Shown here one piece after another: positions 1 to 49,265 of a stretch of 49,265 nucleotides of DNA; position 1 is the first letter of the stretch, and the number at the start of each line of letters is the position of its first letter. A model generated the notes under the pieces. That model ran no database searches. It had not been told where the DNA came from and was given only the letters and a program-made list of their open reading frames with translations. The stretch is from IMG/VR virus record IMGVR_UViG_3300020477_000043, positions 1-49,265 of that record; one strand, given 5' to 3'. The DNA comes from a virus. The translations under genes were made by a program, and so were the position numbers.

Positions 1-470
1 TATGTGTTTAAACCTATCATCTGCTCAGCATTAACTGATTCCCCTATATGAGTATCCGTTAGAGGTGCTACTACAGTCTGAGGATGCTTACCAGTAAACT
101 TACCCTTAGGGGATTTATAATTTTGAAGAGCTACAGGTTGAAATACTGAAGTAAGATGATGGATAGTGTCTATAATAACTTCTTTTTTAACATTGTCTTT
201 AAGAAGTTGACGATATAGTTTTCGGTACAGATTAGCTTCACTAACCGCATGAGCTACTTTTTTATCTAATCTTATTTTATCGTTTGGAAGTAAGGGAACT
301 GATTCGTCTATTGTTTCCAAGTCCCCTAGTTGACGATCGTGCCATCTTTGGATCGTTGTTCTGTGGACTTTGATGCCGAACTGTTCCTCTATCGACTCCG
401 CTATCGAATCCCACGTCCACCCCTCTGAACGTTTTCTTGTTATCTCTAAGCGAACCTCTTCTGGAATCAT
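1..470 (-). CDS. HTH plus metallophosphoesterase protein, 3' part cut by window edge
   Basis: The start is ATG at 470, preceded by a strong AGGAGG site, and the frame stays open to base 1, so this is only the N-terminal part (about 156 residues). The first 50 residues look like a helix-turn-helix (WTWDSIAESIEEQFGIKVHR, then TTIQRWH), a DNA-recognition module. Near the cut end is VVAPLTDTHIGE, a D-x-H signature of calcineurin-like metallophosphoesterases, followed by a segment like AEQMIGLNT seen in phage versions of that fold. By family knowledge the enzyme would be a metal-dependent phosphoesterase guided by DNA binding. The catalytic remainder is outside the window, so activity cannot be judged. 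Confidence 0.75.
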   Translation of the reverse strand, partial: MIPEEVRLEITRKRSEGWTWDSIAESIEEQFGIKVHRTTIQRWHDRQLGDLETIDESVPLLPNDKIRLDKKVAHAVSEANLYRKLYRQLLKDNVKKEVIIDTIHHLTSVFQPVALQNYKSPKGKFTGKHPQTVVAPLTDTHIGESVNAEQMIGLNT

Positions 471-582
471 AATTCCTCCTTATCTTTAAGTGAATTACTT
501 TTCCGCATACTATACAATGAAGTGCCTGATCCTCGTCTATGTACATTCCACCTTTGCATTTAGGGCACAACTTGCTATACAT
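277..582 (-). CDS. Small zinc-ribbon protein; tail overlaps next gene
   Basis: The first 34 residues form a compact zinc ribbon: CPKC at residues 6-9 and CIVC at 23-26, with an acidic turn between. After about residue 36 the frame runs inside the HTH-phosphoesterase gene for about 194 bases in another frame. The tail is rich in Arg, Ser and Asp and looks like out-of-frame translation. The SD site and ATG of the next gene lie just where the ribbon ends. Either the ribbon protein really has this unselected tail, or a one-base change split an ancestral ribbon-HTH-phosphoesterase fusion. The ribbon itself is convincing; the C-terminal two thirds is not. Confidence 0.5.
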   Translation of the reverse strand: MYSKLCPKCKGGMYIDEDQALHCIVCGKVIHLKIRRNYDSRRGSLRDNKKTFRGVDVGFDSGVDRGTVRHQSPQNNDPKMARSSTRGLGNNRRISSLTSKR

Positions 583-601
583 ATATAAAAGTAATTCTTA
601 C

Positions 602-1306
602 CTATTCTTCTGTTTTATCTTCTTCAATAATTGGGTCCTCTACCACTTCTTCCACCACCTCGTCATCTGAAAGTTGACCTTGTTCTTGGTCTAAATCCGC
701 CCCTCTTTGTAATGAATCAGTATCTACACCACCAGAAGGCATTGCTAATTGAACATTTAACCCTGCTGGGGCTGTTGTAGAAGCTAGCCCAGTTGGTGTA
801 CTAATATCATGGGCACCTGCGTCGGTCTTATCTTCTTCATCTAAAGCCCTAATTCTTTTTTGTTCGTCCTCTTGTTCTTGCCCAGATGTTTCACTAGGCT
901 TTGCATCAAATTCTGAGGGGTCACTATCTATTTCGTCTAGGGGTTTTAAGTCCTTCTTTTTCCAATCTATTCTAGGAACTTGATCATTCATATCTGTTCC
1001 GCTAGATTGTTGTCTGAAGGCAGTAGGGGATTCTTTTTTAAATTCTTCACTAACCCATTTTATTAAATTTAAAACAAAGCTTTTATCTTGTTGTGATTTT
1101 TCTACTTTTTTAGATTTAATTTCTGGGGTGTTATCATTTATAAAATCTGCAAGTCTATGTATACCGCTGGTTTTGTCTTTTTTCTTTTTCTTTTTACCCC
1201 CGCCATGTGTTGGGGTAAATATCCCTGCGTCGGTTGATGTAAAAACAGTTCCTCCACCATCTCCAAAACCTCCGCCATCACCATTTTCTTTTTTAATATC
1301 AGTCAT
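602..1306 (-). CDS. Hypothetical charged low-complexity protein after portal
   Basis: This 234-residue protein is not recognised. It starts with a glycine-rich stretch (GDGGGFGDGGG) and then a lysine run near residue 39. It has a short hydrophobic and amphipathic part around residues 75-95 and a strongly acidic C-terminus ending in a Glu/Asp-rich tail. The SD (AGGA) overlaps the portal stop codon, so it is probably translated together with the portal. Its composition and its place directly after the portal would suit a head-assembly or scaffold-like protein, but this rests on position only. Confidence 0.6.
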   Translation of the reverse strand: MTDIKKENGDGGGFGDGGGTVFTSTDAGIFTPTHGGGKKKKKKDKTSGIHRLADFINDNTPEIKSKKVEKSQQDKSFVLNLIKWVSEEFKKESPTAFRQQSSGTDMNDQVPRIDWKKKDLKPLDEIDSDPSEFDAKPSETSGQEQEDEQKRIRALDEEDKTDAGAHDISTPTGLASTTAPAGLNVQLAMPSGGVDTDSLQRGADLDQEQGQLSDDEVVEEVVEDPIIEEDKTEE

Positions 1307-1314
1307 AATAATTC

Positions 1315-3210
1315 CTAGTTTTCTGTTTCGTCTGAAACTGTGGATTTATCTTCTTTCTTAGTTATAGTTTTTCTTTTGGTAATCCTATTAGTAAATTTAG
1401 CTTTCTCTATATGTGTTACTCCAGATGGAGACAATTCTGCTACATAATCTGTATTGTTTTGTACAAACCACATTTTAGATAAATCTTCACTAACTTCTTT
1501 TATTACTGGACTACTAAATCCTTTTTCATTTAATGATTCAATCCAAGATTTAGATAATGTTAATTCGTTTTTATTAGCCCTAGCTTCTGCATATTCATCT
1601 ATATCTCGTTCCTCGTCAGGATGTTTATCAGCCCAGTTAGGTGTTACCCCACCAGTTCTACCTTTAAACTTCCTTTTATGTTTTGGAATAGATAATTGAA
1701 GTTCTTCATCATCCAACATTTCTTCAAAATCTTGCTCTTGTTGTTGTTCTTCTTCCATTTGCATTTGCTGTTTAGTTTGCTCCAAACCTAATGCTTGCTG
1801 TTCAGCATCCATTTTAGCTTTTTCTACGGGTTCCCCACTAACAATAAAATCAGCGTCCCAAATTGGGACATCTTGTTCTTTTAATTTAATGTCAAAACCA
1901 AGCTGAGCAAATTGATTTACAATTTGAATCTTCTGCTGTGCAAATGATAGACGTGTATTTTCAGCCTTCTCCTCTGGTTGTGGTAATGCTATTGCATAAT
2001 CAGTAACATTAAACGCCTTTAATAATTGAGGAAAGACCTTTTCTTGGAATAAACGCTGGTCCCCCTCAACGACTCTGCTCATGACCACTAACTGCTGTGT
2101 CTGACTAGATAAACCTCCAAAAGCATCTGGAGCTCCCTGCCAGGCGGGGGTCACGCCCCACATAGCTGCAACCCTTTCTCGAATTTCATCTTTAACTGGT
2201 AGGTAGTCCATCTCTTGTAGTGTGTGGAATAACCTAACCATATCAACTCTACCTCTTTGGTTTCTAGCAGATACCGCTACCATTGGTATGTAGTTAGGGT
2301 CTAATCGTGTTTGAGCTGCGATATGTTCTCTTTCTCTACGCAATGACTCAGGGTCATCTGTAGTTACCATTAACATAGAAGCAGGAGTTTTTCTTTCAAA
2401 GAAATACCTATATAAGTTTTTATCCATACCTGTAAGTGTTAGAGCCTTTTCAAATATAGTTAGTATCGGACTCCAACCATATGTTTCTGTAGGACTAAAT
2501 TTGCTTAAATGTATAACCTCTGCATCTGTTAAATATATATGTTGATTGCGATGATAGTATTTATACATAGCAGGTATTAATTTAAGGTCACAATCATCCT
2601 TTTCACAAGTCCCTGGTACATCCTCTACCTGCTCTCTGTGAATAGGGCAAATAAAGTGAGAGTTTTTAGGTAAACCAGCTGTATCTAAGTCAAATTCGAC
2701 TAGTGCAGGGTTTAATCTTCTTATTTCTTGTAACCTTGAAGATACTTTACCATTTCCTAAATCCTTATATTCTTTAGCTAGGTATAGGAACCCATCATCC
2801 AAACTGTTTACATCAAAATGGAATTGCCTGAGTACTTCCTCCATACTCTGATCAAATACGTTACAATCACTAAGCCATTTTTCAAGTCTTTTGCGTTGTT
2901 CTTTATCTGGGTTTTCTACTTTAGGGACAATTTCTAATCCTCTTCTGAATACCTCTCCAGTAATGTGAGATAAAGGACCTCTTATTTCTTCTACTGACAT
3001 TGCTACAGTTTGAAGGTCTTGGATCAATTGTTGACGATATGCCATCTGATGGCGTACCCAAGTATTGACAATGTGATCTACTCCAATAGTGGGTGCGTTT
3101 GCTGTTTCACCTGAGCCCTTCATCATACCTAACATACCAATTTGTTTATTGAGGTCAGACATCTGTTGAGCTAATGCAGGAACTTCTGGCATATATTCAG
3201 ATAACTTCAT
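1315..3210 (-). CDS. Portal protein
   Basis: At 631 residues this has the size and layout of a phage portal, the dodecameric ring at the capsid vertex through which DNA is packaged and ejected. Seen in the sequence are an N-terminal region with RRGLEIVPK, a middle HLSKFSPTETYGWSPI segment (the HI...YG.SP pattern usual in portals), then the stem and crown region (WGVTPAWQGAPDAFGGLSSQ) and a Gln/Glu-rich C-terminal tail. Residues near 185-210 hold a CPIH...C...C cluster that may bind zinc. It lies downstream of terminase with NrdJ and a 157-residue protein between. Capsid protease and major capsid genes would be expected further left, outside the window. Confidence 0.85.
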   Translation of the reverse strand: MKLSEYMPEVPALAQQMSDLNKQIGMLGMMKGSGETANAPTIGVDHIVNTWVRHQMAYRQQLIQDLQTVAMSVEEIRGPLSHITGEVFRRGLEIVPKVENPDKEQRKRLEKWLSDCNVFDQSMEEVLRQFHFDVNSLDDGFLYLAKEYKDLGNGKVSSRLQEIRRLNPALVEFDLDTAGLPKNSHFICPIHREQVEDVPGTCEKDDCDLKLIPAMYKYYHRNQHIYLTDAEVIHLSKFSPTETYGWSPILTIFEKALTLTGMDKNLYRYFFERKTPASMLMVTTDDPESLRREREHIAAQTRLDPNYIPMVAVSARNQRGRVDMVRLFHTLQEMDYLPVKDEIRERVAAMWGVTPAWQGAPDAFGGLSSQTQQLVVMSRVVEGDQRLFQEKVFPQLLKAFNVTDYAIALPQPEEKAENTRLSFAQQKIQIVNQFAQLGFDIKLKEQDVPIWDADFIVSGEPVEKAKMDAEQQALGLEQTKQQMQMEEEQQQEQDFEEMLDDEELQLSIPKHKRKFKGRTGGVTPNWADKHPDEERDIDEYAEARANKNELTLSKSWIESLNEKGFSSPVIKEVSEDLSKMWFVQNNTDYVAELSPSGVTHIEKAKFTNRITKRKTITKKEDKSTVSDETEN

Positions 3211-3215
3211 TTAGT

Positions 3216-3689
3216 TTATTCCTTACCTAAATTAGATAAATCCTGTATGCTAACTAGCTTCAAGATATTCTCCATTGCTTTTTGTTTTAATTCTGATTCA
3301 GATACCATTGCTTTTTCTTTTAAAACATATGATTCAGAATGTGTAGTTTCATTTATTATTTTAGAATTGTCCTCTTGTAATTTTACAAGTTCCTCTTTTA
3401 AATCTAAAATTTCCTGATCTTTATCTAATATAGTAGCCTCTAGAGCCGCTTCCCCTGTACCAAATGTAGCATTTTGTAAAATACCAAGCCTTCCAGCTTC
3501 TTTTATAAGTGCTACGACTTGTCCATCCGTTAAAACACTCACTGCTGGGCTTTCGTCAGGTATATCTGAATCTGGGTCCATGGTTTTTATATCATCATGC
3601 CATGTATCCAATATTCGCCAAACCTGAGTTTCATCTTGCACAGCTACATATCGTGCTTCATTTGCTGCTAACATATTACCTATAGCCAT
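3216..3689 (-). CDS. Hypothetical coiled-coil protein before portal
   Basis: This 157-residue protein is not recognised. The first half is globular-looking (VWRILDTWHDDI, then LTDGQVVALIKEAGRLGIL). Residues about 85-150 form a charged, heptad-like helix with many Glu, Lys and Leu. A good SD (AGGAG) precedes the ATG at 3689, and a TTAGTATAAT box lies 42 bases upstream, so this gene probably starts a transcript that continues into the portal. Lying 5 bases before the portal, it may act in head assembly, but there is no motif to prove this. Confidence 0.6.
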   Translation of the reverse strand: MAIGNMLAANEARYVAVQDETQVWRILDTWHDDIKTMDPDSDIPDESPAVSVLTDGQVVALIKEAGRLGILQNATFGTGEAALEATILDKDQEILDLKEELVKLQEDNSKIINETTHSESYVLKEKAMVSESELKQKAMENILKLVSIQDLSNLGKE

Positions 3690-3730
3690 AAAAACTCTCC
3701 TATTCTTTAAACTTACGCTATCCTAATAAC

Positions 3731-3740
3731 ATTATACTAA
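3731..3740 (-). promoter_or_regulatory. Predicted promoter, TTAGTATAAT box
   Basis: Reading the minus strand, TTAGTATAAT lies in the 65-base gap between nrdJ and the 157-residue gene. The -10 hexamer matches TATAAT perfectly and is preceded by G, as at the other GTATAAT sites in this window. No good -35 box is visible. Confidence 0.55.
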
Positions 3741-3754
3741 CTAAAGCAGACTTT

Positions 3755-5698
3755 TTATGAAATTGTACAAGCAGACCAACCGCAGGACTTGCAGGACTCA
3801 CATCCTGACTCCATAACTATGTATGGATTATTACAACAATTTTCTGAATTAGTTTCTAAATAAACAATATCTTCAGTTTCATCTATACCAGCCATTGCTT
3901 TATCAGCTAATTGCATTTGATGACCCCCTTCTGTGCCTTTAACTAAAACTTCTTTATCCCTAGACCCAGCTCGATACACAGTAATACCCTTACATTTAGT
4001 TTCCCACGCCAATAGATAAGCGTCCTCTACATCTTGAATAGTAGCTTCATTAGCAAAGTTAATAGTCTTTGAAATACCACTATCTACGTGCTTTTGAAAT
4101 GCTGCTTGCATTAATACATGATCTTCTGGAGATATTTCAGGTGCTGTTACATAAAGACTTTTAACCCAGTCGGGTAACTCATAAGGTGAATTCTGTAATG
4201 AACCACCAGAGGCTAAATAATCCATAAGACCCTCTGAATAAAATCCATACTCTTTTGCGTCATTCTCAAAATAACTATTAACATAATTAAAAGACTTACC
4301 CTCTAATATATTCTGCTTCTTCCAAGCTAATGCAAATGTTGGTTCTATACCGCTAGAAGTATCAGCTAGCATTGAGATAGTACCAGTAGGAGCTACAGTT
4401 AATCTACAATGATTCCTATATTGTTCTAGCTCTTTATTAAATGTACTTTTCTCCCAAGCAGGAAAAGTTCCTCTTTGTATAGCTAGTTCTAATGATTCGT
4501 CATCAGACCATTCTTTAATTCTTGAAATAACTTCTTCACCAATTATTCTTGCATCTTCTGAGTTATAAGCTATTCTTAATTGAATTAATAAATCAGCAAA
4601 TCCCATAACTCCAAGACCAATCTTGCGAGTAGCCTTAGTCATTTCTTCTATTTCTGGAGTAGCATAATAATTGGCATCAATTACATTATCTAAAAATCTA
4701 GTAGACAGACGAGTAACCTTTTCTAGGCGTTCCCAATCTATTTGTGCCTTCCAAGGTTCTTCTGCAAATTGAATATCTTTATTTCTATAAAACTTTGCTA
4801 AATTAATAGAACCTAAATTACAAGATTCATTTCCTAGTAATGGTTGTTCACCACATGGATTAGTAGCAATCATATTACCATATTGTTCTGAAACATGATT
4901 GTCCGTATTAACTTGATCAAGGAATATCATTCCTGGTTCGCCATTTTTCCATGCACCCTCTACGATGGTATTAAATACATCTCTAGCATTTAATTGACCT
5001 GCTATGGTGTTATCATGTGGATTAATTAAATTGTAATTAGCATTGCTTTTAACAGCTTTCATCCAATCACTATCGACACCCACACTAATATTAAAATTAT
5101 GAATATCACCTTCAATAGTTTTACAACGTATAAATTCTAATATGTCAGGATGATAAATAGACATTACTGCCATATTAGCACCATCTCTCTTACCACCTTG
5201 TGTAATCATTGAGGACACCCTAGAAAGCGTTTTTAAGACTTCTATTGGTCCACAAGCAATACCATGTGTTGATTTTATCTTTGTGCCTTTAGCACGTATC
5301 TTAGATAAGGAGAAACCAGTACCACCACCAAACTTCTGTACCATTGCTGCGTCTGTGGAGGCTTTCATTATCCCCTCCATTGAATCTTCTAAAGGTAATA
5401 CAAAACAAGCACTTAAAGTACCTTGTTCTGTACCAGCGTTCATAAGGGTAGGGGAATTGGGTATAAATTCAAGACTACTCATCATCTCATAGAAATCATT
5501 TTCTAATAATTCGATTTCAACAGGTAATGTGAGAAATTCTAATTCTACTCCAGCAATTGCTTTTGCGACCCTTCTAAACAGCGTAGAGCTATTTTCTACT
5601 GAATCTCCATTAGTATTTCTTAAGAAATATCTATGTTTAAGTATCGTTTCTGCCTGTTCAGACAGTTGTAAATTTGTAGTTGTAGCCACGCTTGTCAT
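3755..5698 (-). CDS. nrdJ: Class II (B12-dependent) ribonucleotide reductase
   Basis: This enzyme reduces ribonucleotides to deoxyribonucleotides with adenosylcobalamin as radical source, supplying dNTPs for replication. Visible motifs are [15 protein letters not shown] near residue 125, the thiyl-radical site NPCGEQPL near residue 280, [11 protein letters not shown] just after it, [18 protein letters not shown] near residue 440, and a Cys-rich C-terminus ([12 protein letters not shown]) like the reducing tail of NrdJ proteins. There is no N-terminal ATP-cone and no small-subunit gene nearby, which fits class II. At 647 residues it is compact. An SD (GGAGG) precedes the ATG. It sits between terminase and portal rather than with the replication genes. 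Confidence 0.93.
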
Positions 5699-5729
5699 CC
5701 TTTAACCTCCGTTTGGATTCAATATTTTA

Positions 5730-7394
5730 TTATTTTCTTATTCCACAGAATAAACACAACCCTCGCTCCTCCACCCAAAAGCTGGGACTACAAACTATTT
5801 CTTCGCATTTTGGATTAGGTGCAGAAGTCATTATTTGTTTCGCATTTACTGGTTCCATCTGTAAATGTTCTGAAGGGGTTGATTTATTAAGGTTTTTAAA
5901 ACCTGTACCTTCTAACTTTTCCTGTCTGCCAGCTGGTGTTTCATCTGGAGAAACTGCGTCTATCCAGTCTGATACTGACCCCAATCCTACAAACTTATAT
6001 GCGGTTTCGTGTGCCGCTTCTAATGCCATTGCTATTGAGAAAAAAGCATCTCCATGACCCATAGGAGTGTCAGGAGCTTTTAACTCATTGCTAACTGATA
6101 AAATTTGGTGTTTCTGTCTTTCGTCTTTTATTAAACCTAATTGTCCACTATGAACAAACTTTTCAAAAATAGCTGCCATAGTGTTCTTTGATTTTTTACT
6201 AAATATTTTTGCAAGCCACCTAGTATCCAATCCTCTATCTTCCAACTCACCTCTGGTATTATCTACATATCCTGTAGTTAAATTAAAATTATCTGCAATC
6301 TCATTTAAATATTCTATTTGATCAGAATAACTCCAACCCTCTAAAAATGACTGGTGTATCTGTTCTATCTTTTCACCACGTTTTCTAAATAATACTAGAT
6401 GAGAAGGGTGTCGTTTTTTACCAACATCAAAGCCACCAAATATCTGATCTCCTGGTTCTATTGGAAATGGTTTAGTAGCTGGTGCTGATCTTAATTTTTC
6501 ATCTTCACATTTAGATATATCCTCAGCGTTAAAATATGCTTCAGTTGCAAAATGCGGTATTAACATAAACTCAGAAGCAAATGACTTAGGTCTTGCTCTT
6601 TGTTGTTGTAATAGCCATTCCTCACTATATAATTCAGGCATTAAAACCCTTCTGCCTGGAACAGGGTCTAAAGCAGGTAAAACTCTTGCTTTAAATCTAT
6701 CATCCTCTTGAAGTTTTGCAAGTAAATCCCCAGGCATCATTGGTGTGCCCAGTACGATAGTAGGAGTTCCCTTAAGTGGAATGAATAATGATTCCGTCAT
6801 AAAGTGGTCTTCTACCTTTGTAACCTGTCCAATATTTAACGGGTTCTCTGGATCACGTAATACGTCATCAGCAATTAAAGCTCCATTGACGTGCATACCT
6901 CTTTTGAAAGAAAATAATCCACCATGCATAATATCCATTGGTTTGTTGTTAAGATAATACCTAGCCGAAAAATCAGCTTTAGGATTTCTATTAACTAGTA
7001 GCTCACTTAAAACAGGGTTTCTACCTATCTCTTTATTAATTTCAGATATATGGTATTTTGCCATACCATCACTATAACTAAGATAAAGAATAGCACAATC
7101 TCTGGGAGCTTTTAATAATCTCCAAACGCTAAATGCATGACCTAATATTGTAGATTTAAAATGGAATCGTGGTAAAACAGCAACATAATTCATGCCTGTT
7201 TCAATACATTCCTCAATATCTTCTGCTAATAAACTAGCGTGATAAGCTTTAAAGTATTCTGGATTGTCAAAACCTTGACTCCAAATATCTTCCAGAAATT
7301 CTCTAAATGATCCTACTCTATATTTATCTTGATTTTTTAGTCCATTTGATAATAAATTAAAAGCACCTTCAACTGTTATTACTTCTTCAGCCAC
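5730..7394 (-). CDS. Terminase large subunit
   Basis: This is the packaging motor ATPase and headful nuclease. An unusual Walker A (LPRFHFKST, residues 74-82) is followed by Walker B acids (ALIADD, 172-177). The RNase H-fold nuclease shows D323 (GGFDVGKKRHPS), D378 (TGYVDNT) and D449 (MGHGDAFFSIA). The C-terminus (about 528-552) carries two Cys pairs resembling a zinc finger, with the last pair CLFC. Length (554) fits the family. It starts one base after the small subunit ends. The P-loop lacks the usual Gly before Lys; that substitution occurs in some phage terminases, so I do not take it as inactivation. Confidence 0.92.
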   Translation of the reverse strand: MAEEVITVEGAFNLLSNGLKNQDKYRVGSFREFLEDIWSQGFDNPEYFKAYHASLLAEDIEECIETGMNYVAVLPRFHFKSTILGHAFSVWRLLKAPRDCAILYLSYSDGMAKYHISEINKEIGRNPVLSELLVNRNPKADFSARYYLNNKPMDIMHGGLFSFKRGMHVNGALIADDVLRDPENPLNIGQVTKVEDHFMTESLFIPLKGTPTIVLGTPMMPGDLLAKLQEDDRFKARVLPALDPVPGRRVLMPELYSEEWLLQQQRARPKSFASEFMLIPHFATEAYFNAEDISKCEDEKLRSAPATKPFPIEPGDQIFGGFDVGKKRHPSHLVLFRKRGEKIEQIHQSFLEGWSYSDQIEYLNEIADNFNLTTGYVDNTRGELEDRGLDTRWLAKIFSKKSKNTMAAIFEKFVHSGQLGLIKDERQKHQILSVSNELKAPDTPMGHGDAFFSIAMALEAAHETAYKFVGLGSVSDWIDAVSPDETPAGRQEKLEGTGFKNLNKSTPSEHLQMEPVNAKQIMTSAPNPKCEEIVCSPSFWVEERGLCLFCGIRK

Positions 7395-7395
7395 G

Positions 7396-7902
7396 TTATT
7401 TAGTTTCCCCTTCTGTTTGTACTAATGCCTTTAATTTTAAAGCTATTTTATTTAATGTATCTTGATCTTGAATCTCTTCAACTAAGATACCTAGAACCTC
7501 TTGAACGAACTGTAAATTAATCAATCCAGACATCACATCTCTTTGACCCTTGATTCCTATATCTACTGCTTTCACAGCATCAAAAGCCCTATCGAAATGT
7601 AATCCATCTAATTCTTTATATGCTTTACTAGCTAGTGATGTATAGCTTTCTAGTTGCTCCTTTTGAAGCCTTGTAAAGCGTTGACCTTCTGTTTCTACTA
7701 GCTTTTCTTGGTTCTCTGTCCTAGCGACATTTCTTTGGCTTTCCCAGTCAAACTGCTTAGCCCATGCATATATAGTTACGGGCTTTACTTCTGTATCATT
7801 ATCCTTTGAAACAATTTCAGCTATTTCTTTAGCTGTTTTATCGCCAGCTACAAATAACCTCATAGCCTCTAATTTTACTGATTCAGGAAACTTTTTTGGC
7901 AT
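7396..7902 (-). CDS. Terminase small subunit-like DNA-binding protein
   Basis: The 168 residues begin with an HTH of the transposase/terminase-small type (EAMRLFVAGDKTAKEIAEIV, then TIYAWAKQFDW). A helical oligomerisation-like region follows. Its place immediately before the large terminase subunit, with a one-base gap, is the usual place for the small subunit, which recognises the packaging site and loads the motor. The function is inferred from the HTH and the position. Confidence 0.75.
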   Translation of the reverse strand: MPKKFPESVKLEAMRLFVAGDKTAKEIAEIVSKDNDTEVKPVTIYAWAKQFDWESQRNVARTENQEKLVETEGQRFTRLQKEQLESYTSLASKAYKELDGLHFDRAFDAVKAVDIGIKGQRDVMSGLINLQFVQEVLGILVEEIQDQDTLNKIALKLKALVQTEGETK

Positions 7903-7905
7903 TAA

Positions 7906-8418
7906 TTAACCCTCGTATATTGAACCTGAATCATGAACACCATATCCTGCATCAGATACGTGTTGAGAATCTATATTCCCTCCAAGTGGGGTGCCATCAC
8001 CTTGTAAGAATTGTGAAAAATCAATATGACCAGTTTTCTTAGTGCTAGCTGTAAAACAACTAGGGACTTTTATTTTAAATTTACCTGATCCTATATAAGT
8101 TTCATCAAACTTAATTGCAATTTCATCTCTTGTACAAATTGCTGGCCAAATTGCTTCTTGTTCTACAATAGGCTTCCATGTTCTACTTTTAAGTAATGTA
8201 CCAGATGTTCTCTGCAATCCCTTTATCTCCTGATTATATTTACAATCTATATATTTACACCAAACAACAGCCCCATACTTCTTCTTCACATCCTCGAAAG
8301 TTGGGAGTTCTTTGGTAAATTTATCCTCATATTCCCTCTTTACTTCTTCTTTATCACTATTAAAGTGAATCTGAATTTCTGGTCTTACCTTTTTTAAACC
8401 GCCTTCACCTAAAGCCAT
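7906..8418 (-). CDS. Hypothetical protein with zinc-binding cysteines
   Basis: This 170-residue protein is not recognised. The central part has WCKYIDCKYN, a C-x4-C spacing, and two further cysteines later, so a small metal site is possible. The C-terminus is Gly/Ser-rich. It lies between a RuvC-like gene (the ends share one base) and the terminase small subunit, so it probably belongs to the recombination-packaging transcript. Confidence 0.6.
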   Translation of the reverse strand: MALGEGGLKKVRPEIQIHFNSDKEEVKREYEDKFTKELPTFEDVKKKYGAVVWCKYIDCKYNQEIKGLQRTSGTLLKSRTWKPIVEQEAIWPAICTRDEIAIKFDETYIGSGKFKIKVPSCFTASTKKTGHIDFSQFLQGDGTPLGGNIDSQHVSDAGYGVHDSGSIYEG

Positions 8419-8873
8419 TATGTTCCTCTCCTTTTACTATATAATGCGATGCAAGCTGCATCAGCATAATCTTGTTCAGGGAATATATCTCCCCATTTAT
8501 CTATTGAAAATTGTTTTATGTCGTCTTTTGATGCGTTGCCTTTATTTAAAATTATTTTCTTCCACTTAGTATTTTCTATTCTATTTGTTTCGATACCCTT
8601 CCATAATAAAGATAACCATACAGCACCAACTACATGGGCGATTGCGATAGTCGTCTTTGGATTTTGAATAAAAATCGCTGCTTCAATAGAAGATTTATCT
8701 ATATTATTTATTCTACTAAGTTCATCAAAAAAATCTAATGTTATTTCTGGGAATCTTTGACTAAAATCTTTATTCTTGCTTCCCCATTTATGCATTGAAA
8801 TAATTTTTTCATCATCGTCTATTATCACACCATGAACAGCAAGGCTAGAACAATCTAAACCTAAATAATTCAT
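8418..8873 (-). CDS. RuvC-like (RNase H fold) Holliday junction resolvase homologue
   Basis: The 151 residues fit a short RuvC-like resolvase, which cuts branched DNA before packaging. Seen are the first acid D7 in YLGLDCSS, the basic KWKKIILNKGNASKDDI region (about 103-119) typical of these phage proteins, and the last acids D135/D138 in DYADAACIALYS. The strand that usually holds the second catalytic Glu reads AAIFIQNPKTT, with Gln70 in its place. The enzyme may therefore have shifted metal ligands or weak activity. An SD (GGAAGG) lies before the ATG. The start overlaps the preceding gene by four bases. Confidence 0.75.
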   Translation of the reverse strand: MNYLGLDCSSLAVHGVIIDDDEKIISMHKWGSKNKDFSQRFPEITLDFFDELSRINNIDKSSIEAAIFIQNPKTTIAIAHVVGAVWLSLLWKGIETNRIENTKWKKIILNKGNASKDDIKQFSIDKWGDIFPEQDYADAACIALYSKRRGT

Positions 8874-9373
8874 AAATGCCTTCCAACATTTCTTAATGTT
8901 ATTACCCTAGAAAGTGTGTTGTAGTTTGAGGAATAAGTAGCCAGCCTACCAGATATCTTTTTTACTCGTATTCGTATAGTTATGATTTCTTGTTGTTTCT
9001 TTATTAATTCAGGATATTTTAAATACATCTCTCCTCTTAATTCTTCTTTTGTAGGCTTTCTTTTACCGTTATTATCATATTCTCGAGCGATATTATGTAT
9101 AGCTATATTACACGCTTCGGTATGAGTGGACTCTAAAGCACCTAATAAAGCCTCATCATCACTAAGTTTAGTTTCTAAATAAGCCTTATAGCCCCCATAA
9201 ATGACAAATAATGCCTCTAATTGACCATTATCAAAACTTCTTATTTCATCATATGGTAAATCTTCGGTTACACTTTCATCTAATGTAGCTTTGAACTCAG
9301 GAGGACCAAACAATTTTAAATTTTGATCTGCTAATTCTATTGCTTTATGAGGATTCCATTTTTCAGAATTCAT
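8870..9373 (-). CDS. Hypothetical protein of the recombination cluster
   Basis: This 167-residue, mainly helical, acidic-then-basic protein is not recognised. The N-terminal half is acidic. The C-terminal half has a basic helix (IITIRIRVKKISGR) and ends in arginine-rich residues, which would suit nucleic-acid contact. It overlaps both neighbours (Cas4-like nuclease upstream, RuvC-like downstream), so translation is coupled. A role in recombination is inferred from this context only. Confidence 0.6.
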   Translation of the reverse strand: MNSEKWNPHKAIELADQNLKLFGPPEFKATLDESVTEDLPYDEIRSFDNGQLEALFVIYGGYKAYLETKLSDDEALLGALESTHTEACNIAIHNIAREYDNNGKRKPTKEELRGEMYLKYPELIKKQQEIITIRIRVKKISGRLATYSSNYNTLSRVITLRNVGRHL

Positions 9374-10046
9374 AACTTTCTCCTTCTATTGTTACATTTT
9401 TACAAGCACACCATGGAGCTCCAGTACATTTTATTGGTGCTTCTTTCATTTCTTGTATAGTAAAACATCTAGTTAATATATCATCCCATTGCTTATCATC
9501 TCGTTCAACTAAAAATGATTTAATTTTTTGATCATTCTTATTTTCGTATAAAACAGTTCCAATATCAAATTTTGGATCAGCCATGTTTAAATACATTTGA
9601 AGTTGTAGTTGGTGATCCTCTTTAGGACCCTTTAATTTACCAAATCCTGATGTGTTAATACTTTTTAACTCAACAGGTATTCTTCCATACTCTTCATGTT
9701 TGATAACAAAATCGATACGTCCTGATATAACTGGATTATCAAGTTTAACAGGCATTTCTCTGGCTAGTATAATACCTAAATTCTGAAACCATGATTCAAC
9801 ACGATTTTCTAAGTAATTTCCATTTTGAAATATTCTATTTAAAGTGGGTTCTAAGGGCGTGCTAGGCATTTTACCATGAAATGTTAACCAGACAGCTCTA
9901 TCGCAAGTATTGCTTAGTGTAGAAGGATGAAAAACGCCACTACGAGGTGGCGTCATTGTCCCATGCAAATAATCGTCTATTAGTTCATTTAACCAGATGT
10001 CTTGCTTTACTAATCTTCCTCGTCCAGTTTTCTTAATGCCTGCCAT
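9363..10046 (-). CDS. Cas4/RecB-like PD-(D/E)XK nuclease with Fe-S cysteines
   Basis: The 227 residues show the RecB-family core: ISGRIDFVI with D112, PVELKSI with E126 and K128, and the Q-x-x-x-Y motif QLQLQMYL near 147-154. One cysteine precedes the core (C48) and three follow (C207, C213, C215). This is the four-Cys arrangement that binds a 4Fe-4S cluster in Cas4 and AddB. Such phage proteins are probably exonucleases that process DNA ends for recombination. No CRISPR array or Cas1/Cas2 is present, so adaptation is not implied. The ATG at 10046 has an AAGGAAG site. Confidence 0.82.
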   Translation of the reverse strand: MAGIKKTGRGRLVKQDIWLNELIDDYLHGTMTPPRSGVFHPSTLSNTCDRAVWLTFHGKMPSTPLEPTLNRIFQNGNYLENRVESWFQNLGIILAREMPVKLDNPVISGRIDFVIKHEEYGRIPVELKSINTSGFGKLKGPKEDHQLQLQMYLNMADPKFDIGTVLYENKNDQKIKSFLVERDDKQWDDILTRCFTIQEMKEAPIKCTGAPWCACKNVTIEGESYEF

Positions 10047-10315
10047 ATTGCTTCCTTTATTTTAGTTTTCGTGGTTTCTTTAATATGTACTATATGCTCC
10101 ACTTCGTCATACTCTAATAAATCAGCATCTCTTTTTCTATCTCTTTTCCTAAAATGCCCATATATACCATCTGCTTCTATTACCATCTTTAAATCTCGTA
10201 TATAAAAATCAACTCTATAAGGATCAAACTCATATTGATCTGCATATCTAATACCTAAATCCATTAAGCAATCAGCAATTATTCTTTCTTGTTTGGTATC
10301 TTCTGTACGCCTCAA
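10010..10315 (-). CDS. Vsr/DUF559-like endonuclease-fold protein
   Basis: This 101-residue protein has the compact core of the DUF559/Vsr branch of the PD-(D/E)XK nucleases: YRVDFYI with D36, then MVIEADGIYGH with E47 and D49, followed by a basic helix (KRDRKRDADLL). It could cut or nick DNA or resolve structures. Phage copies are often linked to recombination genes, and here it sits between RecA-like and Cas4-like genes. It overlaps the Cas4-like start by 37 bases. Confidence 0.75.
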   Translation of the reverse strand: MRRTEDTKQERIIADCLMDLGIRYADQYEFDPYRVDFYIRDLKMVIEADGIYGHFRKRDRKRDADLLEYDEVEHIVHIKETTKTKIKEAIWQALRKLDEED

Positions 10316-10330
10316 TTTCTAAGCCATTCC

Positions 10331-11275
10331 TTATAATTGCAATCTCGTCTGAAAATCAACATATTCATCTGGATTATCTATAAAAAATTGTTTTAATTTA
10401 TCTACACCTTGTACTTTAAGTTCAGTGCCATCTTTTTTTGTGTGATACCACCATGACCCTTTATTAAAAATTAAATCTATATTTTGGGCTTCTCTTATAT
10501 CAACGCTAATATAATCTATACCATCTTTCATATCAAAAGGTATTGTTGTTTGACCTTGATTTTCACCACCAATTTTAGTTTTATTTACAGTTACCTCTAT
10601 CTCATATCCAATTCTTTTTTTATTTTTATCTGGAATCCAACCACCTCTTCTTACACCTAGTATTAAATGAGCTAAAAATACTTGACCCTCCCCACCTGGC
10701 ATTGTATCGGACTTATATTTAGACATAGATGAACGTAATTGATTTATAGCAACTAAAGTCCCACCATTCTTTTCAAATTCATAAAATAATTTAGGAATTC
10801 CCATATTTAAAAATCTAGCTTGCCAAGCAATAGGGTTATATGAGAAATCCTCTTCCAAGTTAGCTGTGGGTATTAAACCAGCGAATGAATCTATTACCAC
10901 AAGATATCCAAGACTCAAACCTGTTCTAGCCATATTAAAAGCTTCCTCACCTGTGGTAGGTCTTACTTTACCAAGTCTTTCAACATCAACGCCACATTTT
11001 TTACTCCACTCTAAATCTAGGCTACCCTCTGCATCTATCCATAAGCATGGTATATCTCGTTTCTGAAAAGCCTTAACTATCTGTAAAGCTAAATAAGATT
11101 TACCAGCGTTACTTGGACCCGCCAGCATAGTAAAATGTTTGGTAGCTATTCCTCCACCTATTAAAACGTCAAAATTGGGTATATCTGTTGGTATGCGTTC
11201 AAACTCAAAAGCCAAGGTGTCCCCAAAACTTATATTTGGATGTTTTTTTAATAATTCTTCTTCAGCGGAGTTCAT
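10331..11275 (-). CDS. RecA/UvsX-like recombinase
   Basis: This 314-residue strand-exchange ATPase forms filaments on single-stranded DNA. Visible features are Walker A GPSNAGKS (53-60), a Walker B strand LVVIDSFAG near residue 125, a Gln-containing L1/L2-type segment VAINQLRSSM, and SDTMPGGEGQ, which resembles the RecA loop MPGGEA. It is shorter than cellular RecA (about 350) and lacks a separate C-terminal domain, like phage recombinases. The ATG overlaps the stop of the upstream small gene by four bases. Confidence 0.88.
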   Translation of the reverse strand: MNSAEEELLKKHPNISFGDTLAFEFERIPTDIPNFDVLIGGGIATKHFTMLAGPSNAGKSYLALQIVKAFQKRDIPCLWIDAEGSLDLEWSKKCGVDVERLGKVRPTTGEEAFNMARTGLSLGYLVVIDSFAGLIPTANLEEDFSYNPIAWQARFLNMGIPKLFYEFEKNGGTLVAINQLRSSMSKYKSDTMPGGEGQVFLAHLILGVRRGGWIPDKNKKRIGYEIEVTVNKTKIGGENQGQTTIPFDMKDGIDYISVDIREAQNIDLIFNKGSWWYHTKKDGTELKVQGVDKLKQFFIDNPDEYVDFQTRLQL

Positions 11276-11484
11276 TTACCAATGCCCTCTTGCTGTTCCT
11301 TATATTGATTATTTATATCATCTTTGGCTAATTCCCAAAGCCCATCTAAATATTCTCTTGCTGGAGCTAATTGAGTTTCTAAAGGTATTTCTGTATCGAT
11401 CTCACTTATGCCAACATCAGCCCTAAGAAAGTCAAAATCTCCTACCTTTTTTGTATATCCTAATTTAATCTCTATCTTTGCCAT
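11272..11484 (-). CDS. Small acidic hypothetical protein
   Basis: These 70 residues match no motif I know. The predicted pattern is a short beta segment (MAKIEIKLGYTKKVGDFDF) followed by an amphipathic helix (REYLDGLWELAKDDINNQYK). It overlaps the DUF1599-like gene by about 20 bases and the recA-like gene by four, which supports real translation inside the replication operon. Confidence 0.55.
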   Translation of the reverse strand: MAKIEIKLGYTKKVGDFDFLRADVGISEIDTEIPLETQLAPAREYLDGLWELAKDDINNQYKEQQEGIGK

Positions 11485-11782
11485 TTTTCTTATTCCTTTC
11501 TAATTCGTTTTTAAAAGTATCTTTATGTAACATTAATGCAATTATACTATACCCTCCAATATCTATAAATGTATCTACTACTGATTCGTTCTTTGGTTCA
11601 TAATCGTTTTTCCACATCAGGTTTTTTAACCTTGCTACCTTATCCCACAATCTAACAACTAACCCTTTTTCTCTAAAAGCTAATATATTGTCATGTCCAT
11701 AATCATGTTGTTTGTTTATTACAACCTGTGCTATTTCTAATGCGGCTTCCCTGCAAGATTCTTCATATGATTTAGTTGCCAT
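11465..11782 (-). CDS. DUF1599/Nmad1-like nucleotide-associated protein
   Basis: I start this gene at ATG 11782 (105 residues) because GGGGGA lies just upstream; an in-frame ATG at 11809 has a weaker site. The sequence KQHDYGHDNI, then RLWDKVARLKNL and ESVVDTFIDIGGYSIIAL matches the helical pattern of the phage family called nucleotide modification associated domain 1 (DUF1599). Members are all-helical and related in style to MazG-like nucleotide-binding proteins. The substrate is unknown. A link to nucleotide-pool handling or base modification is suggested by the family name and context only. Confidence 0.7.
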   Translation of the reverse strand: MATKSYEESCREAALEIAQVVINKQHDYGHDNILAFREKGLVVRLWDKVARLKNLMWKNDYEPKNESVVDTFIDIGGYSIIALMLHKDTFKNELERNKKNGKDRD

Positions 11783-12020
11783 ATATCCCCCAATCAATTG
11801 AATTGTCATATTTATGTTTAGAGTAATAAGTATATTTTCCTACCCTCTCTCTAGATATTTTCCCTTCTTCCGCTAATCTTCTTGCCTCTCGATCTGCTGA
11901 CGTACCCAACCAACCCCAAGGCGTTTGAGTCTTTTGTATTGCATAAGAAGGTATAGGCTCATTTGAGTCCTCTAATACTTTTAATATTATTTGCGATTGT
12001 GACAATTTATCGTTCGTCAT
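11772..12020 (-). CDS. Small winged-helix-like protein
   Basis: The start at 12020 (82 residues, MTNDKLSQSQ) is chosen for its GGAG site; an ATG at 12044 exists but lies inside the polymerase gene. The sequence SQIILKVLEDSNEPIPSYAI, followed by REARRLAEEGKISRERVGKY and TYYSKHK, looks like a winged helix: helices, then a basic recognition part and a beta wing. A DNA-binding or regulatory role is likely. Its place directly after the DNA polymerase suggests a role in replication. Confidence 0.6.
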   Translation of the reverse strand: MTNDKLSQSQIILKVLEDSNEPIPSYAIQKTQTPWGWLGTSADREARRLAEEGKISRERVGKYTYYSKHKYDNSIDWGIYGN

Positions 12021-13998
12021 ATACACTCCAATCAATATAGTCATCTAAAGAAGGTTCTTTAAAATCCTTTTTTGTAGCCCACGATGGGGTACATATCTCC
12101 ATATCAACCTTCAATGGTATGTTTAAACTATTCTGTTCTAATAAATCTTTGATTTTAAATGGGATTGAATCTAATTCGGAATCATGTATTTCTACAATAA
12201 TTTCATCATGAACCTGTAGAAGAATATTTGATTCTTTATCCTCAAGAAATTTAGCTATTTCTATCATTCTCTCACTTAGGATATCAGCACTAGTACCTTG
12301 TACCAGGTAGTTAACTCCCTTATAAGCAAATCTTGAATTAATCTTATATTTCCTACCATACTTATTATGAATATTACCAGTTTGTTCTACCTTGTTTACA
12401 ACTCTGTCAAAGAAATTCTTAGAGCCAACCATACCTTTAAAATATCTTTCCTTATATTTCCCAGCTTCTTGAGGCGTAGTATTTAATTGCTGTGCTAATG
12501 CTTTATTACCACTCCCATAAATTGTAGCGAATGTTATCCCTTTAGCTAGTTGCCTGTAAAATTTAAATTCACTATCTTCTTCTGTAATACCAAAAGCAAT
12601 CTTAGCTGCTTCCCCATGAAAATCTACATCGTCTTTATTTAGTAGTTCATCTATAACTTCATTCCGAAAGTAAGACATAAAAACCCTAACTTCCATTTGA
12701 CTATAATCAAATGAAACTAATGAATAATTATCTCTAGGAATAAAAAGACGTCTTATTGCTATTTGTTTAGCATCATCTGGATTAAATGATTCATCCCCAA
12801 CAAATGCCCATGTTTCTAAAACGTCATCAGATAAGTCACTGGGTAGGGACTTACCTCTTGCAGATACCATTGCTACTATTTTATTCTTAATACCCTCTCT
12901 ATCCTCAGCATTTAATTTTTCTGTAGCCAGTTTAAAATAGTTCCGTGGAATGTTTTGTAAGTTTGGTTCTCTAGAAGATAATCTACCTGTTGATGTGCCC
13001 CAATTACAAAATGAGGTTCTCATAATGGTTGTATCTATATATGGCTCTATATAAGTAGACTTTAGCTTTTCTAAAGCTCTGTACTGTCTAATAAGCCCTG
13101 CTAATCTATGGTTAATACTTGCTAATGCAACCTCATTCCAAGAAGGCGAACCCTTTTCCGTTTGCATGGGTGATTCTATATTTAGATTTTTAAATATTTC
13201 TCCTATTTGTGCGGGACTAGAGATATTAAATTCAGAACCAGCAAGACTGTATATTTCTTCTTGAACATCTTCTAACCTGTTTAATAATAAATCCCTTACT
13301 TTTAAAGCATATTGGTTATCTACAGAGATACCTCTTTTTTCCATTTGGAATAAAACTTGGGTTAATTCACATTCAAGATCAAATACTTTCTGTTGCTGGG
13401 TTGATTCTATTTGTTTTAAGGCTTTTTGATATATCCTAGAGGTCAATCTTACATCTTCTTTACAATATTCCCCCAAAAAGTCAGCAGGAGCCATTGAAAA
13501 GTCCTTATGCCATTTATTTGATCTAAGTTGTTTCTTAGTATCTATATCATATTGAATAGCTTCTTCACCGTAATGACGTTTTGCAGTAGCGGATAAAGAT
13601 AATTCCTTGGTATCACTATGTTCTATTAGACGAACCATAACTATTACATCAATTAATTTTTTATCAACAACTCTTAAACCCTCTTGTTCTAAAAAATGTA
13701 AATCAAATTTAATGTTATATCCTATAAATGTATCAACACCAGTATTTAAATATTGAATCAATTCTCTAAGGCAATTAGGGTTTAAGTTTTGTCCTTGATG
13801 ATGCCTAAATGGATAATATTGCATTAAACCAGTATGGTCAGGCTGTCCCACCCCAACACCACAGATTTGATTTCCGTTGTAAGAATCTAATCCATTTGTT
13901 TCAACATCTATACATAACTCAGGACCAAGTGCTTTTAGTTTTTCTAAATCTTCTTTAAAAGTTAAATTATTAACTATTGTCATCATTTCTAAATCCAT
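12007..13998 (-). CDS. polA: Family A DNA polymerase with 3'-5' exonuclease
   Basis: This is the replicative polymerase. Exonuclease motifs are present: D31 and E33 (CIDVETNGLD), N95 to D99 (GYNIKFDLHF) and D182 (YCKEDVRLT). The polymerase core has TSTGRLSSREPNLQNIPR (335-352), motif A SFDYSQME (D431), motif B R482/K486/F490 (RQLAKGITFATIYG) and motif C QVHDEI (H597, D598). All catalytic residues are intact. Phe490 is the position equivalent to E. coli Phe762. An extra segment of about 65 residues (352-416) separates the NLQNIPR motif from motif A. There is no 5'-3' exonuclease domain. The start could also be one of two Met codons 4-5 residues later. Confidence 0.95.
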   Translation of the reverse strand: MDLEMMTIVNNLTFKEDLEKLKALGPELCIDVETNGLDSYNGNQICGVGVGQPDHTGLMQYYPFRHHQGQNLNPNCLRELIQYLNTGVDTFIGYNIKFDLHFLEQEGLRVVDKKLIDVIVMVRLIEHSDTKELSLSATAKRHYGEEAIQYDIDTKKQLRSNKWHKDFSMAPADFLGEYCKEDVRLTSRIYQKALKQIESTQQQKVFDLECELTQVLFQMEKRGISVDNQYALKVRDLLLNRLEDVQEEIYSLAGSEFNISSPAQIGEIFKNLNIESPMQTEKGSPSWNEVALASINHRLAGLIRQYRALEKLKSTYIEPYIDTTIMRTSFCNWGTSTGRLSSREPNLQNIPRNYFKLATEKLNAEDREGIKNKIVAMVSARGKSLPSDLSDDVLETWAFVGDESFNPDDAKQIAIRRLFIPRDNYSLVSFDYSQMEVRVFMSYFRNEVIDELLNKDDVDFHGEAAKIAFGITEEDSEFKFYRQLAKGITFATIYGSGNKALAQQLNTTPQEAGKYKERYFKGMVGSKNFFDRVVNKVEQTGNIHNKYGRKYKINSRFAYKGVNYLVQGTSADILSERMIEIAKFLEDKESNILLQVHDEIIVEIHDSELDSIPFKIKDLLEQNSLNIPLKVDMEICTPSWATKKDFKEPSLDDYIDWSVYDER

Positions 13999-14004
13999 TT
14001 ACTT

Positions 14005-14035
14005 AATATATGGGGGTGTTTAGCCCCCATATATT
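14005..14035. terminator. Perfect 12-bp stem hairpin between SSB and polA
   Basis: AATATATGGGGG (14005-14016) pairs perfectly with CCCCCATATATT (14024-14035) around a 7-base loop. It fills the only sizeable gap in the replication cluster, just upstream of the polymerase start. No long T-run follows on either strand, so it may attenuate, process or stabilise the transcript rather than fully terminate it. Confidence 0.6.
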
Positions 14036-14047
14036 TACTTCACTAAA

Positions 14048-14779
14048 CTAAAATAAATCCCCATTATCAGGTGATGAATTATTTTCTATGGTTTTTGGAA
14101 CAAACGCTTGCCCATATCTATCGTAAAAATAATCCCTAATACTAGGTAATTTATTCGCTTCAGCTAATTTTGCTTTAGGAACCTCGAAGTTTTTTACTGT
14201 TTGACTTATTGTATAACTAGTGTCATACATACCTTTCCCTGTTCGCTTAATCCTCATGACCCCCTTATCGAGTGTACCCCATTCTTCATACACTTCCTCT
14301 AGCTGTCTAACTGTAACTCCCATATGCCCAAAACCTAAACTAATTATTCTAAAATCGTTTAAAGTTTCCTTAAATGCCTTTCTACCACCAGGACCTTCAG
14401 TTGGCTCCCAAGAATCTTGTAATTTTTCTGCGTGTATGATGTGATGTACATATCCCCAAAATGCAAATTTATGTTTAGGTTTAATTTCGTTACCATTGAT
14501 CTCCTCTGGTACACCACTTAAATCTAACCTATCATCATCTGCTACACGTTCCCATCCCGCAAGCTGATTAATAAATCCTCTACCACCCTGATTTGGATAA
14601 GTGTATATCCAATAATAATCAAATAAATTGAAATATGGATGTTTGGTATCTTCAGGATCACCAGTGGGAAGCGAGGTTAAAAAAATTTGATCTCCATCTT
14701 TGGGGTATAACTCTTTATTCTCTGTTCTCTCTGAATATGACTCTGTAGTCGCTGTTGAAATTAATTTTAATCCACTCAT
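14048..14779 (-). CDS. Probable single-stranded DNA-binding protein
   Basis: The 243-residue protein ends in PDNGDLF. A short acidic tail with a terminal Phe is the partner-binding signature of SSB proteins, including phage gp2.5 and gp32 types. The body has a beta-rich aromatic part (FNLFDYYWIYTY) and a mixed C-terminal half. It lies between primase and DNA polymerase, the expected place for an SSB. Sequence evidence for the OB fold is indirect, so the call rests on the tail and the context. Confidence 0.65.
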   Translation of the reverse strand: MSGLKLISTATTESYSERTENKELYPKDGDQIFLTSLPTGDPEDTKHPYFNLFDYYWIYTYPNQGGRGFINQLAGWERVADDDRLDLSGVPEEINGNEIKPKHKFAFWGYVHHIIHAEKLQDSWEPTEGPGGRKAFKETLNDFRIISLGFGHMGVTVRQLEEVYEEWGTLDKGVMRIKRTGKGMYDTSYTISQTVKNFEVPKAKLAEANKLPSIRDYFYDRYGQAFVPKTIENNSSPDNGDLF

Positions 14780-14790
14780 TTTTTTCTCCT

Positions 14791-15657
14791 TTAAAATATA
14801 TTTCTATTTTCTATAATTTTATCTATTTCTGTTCTATTGCGTATATCTTGGAAATCTTTGTATCTTTTTGGAAACTGTATAAAACTTATCATAAACCAAT
14901 CTTCTAGGTCAAACGTAGCTTTTTCAGTTCCCTTTTTTCCTGCTTCATCATTGTCAAGGCATAATACCACCTCCTGCGGTTTTAACTTTTTTAATAATTC
15001 GATTTGATTTTTTGATATTATAGCTCCTAATATTCCTAATCCATTATAACCATTTTGATGTAACCATATTGCATCTAAAGCACCCTCACATATAAATATC
15101 ACATCTTTATCCATTAAATGATTTAAACCAAATAATGCTTTGGATTTTCTAAATCCTTTGCTGAATAAGTATTTAGGTGTAAGCTCCAATCTTCTAGTTA
15201 TCCACCCCAATGTTTCAGACTCCTCATTCTCAACTGGTAAAACAAAATCTCCATATGCGTTTTGCTTACAACCCCATGTTTTTAATATCTCTTTCGTGAA
15301 ACCTCTTTGATATATCCAATGATTATCATTAATATCTACTAATCCCTCATAAGTAGGTTGGAAAGTATCTTCTTCATCAGGTGTTTTAATTCCTAAATCA
15401 AACTCTCCTATTGAGAAATCAAGATCAGTTTCCTGAATTTCTACTTGAATTTCATTCCAAGGTTTCCCAGATATTCTCCAGATAAATGAATTAAGACCGC
15501 CTTGCCCACACCCAGCAAAACAATTCCAAACACCTTTTTCTAAATTAACAGCACATGATGGCCTTCTATCGTCATGAAATGGGCAATGAATACTGAATTC
15601 ATCTTCTGTATTTGGTACATCCACACCATAACGGATTAAAAGGGAGTACCAATCCAT
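14791..15657 (-). CDS. DNA primase with CHC2 zinc finger and TOPRIM domain
   Basis: This 288-residue primase makes RNA primers for lagging strands. The zinc finger is visible as HCPFH (C25, H28), C46 and C50 in NCFAGCGQGG. The TOPRIM part has E191 in FICEGALDAIW and D235/D237 in VLCLDNDEAG. It is compact compared with DnaG (about 600) because the helicase is a separate gene two genes upstream, and it lacks a long C-terminal helicase-binding domain. The stop lies 11 bases before the SSB start. Confidence 0.92.
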   Translation of the reverse strand: MDWYSLLIRYGVDVPNTEDEFSIHCPFHDDRRPSCAVNLEKGVWNCFAGCGQGGLNSFIWRISGKPWNEIQVEIQETDLDFSIGEFDLGIKTPDEEDTFQPTYEGLVDINDNHWIYQRGFTKEILKTWGCKQNAYGDFVLPVENEESETLGWITRRLELTPKYLFSKGFRKSKALFGLNHLMDKDVIFICEGALDAIWLHQNGYNGLGILGAIISKNQIELLKKLKPQEVVLCLDNDEAGKKGTEKATFDLEDWFMISFIQFPKRYKDFQDIRNRTEIDKIIENRNIF

Positions 15658-15843
15658 TTATCTATCCTTTTTCGGTTTTCGTAAGAACAAAGCAATTTCG
15701 TTTGGGTAGCCATCTGAATCAGGGGCAATACCTTTTTTAATCATGCCCACAGTTACAGCTATTTCTTCCCTAGAAGCAGCTTTAGACTTTAAATGCTTAA
15801 CAACCACATCATCGTCGCTTCCAAGCCAATCAAGTAATCCCAT
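15658..15843 (-). CDS. Small hypothetical protein between helicase and primase
   Basis: These 61 residues contain an acidic start (LDWLGSDDDVV), a helical Lys/Ala region and a basic C-terminus (RKPKKDR). No known motif was seen. The gene fits exactly between helicase and primase and touches the primase start, so it is likely translated and might link these two proteins. That is inference from position. Confidence 0.5.
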   Translation of the reverse strand: MGLLDWLGSDDDVVVKHLKSKAASREEIAVTVGMIKKGIAPDSDGYPNEIALFLRKPKKDR

Positions 15844-15858
15844 AGTAAACTCTCCTTT

Positions 15859-17106
15859 CTAAAAATCGTCTACGTTATAATTTTCCAACTCATTGATATT
15901 ACCTATATCAACATCCCAATCTAAGACAGTTGTCAGTTTTGGAATAGCTCCGTCCCTATACTTTTGAAACTGAACCATTCTTTTATTATCATCATTTTCA
16001 ATTCCACACATTGCTAATGCAGCATCTGCTGCTCTAATTAAAGCATCTCCAAATGCTACCTGATCTGCTCTAGGTGGTGTAAACATATTAGAGGCATCTC
16101 TAGTCGCTTGTGTAGTAACTAAAATGGGAACGTCCATACTTGTAGCTAAATTCTTAAGACCATAAAACAATTCATGGTTTTGCTCCCATGCTGCTTTTTT
16201 AGAATTATTCCCTGATATCAAATATACACCATCTATAACTACAAATTCTGGATTGTACTTTCTTATTAAAGTTGCAATTGATGCTTGAGATATTCCTACT
16301 TGTCCTGGTATATGATCACATACAAGTAATGATTCCCTATTATTATGACTTAAGAAATCTTTATATTTTTCCGTGTTTATTTTATTCCCTCGCCTCAAAT
16401 CTGTGTGAGAGAACTCATAACCCATCATATTAGCTAAAACTACATCTAAACGCATATTTATGGCTCTAGCAGGCATCTCTGTCGATATTAGAAGTGTCTT
16501 AAAACCCTTGTTAACGGCCGTAGCAGCCGCGTGAACACACATCCACGTCTTACCTATAGTTGGTCTTGCAAAAATCGCTATAAGCTCACCTGGCATCCAT
16601 CCAACACCAAATGCATTTATGGATTTAAAGCTTGTAGGCACTCCCATTAAGCCAGAACCCTTTTCTCTTATCTTTATTCTTGATTCATATTCCGTATATC
16701 TTTCATCAGTCCCTTTATCATATATATAAATATCTTCATCAAAATTGGTCTGAATACTAGTTAAATCGTTTATAAGTGTAGCAATAGCTTTCTTAGGATC
16801 GTCTTGTATTTCACTTCGTACTTTACGCCCAGCATCCACAGCTTTTTTTGTAAGATAAAGCTTACCAAAGTTTCTTAATGCATAATTAAAATCTACGTCA
16901 ATACTGCTTATATCTAGGGAAGGGAAGTTTTCAGTTAATAATGATTGTGTTGGAAGTTTACCAGTAGTATCCCAATAGTTATTTATAAATGCATAAGCAG
17001 GTCCGTGAATATTAAAATCACGTTCACTATACTTAAAAGCCTTCAAGTTCTCTTTACTGTTCAAGTTAAAGATTATTGCTGACTCTATGTATTCATAACT
17101 CTCCAT
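15859..17106 (-). CDS. DnaB-like replicative helicase
   Basis: The start at ATG 17106 (MESYEYIESAII, 415 residues) is chosen for its GGAG site. An upstream Met at 17169 lies in the preceding gene and has no good site. The protein has a helical N-terminal domain and a RecA-fold ATPase: FARPTIGKTW is the Walker A, with Ala where DnaB has Gly, followed by LLISTEMP, the Walker B strand EFVVIDGVYLIS and VTTQATRDAS. The motor unwinds DNA at the fork on the lagging strand. It is slightly shorter than cellular DnaB (about 470). Confidence 0.9.
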   Translation of the reverse strand: MESYEYIESAIIFNLNSKENLKAFKYSERDFNIHGPAYAFINNYWDTTGKLPTQSLLTENFPSLDISSIDVDFNYALRNFGKLYLTKKAVDAGRKVRSEIQDDPKKAIATLINDLTSIQTNFDEDIYIYDKGTDERYTEYESRIKIREKGSGLMGVPTSFKSINAFGVGWMPGELIAIFARPTIGKTWMCVHAAATAVNKGFKTLLISTEMPARAINMRLDVVLANMMGYEFSHTDLRRGNKINTEKYKDFLSHNNRESLLVCDHIPGQVGISQASIATLIRKYNPEFVVIDGVYLISGNNSKKAAWEQNHELFYGLKNLATSMDVPILVTTQATRDASNMFTPPRADQVAFGDALIRAADAALAMCGIENDDNKRMVQFQKYRDGAIPKLTTVLDWDVDIGNINELENYNVDDF

Positions 17107-17359
17107 TGTTCTCCGCCATTCTCGTATATAACACTCTGCTTGACTCGTTGTAGTGAATATAATAATCAACTAATGATTGTGGTAATGAATCCACTATATT
17201 CTTTGCTTCTTCAAACTCCCTACAATCTTTAATTATCGTTATATTTCCTTTTCTGTCAACCCCCATAATCCTGAAAAAATTATCTGATTCTTCAATATTT
17301 GAATCAATTTTTCTTTTTTGTAGAAGCCTTCCCTGTCTTTTTGATCTTTTCATTGGCAT
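17093..17359 (-). CDS. Small basic hypothetical protein upstream of helicase
   Basis: This 88-residue protein is unrecognised. The N-terminus is basic (KRSKRQGRLLQKRK). A mixed part follows, with a beta-like stretch (FFRIMGVDRKGNITIIKD) and a helix. It overlaps the upstream gene by about 55 bases and the helicase by 14, a tight coupling seen throughout this operon. No clear SD was seen before either of its first two ATGs, so the start is uncertain. Confidence 0.45.
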   Translation of the reverse strand: MPMKRSKRQGRLLQKRKIDSNIEESDNFFRIMGVDRKGNITIIKDCREFEEAKNIVDSLPQSLVDYYIHYNESSRVLYTRMAENNGEL

Positions 17360-17765
17360 ATTTTTTCAATCTCTTTACTACGTCTTGTAATTCTATCTTT
17401 TGTGTCGCTGATGGAAACCATATAGCATCTAATACTAAATATTTTCTCCATAATTTCTTTATTTTCTCATCCCCAAATTTATGTACCGCCCAATATATAT
17501 CAGGATTGTACTCAACTAAATAATATTTTAATCCAGCAATTAAATATGGTATGTTTACTACTTTATCATTAGCTTTAATACAATTTAATATCGCACAAGC
17601 CATGCTAGAGGCTCCATAATTATCTATACCCTCTTTTAGCCCCTTCATTTCATTACCTATAAACCAAACTGATTCATATTCTTTATTGTATTTCTCTATA
17701 TATAAGTCACTAAATAATTCGTAAAGGTCCTTGGCGGTATATTTAGAAATCGATTTGGTGTTCAT
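17304..17765 (-). CDS. Hypothetical protein, possible helicase-loading role
   Basis: This 153-residue helical protein has no motif I can name. Aromatic-rich helices (KDLYELFSDLYIEKYNKEYE, then LIAGLKYYLVEYNPDIYWAV) are followed by a lysine-rich tail (KKTGKASTKKKN). It sits between the sigma factor and the helicase, where several phages carry a helicase loader, but no AAA+ or known loader signature is visible, so this remains a guess from position. Its start overlaps the sigma gene by 23 bases. Confidence 0.55.
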   Translation of the reverse strand: MNTKSISKYTAKDLYELFSDLYIEKYNKEYESVWFIGNEMKGLKEGIDNYGASSMACAILNCIKANDKVVNIPYLIAGLKYYLVEYNPDIYWAVHKFGDEKIKKLWRKYLVLDAIWFPSATQKIELQDVVKRLKKYANEKIKKTGKASTKKKN

Positions 17766-18261
17766 TAGCTAAATCAACAAACTTCTCTCTTAGGCTTTGT
17801 CTTACTTTATAAGCTGACTCACCTAAGTTTTCAGAAATTTCCTCCATAGTTAAACCTTCAAGCCTTAAAAACACAAACTCTTTCTCATTTTTTGAAAGAT
17901 TATGATTTGTCAGTAAATCCATAGCGTGTATAATTTCCTCATGGTTAACTGGGTCTTGTAAGGCTTCTAATATTTTACTATCTGCCATGTTTGTATTTTC
18001 ATAAACTGCGTCTAAACTTCTGATTTCTGGTTGTCGTCCTACTTTGGACATAAGTGTTCTGATTGTGTTTAGTAATGTTGTGTGTAAATAGGTGTGGAAT
18101 ATAATTCCTCTACTATCATCAAATGATTTCGCTGCTTTTAAAATGGCTATTCTAAGTTCTTGGGCTAAATCTTCTCGATCCATTCCAATTATATATGTAT
18201 TACTTAACATCCTTTGAATTTTGGGTTCCCATTGTTTTATCAACTCATCATTTATTATCAT
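17743..18261 (-). CDS. Sigma-70 family RNA polymerase sigma factor
   Basis: The 172-residue protein has region 2 (DREDLAQELRIAILKAAKSF, then HTYLHTTLLNTIRTL) and region 4 (LSKNEKEFVFLRLEGLTMEE, then ISENLGESAYKVRQSLREKF, an HTH). No region 1.1 or region 3 is visible, so it is ECF-like in size. It would redirect host RNA polymerase to phage promoters, which fits the repeated GTATAAT boxes in this window. That match of sigma to promoter is inference. It overlaps the small membrane gene upstream by 14 bases and has an AAGGG site. Confidence 0.85.
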   Translation of the reverse strand: MIINDELIKQWEPKIQRMLSNTYIIGMDREDLAQELRIAILKAAKSFDDSRGIIFHTYLHTTLLNTIRTLMSKVGRQPEIRSLDAVYENTNMADSKILEALQDPVNHEEIIHAMDLLTNHNLSKNEKEFVFLRLEGLTMEEISENLGESAYKVRQSLREKFVDLANEHQIDF

Positions 18262-18484
18262 CTCTACCCTTTTGTTTTTTTCGACCTACATATTTAATAA
18301 TTACAGTCGTGGCGAAAGACCACAATACGATTCCTATTATTAAGAAACCAATATGAATAGTTGTATATCTTGCTAAAACCGCCCACACCATATCTTCCAT
18401 AATATGAGCTAAAGAAAGCGTTGCGAACAACGTCCAAAAGCCTTTATGTGTCAGTAATTTAAACATAAAACTATTTCGTTTCAT
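18248..18484 (-). CDS. Small two-helix membrane protein
   Basis: The 78 residues contain two hydrophobic stretches (about 12-35 and 43-64) and a lysine-rich C-terminus (GRKKQKGRDDNK). The first helix carries a SLAHIMEDMVWAVLARYT segment that looks more like a conserved cellular membrane protein than a random phage ORF. It precedes the sigma gene on a transcript that probably starts at the 18510 promoter. A holin role cannot be excluded, but no lysin is adjacent. Confidence 0.6.
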   Translation of the reverse strand: MKRNSFMFKLLTHKGFWTLFATLSLAHIMEDMVWAVLARYTTIHIGFLIIGIVLWSFATTVIIKYVGRKKQKGRDDNK

Positions 18485-18509
18485 AATATTAACTATGTTA
18501 TATAATGAT

Positions 18510-18519
18510 TTTATACTAA
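18510..18519 (-). promoter_or_regulatory. Predicted promoter, TTAGTATAAA box
   Basis: On the minus strand TTAGTATAAA overlaps the end of the HTH-zinc gene and points to the small membrane protein and the sigma/replication operon. It is a near-match to the TTAGTATAAT boxes elsewhere. A further AT-rich TATATAAC sequence follows within 15 bases. Confidence 0.45.
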
Positions 18520-18941
18520 TTTAATATTTGGGTCAAATTTTTCTTTGAACTTATCCCAGCTCTTTGTCCTCTATAAAAACACTGTCTAGAACAATAAATA
18601 TGTTTATACCCTCTAAGATCGTAATATCTTTGTATAATTTGATATCGTTTTCTGTAAAAAGGGACTCTGCATAATGTACAAGTTACTTTAATATTATAGT
18701 AATTAAATCTACATTTATTTGAACAAAATCTAATACCTTTTTCTATTAAAGTATTGCAATTAATACAAGGCGTTACTTTTTTAGGTATAGCTCTGAGAGT
18801 AGGTTCGTTATTAGATTTAAGAACGTGATGTATGTATTCTCTGGAGCACTTAAATCTTTTACCAATTTGGGCGAGGGTTAGGGTAGGGTTTTCTCTTCTA
18901 TAAAGAATTATCCTTTTAATCTTTCTTGGGTTTTTTCTCAT
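18516..18941 (-). CDS. HTH and double zinc-finger regulator-like protein
   Basis: The 141 residues start with a basic patch and an HTH (TLTLAQIGKRFKCSREYIHH). Two treble-clef-like zinc modules follow: CINC (59-62) with FCSNKC, then CTLC (87-90) with YCSRQC. It is probably a DNA-binding protein. The layout also resembles accessory DNA-binding domains of mobile endonucleases, but no nuclease core is seen. It lies between the tail genes and the replication genes and may regulate the switch between them. Confidence 0.65.
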   Translation of the reverse strand: MRKNPRKIKRIILYRRENPTLTLAQIGKRFKCSREYIHHVLKSNNEPTLRAIPKKVTPCINCNTLIEKGIRFCSNKCRFNYYNIKVTCTLCRVPFYRKRYQIIQRYYDLRGYKHIYCSRQCFYRGQRAGISSKKNLTQILN

Positions 18942-18947
18942 ATATTA

Positions 18948-21900
18948 TCAAGATTCTAATGCTTCAATTCTAGCTTTTAATTCTTTTATCGCCCCAATTA
19001 ACGGAGCTATTAGCTGGTCATACTCTAAGCGTCGCATTTTATCTTCTGTATCTGGTAGCTTAATCCCAGCCCATGTTGTTTTATCTATACCTAAATTATT
19101 TAAAACAGTTTCTACTTCTTGAGCAACTAAACCATAAAAAAGTTTACCCTCTCTTTTAGGAGAATCTGACCTGCCATATTGCCTTGGTTGTAAACTACTT
19201 ATAAGTTGGAGAGAGTCAGAGTTTGTTAAATCAATTATATTTGTTTTAACTCTGGCGTCTGACGTTGATGTTAACGAACCCCCATAATTAAGATCACCAT
19301 CTATAAAAATATCTTCAAATAAGGAATTCGCTGTATCATTCCCCAATGAAGTTCTTTGACCACTAACTGTGTTTACAGGTAGTATAGCACCATTGTTAGG
19401 CAGAAAAATTGCATAATTTACGTAAAAATTATCATATACATAAGAACTATAAAACCTTCTTCTAAATAATAGAGTCCCATCCCCACTAAAATGCTTAATT
19501 GATCCTGCATCTGCACCACCATTATACGACTCAAAACCTTGAGATGACTGTTTTATATGAATTCCTGCTTTATCTCCTCCTCCAGTCGTACCTGTAGTTA
19601 AGTCTAAATCTCCTTTTATTAATACGTTAGTCCCATCCCATCTAAAATATTGAGATGAACTACCTATATCAAATCTAGGTGTTGCAGAATTGTATTCTAA
19701 AATATATCCTGTACCACTACCATATGAAGATTTACCAGACATAATTTGTCCAGCAGTATTCATAGTCACACCACTCATATCTGCTGTAATTCGAGTTGTA
19801 ACTACTCCTGATGTTATATGATCTGCGGTAATTGTGCCTGCTTGTATATTATCTGCAATTATTGAATTTGCCGCTAAAGCACCTACAGACATTGTAGGTA
19901 TTTTACCATTGAAAGGTAATATAGTCGGAGAGTTACCCTTAGTATTTGTATTATCCTGTGATGTACCGACAATAACTGTAGCCATTAATATTTTATTATC
20001 TTGATATGGGACTCTATAATCTGTAGTTACTCCTACAGGATAAGCAGAAGATGAATCGGATATATCTAAAAAGCAATAATACGTTGTGTTATCACTTAAA
20101 CCACTACTTAAATTTGCCCCCCCTATACTTGAAAAATCTGTATTTGAATTACCTGAATCTACTGGGTGGGTATCTGAAGAAGAAGTACCGAAAGATATAT
20201 AACCTGCAGTATTACCTGCGGTACCATTACCCCAAGAAAACTTATTATATACAGAAGAATCGGACTGTGGGAATTTTTTAAATTCTACTGTGGTTGTCCA
20301 AGGCTGTGCCCCTTTTTTCAATAACGCTGTTGTCATTGCACCAGAAGCTATGAATTTAGCAGGATCGCCTTTTGTTGGTATATCTGTGTCATTAGCAATC
20401 ATTTTAAATTGTGATTCTGGATCACCATATTTTGCCCATGCTACTAAAGTAGCAAAACCATTTTTAACATCATCTAAGTTTTTCCATGCGGTTTTTTCTA
20501 CAGTAAGTAATGATGTGCCTGAACCAGGATAATAGATATAATACAATCTTCCATCTGAATTCATATCCCCAGTTTCACCAGCGTCTATTGTAAAACGCTT
20601 TGATCCTACTGTTAATGAACCTTCCGCCCATGAAACCCTATCTAACAAATCCCCTGTTTTAGATGTAAAAACTGTTGTAGTTAATGCATTTGTTGCGTTT
20701 ACTTGCATTTGAGATGGATTGTCTAGTGGAGGTAACTGCTCATCTTCTGATACAGCTTGAACTACTGATGTCATTAAAGATGGTGATGGTTTTGCTGCAG
20801 TATAATCTACCTCCGCAGTATCTCCAGCTGTAGATGCTGATTCACTTCCATATGCTTGATACTCTGTTGTGTGAACTCCATCTTGTTCGATTAAGCTTAT
20901 ACCTAATACAATCATATTTGTATTTACGTTTACTAAATCATTCCTTACTTTAATAAAATCTCCAGCCCTTACAGGAATATAAAATCTATATGTTTTAGCG
21001 GTGCTTACAGTCCCTGTATTTAAGGTTGTGCTTATAGTTGTACCAGTCATTGCTGATACGTATCCATAAGTCGTTGATGGGTCGCCAGCAGAATCTAATT
21101 CTACTAACGTTGTACCTATCGTTATTCCATATGAAAATGGAGATGGTCCAGATATTACAGTGGTAGTAGTATGCGTTGCTGCAGTTGTACTACCAACTCC
21201 ACGATCAACTTCTATTGTTGTGGCATTTGTAATACTTTTTATTCTCATCATCTCACTATCAACATTTACCACTTCGCCAGCAGATAATGTTGTTGTTGCA
21301 TCTGAGTCTACAGTAATGGTTGTTGCTGTTGTAGAAGATATAGCACCATCTAAAGCACTTACAGTACTAGCTAAAGTAGCTGTATCTACACTAGAACTTG
21401 TACTAACAGCAGATGGACTTATATCTACGTAAAATCTAGGTTTTTCTATAGTTGAAAATGATCCCTTTAATGTTGTAGTTGATTTTTTTACTAGGTTTGC
21501 AGCTAGTTTTTCTCTTATAGCCCTAGGTTCTTTTAGATTGCCTGTTTGAAAATCAATTCCTCTTTTAACGCCTAATGAAGTTTTAGGTCTACTTTTTAAA
21601 GTAAATGTAGCACCACTACTTCTACCAACAAATATTTTATTTTCAGCAAAAATAGAGGTTTGATTTGATTCTGATAAACCCTCGTCAATTTCAGAAATAA
21701 GTACATATGCAGGGCTTGTATTTGAAATGCCGCTTGTTTTATTTATATATTGCATCCTAGCTACATCTGCTACATATACGTGGGCGTCATCACTATGTGT
21801 ATGTGCCCCAGTTCCATCTGTATTTCTTATAACAGTTAAAGTTGTTCCACTAATACCTGTTATTTTCATTTCTTCTGGGTTATCCCCAGAATGAGAAACT

Positions 21901-23159
21901 ACTATAGTCTGTCCAGTATGAAAATCGGCCACACTATCTACTGCAAAGCTTGTTGCAGCCGCATCACTTGCTAGTCCCGACCCAGTTACTAAAGTGGAAT
22001 ATGCCATTAACATTTCTGAACTGTGGCTACCAGCTGTGCCTCCAGTTATTGCTTTATCCTTCCAAGTAAAATTAGGACTAGTTCCAGTTGGGACTCCGTC
22101 ACCATTAATACTAGTATTAGCAGCTTTTGCTGTTAAAACCTCTACTACTACAGATGTTCCAGCGGGTACTCCTACTCCATCGTCTAATTCAGATGAAGCT
22201 GGAAAAGTAACTGTAGCCTCTGTTATTAAACCTTCTCTAGGTCTTTCAAAGCTAAATTTACTCATTGCAATACTTCGCCCATCTTGAGTAAAGTTTTTAC
22301 TGGCTGGGTGTTGTATGCTTAATCCATAATTAGCTGGAATTGTTGTTGGGAACTTAGCACGTTTAAAATAATTAAAACAAGCTTTTGGTTTATGAGATGT
22401 TGCAGTTGATGTAAAATTTGGTGATACGTAATAATTATAACCATATATTTGTTCATCAGCTTCTAAATTATGTGGGTCCTCTGCTGCTAACTGTGATACA
22501 TGACTTAAAAATGATTTTCTACCTGTATGATAAATATCATTTTCTTGATATTTTTCTGTTGAATCAATAAATCTTGCATCTGTAGAAGCTGAAGTGGGGA
22601 TAGTTAAATTGTTCGTTGCTTTACTTATTAAAGACTTTATTAAACCTCCCCTAGATGAAATTGCGGTTGTAAAAACATTTTTTATTGCATCGTATTCCGC
22701 AGAAACCGCACCAGAATAACTTATATGATCTGCAGGAGATAACCCAGAAGCAGTAGCATGATTTAATATAGTATAAGATTTAGCACCACTTGTGGTATTA
22801 TCTCTTAATTCTGCTAAATAATCAGTACATGATATTTCAAGTACCATGCCAGTTCTATCTTCATATGTTTCTGCCGTTTTATAAACGACTCCATAAAAGT
22901 AAATTTGATTTGTTTCACCATCACGCAATCTTATTGGCATGAAATCGGTAAATATACCTGTCCACGGACCATCACTTTGCCCACTAGCACCAGAAAATGG
23001 CGTAGTGCTACTATTGTTTAAACGCATAAACAAAGTAGAGGGAGTCCCTATAGACTCTGTTAATTTTAATGACATTATAGCTGATTTTGAAGATCCAGAA
23101 TCTAATATATCTTCCCAAGAATCTCCATCCCAATATGAACCAATTAGCCTTTGAGTCAT
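18948..23159 (-). CDS. Tail hub/receptor-binding protein with S74 chaperone
   Basis: This 1403-residue tail-tip protein has an N-terminal part (about 1-330) like a hub or distal-tail domain: RLRDGETNQIYFYGVVYK, then LEISCTDYLAEL. Two beta modules (about 388-465 and 598-670) of a type shared with other tail genes here follow, then fibre-like repeats. The end carries an intramolecular chaperone of the S74 family with the Ser-Asp-x-Arg-x-Lys motif TSDARVKTNI near residue 1295 and LVAQEVETVL. The last residues are a coiled-coil trimer zipper (IGAIKELKARIEALES). By family knowledge S74 folds the trimer and then cuts itself off. It probably contacts the host receptor. Confidence 0.85.
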   Translation of the reverse strand: MTQRLIGSYWDGDSWEDILDSGSSKSAIMSLKLTESIGTPSTLFMRLNNSSTTPFSGASGQSDGPWTGIFTDFMPIRLRDGETNQIYFYGVVYKTAETYEDRTGMVLEISCTDYLAELRDNTTSGAKSYTILNHATASGLSPADHISYSGAVSAEYDAIKNVFTTAISSRGGLIKSLISKATNNLTIPTSASTDARFIDSTEKYQENDIYHTGRKSFLSHVSQLAAEDPHNLEADEQIYGYNYYVSPNFTSTATSHKPKACFNYFKRAKFPTTIPANYGLSIQHPASKNFTQDGRSIAMSKFSFERPREGLITEATVTFPASSELDDGVGVPAGTSVVVEVLTAKAANTSINGDGVPTGTSPNFTWKDKAITGGTAGSHSSEMLMAYSTLVTGSGLASDAAATSFAVDSVADFHTGQTIVVSHSGDNPEEMKITGISGTTLTVIRNTDGTGAHTHSDDAHVYVADVARMQYINKTSGISNTSPAYVLISEIDEGLSESNQTSIFAENKIFVGRSSGATFTLKSRPKTSLGVKRGIDFQTGNLKEPRAIREKLAANLVKKSTTTLKGSFSTIEKPRFYVDISPSAVSTSSSVDTATLASTVSALDGAISSTTATTITVDSDATTTLSAGEVVNVDSEMMRIKSITNATTIEVDRGVGSTTAATHTTTTVISGPSPFSYGITIGTTLVELDSAGDPSTTYGYVSAMTGTTISTTLNTGTVSTAKTYRFYIPVRAGDFIKVRNDLVNVNTNMIVLGISLIEQDGVHTTEYQAYGSESASTAGDTAEVDYTAAKPSPSLMTSVVQAVSEDEQLPPLDNPSQMQVNATNALTTTVFTSKTGDLLDRVSWAEGSLTVGSKRFTIDAGETGDMNSDGRLYYIYYPGSGTSLLTVEKTAWKNLDDVKNGFATLVAWAKYGDPESQFKMIANDTDIPTKGDPAKFIASGAMTTALLKKGAQPWTTTVEFKKFPQSDSSVYNKFSWGNGTAGNTAGYISFGTSSSDTHPVDSGNSNTDFSSIGGANLSSGLSDNTTYYCFLDISDSSSAYPVGVTTDYRVPYQDNKILMATVIVGTSQDNTNTKGNSPTILPFNGKIPTMSVGALAANSIIADNIQAGTITADHITSGVVTTRITADMSGVTMNTAGQIMSGKSSYGSGTGYILEYNSATPRFDIGSSSQYFRWDGTNVLIKGDLDLTTGTTGGGDKAGIHIKQSSQGFESYNGGADAGSIKHFSGDGTLLFRRRFYSSYVYDNFYVNYAIFLPNNGAILPVNTVSGQRTSLGNDTANSLFEDIFIDGDLNYGGSLTSTSDARVKTNIIDLTNSDSLQLISSLQPRQYGRSDSPKREGKLFYGLVAQEVETVLNNLGIDKTTWAGIKLPDTEDKMRRLEYDQLIAPLIGAIKELKARIEALES

Positions 23160-23160
23160 T

Positions 23161-24045
23161 TTAGAACTTAATACCTTTCCTAACGTGTCCTACAAACTGA
23201 ACATTAAACGCATATCTATCTTCTTCACCAGGAAAATGTGTGAATTGTGCTTGGTTTACAGCCACGTTGTATATACCCCCACCTGTAGCATATCCAGTAG
23301 CACCTGGTGTTATACCTATAGCATATATTTGGGCGTCATCAGCATGAGCGTAACCACTTGTTTGCTTTTGATCTCTTGCTACAGTTAGAGTTCTTGCCCC
23401 TGTATATGGGGCACTTCCTGAAATACCTCTAACTTCCATAATTTCCCAATTACCTCCTGACTCAGATGATCCATTACTCCTAGTGCCACCACTTTCAATC
23501 ATTATTAATTGACTATCATTATCATAAAAATATGAAGCATCTGAAACTGCTATGCTAGTATCACTTTCATTAACCCCTGCAGTTAATGTCCCTGCTTCTA
23601 CCCTTCCTGCATAAGCTACATCTGCAATTCTACTAACTGGGAATTCTGTTACAGAAGCATCTCCAACTTCTATTTGTAATTTATTATCTGAATATGTCCA
23701 TGTAGCTAATATATTCTCTAAATAATTTTTATATGGCACATAATACGTTTGATTTTCTACTCCTGTTCCAGCCGCATTTGGTCCAGAAACAGTTGCTTTT
23801 TCCATGTGCCAAAAACCAATATCTGTATTAGTTAGGTCCCCACCAATAGTATCTACAAGTCCTGAAATTGTAACCGCGGGTTTTATTTGATTCATATCAA
23901 ATATTATTGGGTCACCACCAGGTAATGATTGCAGAATAGGTTGTTTCGCCATCTGTGTTGCAAACTGATCTACCTTTAACATTAACCTTACAGTTGCAGA
24001 AGCGTGTGTGCCATTTCTTAAAAATACTGATAATGGAGCATCCAT
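23161..24045 (-). CDS. Distal tail protein
   Basis: This 294-residue beta-rich protein starts with a domain holding VTISGLVDTIGG and VPYKNYLENILATW, reminiscent of Dit-like distal tail proteins. A module at about 150-245 matches those in the hub and tube genes: DTSIAVSDASYF, then EIMEVRGISG and ARTLTVARD, ending in AHADDAQIY. Its place between tape measure and hub fits a distal tail or baseplate ring that joins tube to tip. The exact role is inferred from synteny. Confidence 0.7.
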   Translation of the reverse strand: MDAPLSVFLRNGTHASATVRLMLKVDQFATQMAKQPILQSLPGGDPIIFDMNQIKPAVTISGLVDTIGGDLTNTDIGFWHMEKATVSGPNAAGTGVENQTYYVPYKNYLENILATWTYSDNKLQIEVGDASVTEFPVSRIADVAYAGRVEAGTLTAGVNESDTSIAVSDASYFYDNDSQLIMIESGGTRSNGSSESGGNWEIMEVRGISGSAPYTGARTLTVARDQKQTSGYAHADDAQIYAIGITPGATGYATGGGIYNVAVNQAQFTHFPGEEDRYAFNVQFVGHVRKGIKF

Positions 24046-25212
24046 TTAAACTGCTCCTCCTCTTATATGGTCTAAATACGGAACTGATGTACTCATTTGA
24101 GTTGCATCTATTCCTTGAAAAGCCATCATATAATTAAAATTTCTTTGTGAGTCTTGAGCACGTTCTTGTCTAGACCCAAGACCTAAATTTTCAAAATTCC
24201 CATAAGCACCTGGGGGTAATCCAGCACCACTGTTACGATCACCACGTAAATAGTCTTTTGTAGCACTATCAGGCGTTCCAGGTGTAAATAAAGTTTGGTT
24301 TTGTTTTTCTAGTGCATCTAAAATAGCTTGACCTTTATCAGCTAGACCTCCTATAAATGGTAAACCTTCAAATTTTGTTAAAGTTTCCCCAACTTTTGTC
24401 CATATCCAATTTTTTATATCCGTAATCCACCCAAAAGATGTAAGATAAGAAAAGAATTCTTTAATTTTTATCCAAAAATCTTCTAATTTATTTTTAAAAT
24501 TATCCCATACAGACCCAAGCCAGTTCCAAACATCCAAAGCTTTATCTTTTATATATTGAATCCAAGGTTTCATAAAACCTAATGTTTCACCTATCCAACT
24601 AGCCATTGATTTAATTCCACTAATTGTGGCGTCCCAACCCTGTTTGATTAAATCCCAAACAGTACCTGGTAAAGTCTTCAACATTTCCCAAAGCTTACCT
24701 GCCCATTCCCAAAGCGTTTTACCCCATTCTTTCATCTTGTCCCATAAACCCCACATCATATCAGATAACCATTGGTCAAAACTTCCGTCTAAAAGCCATT
24801 TAAGACCTCTTACTAACCAACCTATACCTTTTATTAAAAGAACTATAATCGGTACAAAAGGCATAATAAGTAAATCCATAATTAAGCCAACCATTTGCGA
24901 AATAGTTCCTAATAAACCACCTAATATGCTTGATTGTTTAGCAGTTGCAGCAGCGGCAAAATAAATACCTTTTAAACCTTTTCGGCGATTTTTCCCCTTT
25001 ATATCATTTTGCCCTCCTAACATTTTGTCTAAAAGAGCGTTCATTTTTTTGCCGTGTTTAGTTTCTATTGTTTTTTTACCTATAGCTTTCCCAATGCCAC
25101 CTGCTTCTCCAACAGCACCTAGCATACCTTGAGCACTAGACCCCACTGCTGATGCAGCACGTCCTGCTCCTGCCATGAGTTTTAAACCCATTCCTAGTAG
25201 TGGTAGTGGCAC
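24046..25212 (-). CDS. Tape measure protein (short)
   Basis: The start is GTG at 25212 with AGGAG seven bases upstream. The 388-residue protein has a Gly/Ala-rich N-terminus, a hydrophobic belt (about 92-140) and a series of Trp-rich amphipathic helices (WGLWDKMKEWGKTLWEWAGK). This is typical of tape measures, which set tail length and assist DNA entry. Its place right after the frameshifted chaperone supports the call. At about 0.15 nm per residue it would give a short tail of about 58 nm. This is inference; no tail length is known. Confidence 0.8.
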   Translation of the reverse strand: MPLPLLGMGLKLMAGAGRAASAVGSSAQGMLGAVGEAGGIGKAIGKKTIETKHGKKMNALLDKMLGGQNDIKGKNRRKGLKGIYFAAAATAKQSSILGGLLGTISQMVGLIMDLLIMPFVPIIVLLIKGIGWLVRGLKWLLDGSFDQWLSDMMWGLWDKMKEWGKTLWEWAGKLWEMLKTLPGTVWDLIKQGWDATISGIKSMASWIGETLGFMKPWIQYIKDKALDVWNWLGSVWDNFKNKLEDFWIKIKEFFSYLTSFGWITDIKNWIWTKVGETLTKFEGLPFIGGLADKGQAILDALEKQNQTLFTPGTPDSATKDYLRGDRNSGAGLPPGAYGNFENLGLGSRQERAQDSQRNFNYMMAFQGIDATQMSTSVPYLDHIRGGAV

Positions 25213-25233
25213 AATATATCTCCTTTTGTTAAA

Positions 25234-25853
25234 TTAAAAATTCGGCATCCTTGCCTTCATTTGAGCCATTTGTGAAGCTTCTGCTTCTTGTTGTATTTCG
25301 CTAAATGCCCCTTCAATTCCTAAAATTAAATTTATTTCTGATTCAGTGAAATTTAATATGGCTTCCCACGGAATTCCTAGTTTTAATAACTGTAAGACTG
25401 TCAACCAATGTGTAAATAAAAGATTTTCATGTAGTGTAGTGTCTGTTGAATGTCTTAAGAAAGCCTTTACTCTTTTTTTATTGAATCAATTCCACCTTCC
25501 TTGTTACTATCACCTGAAAATGCTTGAGGTACTAATGTTTCTAATGCAGAGCCTAATCTTTGATCTATAGACATTAAAAATGCCTCTGTTGTTCTACCCC
25601 AAGGGGCATCAATTAGCATCTCTTTTAATGATTCCCTTACATACACATCAGCTTCAAAGTTTGTTCCGCCATTAGAGGTAAACTTTAAACATCTTGAAAT
25701 AAGTTGATTTCTTTTACTCCAAGACATTGGTTTTATTGTAACCTCAAATTCATCTCCTGTTTCTTCGATTCTAACTGTGACTCTTTCATCTGAAGTAACT
25801 GTTTGATATTTACTTATATCAAACCCTTTAGTTGTATTACTTTTCTGTGCCAT
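25234..25853 (-). CDS. Tail assembly chaperone, long (GT-like) -1 frameshift product
   Basis: A one-base backward slip at the A-rich heptamer (25473-25479) joins the first 127 residues to a second frame that has no start codon of its own. That frame runs 79 residues to TAA at 25234: RVKAFLRHSTDTTLHENLLF, then a TESEINLILGIEGAFSEIQQ helix and a Gln/Ala-rich end. The total is 206 residues. The product fills a gap that would otherwise hold no gene, and it matches the lambda gpG/gpGT design. Seen: heptamer, open -1 frame, synteny. Known: the family behaviour. The expressed ratio is unknown. Confidence 0.85.
25467..25853 (-). CDS. Tail assembly chaperone, short (G-like) product
   Basis: The 128-residue product has a beta/helical core (RVTVRIEETGDEFEVTIKPM, then RNQLISRCLKF) and ends in an acidic Lys tail at TAA 25467-25469. 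In siphoviruses the G-type protein, followed by its frameshift variant, lies between tube and tape measure and coats the tape measure during assembly. The order here is the same: tube, this gene, tape measure. The stop lies directly after a slippery heptamer. Confidence 0.8.
   Translation of the reverse strand: MAQKSNTTKGFDISKYQTVTSDERVTVRIEETGDEFEVTIKPMSWSKRNQLISRCLKFTSNGGTNFEADVYVRESLKEMLIDAPWGRTTEAFLMSIDQRLGSALETLVPQAFSGDSNKEGGIDSIKKE
25473..25479 (-). promoter_or_regulatory. Programmed -1 frameshift slippery site
   Basis: On the minus strand the zero-frame codons ATA-AAA-AAA-GAG-TAA contain A-AAA-AAA, a perfect X-XXY-YYZ heptamer, only four bases before the zero-frame stop. The -1 frame is open for 79 codons afterwards. 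Confidence 0.85.
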
Positions 25854-25869
25854 GCGTCCTCCTAAACTT

Positions 25870-27660
25870 TTATGGATAAAATGGTTGTGTATCTCTTATA
25901 CTTATACGTAAACTCCTAAATATCATATCTAAATCTATTTGTAATGGATTATCTGTTGAAATCGCATGAGGTGCTGTGTTAATAAAAACACCTTGTGAAT
26001 TTATTTGATTACTTCCAGCCGTTGGTGTGCCAGCAGTTGTAGAGCCTGGTATATCTATTATTATATAGTCATTAGTGGCTCTTTCAAATTTGATTGTAGC
26101 GGTAAAACCAGCTCTCGCTGTAGCTGCAGTTGTCCCTCCATAATCACCCTCTAATAATAACTGCCTAAATATTTCTAAAGCACCAGTTTGTAAGTTAGTT
26201 GCATTATAGGCTGCATCTGCATTGAAATCAGCGTCAGGTAAAACTACAGTCGCAGACATTGAATATTCTCGTTGCCCTTCATGTATTTCATATGGGCCTC
26301 TAGCTCTATTACCTTGTTTACCTAAGTAATATCTAGGTTCTTCTCCATTTGATATTGATAGTGAAAAACTTCTTATTCTAGCAATTTCTTGACCATATAA
26401 TTTAATCGTTCCTTCACTAAAATAATAAGGTTGTGTGTTTGGATATCCTATTCCAGTATTTGCTGAGTTAACAGTTTGGTTTACCATACCCACATCATCA
26501 TTATCAATAGATTGCATTAAAGCATATCTAGGCATATTAGCTGAAACTGAAGCACCATTATATAAGTTAGTGCCTACAGTAGTTTGATTTGCTTGATTGT
26601 GAATCATGTTAAGGAAATTTACGCTATCCCAAGACATAGTTACCATGCCTTCTTCTTCTGCGGTTATTGTGGCAGAGCCTATCATTCCACCAACATAACG
26701 TCTATCGAAGTTTTTAGCTGTTGTTTCAGAGCTTTCTTTCATATGAACGTGCCAAGAAACAGTATCTAAATCAGTTGTTTCTACGATTTCATGATCATAA
26801 TAACTTGCTGAGTTTTGTTCCCTAACATAAGCCCCAGACGCATGATCGAACTGTAAAGGATAATTTAGTTTTACTACGTTAGTAGTCGGTAAATAATCAC
26901 ATTTTCTAACTTCAGTAGTTTTAGTTGTATTGTTTGTATTTGCCGCATCGTATATAGCTATAATGTCCCCAGATACTACTCCATGAGAACTAGATAAGGT
27001 AATGAATATATCACCTTTTTTAACAGCCCCATTTAATGTAGCACTACCTGTTACAGCACTTGGAATAGTTGTTACTTTACCAATTGGAAACCTTAGTGGC
27101 CACCCATTTAATAACACTATACCGCTAACTGATCCAGATAAAGTTTGATTACCAGGATATGCTACTGACCAGTTACGTTTTGATTGTGTTCCTAAGAAAC
27201 GTCTACCTTCTATTGACATCTCTGGATCAGGAGTATCTACACTTTCATATACACCTGGAATCCATGTGATGTATTTATTTTTATCATTTCTTGTTGCATC
27301 TCCACCAATAGCAGATACTTCTTTTACTTCTTCGTTGTCAGCGTGAAAAAATGCTAATGGTCTGTCGAGGGTATAAACAGTACCATTAATTGCTTCTATT
27401 CGACGTATTTCACATTCAACAACAGTTTGAGATTCTGTGCTTGCAACTGTACCTATACGAATGAAATCGCCAACGACAAAAGTTCCAGATACACCATCTA
27501 CTGTAATAGAACGTGACCCAGCTTTAAAACCTGAAGCGTCATTTAATGCCGCAGTAGCTCCAGAACCTACTAAAGTTCCTTCAGCCATTTCAGGATCGCC
27601 GCCCTGTGCAGCTTCTGTTGCAAATGTTAGTTGTGCTTGATCAGCTCTATAAACTGCCAT
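25870..27660 (-). CDS. Major tail tube protein with inserted beta modules
   Basis: This 596-residue protein lies immediately upstream of the tail assembly chaperone, as tail tube proteins do. The C-terminal half (EGTIKLYGQEIARIRSFSLS, then a YYLGKQGNRARGPYEIHEG segment) and the late FTATIKFERATNDYIIIDIP segment fit the tube fold of strands plus one helix. Two inserted modules at about 30-112 and 205-280 have the pattern SITVDG...GDFIRIG and IFITLSS...GDIIAIY, seen also in two other tail genes. The protein is far larger than a minimal tube subunit (about 150-250), so the modules may project from the tail surface. There is no contractile sheath gene, so the tail is probably siphovirus-like. Confidence 0.75.
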   Translation of the reverse strand: MAVYRADQAQLTFATEAAQGGDPEMAEGTLVGSGATAALNDASGFKAGSRSITVDGVSGTFVVGDFIRIGTVASTESQTVVECEIRRIEAINGTVYTLDRPLAFFHADNEEVKEVSAIGGDATRNDKNKYITWIPGVYESVDTPDPEMSIEGRRFLGTQSKRNWSVAYPGNQTLSGSVSGIVLLNGWPLRFPIGKVTTIPSAVTGSATLNGAVKKGDIFITLSSSHGVVSGDIIAIYDAANTNNTTKTTEVRKCDYLPTTNVVKLNYPLQFDHASGAYVREQNSASYYDHEIVETTDLDTVSWHVHMKESSETTAKNFDRRYVGGMIGSATITAEEEGMVTMSWDSVNFLNMIHNQANQTTVGTNLYNGASVSANMPRYALMQSIDNDDVGMVNQTVNSANTGIGYPNTQPYYFSEGTIKLYGQEIARIRSFSLSISNGEEPRYYLGKQGNRARGPYEIHEGQREYSMSATVVLPDADFNADAAYNATNLQTGALEIFRQLLLEGDYGGTTAATARAGFTATIKFERATNDYIIIDIPGSTTAGTPTAGSNQINSQGVFINTAPHAISTDNPLQIDLDMIFRSLRISIRDTQPFYP

Positions 27661-27682
27661 AAAATACCCCCATTATATATTC

Positions 27683-27692
27683 ATTATACTAA
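27683..27692 (-). promoter_or_regulatory. Predicted promoter, TTAGTATAAT box
   Basis: On the minus strand TTAGTATAAT lies in the gap between the tail completion gene and the tail tube gene. The TATAAT ends 22 bases before the ATG at 27660, with a GGGGG ribosome site between, giving a very short leader. The tube is usually the most abundant tail protein, so a dedicated promoter is sensible. Confidence 0.55.
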
Positions 27693-27698
27693 TTTAAG

Positions 27699-28136
27699 TT
27701 AAGTTTCTAGTAATACCGCATTATTCTCTAATGTTATTTCTACTGTGCCCGTCCATATGTTAACTTGGTCTGAAGTTTCTTCTATAAAATTAAGAAACTG
27801 TTGCCGTTGGAAATTTGTAAGAGAATGTTTTCTCGCATGACATATTCTTCGTATTTCTTGCATCAAATTAAATAATCTTTGCCGACTATTTAATGTAAAT
27901 AATTCTATTTCAATATTGTATGTTCTATTACCATATTTCCAATTTCCAATTGGAGTTTCTTCCATTGCAGGACTTCCAGTTCTACCAACTAAATGGTCAC
28001 CAACATTTAAATCAAAACGTATAGGTTCGTTAGCAGCGTTTACAGTAATAAATGAGGGTTTTGCTACATTACTAGCGTTCCATTGGCTATCTAAGTCTGT
28101 AAAGATATCATCTATAGGTATCGGTTCATCAGCCAT
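27699..28136 (-). CDS. Tail completion/terminator-like protein
   Basis: This 145-residue protein lies between the connector and the tail tube. It has a beta strand pattern (YNIEIELFTLNSRQRLFNLM) with a long helix and a late beta hairpin (IWTGTVEITLENNAVLLE). That is the style of neck or tail-terminator proteins that cap the tube. Identification is by position and fold pattern; no diagnostic motif is visible. Its ATG overlaps the stop of the preceding gene by one base. Confidence 0.6.
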   Translation of the reverse strand: MADEPIPIDDIFTDLDSQWNASNVAKPSFITVNAANEPIRFDLNVGDHLVGRTGSPAMEETPIGNWKYGNRTYNIEIELFTLNSRQRLFNLMQEIRRICHARKHSLTNFQRQQFLNFIEETSDQVNIWTGTVEITLENNAVLLET

Positions 28137-29254
28137 TAAAATACCTCAAAAGCTTTTAAGCTATCGATTGTATCGGCTGTTTCTTCTAACCATCCAGCAA
28201 CTCTAGATTCCATGCTTATTCTATCCATGCCACTTACTACCGCACCACCAAAGTCAGCACTCCTCATTACATCGACAGCAGCTATTTTTTTAGCTATATC
28301 TTGTACTATACCACCTTGCCTTACATCTGTTTCAATATCCCTTCCAGCAAGATAAGTTACTTTCACAGGCATTGTAAATTCTCCGCCACCCCATCTCCAT
28401 ACAGGAGCATTATAACTAGTAAATCTAGCTGGTAGTAAGAAATATCTGCTAAATTGGATCATTCCAGTATCTGGCACTAGAAAATAATCACCTGTTCTAC
28501 CTTGGGTTTTAGTATCCCAGCTAGCACCATTCCATATTTTTAAACTTAATATTTTATATGGGTCTGGTTTATCTAGTTTAAATCCATTTAAATTAAACTG
28601 TTGGTATTCATTCGCTACGTAGGTGGGACGCCAAGATTTACGAGTATGCATATCTATATAACTTTGAGCTTCCATAATAGCCTGCTCAACAGTTGCCTTG
28701 CTAGGAACTGTACTAGCGGTAAAATCAGTACCACTTAATACGTTTTTAAGTTGCAATAACTCATAAACTTGTCTTGTAGTTGTATAAGCTTCATAAGCTC
28801 TCATTTGTATTCTTTTAATAGTTGGGGCAGTTGATACGCTTGCAGCTGACGTCACTCTTACCCAGTATTTTGTGACACTATTAATAGCAACTGTAGCCCA
28901 ATCACTTAATAAATTCGGTGGGAAAAGTTCAGCCCCATCTTTTGAGAAGTCATATGCAGCCCCTTCATTGTCGTCAGGGTCAAGCTCATATCTAGCAGAA
29001 GCTGGTACAAAAGTAGTCCATGCACTACCATTATAGTATTCCCAGGTTAATGCTCCTAAACTACCTGCTGTATCTATATCAAATATAGCCATGTCAAATT
29101 TTGCGTCATGACCCATATATAATATATGAGAAGTCCCACCTAAAGCACTAAATGCAGTGCCAGCAGGCGACTGAGCTTCAAGAGTTACATCAGTAAAAGA
29201 ACTCCCATTATAGGTAAAAACCTTTGTAAATTGTGAACTTGGAAACGCTGCCAA
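28136..29254 (-). CDS. Head-tail connector with fused N-terminal beta domain
   Basis: The start is TTG at 29254 with GAGGT upstream; no ATG fits. Residues about 160-372 resemble head-tail adaptor proteins of the gp6 type: VYELLQLKNVL, VEQAIMEAQSYID and HTRKSWRP, then MPVKVTYLAGRD and IVQDIAKKIAAVDVM. The first 150 residues form an added beta domain (LTWEYYNGSAWTTFVPA, then KYWVRVTSAASVS) of a type found on virion surface proteins. The adaptor ring sits below the portal. The N-terminal domain may decorate the neck. The call is supported by synteny before the tail genes. Confidence 0.7.
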   Translation of the reverse strand: MAAFPSSQFTKVFTYNGSSFTDVTLEAQSPAGTAFSALGGTSHILYMGHDAKFDMAIFDIDTAGSLGALTWEYYNGSAWTTFVPASARYELDPDDNEGAAYDFSKDGAELFPPNLLSDWATVAINSVTKYWVRVTSAASVSTAPTIKRIQMRAYEAYTTTRQVYELLQLKNVLSGTDFTASTVPSKATVEQAIMEAQSYIDMHTRKSWRPTYVANEYQQFNLNGFKLDKPDPYKILSLKIWNGASWDTKTQGRTGDYFLVPDTGMIQFSRYFLLPARFTSYNAPVWRWGGGEFTMPVKVTYLAGRDIETDVRQGGIVQDIAKKIAAVDVMRSADFGGAVVSGMDRISMESRVAGWLEETADTIDSLKAFEVF

Positions 29255-29266
29255 TTTTACCTCACA

Positions 29267-29524
29267 TTATTTATTTTCATCAGGTGGATATTCCACACTT
29301 TGATCTAAAACTTCATCCTGTTCTGATTCTGTGCTTGGCTCTTCTCCTGTATCTAAACCTGCTGCTTGGACTTTACCTCTTAAATACATTAAAGCTCCAT
29401 TTAAAGACTGAAATTGATTTACAAGGGCATCTTTCTCAGCTACCTTTTTGTTAATTTCAGCTGCAAGTTTTTCAACTTGTTCTTTTAGCGTATCAAATTC
29501 GCTTTTTACATCAATATCTACCAT
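29267..29524 (-). CDS. Small coiled-coil protein
   Basis: These 85 residues form one long amphipathic helix with heptads (EFDTLKEQVEKLAAEINKKV, then AEKDALVNQFQSL), followed by an acidic, disordered tail. The protein probably trimerises or dimerises. It lies between the S74 fibre and the connector, downstream of its own GTATAAT box. It may be a minor virion or assembly protein. The start ATG is preceded by AGGAG. Confidence 0.6.
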   Translation of the reverse strand: MVDIDVKSEFDTLKEQVEKLAAEINKKVAEKDALVNQFQSLNGALMYLRGKVQAAGLDTGEEPSTESEQDEVLDQSVEYPPDENK

Positions 29525-29555
29525 GTATCTCTCCTTTAACTTATGCTTATAATAT

Positions 29556-29562
29556 ATTATAC
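29556..29562 (-). promoter_or_regulatory. Predicted promoter, GTATAAT box
   Basis: On the minus strand CAACGTATAAT lies about 31 bases upstream of the coiled-coil gene at 29524. It shares GTATAAT with the other boxes but not the TTA before it. Confidence 0.4.
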
Positions 29563-29581
29563 GTTGATTAGTATTTAAACT

Positions 29582-30565
29582 TTATCCTTTTAGAGTTTCG
29601 ACTTCAGACTCTAAAGTTTCTATTCGTGCTATTAATTCTTTAATTGCCATTAGTCCTACACCAGCCATATCTTTAGGGGATAATGTAGCATTTTGTTTTT
29701 CTTTTGTTCCATCACTTTTAGTAATTTCTCCACCTAACCCAGAAAGTTCTGTACCAGTACCAAAAGCATTATAAAAATCTTGTGCTGTTGGACTTATATG
29801 TCTTTCAGCTTTTGCTATTTTATTTGCTGGAGTATCTTTAGAGTAATACCTACCAACATTTAATGTTTTTAATTTATCAGTGATAACTTTTCCATCAGTT
29901 CCACCATAAAGTGAATGTGCTGTCCCTTCATAAGTTTTAAAAGCTGCGTCTGAGGAGTCCGTCCAAACCCCAGCCATTGTTAATTGACCTGTAGTATTTG
30001 CGTCACTAGCATTATTTGCTACACTAAAATTCATTTCAGAGTTTAATGTTCCAGCAGATACATCCTTCATTCTAACACCAATTCTTGCAACATAACTTGA
30101 TGTACCACCATCATCATCAGCTTTAAAATTTATTGCTACAACATCGTCATTATCGGCTGGCGAAGCACTATTTGAAACTAACATTACTCTTAAACAATCC
30201 CCAGAGTCGTTAGTGCTTCTAAATACAGTATTAATTGCTGTCGAGCCTGAGTCTACATCTAAATATCCGTCTGCTGGTGATGATGTGCCAATCCCTACTT
30301 TATCTTCAGAGCCATCAACAAATAACATATGTGTAACATCATTACTTTCAACTCTAAAATCAACTGAAGCTCCAGAGTCATTTATTGTTATAGCTCCATC
30401 TAAATCAACACCCCCACCAGTTTCATTCCATGAATCTGTATCCCATTGATATATTTTATCTGTGTCGGTTTCAACGAATAAAACTCCCTTCTCATTTGCA
30501 GAGAGGGTAGGTTTGGTATCTGATGCAATTCCAGATATGCTTGATCCTATGTATTGTATTGCCAT
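29582..30565 (-). CDS. Tail fibre with S74-like chaperone end
   Basis: The 327-residue fibre begins with a short attachment domain (GVLFVETDTDKIYQWDTDSW). A beta-helix-like shaft follows with the SEDKVGIGTSSP repeat type common in marine phage fibres. The C-terminus shows a small S74-like piece (SSDAAFKTYEG near residue 205) and a zipper (MAIKELIARIETLESEVETL) almost the same as the end of the 1403-residue hub protein. The S74 dyad spacing here is less typical, so self-cleavage is uncertain. It probably forms trimeric side fibres. Confidence 0.78.
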   Translation of the reverse strand: MAIQYIGSSISGIASDTKPTLSANEKGVLFVETDTDKIYQWDTDSWNETGGGVDLDGAITINDSGASVDFRVESNDVTHMLFVDGSEDKVGIGTSSPADGYLDVDSGSTAINTVFRSTNDSGDCLRVMLVSNSASPADNDDVVAINFKADDDGGTSSYVARIGVRMKDVSAGTLNSEMNFSVANNASDANTTGQLTMAGVWTDSSDAAFKTYEGTAHSLYGGTDGKVITDKLKTLNVGRYYSKDTPANKIAKAERHISPTAQDFYNAFGTGTELSGLGGEITKSDGTKEKQNATLSPKDMAGVGLMAIKELIARIETLESEVETLKG

Positions 30566-30573
30566 TTCATCTC

Positions 30574-30927
30574 CTATGATTTGGGATTATCTGATTTTAC
30601 TTTAGCCACATGATCTTTCCATGTAGTTGTACTATTAACATTGTCCCAGTACATCATATCTAGTTGTTCTTCTATATTCCCATATGCTTTTTTTCTATTT
30701 AAATTCCAAGTGGCATTTTGTAAATCATATTCTGCTTTAAACTCTGCCAATTTTGCATTAACTGCTGATTCAGAAGGCATTGTAGCAGTATCGTCATTAA
30801 GTTTTACATTAGAATAAACCATTCCATCTTTGGTATCTTTCCAACCAAACCATTGATGTTTCCCAACATTAAAAGTTAATAATGCATCTTGAAATTCTGG
30901 TTCTCTGTTCCATTGTCTACTTGCCAT
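30574..30927 (-). CDS. Fibre-associated assembly chaperone-like protein
   Basis: This 117-residue protein lies between two fibre genes. The C-terminal half (YGNIEEQLDMMYWDNVNSTT, then TWKDHVAKVKSDNP) matches the pattern of small phage proteins found next to fibre genes and often labelled tail fibre assembly or XkdW-like. The N-terminal half has aromatic residues (KHQWFGWKD). It probably helps fold or attach the large fibre encoded just upstream. The function is by analogy. Confidence 0.65.
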   Translation of the reverse strand: MASRQWNREPEFQDALLTFNVGKHQWFGWKDTKDGMVYSNVKLNDDTATMPSESAVNAKLAEFKAEYDLQNATWNLNRKKAYGNIEEQLDMMYWDNVNSTTTWKDHVAKVKSDNPKS

Positions 30928-30928
30928 T

Positions 30929-33900
30929 TTATGTATCTCCTAACCTAATAAACATAAAGGTTGTAAGGTTATTATCGGTGGCTCCTAAAAGGTCACCAGA
31001 TAAGCTAGAGGTTGCAAATTTCACCTTGTCATTTGCTGTATCATCAACATCTACTATTACTTCACAGGTTGCGGTTTGTCTAGCTGCATTTTTAGTTCCT
31101 GTGGCGGCATTAGCGATTGTATCATAGGACGAATTATTCTGAGTTAATTGTATATTTACTTGTGCAGTAGTATCGTTAGCCACTGAATCAAAATCTCCTA
31201 TAAATCTTACTAACCAATATCCTGTAGACGGAAATGTGAATATACCTGAACTTTGAGTCATAGCTGAACCCATACCACCTGTACCAGTATCATCTATTCT
31301 TTCCAAATTTGAAGTAATATCAGCACTAGTAGAATCAATAGTCGCTGTTAATCTCCATTGATCCGCAACTGTTATTCCGCCACCAGCAGCAGCCCAAGAT
31401 AATGTTCCACTTCCGTTTGTAGTAAGAGCATCGTCAGCATTTCCATCAGCAGTAGGTAATACATAGCTTACAGATGCAGTCGCATTACCAGCTTTAAATC
31501 CTGTATAATGACTTCCTAAATCTGTATCTTCATATATTCTTATTTCACCAGGTCCTGCAGCGGAATTATGTATACCAACAAATCCCCCATCATCAATTGA
31601 AAATATTTTATTACCATCATATTGATTAAATATAATATCTTTTGCATCTACTTGAGGTTGGAATACAACATCTGATGAACTATTTGTTATTTTTAATAAA
31701 TTAGTCCCATCATCAGCAAAAATTAAATCTGCTCCACCTGCATCTAGTGTAATATCGCCAGCAGAGTCTAGGGTTATGGTTGACCCTGATATATTTGTTG
31801 TTGACAATTTTGTAGCTGTTAAAGTGTCGGTTGAAAATGTTAGATCGGAGTCACTTGTAAATCCACCGCTACCATCCGCAATTTGTACCCTCCCAGCCGA
31901 CTGTCCAGTAGTAGTACCAGTAGAAGATGCTAGATCAAGTCTAGATATACTTATAAATGTACTATCATCGTTTCCACCCTCTGCATTTAATGCAGCACCA
32001 CTATTTTGATATAACTGAACAGTTAAATAATCATCTCCATCATCTGCATAGAATATAGTAGAACCACCACTAATTGCAGTTGCTTGATTTGATGTAGATA
32101 AAATTCTATCTCTTAATATTTCATTTGTTGCGTTTGAATTACTAGTATCTGTATGAGTTACCTTCATTTCTCTGTAACCAGCTGAATCCGCAGCCCATTC
32201 TTGTTGAATGGTAACTAAGAAATAACCGCTAGTTCCAAATGTAAATCTATCAGGGTTAGTAGAAGCATCATGTATAGTTCCTACATCATGAACCTCTGTC
32301 CAAGACCCATTTGAATCACCTAGTGTAGTAGCCGAATTATTACTTATACTTAAATCTGCATTTAAATAGGCTTTAATTCCTACAAAGCTACCTCCAGCGT
32401 CTGCAAAAGACAATGTCCCTGAACCATCTGTTTTAATAAATTGTCCATTAGAACCATCTCCAGTTGGTAATACCCATATTTGATCCCCACTTAACGCAGG
32501 GGCTTCAAATCCAACGTAATTAGAACCTTCATAAAATCGTAATTCTGTGTTTGAAGCTGTTAAGCTTAAGTTACCAGCACTTGAAATAGCCACCTTTTCG
32601 GCAGCAGCCTCAGAAGAGCCAGTTTTAAAGCTTAATTTTGTTGCATTGCTAGAAGCACTGAAATCTCCTTCTGAAACAGCTTCTATTCCAGCTGCTACTA
32701 ATATTGCGTCAGTGCCAGCACCTTCATCTGGTGCTTGAAAGAATATTGAACCTAAAACATCGTCTGCAGCGATATCATTATCACCTGCTTGGAATGTAAG
32801 GGATGGTTCTTTGCCGTCCCCTGTTCCAACGTGTTTTAATATTAAACCATCATCAGCACTATGTGTTAATGTGATTTCTTGATCGTTTCCAAAATAAATT
32901 ACACCACCATCTGCTAAATATAAGTCAGAAAATTCTAGTGATGCAGTTCCTAGTGTAGCACCATCTGCTGCATCAGGAACAAATGCAGTTTCTGCTGTGA
33001 ATGTGGCAGTTCTGATTCCAGATGTACCATTATCTATCGCTCCAAATCCTGATGTTATGGAACCTGAATCTAAAGCACCAGTTGTAACAATATTACTACC
33101 ACCTACTGAATGACTTGCAAAATATGTGGAAACAGTGTCCACGTTAGTCATTCTCATTGTCCCGCCGTCGTTAATCAGAATACCATCACCACTGGCAACA
33201 GCAGTCGTTCCCCTAGCAGTACCACCATCTATTAGATTTATTTCTGCTGTAGTAGCTGTAACACCATCCATAATATTCAATTCAGAAGTTGAGGCTGTTA
33301 CACCATCTAAAATATTTAACTCTTCTGGTGTAGAAGAAACCTGTGTAGTGCTTACTGCTGCTAATACAGGTAAATACCCACTTTGATTTGGTAGATATAT
33401 TGTTCTGTCAGCAGTTGGGTCTACAATTGTTAACGTAGATTCATGTGCATCCGCTGTAGCACCTTCGAACACAACCGCATTAGAGGCGTTCATAGTTACT
33501 GTGTCTACCTGTGTAGTAGTGCCAGTTACAGTAAGATTTCCACTTACGGTTAAGCTTTGACTTACGGTTACATTACCATTAGCAGCAATTGCAATGCTAT
33601 CAGTGTCACTTGCAGAACCAATATTTCCATCATCAGGAATTACTATATTTCCGCCAGTAGTTAATAAGCCTCCACCTGTTATTGCTGAATTAAACGTTGC
33701 AGCTCCTGCATTACTCATATCTAAAGTTAAAGCTGTTATAGCTGAACCACCATCATCGCCTTTTACAATGAAATCTTTGTCTTGTGTCCCAACAGTAAAA
33801 ACAGCGTCATTGCTACTATTAGTTACAGTAATTGTAGTCGCTGATCCATCTTTGAATATAACGTCAGCTCCATCAGCATCTAAAGTAATATCTCCGCCAG

Positions 33901-36900
33901 AATCTAATATTAATGGATTGCCAGCTATTGTTGCCCCAGTAGTTCCGTCATGAGTAATTGTAAAATCATTATCAGCACCCATATTGAATACAGCACTGTC
34001 AGATAATAGTTTTACGTCATTACCAATTACTACGTCTTTAGCTACAGATAAACCACCATCAGTTTGAAGTGACCCATCAGTCGTTGAAGTTGCATCGGTT
34101 GTATCATCAGTTTTTAAAATACCTGAGAATGTTCCAGTGCTAGCAGTAAGTGCCGCAGTTGCTAAAGTTCCACCTGCTACAGTTAATGTATTAGATGAAT
34201 GTGTTAGTGTTACATCTCCGTTATTGAAATTAATTACACTACCAGAGGCTAAAAATAAATCTGACCACATTAAAGATGTAGTTCCTAATGCTACTCCATC
34301 ACTTGTTACAGGAGATAAAGCATTTTCTACCAGTTCTATTTCATTAACACCATTTACTCTAAGTATAATTTTATTGTCTGTAGTTGCAAAATCAATTAAG
34401 TTATCTGCATCTCTACCCATTTTAAGACTAGCATTATATATAGACGTAATAGTTGTTTGTGACGCCCCTAACACAAAATCTAAGGTATTATCACCATCTT
34501 CATAAGTTACAGCAATACCTGTTTCCGTGTTCGATCCCACCATACCACCAACAGTATCTGCTATATATTCATTTAAAGCAGTTCCAGCCACCGTATAAGC
34601 ATCCGCTTCAACAGTACCATCAAAAAATGCGTTGTTAAATTCAAGAGCATCAGTTCCTAAATCCACAATACCATTAGAAGATGGTGTTAAATATCCGTCA
34701 GTTAATACTAATTGATTTTCATTTCCTGCATAAAAGTTTATAGTATCCGCGGTTTCAAAATCTATTTTAGTTTGATCATCCTCACCAATTTTAATATCAG
34801 TGGCTAATAATGATGTTATTCCAGTTTGTGCCGCATCCACAGTTATAGTTAAATCATATGGATCACCATCACTACCAGTTGAAGTGTCGGTCCAGTTAGT
34901 TGTTACACCTGAACCAATAATTTTCATTTCTTTGTTTTCAGTTAAAGTAACTTCAGTTCCATCATCGTCTTCTATAACAAAACCATCACCCATAGTATTG
35001 TCAGTAGATATGGCTGATCCGTTAATAGTGAAATTTAATCCTGAAGCTAGGTCAATACCACCATCATCAATTGTCGCAATGTCCGTTCCATCTACATCAA
35101 ATATAATTTTACCTGCATCTCCGCCTGTATCAGCTGTAGCAGTTGAAATTTCTAAATAATTTAAAGTTTGTGCCCCAGAATCATATACAGCTTGTATTTT
35201 TGCTGATTCCGCGTCGGCAGACCCTAATTGAAAGCTAGGATTGCCATCATTTACTGCCTCAGTTATTTTTAAGTCACTTCCATCATATGTAAAAGTTGCT
35301 TCTCCAGCTATTGCGTTACTACCCGTTACAGTGGTAATGGTGTTGTTTGTAGAGCCAGTTAATGAAACGGACCCACTACCTGCCCCAATATCGGAGGCAA
35401 CTTCTGATCCTGTTCTAAAATCAACATTACCGCTAGAGTCAAGAACTAAAAATTTATCAGTATCTTCCCCAGCGTTTGAAACACTACCAATATTAATAGC
35501 CCCGTTAAATGAAGCTTTACCAGCATCACTCATATCAAGAGTTAGAGCTGTAATCCCACTTCCACCATCATCCCCTTTAAAAATTATATCCTTATCTTGA
35601 ACACCAGCCGTCATAACAAAATCACTAGAGGAATTTGTAAACGTTCCTATAGTTGTGCCCCCATCTTTAAATACTACGTCAGCATCGTCTGCATCAAGAA
35701 CTATATCGCCAGCAGAATCAAGTGTAATTGATGTAGCATCTACTTCAAATGTTCCATCTGCTGTTATTTGTATGTTTGCAGCTGCTGCGGCTGCGTCTGT
35801 GGTTTCTATTGTAAGGGTTCCATTAGTGCCTGCGGTAAATACAGCAGTATCACTAGAAGAACCAGTCATTGTGATTACTTTACCATCAACAGCTACATCA
35901 TCTACTGTAAGAGCTGTTAATGTGCCAAGAGAAGTAATGGCGGATTGTGCTGCTCCTGTTACAGTTGCAGCAGTTCCTGAAACATTTCCAGTTACATTTC
36001 CAGTTAAGTTTCCAGTAACTGATGTGGTAGTTAAAACTCCAGTAGATGGGTTATACGTTAACCCTGTATCTGTTTCAAGACCTTGAGTTCCAGTAGCCCC
36101 ATCAACGAATGTCGGATATACAGTTTCATCAGTTGAATTGTTAGCACTAGCAGTTATATTTGTAGCTAAAGTTGCTGTATCTGCATTTCCAGTTGTATCT
36201 TGATTTAATGTTCCAACAGTAAAGTCAAGCGTGTTGTCTCCATCTTGATATGCAACTGTAATTCCGCTTTCGGTATTAGAATTTACCATCGCCCCAACAG
36301 TATCTGCTATAAATTCGTCTAAGGCGGTTCCATTTACTGTTATTGAGTCAGCCTCAAGAACTCCATCTACATCGACATTTCCACTCACGTCGAGTGTAGT
36401 TAAATCTAATTCTCCCGCAATTGTCACATTACCATCAGCTAAGGTTATTAGATCGGTATCTGAGGAATGTCCTATTGTCGCACCATCAATTGCAACATTA
36501 TCTATATTCAATGCCGATAGCGTGCCCAGACTCGTTATATTTGTTTGTGCGGCGGTTTGGAGCGTTCCTGCTAATTGAGTGGCAGTTAATCGGCCAGTAG
36601 ACGGGTTGTAAATTAGATTTCCATCCGACTCTAATCCTAGATTCCCCCCATCCACATCCCCACCAGAAGTAAATACTATAGCGTTATCTTCATTTGTACT
36701 TTCATTATCTGTAATGGTCACAGTTGTGGCTACAGAAGCTGTAGAACTACCTGACACAGTTAAATCACCAGCAATCGTAACATTACCGCTTGAATCTAAT
36801 GTGAATTTAGTAGCCCCGCCAACTGTTCCACCAGTATCAATTTTAAATTTATCACTATCGGAATCATCAACTCCTATAGTAAATTTATCTGTATCTCCTA

Positions 36901-37270
36901 TCTGGAAACTTAAATGTGGGTCCCCAGATGATTTATCTATATTAACTTCACCACTTTCTACAGTTAATATAGTGCCATCGAATTGTAAATTTGCTTCCCC
37001 ATTTACAGCAGTACCAGTCCCAGTCAGAACATAGTTATCAGTGTTGTTGGTAATACTTACAGTACCCGCCCCTATAAGGTTGGTTTTAGTAATGTATTTT
37101 ACTTTATCTGGAGTTTCGGATACGTCTAAAACTAATATTAAATCTCCATCAGCAGCTTCAGATATGGATTCTTGATCAGAAAATATATCTTCATCAATTG
37201 ATGTAGCTTTTACATTTGTATCATGTAGATTACCCTTAGATAAACCACCTGACCTATACCTTCCTGGCAT
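30929..37270 (-). CDS. Giant modular tail fibre, 2113 residues, two C1q-like heads
   Basis: This is the largest gene in the window. After a short attachment part come beta-rich repeats. An ADTVGxMVxSNTExGI block appears at about 312-350 and again at 895-933. A longer block built on DITLDADGADVIFKDG...KGDDGGS occurs at about 513-597, 1118-1197 and, diverged, 1832-1900. A 13-residue motif (ELNIMDGVTA type) is repeated three times near 1307-1345. Two globular domains follow with the C1q/TNF-like pattern: one at about 1627-1778 (FTFGTSGYFLVTIQQEW), the other at the very end, 1962-2113 (GIFTFPSTGYWLVRFIGDF). Such heads often bind sugars or receptors. No S74 domain ends it, unlike its neighbours. 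It is probably a trimeric, receptor-binding fibre. Confidence 0.8.
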   Translation of the reverse strand: MPGRYRSGGLSKGNLHDTNVKATSIDEDIFSDQESISEAADGDLILVLDVSETPDKVKYITKTNLIGAGTVSITNNTDNYVLTGTGTAVNGEANLQFDGTILTVESGEVNIDKSSGDPHLSFQIGDTDKFTIGVDDSDSDKFKIDTGGTVGGATKFTLDSSGNVTIAGDLTVSGSSTASVATTVTITDNESTNEDNAIVFTSGGDVDGGNLGLESDGNLIYNPSTGRLTATQLAGTLQTAAQTNITSLGTLSALNIDNVAIDGATIGHSSDTDLITLADGNVTIAGELDLTTLDVSGNVDVDGVLEADSITVNGTALDEFIADTVGAMVNSNTESGITVAYQDGDNTLDFTVGTLNQDTTGNADTATLATNITASANNSTDETVYPTFVDGATGTQGLETDTGLTYNPSTGVLTTTSVTGNLTGNVTGNVSGTAATVTGAAQSAITSLGTLTALTVDDVAVDGKVITMTGSSSDTAVFTAGTNGTLTIETTDAAAAAANIQITADGTFEVDATSITLDSAGDIVLDADDADVVFKDGGTTIGTFTNSSSDFVMTAGVQDKDIIFKGDDGGSGITALTLDMSDAGKASFNGAINIGSVSNAGEDTDKFLVLDSSGNVDFRTGSEVASDIGAGSGSVSLTGSTNNTITTVTGSNAIAGEATFTYDGSDLKITEAVNDGNPSFQLGSADAESAKIQAVYDSGAQTLNYLEISTATADTGGDAGKIIFDVDGTDIATIDDGGIDLASGLNFTINGSAISTDNTMGDGFVIEDDDGTEVTLTENKEMKIIGSGVTTNWTDTSTGSDGDPYDLTITVDAAQTGITSLLATDIKIGEDDQTKIDFETADTINFYAGNENQLVLTDGYLTPSSNGIVDLGTDALEFNNAFFDGTVEADAYTVAGTALNEYIADTVGGMVGSNTETGIAVTYEDGDNTLDFVLGASQTTITSIYNASLKMGRDADNLIDFATTDNKIILRVNGVNEIELVENALSPVTSDGVALGTTSLMWSDLFLASGSVINFNNGDVTLTHSSNTLTVAGGTLATAALTASTGTFSGILKTDDTTDATSTTDGSLQTDGGLSVAKDVVIGNDVKLLSDSAVFNMGADNDFTITHDGTTGATIAGNPLILDSGGDITLDADGADVIFKDGSATTITVTNSSNDAVFTVGTQDKDFIVKGDDGGSAITALTLDMSNAGAATFNSAITGGGLLTTGGNIVIPDDGNIGSASDTDSIAIAANGNVTVSQSLTVSGNLTVTGTTTQVDTVTMNASNAVVFEGATADAHESTLTIVDPTADRTIYLPNQSGYLPVLAAVSTTQVSSTPEELNILDGVTASTSELNIMDGVTATTAEINLIDGGTARGTTAVASGDGILINDGGTMRMTNVDTVSTYFASHSVGGSNIVTTGALDSGSITSGFGAIDNGTSGIRTATFTAETAFVPDAADGATLGTASLEFSDLYLADGGVIYFGNDQEITLTHSADDGLILKHVGTGDGKEPSLTFQAGDNDIAADDVLGSIFFQAPDEGAGTDAILVAAGIEAVSEGDFSASSNATKLSFKTGSSEAAAEKVAISSAGNLSLTASNTELRFYEGSNYVGFEAPALSGDQIWVLPTGDGSNGQFIKTDGSGTLSFADAGGSFVGIKAYLNADLSISNNSATTLGDSNGSWTEVHDVGTIHDASTNPDRFTFGTSGYFLVTIQQEWAADSAGYREMKVTHTDTSNSNATNEILRDRILSTSNQATAISGGSTIFYADDGDDYLTVQLYQNSGAALNAEGGNDDSTFISISRLDLASSTGTTTGQSAGRVQIADGSGGFTSDSDLTFSTDTLTATKLSTTNISGSTITLDSAGDITLDAGGADLIFADDGTNLLKITNSSSDVVFQPQVDAKDIIFNQYDGNKIFSIDDGGFVGIHNSAAGPGEIRIYEDTDLGSHYTGFKAGNATASVSYVLPTADGNADDALTTNGSGTLSWAAAGGGITVADQWRLTATIDSTSADITSNLERIDDTGTGGMGSAMTQSSGIFTFPSTGYWLVRFIGDFDSVANDTTAQVNIQLTQNNSSYDTIANAATGTKNAARQTATCEVIVDVDDTANDKVKFATSSLSGDLLGATDNNLTTFMFIRLGDT
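33215..33331 (-). repeat. Three tandem 39-base repeats inside the giant fibre gene
   Basis: Three in-frame copies encode TPEELNILDGVTA, STSELNIMDGVTA and TTAEINLIDGGTA. Copies differ by several bases, so they are old. This repeat type is common in marine phage fibres and marks one repeating turn of the shaft. Confidence 0.75.
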
Positions 37271-37275
37271 TTAGT

Positions 37276-37602
37276 TTACCTCCCCCAGATAATACCTCGG
37301 ATTTTTGCATTAGTAGAACTACTGCGTAATATACTAATCTTTGTACCTATCCAAATGCCTTCATCAAAATAACCCTCTCCTGCAGGAATAAGCATACTGC
37401 TAGTTGTTGCATCCCCATCAAACTCAATGTATGCATCAGCTAATTCCACCACAAAGCTTATCTTATTACATTCTTCCATTGAACCAGCTAAAGAAACTGC
37501 ATCCTCTGCTGAACCGCTACTAGTGGTAAATGTGAAAGTCTTATGCTTTTGATAATTCTGTAAGGCTTCAATTTCTGATCGCCATGGTGCTTTATCTGCC
37601 AT
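37276..37602 (-). CDS. Small beta-rich protein before giant fibre
   Basis: The 108 residues (TFTFTTSSGSAEDAVSLAG, then ISFVVELADAYIEFDGDATT and a PAGEGYFDEGIWIGTKISIL stretch) look like a small beta sandwich. It may cap or decorate the fibre base, or bind ligand. The ATG at 37602 overlaps the stop of the upstream coiled-coil gene (TAATG), so it is co-translated. No family recognised. Confidence 0.6.
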   Translation of the reverse strand: MADKAPWRSEIEALQNYQKHKTFTFTTSSGSAEDAVSLAGSMEECNKISFVVELADAYIEFDGDATTSSMLIPAGEGYFDEGIWIGTKISILRSSSTNAKIRGIIWGR

Positions 37603-38744
37603 TACTCTCCTCCTTCTTTAAACTTCAATAAAGTAGGAACTGCATTACCTAAATTTCGCGTTCGTATATTTTCTTTGCCTTGTGGCATTTTGAAACCCTC
37701 TCTTTTGGATATTGCTCCCATACTTAAATATCGTGGCCTAGAAAGTTCCTTCCTGAAATCCCTATTAACCATTCGTAAATAATTGTTTTCTTTGATTAAA
37801 CCTTCTATAACACCACCCATTTCTGAAATAGTGTTTTTCATAGTGGTAACATCCTTAGATAATTTACCTTTAATGTTTTGAGTTTTTGAATCCTCATTTT
37901 CCAAATTTGTTATCCACTCTCTTAATTTAATTTCAACACTATCTGCATCTTCTAATTGCTTACTTACATCTTCTGCTTCACGCTTCCAAAAAATCAATTG
38001 ATCTTTAATTGCTTTAACTTCTTTTTTTAGCTCTTGATTTATTGTACTATTCTTATTTGCAAAAGTTTGTAATTCTATATTTTTTCTCAATATAACTTTT
38101 GCATCTTCTTCTGCGGATATTTTAGCTGATTTATTTTCAGATAAGTCTTGTAATAAACTTTGATTCTCAGCCTTTAAATTTGTTATGTCTTTATTTAAGT
38201 TAGAAATCTCATGCCCTTTTGAAAAAGCATTATTTGACATATCCTCTAATTCTTTTTTGGTTTTTACTAGAAAATTTGTAGCAGATAATCTTTCCTGATC
38301 TATCCTGCTTAATTCATCTAATCGTGTTTGATTTTCTTCTAAGGTGTTTTTAAGTGATGCTATTTCAGCGTGTAAATTTGTGTTTTCTGTTTGTATCGCT
38401 TTATCTTTTTCTCTTTGAACGTTTAAATCACCTATTTCTTTCTTTAATCTAGGTATTTCCTTCATAAAAAGTTCTTGATCAGAAACAGTAGACCTTAAAG
38501 CGATTAACTCTACTTCTAATTTAGATTTCTTTTTTTGAGAAGTTTGGAGCTTATCTCTTTCAACATTTAATTTGCGATAAGCCGCATCTCGTTCTTCTTC
38601 TAAAACTTTTAATTTATCTATTTCATTTGATAAATCAGAAATGCGACTTTTATATTTATCTTCTAATGCCTCATTTTTAATAACTATAGGCGAGGCTTGT
38701 AATTTTACTTTATGTTTTTTATTAACAAAATCATTAAGCTTCAT
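37602..38744 (-). CDS. Long coiled-coil protein
   Basis: Of 380 residues, about 30-330 form a nearly uninterrupted coiled coil with strong heptads (YRKLNVERDKLQTSQKKKSK, NENTNLHAEI-type segments). The ends are short and globular (FVNKKHKVKLQ; RTRNLGNAVPTLLKF). A rod of this size (about 45 nm at 0.15 nm per residue) could be a structural fibre, an internal scaffold or an adaptor for the giant fibre. It resembles SMC-like rods only in being coiled coil and has no ATPase. The function is unknown. Confidence 0.65.
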   Translation of the reverse strand: MKLNDFVNKKHKVKLQASPIVIKNEALEDKYKSRISDLSNEIDKLKVLEEERDAAYRKLNVERDKLQTSQKKKSKLEVELIALRSTVSDQELFMKEIPRLKKEIGDLNVQREKDKAIQTENTNLHAEIASLKNTLEENQTRLDELSRIDQERLSATNFLVKTKKELEDMSNNAFSKGHEISNLNKDITNLKAENQSLLQDLSENKSAKISAEEDAKVILRKNIELQTFANKNSTINQELKKEVKAIKDQLIFWKREAEDVSKQLEDADSVEIKLREWITNLENEDSKTQNIKGKLSKDVTTMKNTISEMGGVIEGLIKENNYLRMVNRDFRKELSRPRYLSMGAISKREGFKMPQGKENIRTRNLGNAVPTLLKFKEGGE

Positions 38745-39123
38745 ATTGAGGTTGAGCCTCAGATGCTATAAATGGATTCCCAGAAAACTCTCGTGAATTT
38801 ACAAGATTTTTTATCCATTCTTCAGGGTCGTCTGATTTTGATATCATGGTTACATTACCTTTTGTTTCAATTGAAATATCACCTTCAATAATCATTTCTA
38901 AATGTGCCTCATGCTGTGGGGCATGAAATTGAGGTGTAATTGAATTATCTAAAAACTTATACCATATATCGGCAATTAAATCGTCTTGTGCTAGTGGTTG
39001 ATTTTTATAATAAACGGGAACTAAATACCCATTTGGCTTTGGTTCCTCTTTTTTTACTTCTACTGCTTTTTTAACAGCAGGTTTTTCAGTCGTGCTTTTT
39101 TTAGTGGTTTCTTTTTTAACCAT
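38734..39123 (-). CDS. Hypothetical protein with Lys/Thr-rich head
   Basis: The 129 residues begin with a disordered Lys/Thr/Glu tail (KKETTKKSTTEKPAVKK). A small folded part follows (YLVPVYYKNQPLAQDDLIAD, then FHAPQHEAHLEMIIEGDISI). The N-terminal tail may bind DNA or act as a flexible linker in the virion. It overlaps the coiled-coil gene start by 11 bases. No family recognised. Confidence 0.55.
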   Translation of the reverse strand: MVKKETTKKSTTEKPAVKKAVEVKKEEPKPNGYLVPVYYKNQPLAQDDLIADIWYKFLDNSITPQFHAPQHEAHLEMIIEGDISIETKGNVTMISKSDDPEEWIKNLVNSREFSGNPFIASEAQPQYEA

Positions 39124-39143
39124 TTGTATCTCCTCTATTTTAA

Positions 39144-39806
39144 CTAAGCTTCGTTGTTTTTAAAAAAATCTTGGACTTTTTGCATGGATGATTTTCTAAC
39201 GCGTTTCCCTTTTCTTTTTAACGCTTCAGCAACTTGTCTGTCAAATTCACGTTGTTGTGAAGTAGGTAATTTGTTTCTTTCTTTATTTGCCTCTGCTATA
39301 GTCCCACCAAACCACCAACCAGCCAAAGCAGATTCTAAAGCACCATATTTTTGAAGTGATTCTTGATCTTTAGTTGATATAAGCTCCTCAATTTCTTTTT
39401 CATCAACCTCTAATTCACCCTGTAGGTTTTTTTGTTGATAATCATCATGCCATGAAAATTTAACGTGTTTTTTATCCCTCATCAATTGAGTAGCATATTC
39501 AATAGCTTCCTCAAGACCTTTATCATTATAATCAAAATCTTTATCGTTGACTTTGCCTTTTAAAATAGTTTTAAAAATATTAAGAGGGTTCATGCCTATA
39601 TCCTTTATGTCATTATACTTTATTAAATGCTGTAATAGTTTTTCTACAGGCTCATTTGCTAAAGATAAAGCTTCTACATTGTTATGATATTGTCTAGCAC
39701 GATATTCTGCTTCAGATTTAGCGGCATCTTCACGAGTTTGTCCCTCCTGAATATCTAAATCTGGGTCTTTTATAAGAGTTTCAAATATATCTTGGGCTAA
39801 TGACAA
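39144..39806 (-). CDS. Hypothetical helical protein
   Basis: This 220-residue, highly charged, mostly helical protein has no motif I recognise. It contains a short aromatic/Gly segment (ALAGWWFGGTIAEANKERNK) and a basic C-terminal helix (EALKRKGKRVRKSSMQKVQD). It lies directly after the SNase-like gene, with a one-base gap, so the two may act together. The function is unknown. Confidence 0.55.
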   Translation of the reverse strand: MSLAQDIFETLIKDPDLDIQEGQTREDAAKSEAEYRARQYHNNVEALSLANEPVEKLLQHLIKYNDIKDIGMNPLNIFKTILKGKVNDKDFDYNDKGLEEAIEYATQLMRDKKHVKFSWHDDYQQKNLQGELEVDEKEIEELISTKDQESLQKYGALESALAGWWFGGTIAEANKERNKLPTSQQREFDRQVAEALKRKGKRVRKSSMQKVQDFFKNNEA

Positions 39807-39807
39807 T

Positions 39808-40221
39808 TTACCCCTCCAACAAACCTTGGTTAATTAATTTTTGTTTATTTATCATATGTAAGGCTTCTAATTCATCTTTGCTCCCACCAAAGTAGGGAAC
39901 TGCAAATCCTTCCTCACACATCTTTTGATTTATACTTATTGTTTCGTCATCTTTATATAAAACACCTAATATCCTACCAAACTTACCCCTATCTTTACTT
40001 TTAAGTCTTATAGATGATGACTCACAAATATTTTTTAAATATTCTTTAGATATAAGACCTCTTACTTTTTCTTCTTTGTTTCGAGTTCTTGATTCGGGGG
40101 TGTCTATACCATGTAGTCTTACACGCTGTTTTGATAACACAACATTAAAGCCTAAATGGATATCTACATCAACTGTATCCCCGTCTATAACACGATCCAC
40201 TGTTACTTTATACTCATACAT
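39808..40221 (-). CDS. Staphylococcal nuclease-like (SNase) protein
   Basis: The 137-residue Ca-dependent nuclease fold is clear: VIDGDTVDVDI with D20, RVRLHGIDTPESR with R35, D40, T41 and E43, and KFGRILGVLY with R83. These match the catalytic set of Staphylococcus nuclease (D21, R35, D40, T41, E43, R87) with almost the same numbering. All key residues are present, so it should cut DNA or RNA. There is no signal peptide. In a phage it might degrade host DNA or act in the virion. Its promoter-like box lies 18 bases before the ATG. Confidence 0.88.
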   Translation of the reverse strand: MYEYKVTVDRVIDGDTVDVDIHLGFNVVLSKQRVRLHGIDTPESRTRNKEEKVRGLISKEYLKNICESSSIRLKSKDRGKFGRILGVLYKDDETISINQKMCEEGFAVPYFGGSKDELEALHMINKQKLINQGLLEG

Positions 40222-40239
40222 TTCTAAACCTCTACTATC

Positions 40240-40249
40240 ATTATACTAA
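40240..40249 (-). promoter_or_regulatory. Predicted promoter, TTAGTATAAT box
   Basis: On the minus strand TTAGTATAAT overlaps the stop codon of the upstream membrane gene and lies 18 bases before the SNase ATG, with AGAGG between. It would drive SNase and the genes downstream into the virion cluster. Confidence 0.55.
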
Positions 40250-40471
40250 GCTGTAGATAAATACTCCTAAAACTGATGCTACAGCTATAGTTCCTAATAG
40301 AACAAAAAGAATATTTCGCTCTAATGTTTTAATTAATGTTATTTGTTTTGCTAGTGAATGTATTTCTGATCTTAACGCCCCAAAATTACTTAACATTAAA
40401 TCTTCTTTTTCTTTAGCTGTTAAAGCACCATTTGAAAGGGTGTTAGTATCATTATCGTTTTTGTTTATCAA
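40241..40471 (-). CDS. Small membrane-anchored protein
   Basis: The 76 residues have a polar, helical front (SEIHSLAKQITLIKTLERNI) and one C-terminal membrane helix (about 53-76), ending in the membrane. This layout resembles XhlA-type or other holin-accessory proteins, but no lysin lies next to it. The stop codon is inside the promoter box for the SNase gene. A lysis role is possible but unproven. Confidence 0.55.
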   Translation of the reverse strand: MINKNDNDTNTLSNGALTAKEKEDLMLSNFGALRSEIHSLAKQITLIKTLERNILFVLLGTIAVASVLGVFIYSLV

Positions 40472-40586
40472 ATTGTTTTTTACCTAGTTTCCTTTGTTTG
40501 TTTGAACAAACGTAACAAATTTTGTTAGGTTTTTTAGAATGTAGTTTGGCTCCACATTTACAGCGTATCCATGATCTTCTTGCCAT
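40452..40586 (-). CDS. Very small zinc-ribbon protein (44 aa)
   Basis: ATG at 40586 opens a 44-codon frame with CKC at residues 9-11 and CYVC at 24-27 in a lysine-rich chain (MARRSWIRCKCGAKLHSKK). The paired cysteines and the basic background are typical of a mini zinc ribbon that binds nucleic acid. A longer 79-codon frame in another register covers the same bases and runs into the next gene, but it shows no motif. The overlap of 20 bases with the membrane gene fits local coupling. The SD is weak. Confidence 0.6.
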   Translation of the reverse strand: MARRSWIRCKCGAKLHSKKPNKICYVCSNKQRKLGKKQFDKQKR

Positions 40587-40595
40587 AATAAAAAG

Positions 40596-40922
40596 TTACC
40601 ATTTAACTTTGTTGGCCCAATATGCTGCTGACATTTTGCCACGTTTGATGTTTTTTTTATGTCTATCTTTGAAGGCTTTCCTTCTAGCCTTTTCAGCTTT
40701 AGTATCGCTTTTGCTAGGATCACCCTCTCCGCTTACGCCTTGTTGACCAAAACGAATAAGTTTTGTTTTACCATCATCTCTAGCTAATACAGCATGAGAT
40801 TTAGTTGGATGTTTAGGTGTCCTTTTAGGTTTATTATACCCTTGAAAAGTTTCTTTTCCTCTGGATACCTCTTTTTTTAATATAGATTTAAAAATGTTTA
40901 TTGCATAATTTAAATCATTCAT
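40596..40922 (-). CDS. Small basic phage protein, conserved-looking
   Basis: This 108-residue basic protein has a C-terminal block, IRFGQQGVSGEGDPSKSDTK, then RRKAFKDRHKKNIKRGKMSA and AYWANKVKW. I recognise it as a recurrent motif in marine phage proteins of unknown function, probably nucleic-acid binding. The N-terminal helix (YAINIFKSILKKEV) is amphipathic. It starts the cluster downstream of the membrane protein gene. Confidence 0.7.
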   Translation of the reverse strand: MNDLNYAINIFKSILKKEVSRGKETFQGYNKPKRTPKHPTKSHAVLARDDGKTKLIRFGQQGVSGEGDPSKSDTKAEKARRKAFKDRHKKNIKRGKMSAAYWANKVKW

Positions 40923-40941
40923 TTTTTTCTAACTATTACTA

Positions 40942-42282
40942 TTATTCATTACTTAATGTTTCAGTAGGTGTTCCAATTGCCACCTCTACATTATCAGATA
41001 CGTTCCAATTAGCCGCTGTTACGCTTTGATGAATCTTAAATTCCTTTGTTGCAAACCCATTGTTAAGCCCGATCTCATTTAAAGAAATGGTTAAAGTTCC
41101 TATTTTCATTCTATCAAATACACAAGCTCCACCCTCAGTATATAAATTACTTAAAAATAACTTACCAATTTTTCCATTGGTACCACTTGTAGGAGCATCT
41201 ATATGTATTCTGTCATATGAGCCTCCAGAGGTTACCATTGCCTCTGCTTGATGATGACCGCCACCAATTGCCCTCATGCGAGAAGTACCTGGGCTTTGAT
41301 TTATACTTTGTCCATCACTGGCATTGCCTATGACGTTAATGGTGTGGGCCGTCGTGTTGTCGAAATAAAGTTGCGAACATCTAGATTTTTCAAGAACCAT
41401 TTCGCCTATCTCTAAGTAAGTGCTAGTTCCACCACCTATCACAGTACCTCCAATTAATACAGCAGTACTGGTCGCAGCTGTCCCGCTAGCAGAAGTATGG
41501 GCAGTTGAAGATGGTAAAGCTGAATTAGCATACACTGTACCTACTGATACGTTCTCAATTCTTATCTCTCTAACAGGTACAACACCTAATACAATCCTTA
41601 ACGTGTTGTCTTCTTTATTTTCTTTCCTAAATGCCAACATTTCTTCTAGTTTAGCCGAAGGTGCATCTGTTGGAGCTGCATATACTCCAGCATCTCCATT
41701 CCTAAATGACCGATCTGCCAAAACTGTTTCATTAACTACAACACCAGTTCCTACAGTGGAACCAGCAAAGAGTAAACCAACAGCCATTTGTGGACTAAAT
41801 CCTAATGTTCTTAATAAAGAATATGGAGATTTAAGTATATTAAATGTAGTTTTCCATTTAGCTGATTCTTCATTCAAATAATTTATTTTGGCTAATAACC
41901 AGTTTCTTCCTCTAACTGCCACTCTATATGTTTTTATAGGCAATCTTATAATAGCCATTGGTGTAGCTTTAATATCTCTTATATAAAAAGCTAATCCTGC
42001 GACAATTAATGTACTTGAACCAGCAACTGCATAAATTAAATTAACAGTTAAAAATGTCAAAATGGTTTGTATATTTGCTTGTGTAACATTAATAATTGTA
42101 CCAGTTATTACAATAGGAAATACTGATGCTATATATGGCATTGGATCAATATAAGATAATACTAAACCTAAAATACCTATAGCAATTAACAATACTGAAA
42201 GTGTATATTTCGCAATCTTTCCAAAAGTAGCCGCTAAAGAATGTGAAAATATATCTTTCATAACTTTTTTAAATAAACCCAT
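40942..42282 (-). CDS. Membrane protein with large beta-rich C-terminal part
   Basis: This 446-residue protein has several hydrophobic segments in its first 110 residues (about 27-46, 48-66, 75-105) and another near 163-183. A Gly/Thr/Ser-rich, beta-looking C-terminal half follows (SRMRAIGGGHHQAEAMVTSG, then GTNGKIGKLFLSNLY). It could be a surface, membrane-targeting or virion protein. No family is recognised. It has its own GTATAAT box and lies downstream of the hairpin-rich gap. Confidence 0.6.
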   Translation of the reverse strand: MGLFKKVMKDIFSHSLAATFGKIAKYTLSVLLIAIGILGLVLSYIDPMPYIASVFPIVITGTIINVTQANIQTILTFLTVNLIYAVAGSSTLIVAGLAFYIRDIKATPMAIIRLPIKTYRVAVRGRNWLLAKINYLNEESAKWKTTFNILKSPYSLLRTLGFSPQMAVGLLFAGSTVGTGVVVNETVLADRSFRNGDAGVYAAPTDAPSAKLEEMLAFRKENKEDNTLRIVLGVVPVREIRIENVSVGTVYANSALPSSTAHTSASGTAATSTAVLIGGTVIGGGTSTYLEIGEMVLEKSRCSQLYFDNTTAHTINVIGNASDGQSINQSPGTSRMRAIGGGHHQAEAMVTSGGSYDRIHIDAPTSGTNGKIGKLFLSNLYTEGGACVFDRMKIGTLTISLNEIGLNNGFATKEFKIHQSVTAANWNVSDNVEVAIGTPTETLSNE

Positions 42283-42346
42283 TTTTAAAACATCCTCCTG
42301 GAATTACAAATTGTTTTTAGATGCCAAATTAACAAACTCCTAAATT

Positions 42347-42353
42347 ATTATAC
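42347..42353 (-). promoter_or_regulatory. Predicted promoter, GTATAAT box
   Basis: On the minus strand AGAGTATAAT lies about 64 bases before the membrane protein ATG at 42282. It fits the GTATAAT core of the other boxes. The hairpins lie upstream of it on the same strand. Confidence 0.45.
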
Positions 42354-42410
42354 TCTTACTAAATGAAATATTTTTTAAAATTTGTAGTAATTATATATTT
42401 ATATATTATT

Positions 42411-42448
42411 TATAACCTGAAACCCCCTAAAGGGGTTTCATGGTTATA
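42411..42448. terminator. Hairpin 1, 16-bp stem with one bulge
   Basis: TATAACC plus TGAAACCCC (42411-42426) pairs with GGGGTTTCA (42432-42440), a bulged T and GGTTATA (42442-42448). The loop is CTAAA. AT-rich flanks surround the GC core, so it may terminate transcripts on either strand. Confidence 0.7.
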
Positions 42449-42473
42449 TTAAAATATTATTATTATTTAAGAA

Positions 42474-42510
42474 TAACCTCCAACCCCCTTATAGGGGGGT
42501 TGGATGGTTA
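42474..42510. terminator. Hairpin 2, bulged stem like hairpin 1
   Basis: TAACCT plus CCAACCCCC (42474-42488) pairs with GGGGGTTGG (42495-42503), A, a bulged T and GGTTA (42506-42510). The bulge and the outer arms copy hairpin 1 while the core differs, so the two may be duplicated elements. Confidence 0.7.
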
Positions 42511-42566
42511 TGTATATTTATTAGATATATTATATTATGCTATTCCACCACCCCAATATTACTTTT

Positions 42567-42584
42567 AAAGGCACGGCCTTTTTT
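42567..42584 (+). terminator. Small intrinsic terminator-like hairpin
   Basis: AAAGGC (42567-42572) pairs with GCCTTT (42576-42581) around ACG, followed by T's on the plus strand. It is oriented for rightward transcripts, although no rightward gene precedes it. It may stop antisense or spurious transcription. Confidence 0.5.
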
Positions 42585-42590
42585 ATATTT

Positions 42591-42622
42591 ATAACATAAC
42601 CCCCTATAAGGGGTTATGTTAT
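42591..42622. terminator. Hairpin 3, perfect 13-bp stem
   Basis: ATAACATAACCCC (42591-42603) pairs with GGGGTTATGTTAT (42610-42622) around CTATAA. It lies 12 bases after the stop of the HAD-like gene (minus strand), a natural terminator place. A short T/A-rich tract follows on that strand. Confidence 0.7.
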
Positions 42623-42633
42623 AATTCATAATA

Positions 42634-43002
42634 TTACATTGAACAACCGCAATTACATACACATAATAAATGTTGGTATATGCTCAAGAATTCTTCTGAA
42701 GTAAAAACTTTTTTGAATCTTAATAAATATTTTTTATCTTGTTCTTTCCTGTTATCTATTGCAAAAGAACCATATGGCACTTTTTGATATAATTCTTTTT
42801 TAGTACCATAAGTAATATCTAAGTCTGGAAATAATTGTTTTGAATATTTCTCAGCCCATTTTTTCCCAAACACACTCCAGATCACAAGTTTAAAATTATA
42901 ACTACTTAAACCCTCTTGTAATACCTTTACTAATTCTTTATTTACCTCTAACCCCATTGCCCAATTGATTAATGTTTCGTCAGCGTCAACATAGAATTTC
43001 AT
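42634..43002 (-). CDS. HAD-like phosphatase-fold protein
   Basis: The start is ATG 43002 (122 residues) with GGGG upstream. A Met at 43014 would lie too close to the promoter. The N-terminus FYVDADETL is the D-x-D-x-T/V motif of the HAD superfamily (D6, D8). A VIWSV strand with Ser follows as motif II, and FAIDNRK gives the acidic late motif. Such small phage HADs include 5'-nucleotidase and kinase-phosphatase relatives; the substrate cannot be told. The tail is Cys-rich (CVCNCGC). It is the only gene leaving leftward from the divergent promoter before the hairpins. Confidence 0.7.
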   Translation of the reverse strand: MKFYVDADETLINWAMGLEVNKELVKVLQEGLSSYNFKLVIWSVFGKKWAEKYSKQLFPDLDITYGTKKELYQKVPYGSFAIDNRKEQDKKYLLRFKKVFTSEEFLSIYQHLLCVCNCGCSM

Positions 43003-43017
43003 AATGTACCCCATTAA

Positions 43018-43027
43018 ATTATACTAA
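43018..43027 (-). promoter_or_regulatory. Divergent promoter, leftward TTAGTATAAT
   Basis: On the minus strand TTAGTATAAT sits 15 bases before the HAD-like ATG. Its partner on the plus strand lies 14 bases away. The leader would be only about 9 bases, with the ribosome site almost at the transcript start. Confidence 0.6.
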
Positions 43028-43037
43028 TGTTGACTAG

Positions 43038-43047
43038 TTGGTATAAT
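43038..43047 (+). promoter_or_regulatory. Divergent promoter, rightward TTGGTATAAT
   Basis: A perfect extended -10 (TG-G-TATAAT) on the plus strand, 41 bases before the ATG of the first rightward gene. It starts the small-protein, thyX, SET and amt operon. Confidence 0.65.
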
Positions 43048-43088
43048 GTGTGTTAAATAATAATAATTATATAATATTAGGATTTATA

Positions 43089-43376
43089 ATGTTTACTATG
43101 CCTATTCTTAATGATAGACCAACAATTAAATGGACTCCAAATAAACCTAGACAAAAAACTATACAAAAAAGGATTTCCAGATTTTTAACAAAGTTTAAGG
43201 CTTTTTATTTAATTGCAGATGACGAGGAATTCTTTATAGATGGTGGGCGTTGGATATATCTAAAAACTGAATCTGGTAAGTATAATAAATTTATAGGCCA
43301 TGCTAAAAACTTTTTCCCGTTTATAGAAACGAAACACACAATAGCTTGGGGGTCATGGAGAATTAAAGATGTGTAA
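43089..43376 (+). CDS. First gene of rightward operon, hypothetical
   Basis: The start is ATG 43089 (95 residues, MFTMPILNDR) with TAGGA upstream. An earlier ATG at 43050 lies on the likely transcript start. The basic N-terminal half (KPRQKTIQKRISRFLTKFK) is followed by a compact acidic/aromatic part (EEFFIDGGRWIYLKTESG, then HTIAWGSWRI). Unrecognised. Its promoter-proximal place and small size suggest an early host-modulating protein, by inference only. Confidence 0.6.
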   Translation: MFTMPILNDRPTIKWTPNKPRQKTIQKRISRFLTKFKAFYLIADDEEFFIDGGRWIYLKTESGKYNKFIGHAKNFFPFIETKHTIAWGSWRIKDV

Positions 43377-43527
43377 TATCTTCCCAAGATGGGAAAATAG
43401 GGATAGAAAAAGAAATAAAAAGAAAAATTTTATTTCTGATAACCGAAAAAGTGTTCAATTAATTTCAAAGCTATCGTTGTTACCTAAAAAGCAAAAACAA
43501 AATAAAAAGAGGAGTTCTAGAAGATGA
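43369..43527 (+). CDS. Small lysine-rich protein (52 aa)
   Basis: ATG at 43369 overlaps the end of the preceding gene and its stop overlaps the next ATG (ATGA). The 52-residue frame is strongly basic (RDRKRNKKKNF, then KKQKQNKKRSSRR). In an AT-rich genome lysine-rich frames can be chance, but both overlaps and the gap-filling position support a real, translationally coupled peptide. It may bind nucleic acid. Confidence 0.45.
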   Translation: MCNIFPRWENRDRKRNKKKNFISDNRKSVQLISKLSLLPKKQKQNKKRSSRR

Positions 43528-43745
43528 GTACACTAATAGATAAAGACGACAAGATTTGGAAGATGTTTATCCAGTACTGCCGTTTAATAGATGAGGATGC
43601 AATAGCTCAAAGTTTGGACGTGTATGGGACCGAACAGCGTTCTAATATGGCTATGAGCTTAACTCAATCTCACATAATGGATCACATTGTATGTGAATTA
43701 AAAAATATACAAAAACAAAACATGAAAAACCAAAGAAATGCCTAG
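43524..43745 (+). CDS. Small helical protein, paralogue A
   Basis: This 73-residue helical protein (TLIDKDDKIWKMFIQYCRLI) with an AGAGGAG site is not recognised. Its pattern, a TxIDxxD start, an aromatic helix, then TEQRSNMAMSLTQSHIMDHI, is similar to the 61-residue protein at 45092. The two flank the zinc ribbon, thyX and SET genes and may be duplicates. Confidence 0.6.
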   Translation: MSTLIDKDDKIWKMFIQYCRLIDEDAIAQSLDVYGTEQRSNMAMSLTQSHIMDHIVCELKNIQKQNMKNQRNA

Positions 43746-43902
43746 ATATAAATACACTTGTGGGTCATGTAAGTTAGATGACGTAAAACAAATTAAATAT
43801 GTTTTTGAAGGAATTATCAGAAGACCAATTTGTGGTTTTTGTAATGGGGGACTAGAAAGAAAGTTTTTAACTCCACCTAAAAATTGGAATAGAAAAGTTT
43901 AA
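43738..43902 (+). CDS. FmdB-like zinc-ribbon protein (54 aa)
   Basis: MPRYKYTCGSC at the start and PICGFC later give two CxxC knuckles separated by about 25 residues. This is the pattern of FmdB-type zinc ribbons (M-P-x-Y-x-Y-x-C-x-x-C). The frame fills the gap before thyX and ends in TAATG, sharing the A with the thyX start. Family members are regulatory or nucleic-acid-binding; the phage role is unknown. Confidence 0.7.
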   Translation: MPRYKYTCGSCKLDDVKQIKYVFEGIIRRPICGFCNGGLERKFLTPPKNWNRKV

Positions 43903-44534
43903 TGAAGGTTGAATTAATTGAAAAACTTGGATCAGACTTAACAGTAGTAAATGCGGCAAGGGTTAGTTTTGATAAACATCATAAAAATTTTACAGAAGGC
44001 GATGAAAAACTTATTAAATATCTGGCTTCTCATGGTCATTGGACTCCATTTGGGCATCCGCAACTTCAATTTAGAATTTATGCTCCAATATTTGTGGCAC
44101 GTCAGCTTGTTAAACACCAGGTAGGACTTGTTTGGAATGAGGTTAGCAGAAGATATGTGGATTCTAAACCACAATTTTACATACCTAAAGACTGGAGAAG
44201 TAAACCTATAGATAAAAAACAGGGGTCTGGCGAGGAAATAGTCGAATTAACACATTCTGAGTGGACAGATATTTCTGATTTACTTACTAATTCAAATGAA
44301 ACATACAATTTATTAATTAGAAAAGGTGTAGCACCAGAACAAGCTAGAATGTTATTACCGCAATCAACATATACGGAATGGTATTGGACTGGAAGCCTCT
44401 ATGCTTTTTCTAGAATTTGCAATTTAAGGCTTTCTAAAGATGCTCAAGCTGAAACTAGCGAGATTGCCCAGCAAATTTCTGATTTAATACAACCAAAATA
44501 TCCTATTAGCTGGAGGTATCTTGTTAATGTATAA
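43902..44534 (+). CDS. thyX: Flavin-dependent thymidylate synthase ThyX
   Basis: This makes dTMP from dUMP with FAD, NADPH and methylene-THF, feeding DNA synthesis together with NrdJ. Seen are HGHWTPFGHPQLQFRI (44-59), the ThyX signature as KHQVGLVWNEVSRRY (71-85) and the C-terminal LLPQSTYTEWYWTGSL. The signature is K-H-Q-x8-S rather than the classic R-H-R-x7-S, a variant I know from phage and marine ThyX proteins. Length (210) is normal. The start overlaps the zinc-ribbon stop, and the end overlaps the SET gene. Confidence 0.93.
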   Translation: MKVELIEKLGSDLTVVNAARVSFDKHHKNFTEGDEKLIKYLASHGHWTPFGHPQLQFRIYAPIFVARQLVKHQVGLVWNEVSRRYVDSKPQFYIPKDWRSKPIDKKQGSGEEIVELTHSEWTDISDLLTNSNETYNLLIRKGVAPEQARMLLPQSTYTEWYWTGSLYAFSRICNLRLSKDAQAETSEIAQQISDLIQPKYPISWRYLVNV

Positions 44535-44880
44535 CCCACTACCTGAATCATTGACAATTAATGAGTCTAAGATTCATGGATTAGGTCTTTTTGCAATTAA
44601 AGACATCCCATTAGGGACGGATTTAGGCATTAGCCATGTCAAACACCCAGACTTTCCTCAAGGATGGCTGAGAACGCCTCTGGGGGGCTTCTATAACCAC
44701 ACAGACACACCTAATTGTAAGTTAAAAAGTGCTTATGTAGGTGTTTTTGAAGATCGTTTATCATGTTGTAGATTAATTACCATTAAAAATATTAAAAAAG
44801 GGGATGAACTTACTTGTAGTTACAGTTTATGGGATGAGGATAATGAATGGAAGAAAAATTTAGAGGATAATGCGTTTTAA
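44527..44880 (+). CDS. SET-domain protein (putative lysine methyltransferase)
   Basis: I start at ATG 44527 (117 residues). A TTG at 44521 lies closer to GGAGG and is the alternative. The core SET motifs are visible: HGLGLFAIKDIPLGTDL at the start, GGFYNHTDTPNCKL (the N-H-x-x-x-P-N-C motif that binds S-adenosylmethionine) and KKGDELTCSYSLW near the end. This is the minimal SET fold, usually a protein-lysine methyltransferase. No post-SET cysteines are seen. In a phage it may modify host or phage proteins; the target is unknown. It overlaps thyX. Confidence 0.82.
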   Translation: MYNPLPESLTINESKIHGLGLFAIKDIPLGTDLGISHVKHPDFPQGWLRTPLGGFYNHTDTPNCKLKSAYVGVFEDRLSCCRLITIKNIKKGDELTCSYSLWDEDNEWKKNLEDNAF

Positions 44881-44895
44881 ATTTTTAAGAATTTA

Positions 44896-44905
44896 TTTGT
44901 ATAAT
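44896..44905 (+). promoter_or_regulatory. Predicted internal promoter, TTTGTATAAT
   Basis: In the 41-base gap after the SET gene, TTTGTATAAT has a perfect -10 and the shared GTATAAT core. It lies 16 bases before the next ATG and may give an extra start for the amt part of the operon. Confidence 0.45.
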
Positions 44906-44921
44906 AAAATAGGGTAGTAAA

Positions 44922-45101
44922 ATGAAGAAAGAACATAAAAATATGCTTTTAGGATTATCAGCAATCGTATTAATTGGTGGAATTAGTTTTTTAGTATCTC
45001 AAGAAATAAAAGATACTAAAATTAAACAGAAAGAAGCTAAAGATAGAGCTGACAACGTGTATTTTGACTCTCTAACAGAAAAGGATATTGCGTGGGGCTA
45101 A
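44922..45101 (+). CDS. Single-helix membrane protein (59 aa)
   Basis: ATG 44922 with AGGG upstream opens 59 codons: a short basic head (MKKEHKNM), one membrane helix (LLGLSAIVLIGGISFLV) and a charged helical tail (KIKQKEAKDRAD). N-in topology is suggested by the basic head. Function is unknown; it could be a membrane-stress or holin-accessory factor, or act with Amt. Overlap with the next gene supports translation. Confidence 0.6.
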   Translation: MKKEHKNMLLGLSAIVLIGGISFLVSQEIKDTKIKQKEAKDRADNVYFDSLTEKDIAWG

Positions 45102-45277
45102 ATAAATCATATGCCACCATTATAGATCAAGAGGACCCAATAATAGAGATGTATAAAAATTATATACACGTATTATTAGAGATAGATTCAGATGTATCCA
45201 ATGTAGAACAAACAGCATCTACGCTAGTATTATCTAATGTTTTAAATAAGATTTGGTTTCAGCTTAAAAAAAGTTGA
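45092..45277 (+). CDS. Small helical protein, paralogue B
   Basis: The start is GTG at 45092, inside the end of the membrane gene, with AAGGA upstream. The 61 residues (ATIIDQEDPIIEMYKNYIHV, then SNVEQTASTLVLSNVLNKIW) follow the plan of the 73-residue protein at 43524: T-x-I-D-x-x-D, a tyrosine-rich helix, then E-Q and a second helix. Not otherwise recognised. Confidence 0.5.
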   Translation: MGLNKSYATIIDQEDPIIEMYKNYIHVLLEIDSDVSNVEQTASTLVLSNVLNKIWFQLKKS

Positions 45278-45507
45278 AAGAACTTGGTGTAACTTTATCC
45301 AAAGATGATCTCAAGGCAATAGAGAAATTATTTAAATATAGATGGTCAGCATCTATTAGAAACTGGAAAGAACGAAATGTTGATGGGTGTCAATGGATAG
45401 TGGAGTGCCCAGATAGAAGAAATATTTGGCAAAGTGAAATTGGAATTTGTTTAGCAGATACAATAAACAATTTACTAGAGAGAATAGGGGAGGGAAGAAA
45501 TGAATGA
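45274..45507 (+). CDS. Small hypothetical protein before amt
   Basis: The start is probably TTG 45274, overlapping the preceding stop (TTGA). No ATG or clear SD is present, so the start is uncertain. The 77 residues have a helix (SKDDLKAIEKLFKYRWSASI), a compact Cys/Trp part (DGCQWIVECPDRRNIWQSE) and a C-terminal helix. It ends eight bases inside amt, so amt is coupled to it. Unrecognised. Confidence 0.5.
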   Translation: MKELGVTLSKDDLKAIEKLFKYRWSASIRNWKERNVDGCQWIVECPDRRNIWQSEIGICLADTINNLLERIGEGRNE

Positions 45508-46663
45508 TTCAGGCAATCTAGCTTTTATGATGCTAGCAACAGCACTTGTATTTCTAATGACTCCAGGCCTAGCGTTCTTTTATGCTGGCTTAGTGAGAAA
45601 GAAAAACCTTATACCCACATTAATGTATAGTTTTGTTTCTTTAGGTGTGGTGGGCACAATCTGGATGCTATACGGATATAGTTTAGCATTTTCTGGTAGC
45701 AACTCCTTTATAGGAAATTTTAATAACGTCTTACTTAATAATATAGATATTACTGATGGTGATACCCTTATCTTTATTGCATTTCAGGGTATGTTTGCAA
45801 TTATTACACCAGCCCTTATTACAGGGGCGTTTGTCGAAAGATTTAAGTTTACAACATATTTAATCTTTTTAGTTGCTTGGGTAACTTTTGTTTATATACC
45901 AATATGCCATTGGGTTTGGGCAGAAGGTGGTTGGTTAAATGAAAGAGGAGCCTTAGACTTTGCTGGTGGGACTGTAGTTCATATTAACTCAGGAATAGCA
46001 GCTCTTGTAGCAGCTTGGATGGTTGGCCCAAGAATAAATTTAAAAAAGGCAAGTAAACCAAACAGTATTCCATTTGTTCTATTAGGTATGGCTATGCTAT
46101 GGTTTGGTTGGAATGGCTTTAATGCTGGTTCGGAACTAGCATCTAACGCTAGGGCAGTCAATGCGTTTCTAGTTACTAATATTGCAGCATCAGTATCAAT
46201 GGTAACTTGGATGGTTTGTGAGTATATGCTTACTAAGAAAATAAACCCTATTGGAGCTGCTTGTGGAGCTATTGCAGGTCTAGTAGCGATCACGCCAGCT
46301 TGTGGTTTTGTTGAGCCAATCTACGCATTAGTAATAGGTTTTGGTAGTGGAGTAATATGTTACTTTACATTATTAGGATTTAAAAAATATATAAAGATTG
46401 ATGATGCTTTAGATGTATTTTCAATTCATGGTGTTGGAGGCATATGGGGTAGCCTTGCAACAGGTTTATTCGCCACCTCTGCATTAGGTGGAACTACTGG
46501 GATGATCGAAGGTAATATGCAAATATTATTAGAGCAATTAATAGCAGTGGGAACCACAATTGCATATTCATTTATAGTTACCTTTCTAATATTATTTATT
46601 TTAAAAATAACAGTTGGTCTAAGAACATCTATTCTTGAAGAAGCTAATGGTATTAAACTATAA
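45500..46663 (+). CDS. amt: Ammonium transporter (Amt/AmtB family), phage-encoded
   Basis: This 387-residue membrane channel moves ammonium into the cell. About 11 hydrophobic segments are present, starting at LAFMMLATALVFLMTPGLAF. All pore residues known from E. coli AmtB are kept: Phe gate F99 and F207, S211, W140, D153 (ALDFAGG) and the twin histidines H161 (TVVHINSG) and H310 (HGVGGIWG). The N-terminus starts directly with mature-like sequence and has no separate signal peptide. After the last membrane helix the protein stops at LRTSILEEANGIKL, so the usual cytosolic tail with a conserved EGLD...HGE.AY end is mostly missing. A GGGAGG site precedes the ATG. The 3' end overlaps the convergent AT-hook gene by 11 bases. 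Confidence 0.95.
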   Translation: MNDSGNLAFMMLATALVFLMTPGLAFFYAGLVRKKNLIPTLMYSFVSLGVVGTIWMLYGYSLAFSGSNSFIGNFNNVLLNNIDITDGDTLIFIAFQGMFAIITPALITGAFVERFKFTTYLIFLVAWVTFVYIPICHWVWAEGGWLNERGALDFAGGTVVHINSGIAALVAAWMVGPRINLKKASKPNSIPFVLLGMAMLWFGWNGFNAGSELASNARAVNAFLVTNIAASVSMVTWMVCEYMLTKKINPIGAACGAIAGLVAITPACGFVEPIYALVIGFGSGVICYFTLLGFKKYIKIDDALDVFSIHGVGGIWGSLATGLFATSALGGTTGMIEGNMQILLEQLIAVGTTIAYSFIVTFLILFILKITVGLRTSILEEANGIKL

Positions 46664-46940
46664 CTTTTCTACCAGACCTTTTATCCCAACAGCTTACACA
46701 ATAACCATTACCTAATTCTACATTTACTGCATCACATAAAGGTCTACCTCTACCTCTACGTCCTCTCCAGCTTGCATTTTTACAAGTACCTATGTTTATT
46801 TCTGGTAAAGAAACTTTTCTATCACGAACCCATGTTCCTCTTTTATATTCTTTTCTGCCTTTAATTTTTGAATAAGGCTGTCTTGGTCTACCCCTTCCAC
46901 CTTTTATTCCGCTATATATTTCTGTCCTTGTCTGATCCAT
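46653..46940 (-). CDS. AT-hook and cysteine-rich DNA-binding-like protein
   Basis: The 95 residues carry two AT-hook-like cores, GRGRPRQP (15-22) and RGRGRP (62-67), in a very basic chain, plus four cysteines (C53, C69, and CVSC at 81-84) that may bind zinc. AT-hooks bind the minor groove of AT-rich DNA, which fits this AT-rich genome. It faces amt tail-to-tail and overlaps the amt end. The Lys/Arg density suggests a nucleoid-like or regulatory protein. Confidence 0.65.
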   Translation of the reverse strand: MDQTRTEIYSGIKGGRGRPRQPYSKIKGRKEYKRGTWVRDRKVSLPEINIGTCKNASWRGRRGRGRPLCDAVNVELGNGYCVSCWDKRSGRKVIV

Positions 46941-47343
46941 TTTCTGTTGCCTCCCAGGCTTTTCTAAATTCTTCTATGAACACGTTTGGTACTGGTGTAG
47001 GTTCTTTAGTATCTTTAATCTTATTTAGCACCTTCGATAGCTTTCCTTTTTCATGCTTTAGTCTTAAATATGAACTAAGCGTTAAAAGGCTATCTAAGTT
47101 ACTTTCTAACGATCCTAACAAGTATCCACCTTCGTCCATTCTAGCGAAAAAGATATCCGCTAATATGGAATTTATCACAGCCTCGATTTTTCCGCAAATA
47201 ATTAAAAGTGGAGCATCATGCTTTTCTTTGTTATGTATATTGATTGTTATGAACGGAAGATTGAAATCCTGCATTAGTTGCCTGAGTTCTTCTAAATATT
47301 CTAAAGGAATGCCATCTTCAAATGAATTTTCCTTATAGCTCAC
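46912..47343 (-). CDS. Hypothetical protein
   Basis: This 143-residue helical protein, acidic at both ends, is unrecognised. A middle beta-like segment (LPFITINIHNKEKHDAPLLI, then ICGKIEAVINSILADI) and helices around LDSLLTLSSYLRLKHEKGK suggest a small alpha/beta fold. It overlaps the AT-hook gene by 29 bases and follows the HExxH gene with a two-base gap, so all three form one leftward operon. Confidence 0.55.
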   Translation of the reverse strand: MSYKENSFEDGIPLEYLEELRQLMQDFNLPFITINIHNKEKHDAPLLIICGKIEAVINSILADIFFARMDEGGYLLGSLESNLDSLLTLSSYLRLKHEKGKLSKVLNKIKDTKEPTPVPNVFIEEFRKAWEATENGSDKDRNI

Positions 47344-47345
47344 TT

Positions 47346-47858
47346 TTATACCTCATGTCTTTTTACAACAGCAGATGCTTTTAAATCATCAAGAAAAATC
47401 TGCTTCATGTGTTTTGCAAATTCATATCCTGGTACTTCCATTGGATGAGTTTTAGCTGTATAAAATGGTCTTTGAATAATATACTTTAACATCCATTTCC
47501 AAAAACCAACCCTCTTTTGATCTTTAACGTGATATATCTCATGTGCCAAGACTGATAATATGATTGCTAAGTTTGTAAAATCATCTTTAAATCTTAATCG
47601 CCAGTTAACTTTTAAATCATTTTCCCAAGCAAAGGCTTTGGTTATATATACAGTATTGCCAATGGTTATAGCCCAAGCTTTAAAAGGGGCTTTATGACCA
47701 ATTTTAGAAAGAACCCCAGTTAATGAAAGATTAAAATTCAAAGTGTCATCTCCAAATATTTTCCCCAATTCGTCAGCTAATAAAAACCACCACTCCTCTG
47801 GGAATTTAAAATTAAGGTCTTTCTCTAGTTTTTTTATGTGTCTTGTATTCTTTGGCAT
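47346..47858 (-). CDS. HExxH metallopeptidase-like protein
   Basis: The 170 residues contain LAHEIYHVKDQ with H106-E107-x-x-H110, the zinc-binding helix of many metallopeptidases. E141 (HPMEVPGYEFA), about 30 residues later, is a likely third ligand, and aromatic-rich helices lie between. It resembles DUF4157-type or prophage-associated zinc peptidases. No signal peptide is seen, so the substrate is probably cytosolic, for example a host protein. GGAGG lies upstream of the ATG at 47858. A lysis (peptidoglycan) role is possible but not supported by a known endopeptidase motif. Confidence 0.65.
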   Translation of the reverse strand: MPKNTRHIKKLEKDLNFKFPEEWWFLLADELGKIFGDDTLNFNLSLTGVLSKIGHKAPFKAWAITIGNTVYITKAFAWENDLKVNWRLRFKDDFTNLAIILSVLAHEIYHVKDQKRVGFWKWMLKYIIQRPFYTAKTHPMEVPGYEFAKHMKQIFLDDLKASAVVKRHEV

Positions 47859-48009
47859 TTATTGTTATTCCTCCCATACAAGCATTTTCAATACCATCCC
47901 CATGCTTATGTAATGGGTTTCTTATATGCTTACATTCTGGGCATTTTCCATCAGGACCTCTCCAAACATTACTACACTTACAGCAGCTCCAATCAATTTC
48001 AATTACCAT
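47812..48009 (-). CDS. Small zinc-ribbon protein, first gene of leftward block
   Basis: I start at ATG 48009 (65 residues). An ATG at 48048 is only about 8 bases from the predicted transcript start and lacks a good site, whereas AAGG precedes 48009. SCCKCSNVWRGPDGKCPEC gives a zinc ribbon like those of small regulatory proteins. Further residues (HKHGDGIENACMGGITI) are unassigned. It overlaps the HExxH gene by 47 bases. Confidence 0.6.
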   Translation of the reverse strand: MVIEIDWSCCKCSNVWRGPDGKCPECKHIRNPLHKHGDGIENACMGGITINAKEYKTHKKTRERP

Positions 48010-48062
48010 GCTATATACCTTTTCTTTTACATCATAGATGCATTCCATGTCTATATATAAAT

Positions 48063-48069
48063 ATTATAC
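48063..48069 (-). promoter_or_regulatory. Predicted promoter, GTATAAT box, leftward
   Basis: On the minus strand GGGTATAAT lies just upstream of the zinc-ribbon gene and would drive the leftward block 46653-48009. It belongs to the same GTATAAT family. The rightward TTGACA promoter starts about 65 bases further right. Confidence 0.5.
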
Positions 48070-48134
48070 CCATATAAATAAATGTTTTGATTCATCGGAG
48101 ATGCATTGCATGATAAATGTTTATATTATGGGGG

Positions 48135-48162
48135 TTGACAATATGATTTTTAATGTGATACC
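48135..48162 (+). promoter_or_regulatory. Strong promoter: perfect TTGACA with extended -10
   Basis: TTGACA (48135-48140) is a perfect -35. Sixteen bases later, TGT-GATACC gives an extended -10 with three of six matches to TATAAT. The expected start is near 48169-48170, just where the structured RNA begins. It is the only perfect TTGACA promoter I noticed, unlike the GTATAAT boxes elsewhere, so host sigma-70 may read it. Confidence 0.65.
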
Positions 48163-48169
48163 TTTACAT

Positions 48170-48345
48170 TATTGCAATCAGGAAAGGTTTGATGGAGTTG
48201 TAAAACTATGGTTGGGTAACACCAACTCTAGAACGTCCAAAAGACTGGCAGGGTTAGTAGGGGGGAATAAAACCCCTCTCGAACATAACTTCGAGGAGCG
48301 GACAGGAAGGACCACCGCCTAGCAACTGAAACCTCTGCAACACTG
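48170..48345 (+). ncRNA. Structured RNA candidate, possible leader or small RNA
   Basis: This stretch is visibly more GC-rich than its flanks and full of helices. The ends pair: TTGCA (48172-48176) with TGCAA (48336-48340), and AGGTTT (48185-48190) with AAACCT (48329-48334). Inside are AGGGG/CCCCT (48259-48263/48273-48277), CTCGAA/TTCGAG (48278-48283/48290-48295) and GCGG/CCGC (48298-48301/48315-48318). GTTGG-CCAAC (48211-48226) competes with GAGTTG-CAACTC (48195-48228), a possible switch. A frame of up to 94 codons crosses it but looks incidental and would begin before the transcript start. It is followed by AT-rich sequence and the AGGAG of the next gene. I could not match it to a known riboswitch or ribozyme. 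Confidence 0.6.
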
Positions 48346-48379
48346 ATTAATATATAAATAAATATATAGGAGTGAAAAA

Positions 48380-49024
48380 ATGGAAATAAAAGTAAATACA
48401 CAAAAAGAAGATATAGCCGAGAACTTTATTGAGTCCACTAATACTTTAATATTTGATGATCGACAAATTTTATTATCTTTTTTAATTGATAACGATATTG
48501 AATATATTAAAATATTTACAAGGTTTACAGATAAGTATATAGAGGATATGAAATTAGGTATATTCAATAGAAAAGAAGCTATACAAATAATTAAAATCGA
48601 TATAGTAGATGAGGTTAATTCTCAATGGATTGCAGATTCTGGTATTGCTTTTGATAAAGGGTTTACTGAACTACAGAGATGGAATGTAGCAAAACATTTA
48701 GTAACTAGATTTGAGGCTAACTATCATATGGGACGGAAAATGGAAAAAGAATTTGATATATTCAACAAAGCAGATATGGAAAGAATGATGGATGAGGCGT
48801 GTGAAGAAGCATTAGCAGAAGAAGAAAATAATCCTACAGTTGAGGCTGTAGTATATAAGCTTCCAAAGTGTAACTTTTGCGATAGTGATGCCGAATATGA
48901 CGCAACGATGATCATGGGGGGTGAGGGGGCAAACTTTTGTGGAGAGCATTTCAAATCTCACAGTACAGGCGAATTAGGTTTAGGTTTAGGTCAAAAGCTT
49001 ATTGAAGAAAAAGAGGAGAATTGA
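48380..49024 (+). CDS. Hypothetical protein with C-terminal zinc module
   Basis: The 214 residues start with a helical region (AENFIESTNTLIFDDRQILL). An acidic central part follows, and the C-terminal module KCNFCDSDAEYDA, then GANFCGEHFKSH looks like a zinc knuckle (two Cys, later Cys and His) of a type found in small phage proteins. AGGAG precedes the ATG. It is the first gene after the structured RNA and its promoter, so the RNA may control it. Function unknown. Confidence 0.65.
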   Translation: MEIKVNTQKEDIAENFIESTNTLIFDDRQILLSFLIDNDIEYIKIFTRFTDKYIEDMKLGIFNRKEAIQIIKIDIVDEVNSQWIADSGIAFDKGFTELQRWNVAKHLVTRFEANYHMGRKMEKEFDIFNKADMERMMDEACEEALAEEENNPTVEAVVYKLPKCNFCDSDAEYDATMIMGGEGANFCGEHFKSHSTGELGLGLGQKLIEEKEEN

Positions 49025-49026
49025 AA

Positions 49027-49152
49027 ATGGGGTACATGAAAGAGCTGGTTATAATGATCGATGAGATGGAAGGGGGCTGCCCAGAAATAAAGCATATGGA
49101 TTGCCCACCATCACATTGCGATCAAGTTCCCGATTCAAATGATGCTGAATAA
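49027..49152 (+). CDS. Very small hypothetical protein (41 aa)
   Basis: ATG 49027 has GAGGAG eight bases upstream. The 41-residue frame (MGYMKELVIMIDEMEGG, then CPEIKHMDCPPSHC) has three cysteines and His residues, so a mini metal site is possible. It closely follows the 214-residue gene and is probably co-transcribed. The strong ribosome site is the main evidence. Confidence 0.5.
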   Translation: MGYMKELVIMIDEMEGGCPEIKHMDCPPSHCDQVPDSNDAE

Positions 49153-49250
49153 TGTTGTCATCAATCAATGGAGATGATAAAATCAATATAGGTGGCTTCG
49201 TTTTCTCCATTTCTCGAAGCTGTCTCAACACACTCCTGCGAGGGCTATGA
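49152..49250 (+). CDS. Possible 33-aa frame at the right edge
   Basis: An ATG shared with the previous stop (TAATG) opens 32 residues ending in TGA at 49250. There is no SD except possible coupling. A better start follows at ATG 49259 (GAGG six bases upstream), which begins a gene cut off by the window edge after two codons. Apart from this I see nothing in the last 110 bases. Confidence 0.25.
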   Translation: MLSSINGDDKINIGGFVFSISRSCLNTLLRGL

Positions 49251-49265
49251 GGAATAAAATGAGAA

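Follow-up and report, generated by a model that had tools for sequence, protein, structure and literature searches.

A tailed phage carries an amt gene whose product retains the pore of the Amt family of ammonium channels and stops inside the conserved C-terminal region, an end state that is rare among Amts. The gene lies in a 49,265-base virus record of IMG/VR, analysed over its whole length (the window); the record is linear, has no end repeats and may be incomplete. Judging from the sequence, we propose that this amt is host-derived, that its channel works and that gating by PII proteins is weakened or lost. This explanation, taken as a whole, has an even chance of being correct.

Matches to portal, terminase, PolA-type DNA polymerase and ThyX occur in the same contig as amt, together with a RecA-like ORF and a ribonucleotide reductase-like ORF recognised by inspection. 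With these hallmark genes, and with a second contig (L001) that has the same upstream gene order, the original prediction of a phage-borne gene is borne out; a metabolic gene among phage hallmark genes is the arrangement expected of an auxiliary metabolic gene. A marine origin of the phage is suggested by its relatives and by the original prediction, rather than by a field of the record. The amt gene closes a run of plus-strand genes, thyX and a SET-domain gene among them, and its GC and GC3 match those of the phage genes. The end of the 77-aa ORF upstream overlaps the start of amt by 8 bp, a possible case of translational coupling. The features around amt are collected in Table 1.

Table 1. 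Features of the amt region (positions in the window).
Feature	Position	Strand	Evidence
thyX-like thymidylate synthase, upstream of amt	43902..44534	+	PHROG 85, E 1.9e-71
77-aa ORF upstream of amt	45274..45507	+	no Pfam/PHROG match; conserved in L001
Purine-rich Shine-Dalgarno-like sequence GGGGAGGGAAG ahead of the start codon of amt, within the upstream ORF end	45485..45499	+	
amt, Amt-family ammonium channel, 387 aa, C-terminal region truncated	45500..46663	+	Pfam, TIGR00836, AlphaFold2, tree, dN/dS
What is left of the C-terminal region, R375-L387, RTSILEEANGIKL; retains Arg, Glu and Gly, has K386 for Asp, lacks the distal HGE..Y	46622..46660	+	alignments
11 bp shared by amt (+) and the convergent AT-hook-like gene (-) at their 3' ends	46653..46663	.	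tail homology ends where overlap begins
Convergent 95-aa basic protein, two GRGRP (AT-hook-like) motifs	46653..46940	-	no Pfam/PHROG match

The phage protein is a member of the Amt/Mep ammonium channel family. It matches Pfam Ammonium_transp (PF00909) with an E-value of 2.3e-122 and TIGR00836 with an E-value of 4.5e-130 and 434 bits (cut-off 343), the latter match reaching model position 396 of 406, i.e. 10 positions short. All seven pore residues named in the original prediction are present, namely the twin histidines H161 and H310, the Phe gate F99 and F207, the binding-site residues W140 and S211, and the conserved D153. These seven are invariant in an alignment of 16 Amts; in an alignment of 42 Amts six are invariant and W140 is conserved in at least 90%. 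The AlphaFold2 model, whose input included 42 related sequences, has a mean pLDDT of 94.7 and a pTM of 0.94, and displays the expected run of long helices, as predicted for the eleven-helix Amt fold. At the start of the tail the model places a short helix (residues 378–383), and the last seven residues have an average pLDDT of 78. Foldseek found no match for the protein in the viral structure library at E<=0.001. Among solved structures, A. fulgidus Amt-1 and E. coli AmtB (PDB 2nuu, 2b2f for AmtB and Amt-1) are the protein's best relatives by sequence; they belong to the same family and share the pore and twin-His residues. Both differ from the phage protein in having a complete C-terminal region, and E. 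coli AmtB is closed by GlnK. The reading frame of the phage gene is free of stops and frameshifts. Taken together, the phage Amt is probably a working ammonium channel.

The C-terminal region of Amts holds five near-universal residues, an Arg, the Glu, Gly and Asp of the ExxGxD motif, and a Tyr (PMC4852598). The phage tail keeps R375, E381 and G384. At the position of the ExxGxD Asp it has a lysine (K386), and the protein ends one residue further, at L387; its last residues are LRTSILEEANGIKL, followed by the stop. All residues past 387 are missing, and the HGE..Y segment with them. The remaining tail has a net charge of 0, while the other tails have a median of -4 (range -9 to -1). The claim that the usual regulatory tail is lost therefore holds for the distal HGE..Y part and is slightly too strong for the tail as a whole, since three of its conserved residues are retained. 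The altered C-terminal region does not exclude membership in the Amt family, because the tail is a regulatory feature that varies in a few relatives (Tyr is absent in 9 of 91). A sequencing error could also have created the stop, and we considered this in the form of a frameshift that hides the tail. No tail-like sequence was found in the forward frames downstream of amt, so a simple frameshift is unsupported as an explanation and was rejected. Meanwhile, we considered the loss of the His partner in ICL3 (N188 in the phage protein) as a co-adaptation to tail loss and rejected it, since Asn or other residues stand there in many tailed Amts.

Aligning the C-terminus with cellular and viral Amts, as the original prediction suggested, confirmed the distal loss. 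All 91 other distinct full-length Amts extend at least 4 residues further than the phage protein; 90 of them keep the Asp of ExxGxD, and in 82 a Tyr stands in the stretch where it is expected. The shortest continuation among the 91 belongs to a viral locus, L044, that is itself suspect. The search of viral contigs for copies with the same end gave 42 other viral Amts whose 3' end could be read; 41 keep the tail, L044 again being the exception. As a second tail-less viral Amt it was rejected, for its amt adjoins RNA-phage-like genes and the contig is probably an assembly chimera. In a Chloroflexota sample of 251 genomes, the TIGR00836 matches listed (about 150) all reach positions 404–406 of the 406, and in a second bacterial phylum (118 genomes) nearly all matches listed reach 405–406; both lists hold the best matches and hence are no full censuses. 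Two of the matches listed for the second phylum are exceptions: one, within a longer frame, stops at 372, and the other stops where its contig does. Viral amt genes are already known; in the open-licence literature no description of a viral Amt cut short in the tail region was found.

Within the suspect locus (L044:1-5639, IMGVR_UViG_3300036404_000414), a 5'-cut bacterial-type amt stands directly before a gene set like that of ssRNA phages, with a maturation-like ORF, a coat-size ORF and a replicase-like ORF with YGDD. The amt tail is broken at the junction, and the contig is probably a chimera produced in the assembly of a metatranscriptome. A large group of viral Amts (most of L046-L087) shows approximately 30–36% identity to the phage Amt and keeps the full tail, which is often extended by 15–37 residues; these genes mostly have no PII gene nearby.

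The original prediction placed the stop of amt exactly at the convergent AT-hook gene, and the breakpoint indeed coincides with it. The 11-bp overlap begins inside amt codon 385, and the tail homology ends at residues 384–385. A recombination joint at this junction fits the coincidence, and we infer that the tail may have been lost in this way. The short end might instead be an assembly artefact, a false join of the 3' part of amt with unrelated sequence at approximately 46650. A single assembly shows the truncated 3' end. In favour of an artefact, the one contig found to be closely related (L001) breaks off inside amt, and no relatives of the convergent gene or of a gene at 47346-47858 were found in viral contigs. 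However, GC, GC3 and tetranucleotide make-up are unchanged across the junction, and this composition shows no sign of a chimera. The junction is also a tidy overlap of two gene ends, as is common in compact phage genomes, and the convergent gene is preceded by its own Shine-Dalgarno-like sequence, GGGAGG. We regard the artefact as improbable.

The phage Amt is sister to a Dehalococcoidia (Chloroflexota) clade in a tree of 78 Amts, with an SH-aLRT of 97. Its branch is long (0.79), which leaves the exact donor uncertain. The highest identities to cellular Amts are approximately 58–60%, and the two-residue PG insertion typical of Dehalococcoidia is absent from the phage 3' end. Matches in named phages were set aside as close relatives, being distant (<60% identity); many of them stand on short unannotated records that are probably host DNA. 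We suggest from the Amt tree, which goes furthest towards placing the host, that amt derives from a Dehalococcoidia-like (Chloroflexota) lineage, acquired by a marine tailed phage directly or via intermediates.

Dehalococcoidia Amts beside a PII gene (L003-L006, L145-L174) are the nearest relatives, with 50–60% identity and the same pore residues. Their tail is complete in every case and the PII gene lies directly downstream in nearly every case, whereas the phage has neither. At 28 of 30 loci of the class, a set that includes some genes fetched twice (e.g. L147 = L003), a PII (glnK-type) gene lies downstream of amt in the same orientation, no more than approximately 200 bp away, and the same holds for L003-L006. 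No PII gene match was found in the 49,265-bp phage record, which is linear and maybe incomplete, so that such a gene could lie outside it. At amt itself, the glnK-amtB pairing is absent, and the opposite-strand AT-hook-like gene occupies the side where the cellular relatives have the PII gene. A PII match is present in 8 of the 51 amt-bearing viral records searched, and many viral Amts have no neighbouring PII gene yet are tailed. It is the missing PII gene together with the missing tail that stands out in the phage amt.

L001 is the only close relative found in the amt searches of viral contigs. It shares the upstream gene order, with approximately 97% nucleotide identity, and ends inside amt at residue 308. 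Over residues 1–308, comparison of the two phage genes gives a dN of 0.014, a dS of 0.212 and a dN/dS of approximately 0.07, and 39 of the 49 amt differences fall at third codon positions. The pore region has thus been under purifying selection, a further property expected of an auxiliary metabolic gene. Because L001 stops at residue 308, this selection is not attributable to the time after the tail was lost.

That limit bears on a different reading, in which the channel is made and is poorly active or inactive through its damaged C-terminal region (D386K, no Tyr), tail loss being a recent decay after the neighbour gene moved in. The purifying selection may then predate tail loss. Mutations in ExxGxD inactivate AmtB and AtAMT1;1 (PMC4852598), and the neutral charge of the remaining tail, set against the negative tails of other Amts, points the same way. 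On the other hand, the protein outside the tail, pore included, is intact and the fold is predicted with high confidence. Moreover, complete removal of the tail does not always abolish AmtB activity. We consider such a decayed channel unlikely, although it is the strongest of the competing readings.

Amts are trimers with coupled subunits, so a third reading is that the truncated subunit mixes with host Amt in trimers and either relieves PII control of the host channel or poisons it. Inactive Mep1 inhibits Mep2 and Mep3 (PMC10433425), and the AmtB tail may mediate subunit co-operativity, according to the citation of Severi 2007 in the same paper. With the closest cellular Amts only approximately 58–60% identical, however, we think mixed trimers very improbable, slightly more so than the artefact.

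We return to the reading of a working channel with weakened PII gating. E. coli AmtB is shut by GlnK, whose T-loops enter the cytoplasmic vestibule of the channel; in the complex of the two proteins the AmtB tail takes on an ordered structure (PMC10433425). Activity, and possibly the coupling of subunits, is also influenced by the tail, and ExxGxD mutations can inactivate the channel (PMC4852598, PMC10433425). From this literature, reduced PII binding and reduced activity are both plausible for the phage protein. In the source lineage, amt would be followed by the glnK-type gene, and the channel tail would help to dock the PII trimer. The phage lacks the downstream PII gene and the tail sequence that starts at the conserved Asp. 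Its amt would be read with a block of same-strand phage genes, and the channel, with normal fold and pore, would probably raise ammonium entry into the infected cell. The likely result is that closure of the phage channel by host PII is impaired or abolished. GlnK also plugs the pore via its T-loop, which might leave some control in place after tail loss. We speculate, more tentatively than for the explanation as a whole, that this is a naturally PII-uncoupled channel, which keeps the pore, has lost the docking tail and the PII gene, and overrides the host's nitrogen-sufficiency shut-off during infection. Viruses of marine microbes are known to have nitrogen genes, glnK-amtB pairs among them, and the phage amt bears on the question of how such viruses meet the PII shut-off of ammonium uptake in their hosts. 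If the PII-docking segment is naturally missing and the pore intact, it would be a direct case of a virus that keeps uptake and drops the off-switch, and a natural experiment that separates the parts of the Amt tail needed for activity from those needed for control.

Viral glnK-amtB pairs of the ETSP oxygen minimum zone (Gazitua et al., PMC8115048) likewise place a phage-borne ammonium channel in marine water, with a proposed boost of uptake in infection. Those pairs have their own glnK beside amtB and sources in Bacteroidetes and Gammaproteobacteria, whereas here glnK is absent, the tail is truncated and the source appears Chloroflexota-like. The Amt of an Ostreococcus virus, as described for Monier et al. 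2017 in PMC9083009, is host-derived, as the phage amt appears to be, and is transcribed and transports ammonium; that virus infects a eukaryotic alga, in which PII (GlnK) gating is not the known control. Amt variants of ammonia-oxidizing archaea provide a precedent for tail length that varies together with glnK adjacency (PMC9277239). Those are cellular paralogues with an extended tail, while the phage protein is a viral truncation inside the core region.

In addition, the SET-domain protein gene (window 44521-44880, plus strand) adjoins thyX and has many relatives in viral contigs, with 41–49% identity. Where the minus-strand structural genes give way to the plus-strand block, at window 42395-42624, inverted repeats that are near-perfect lie clustered with terminator-like sites. 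The cluster contains an 18+18 nt palindrome, which is also present in L001.
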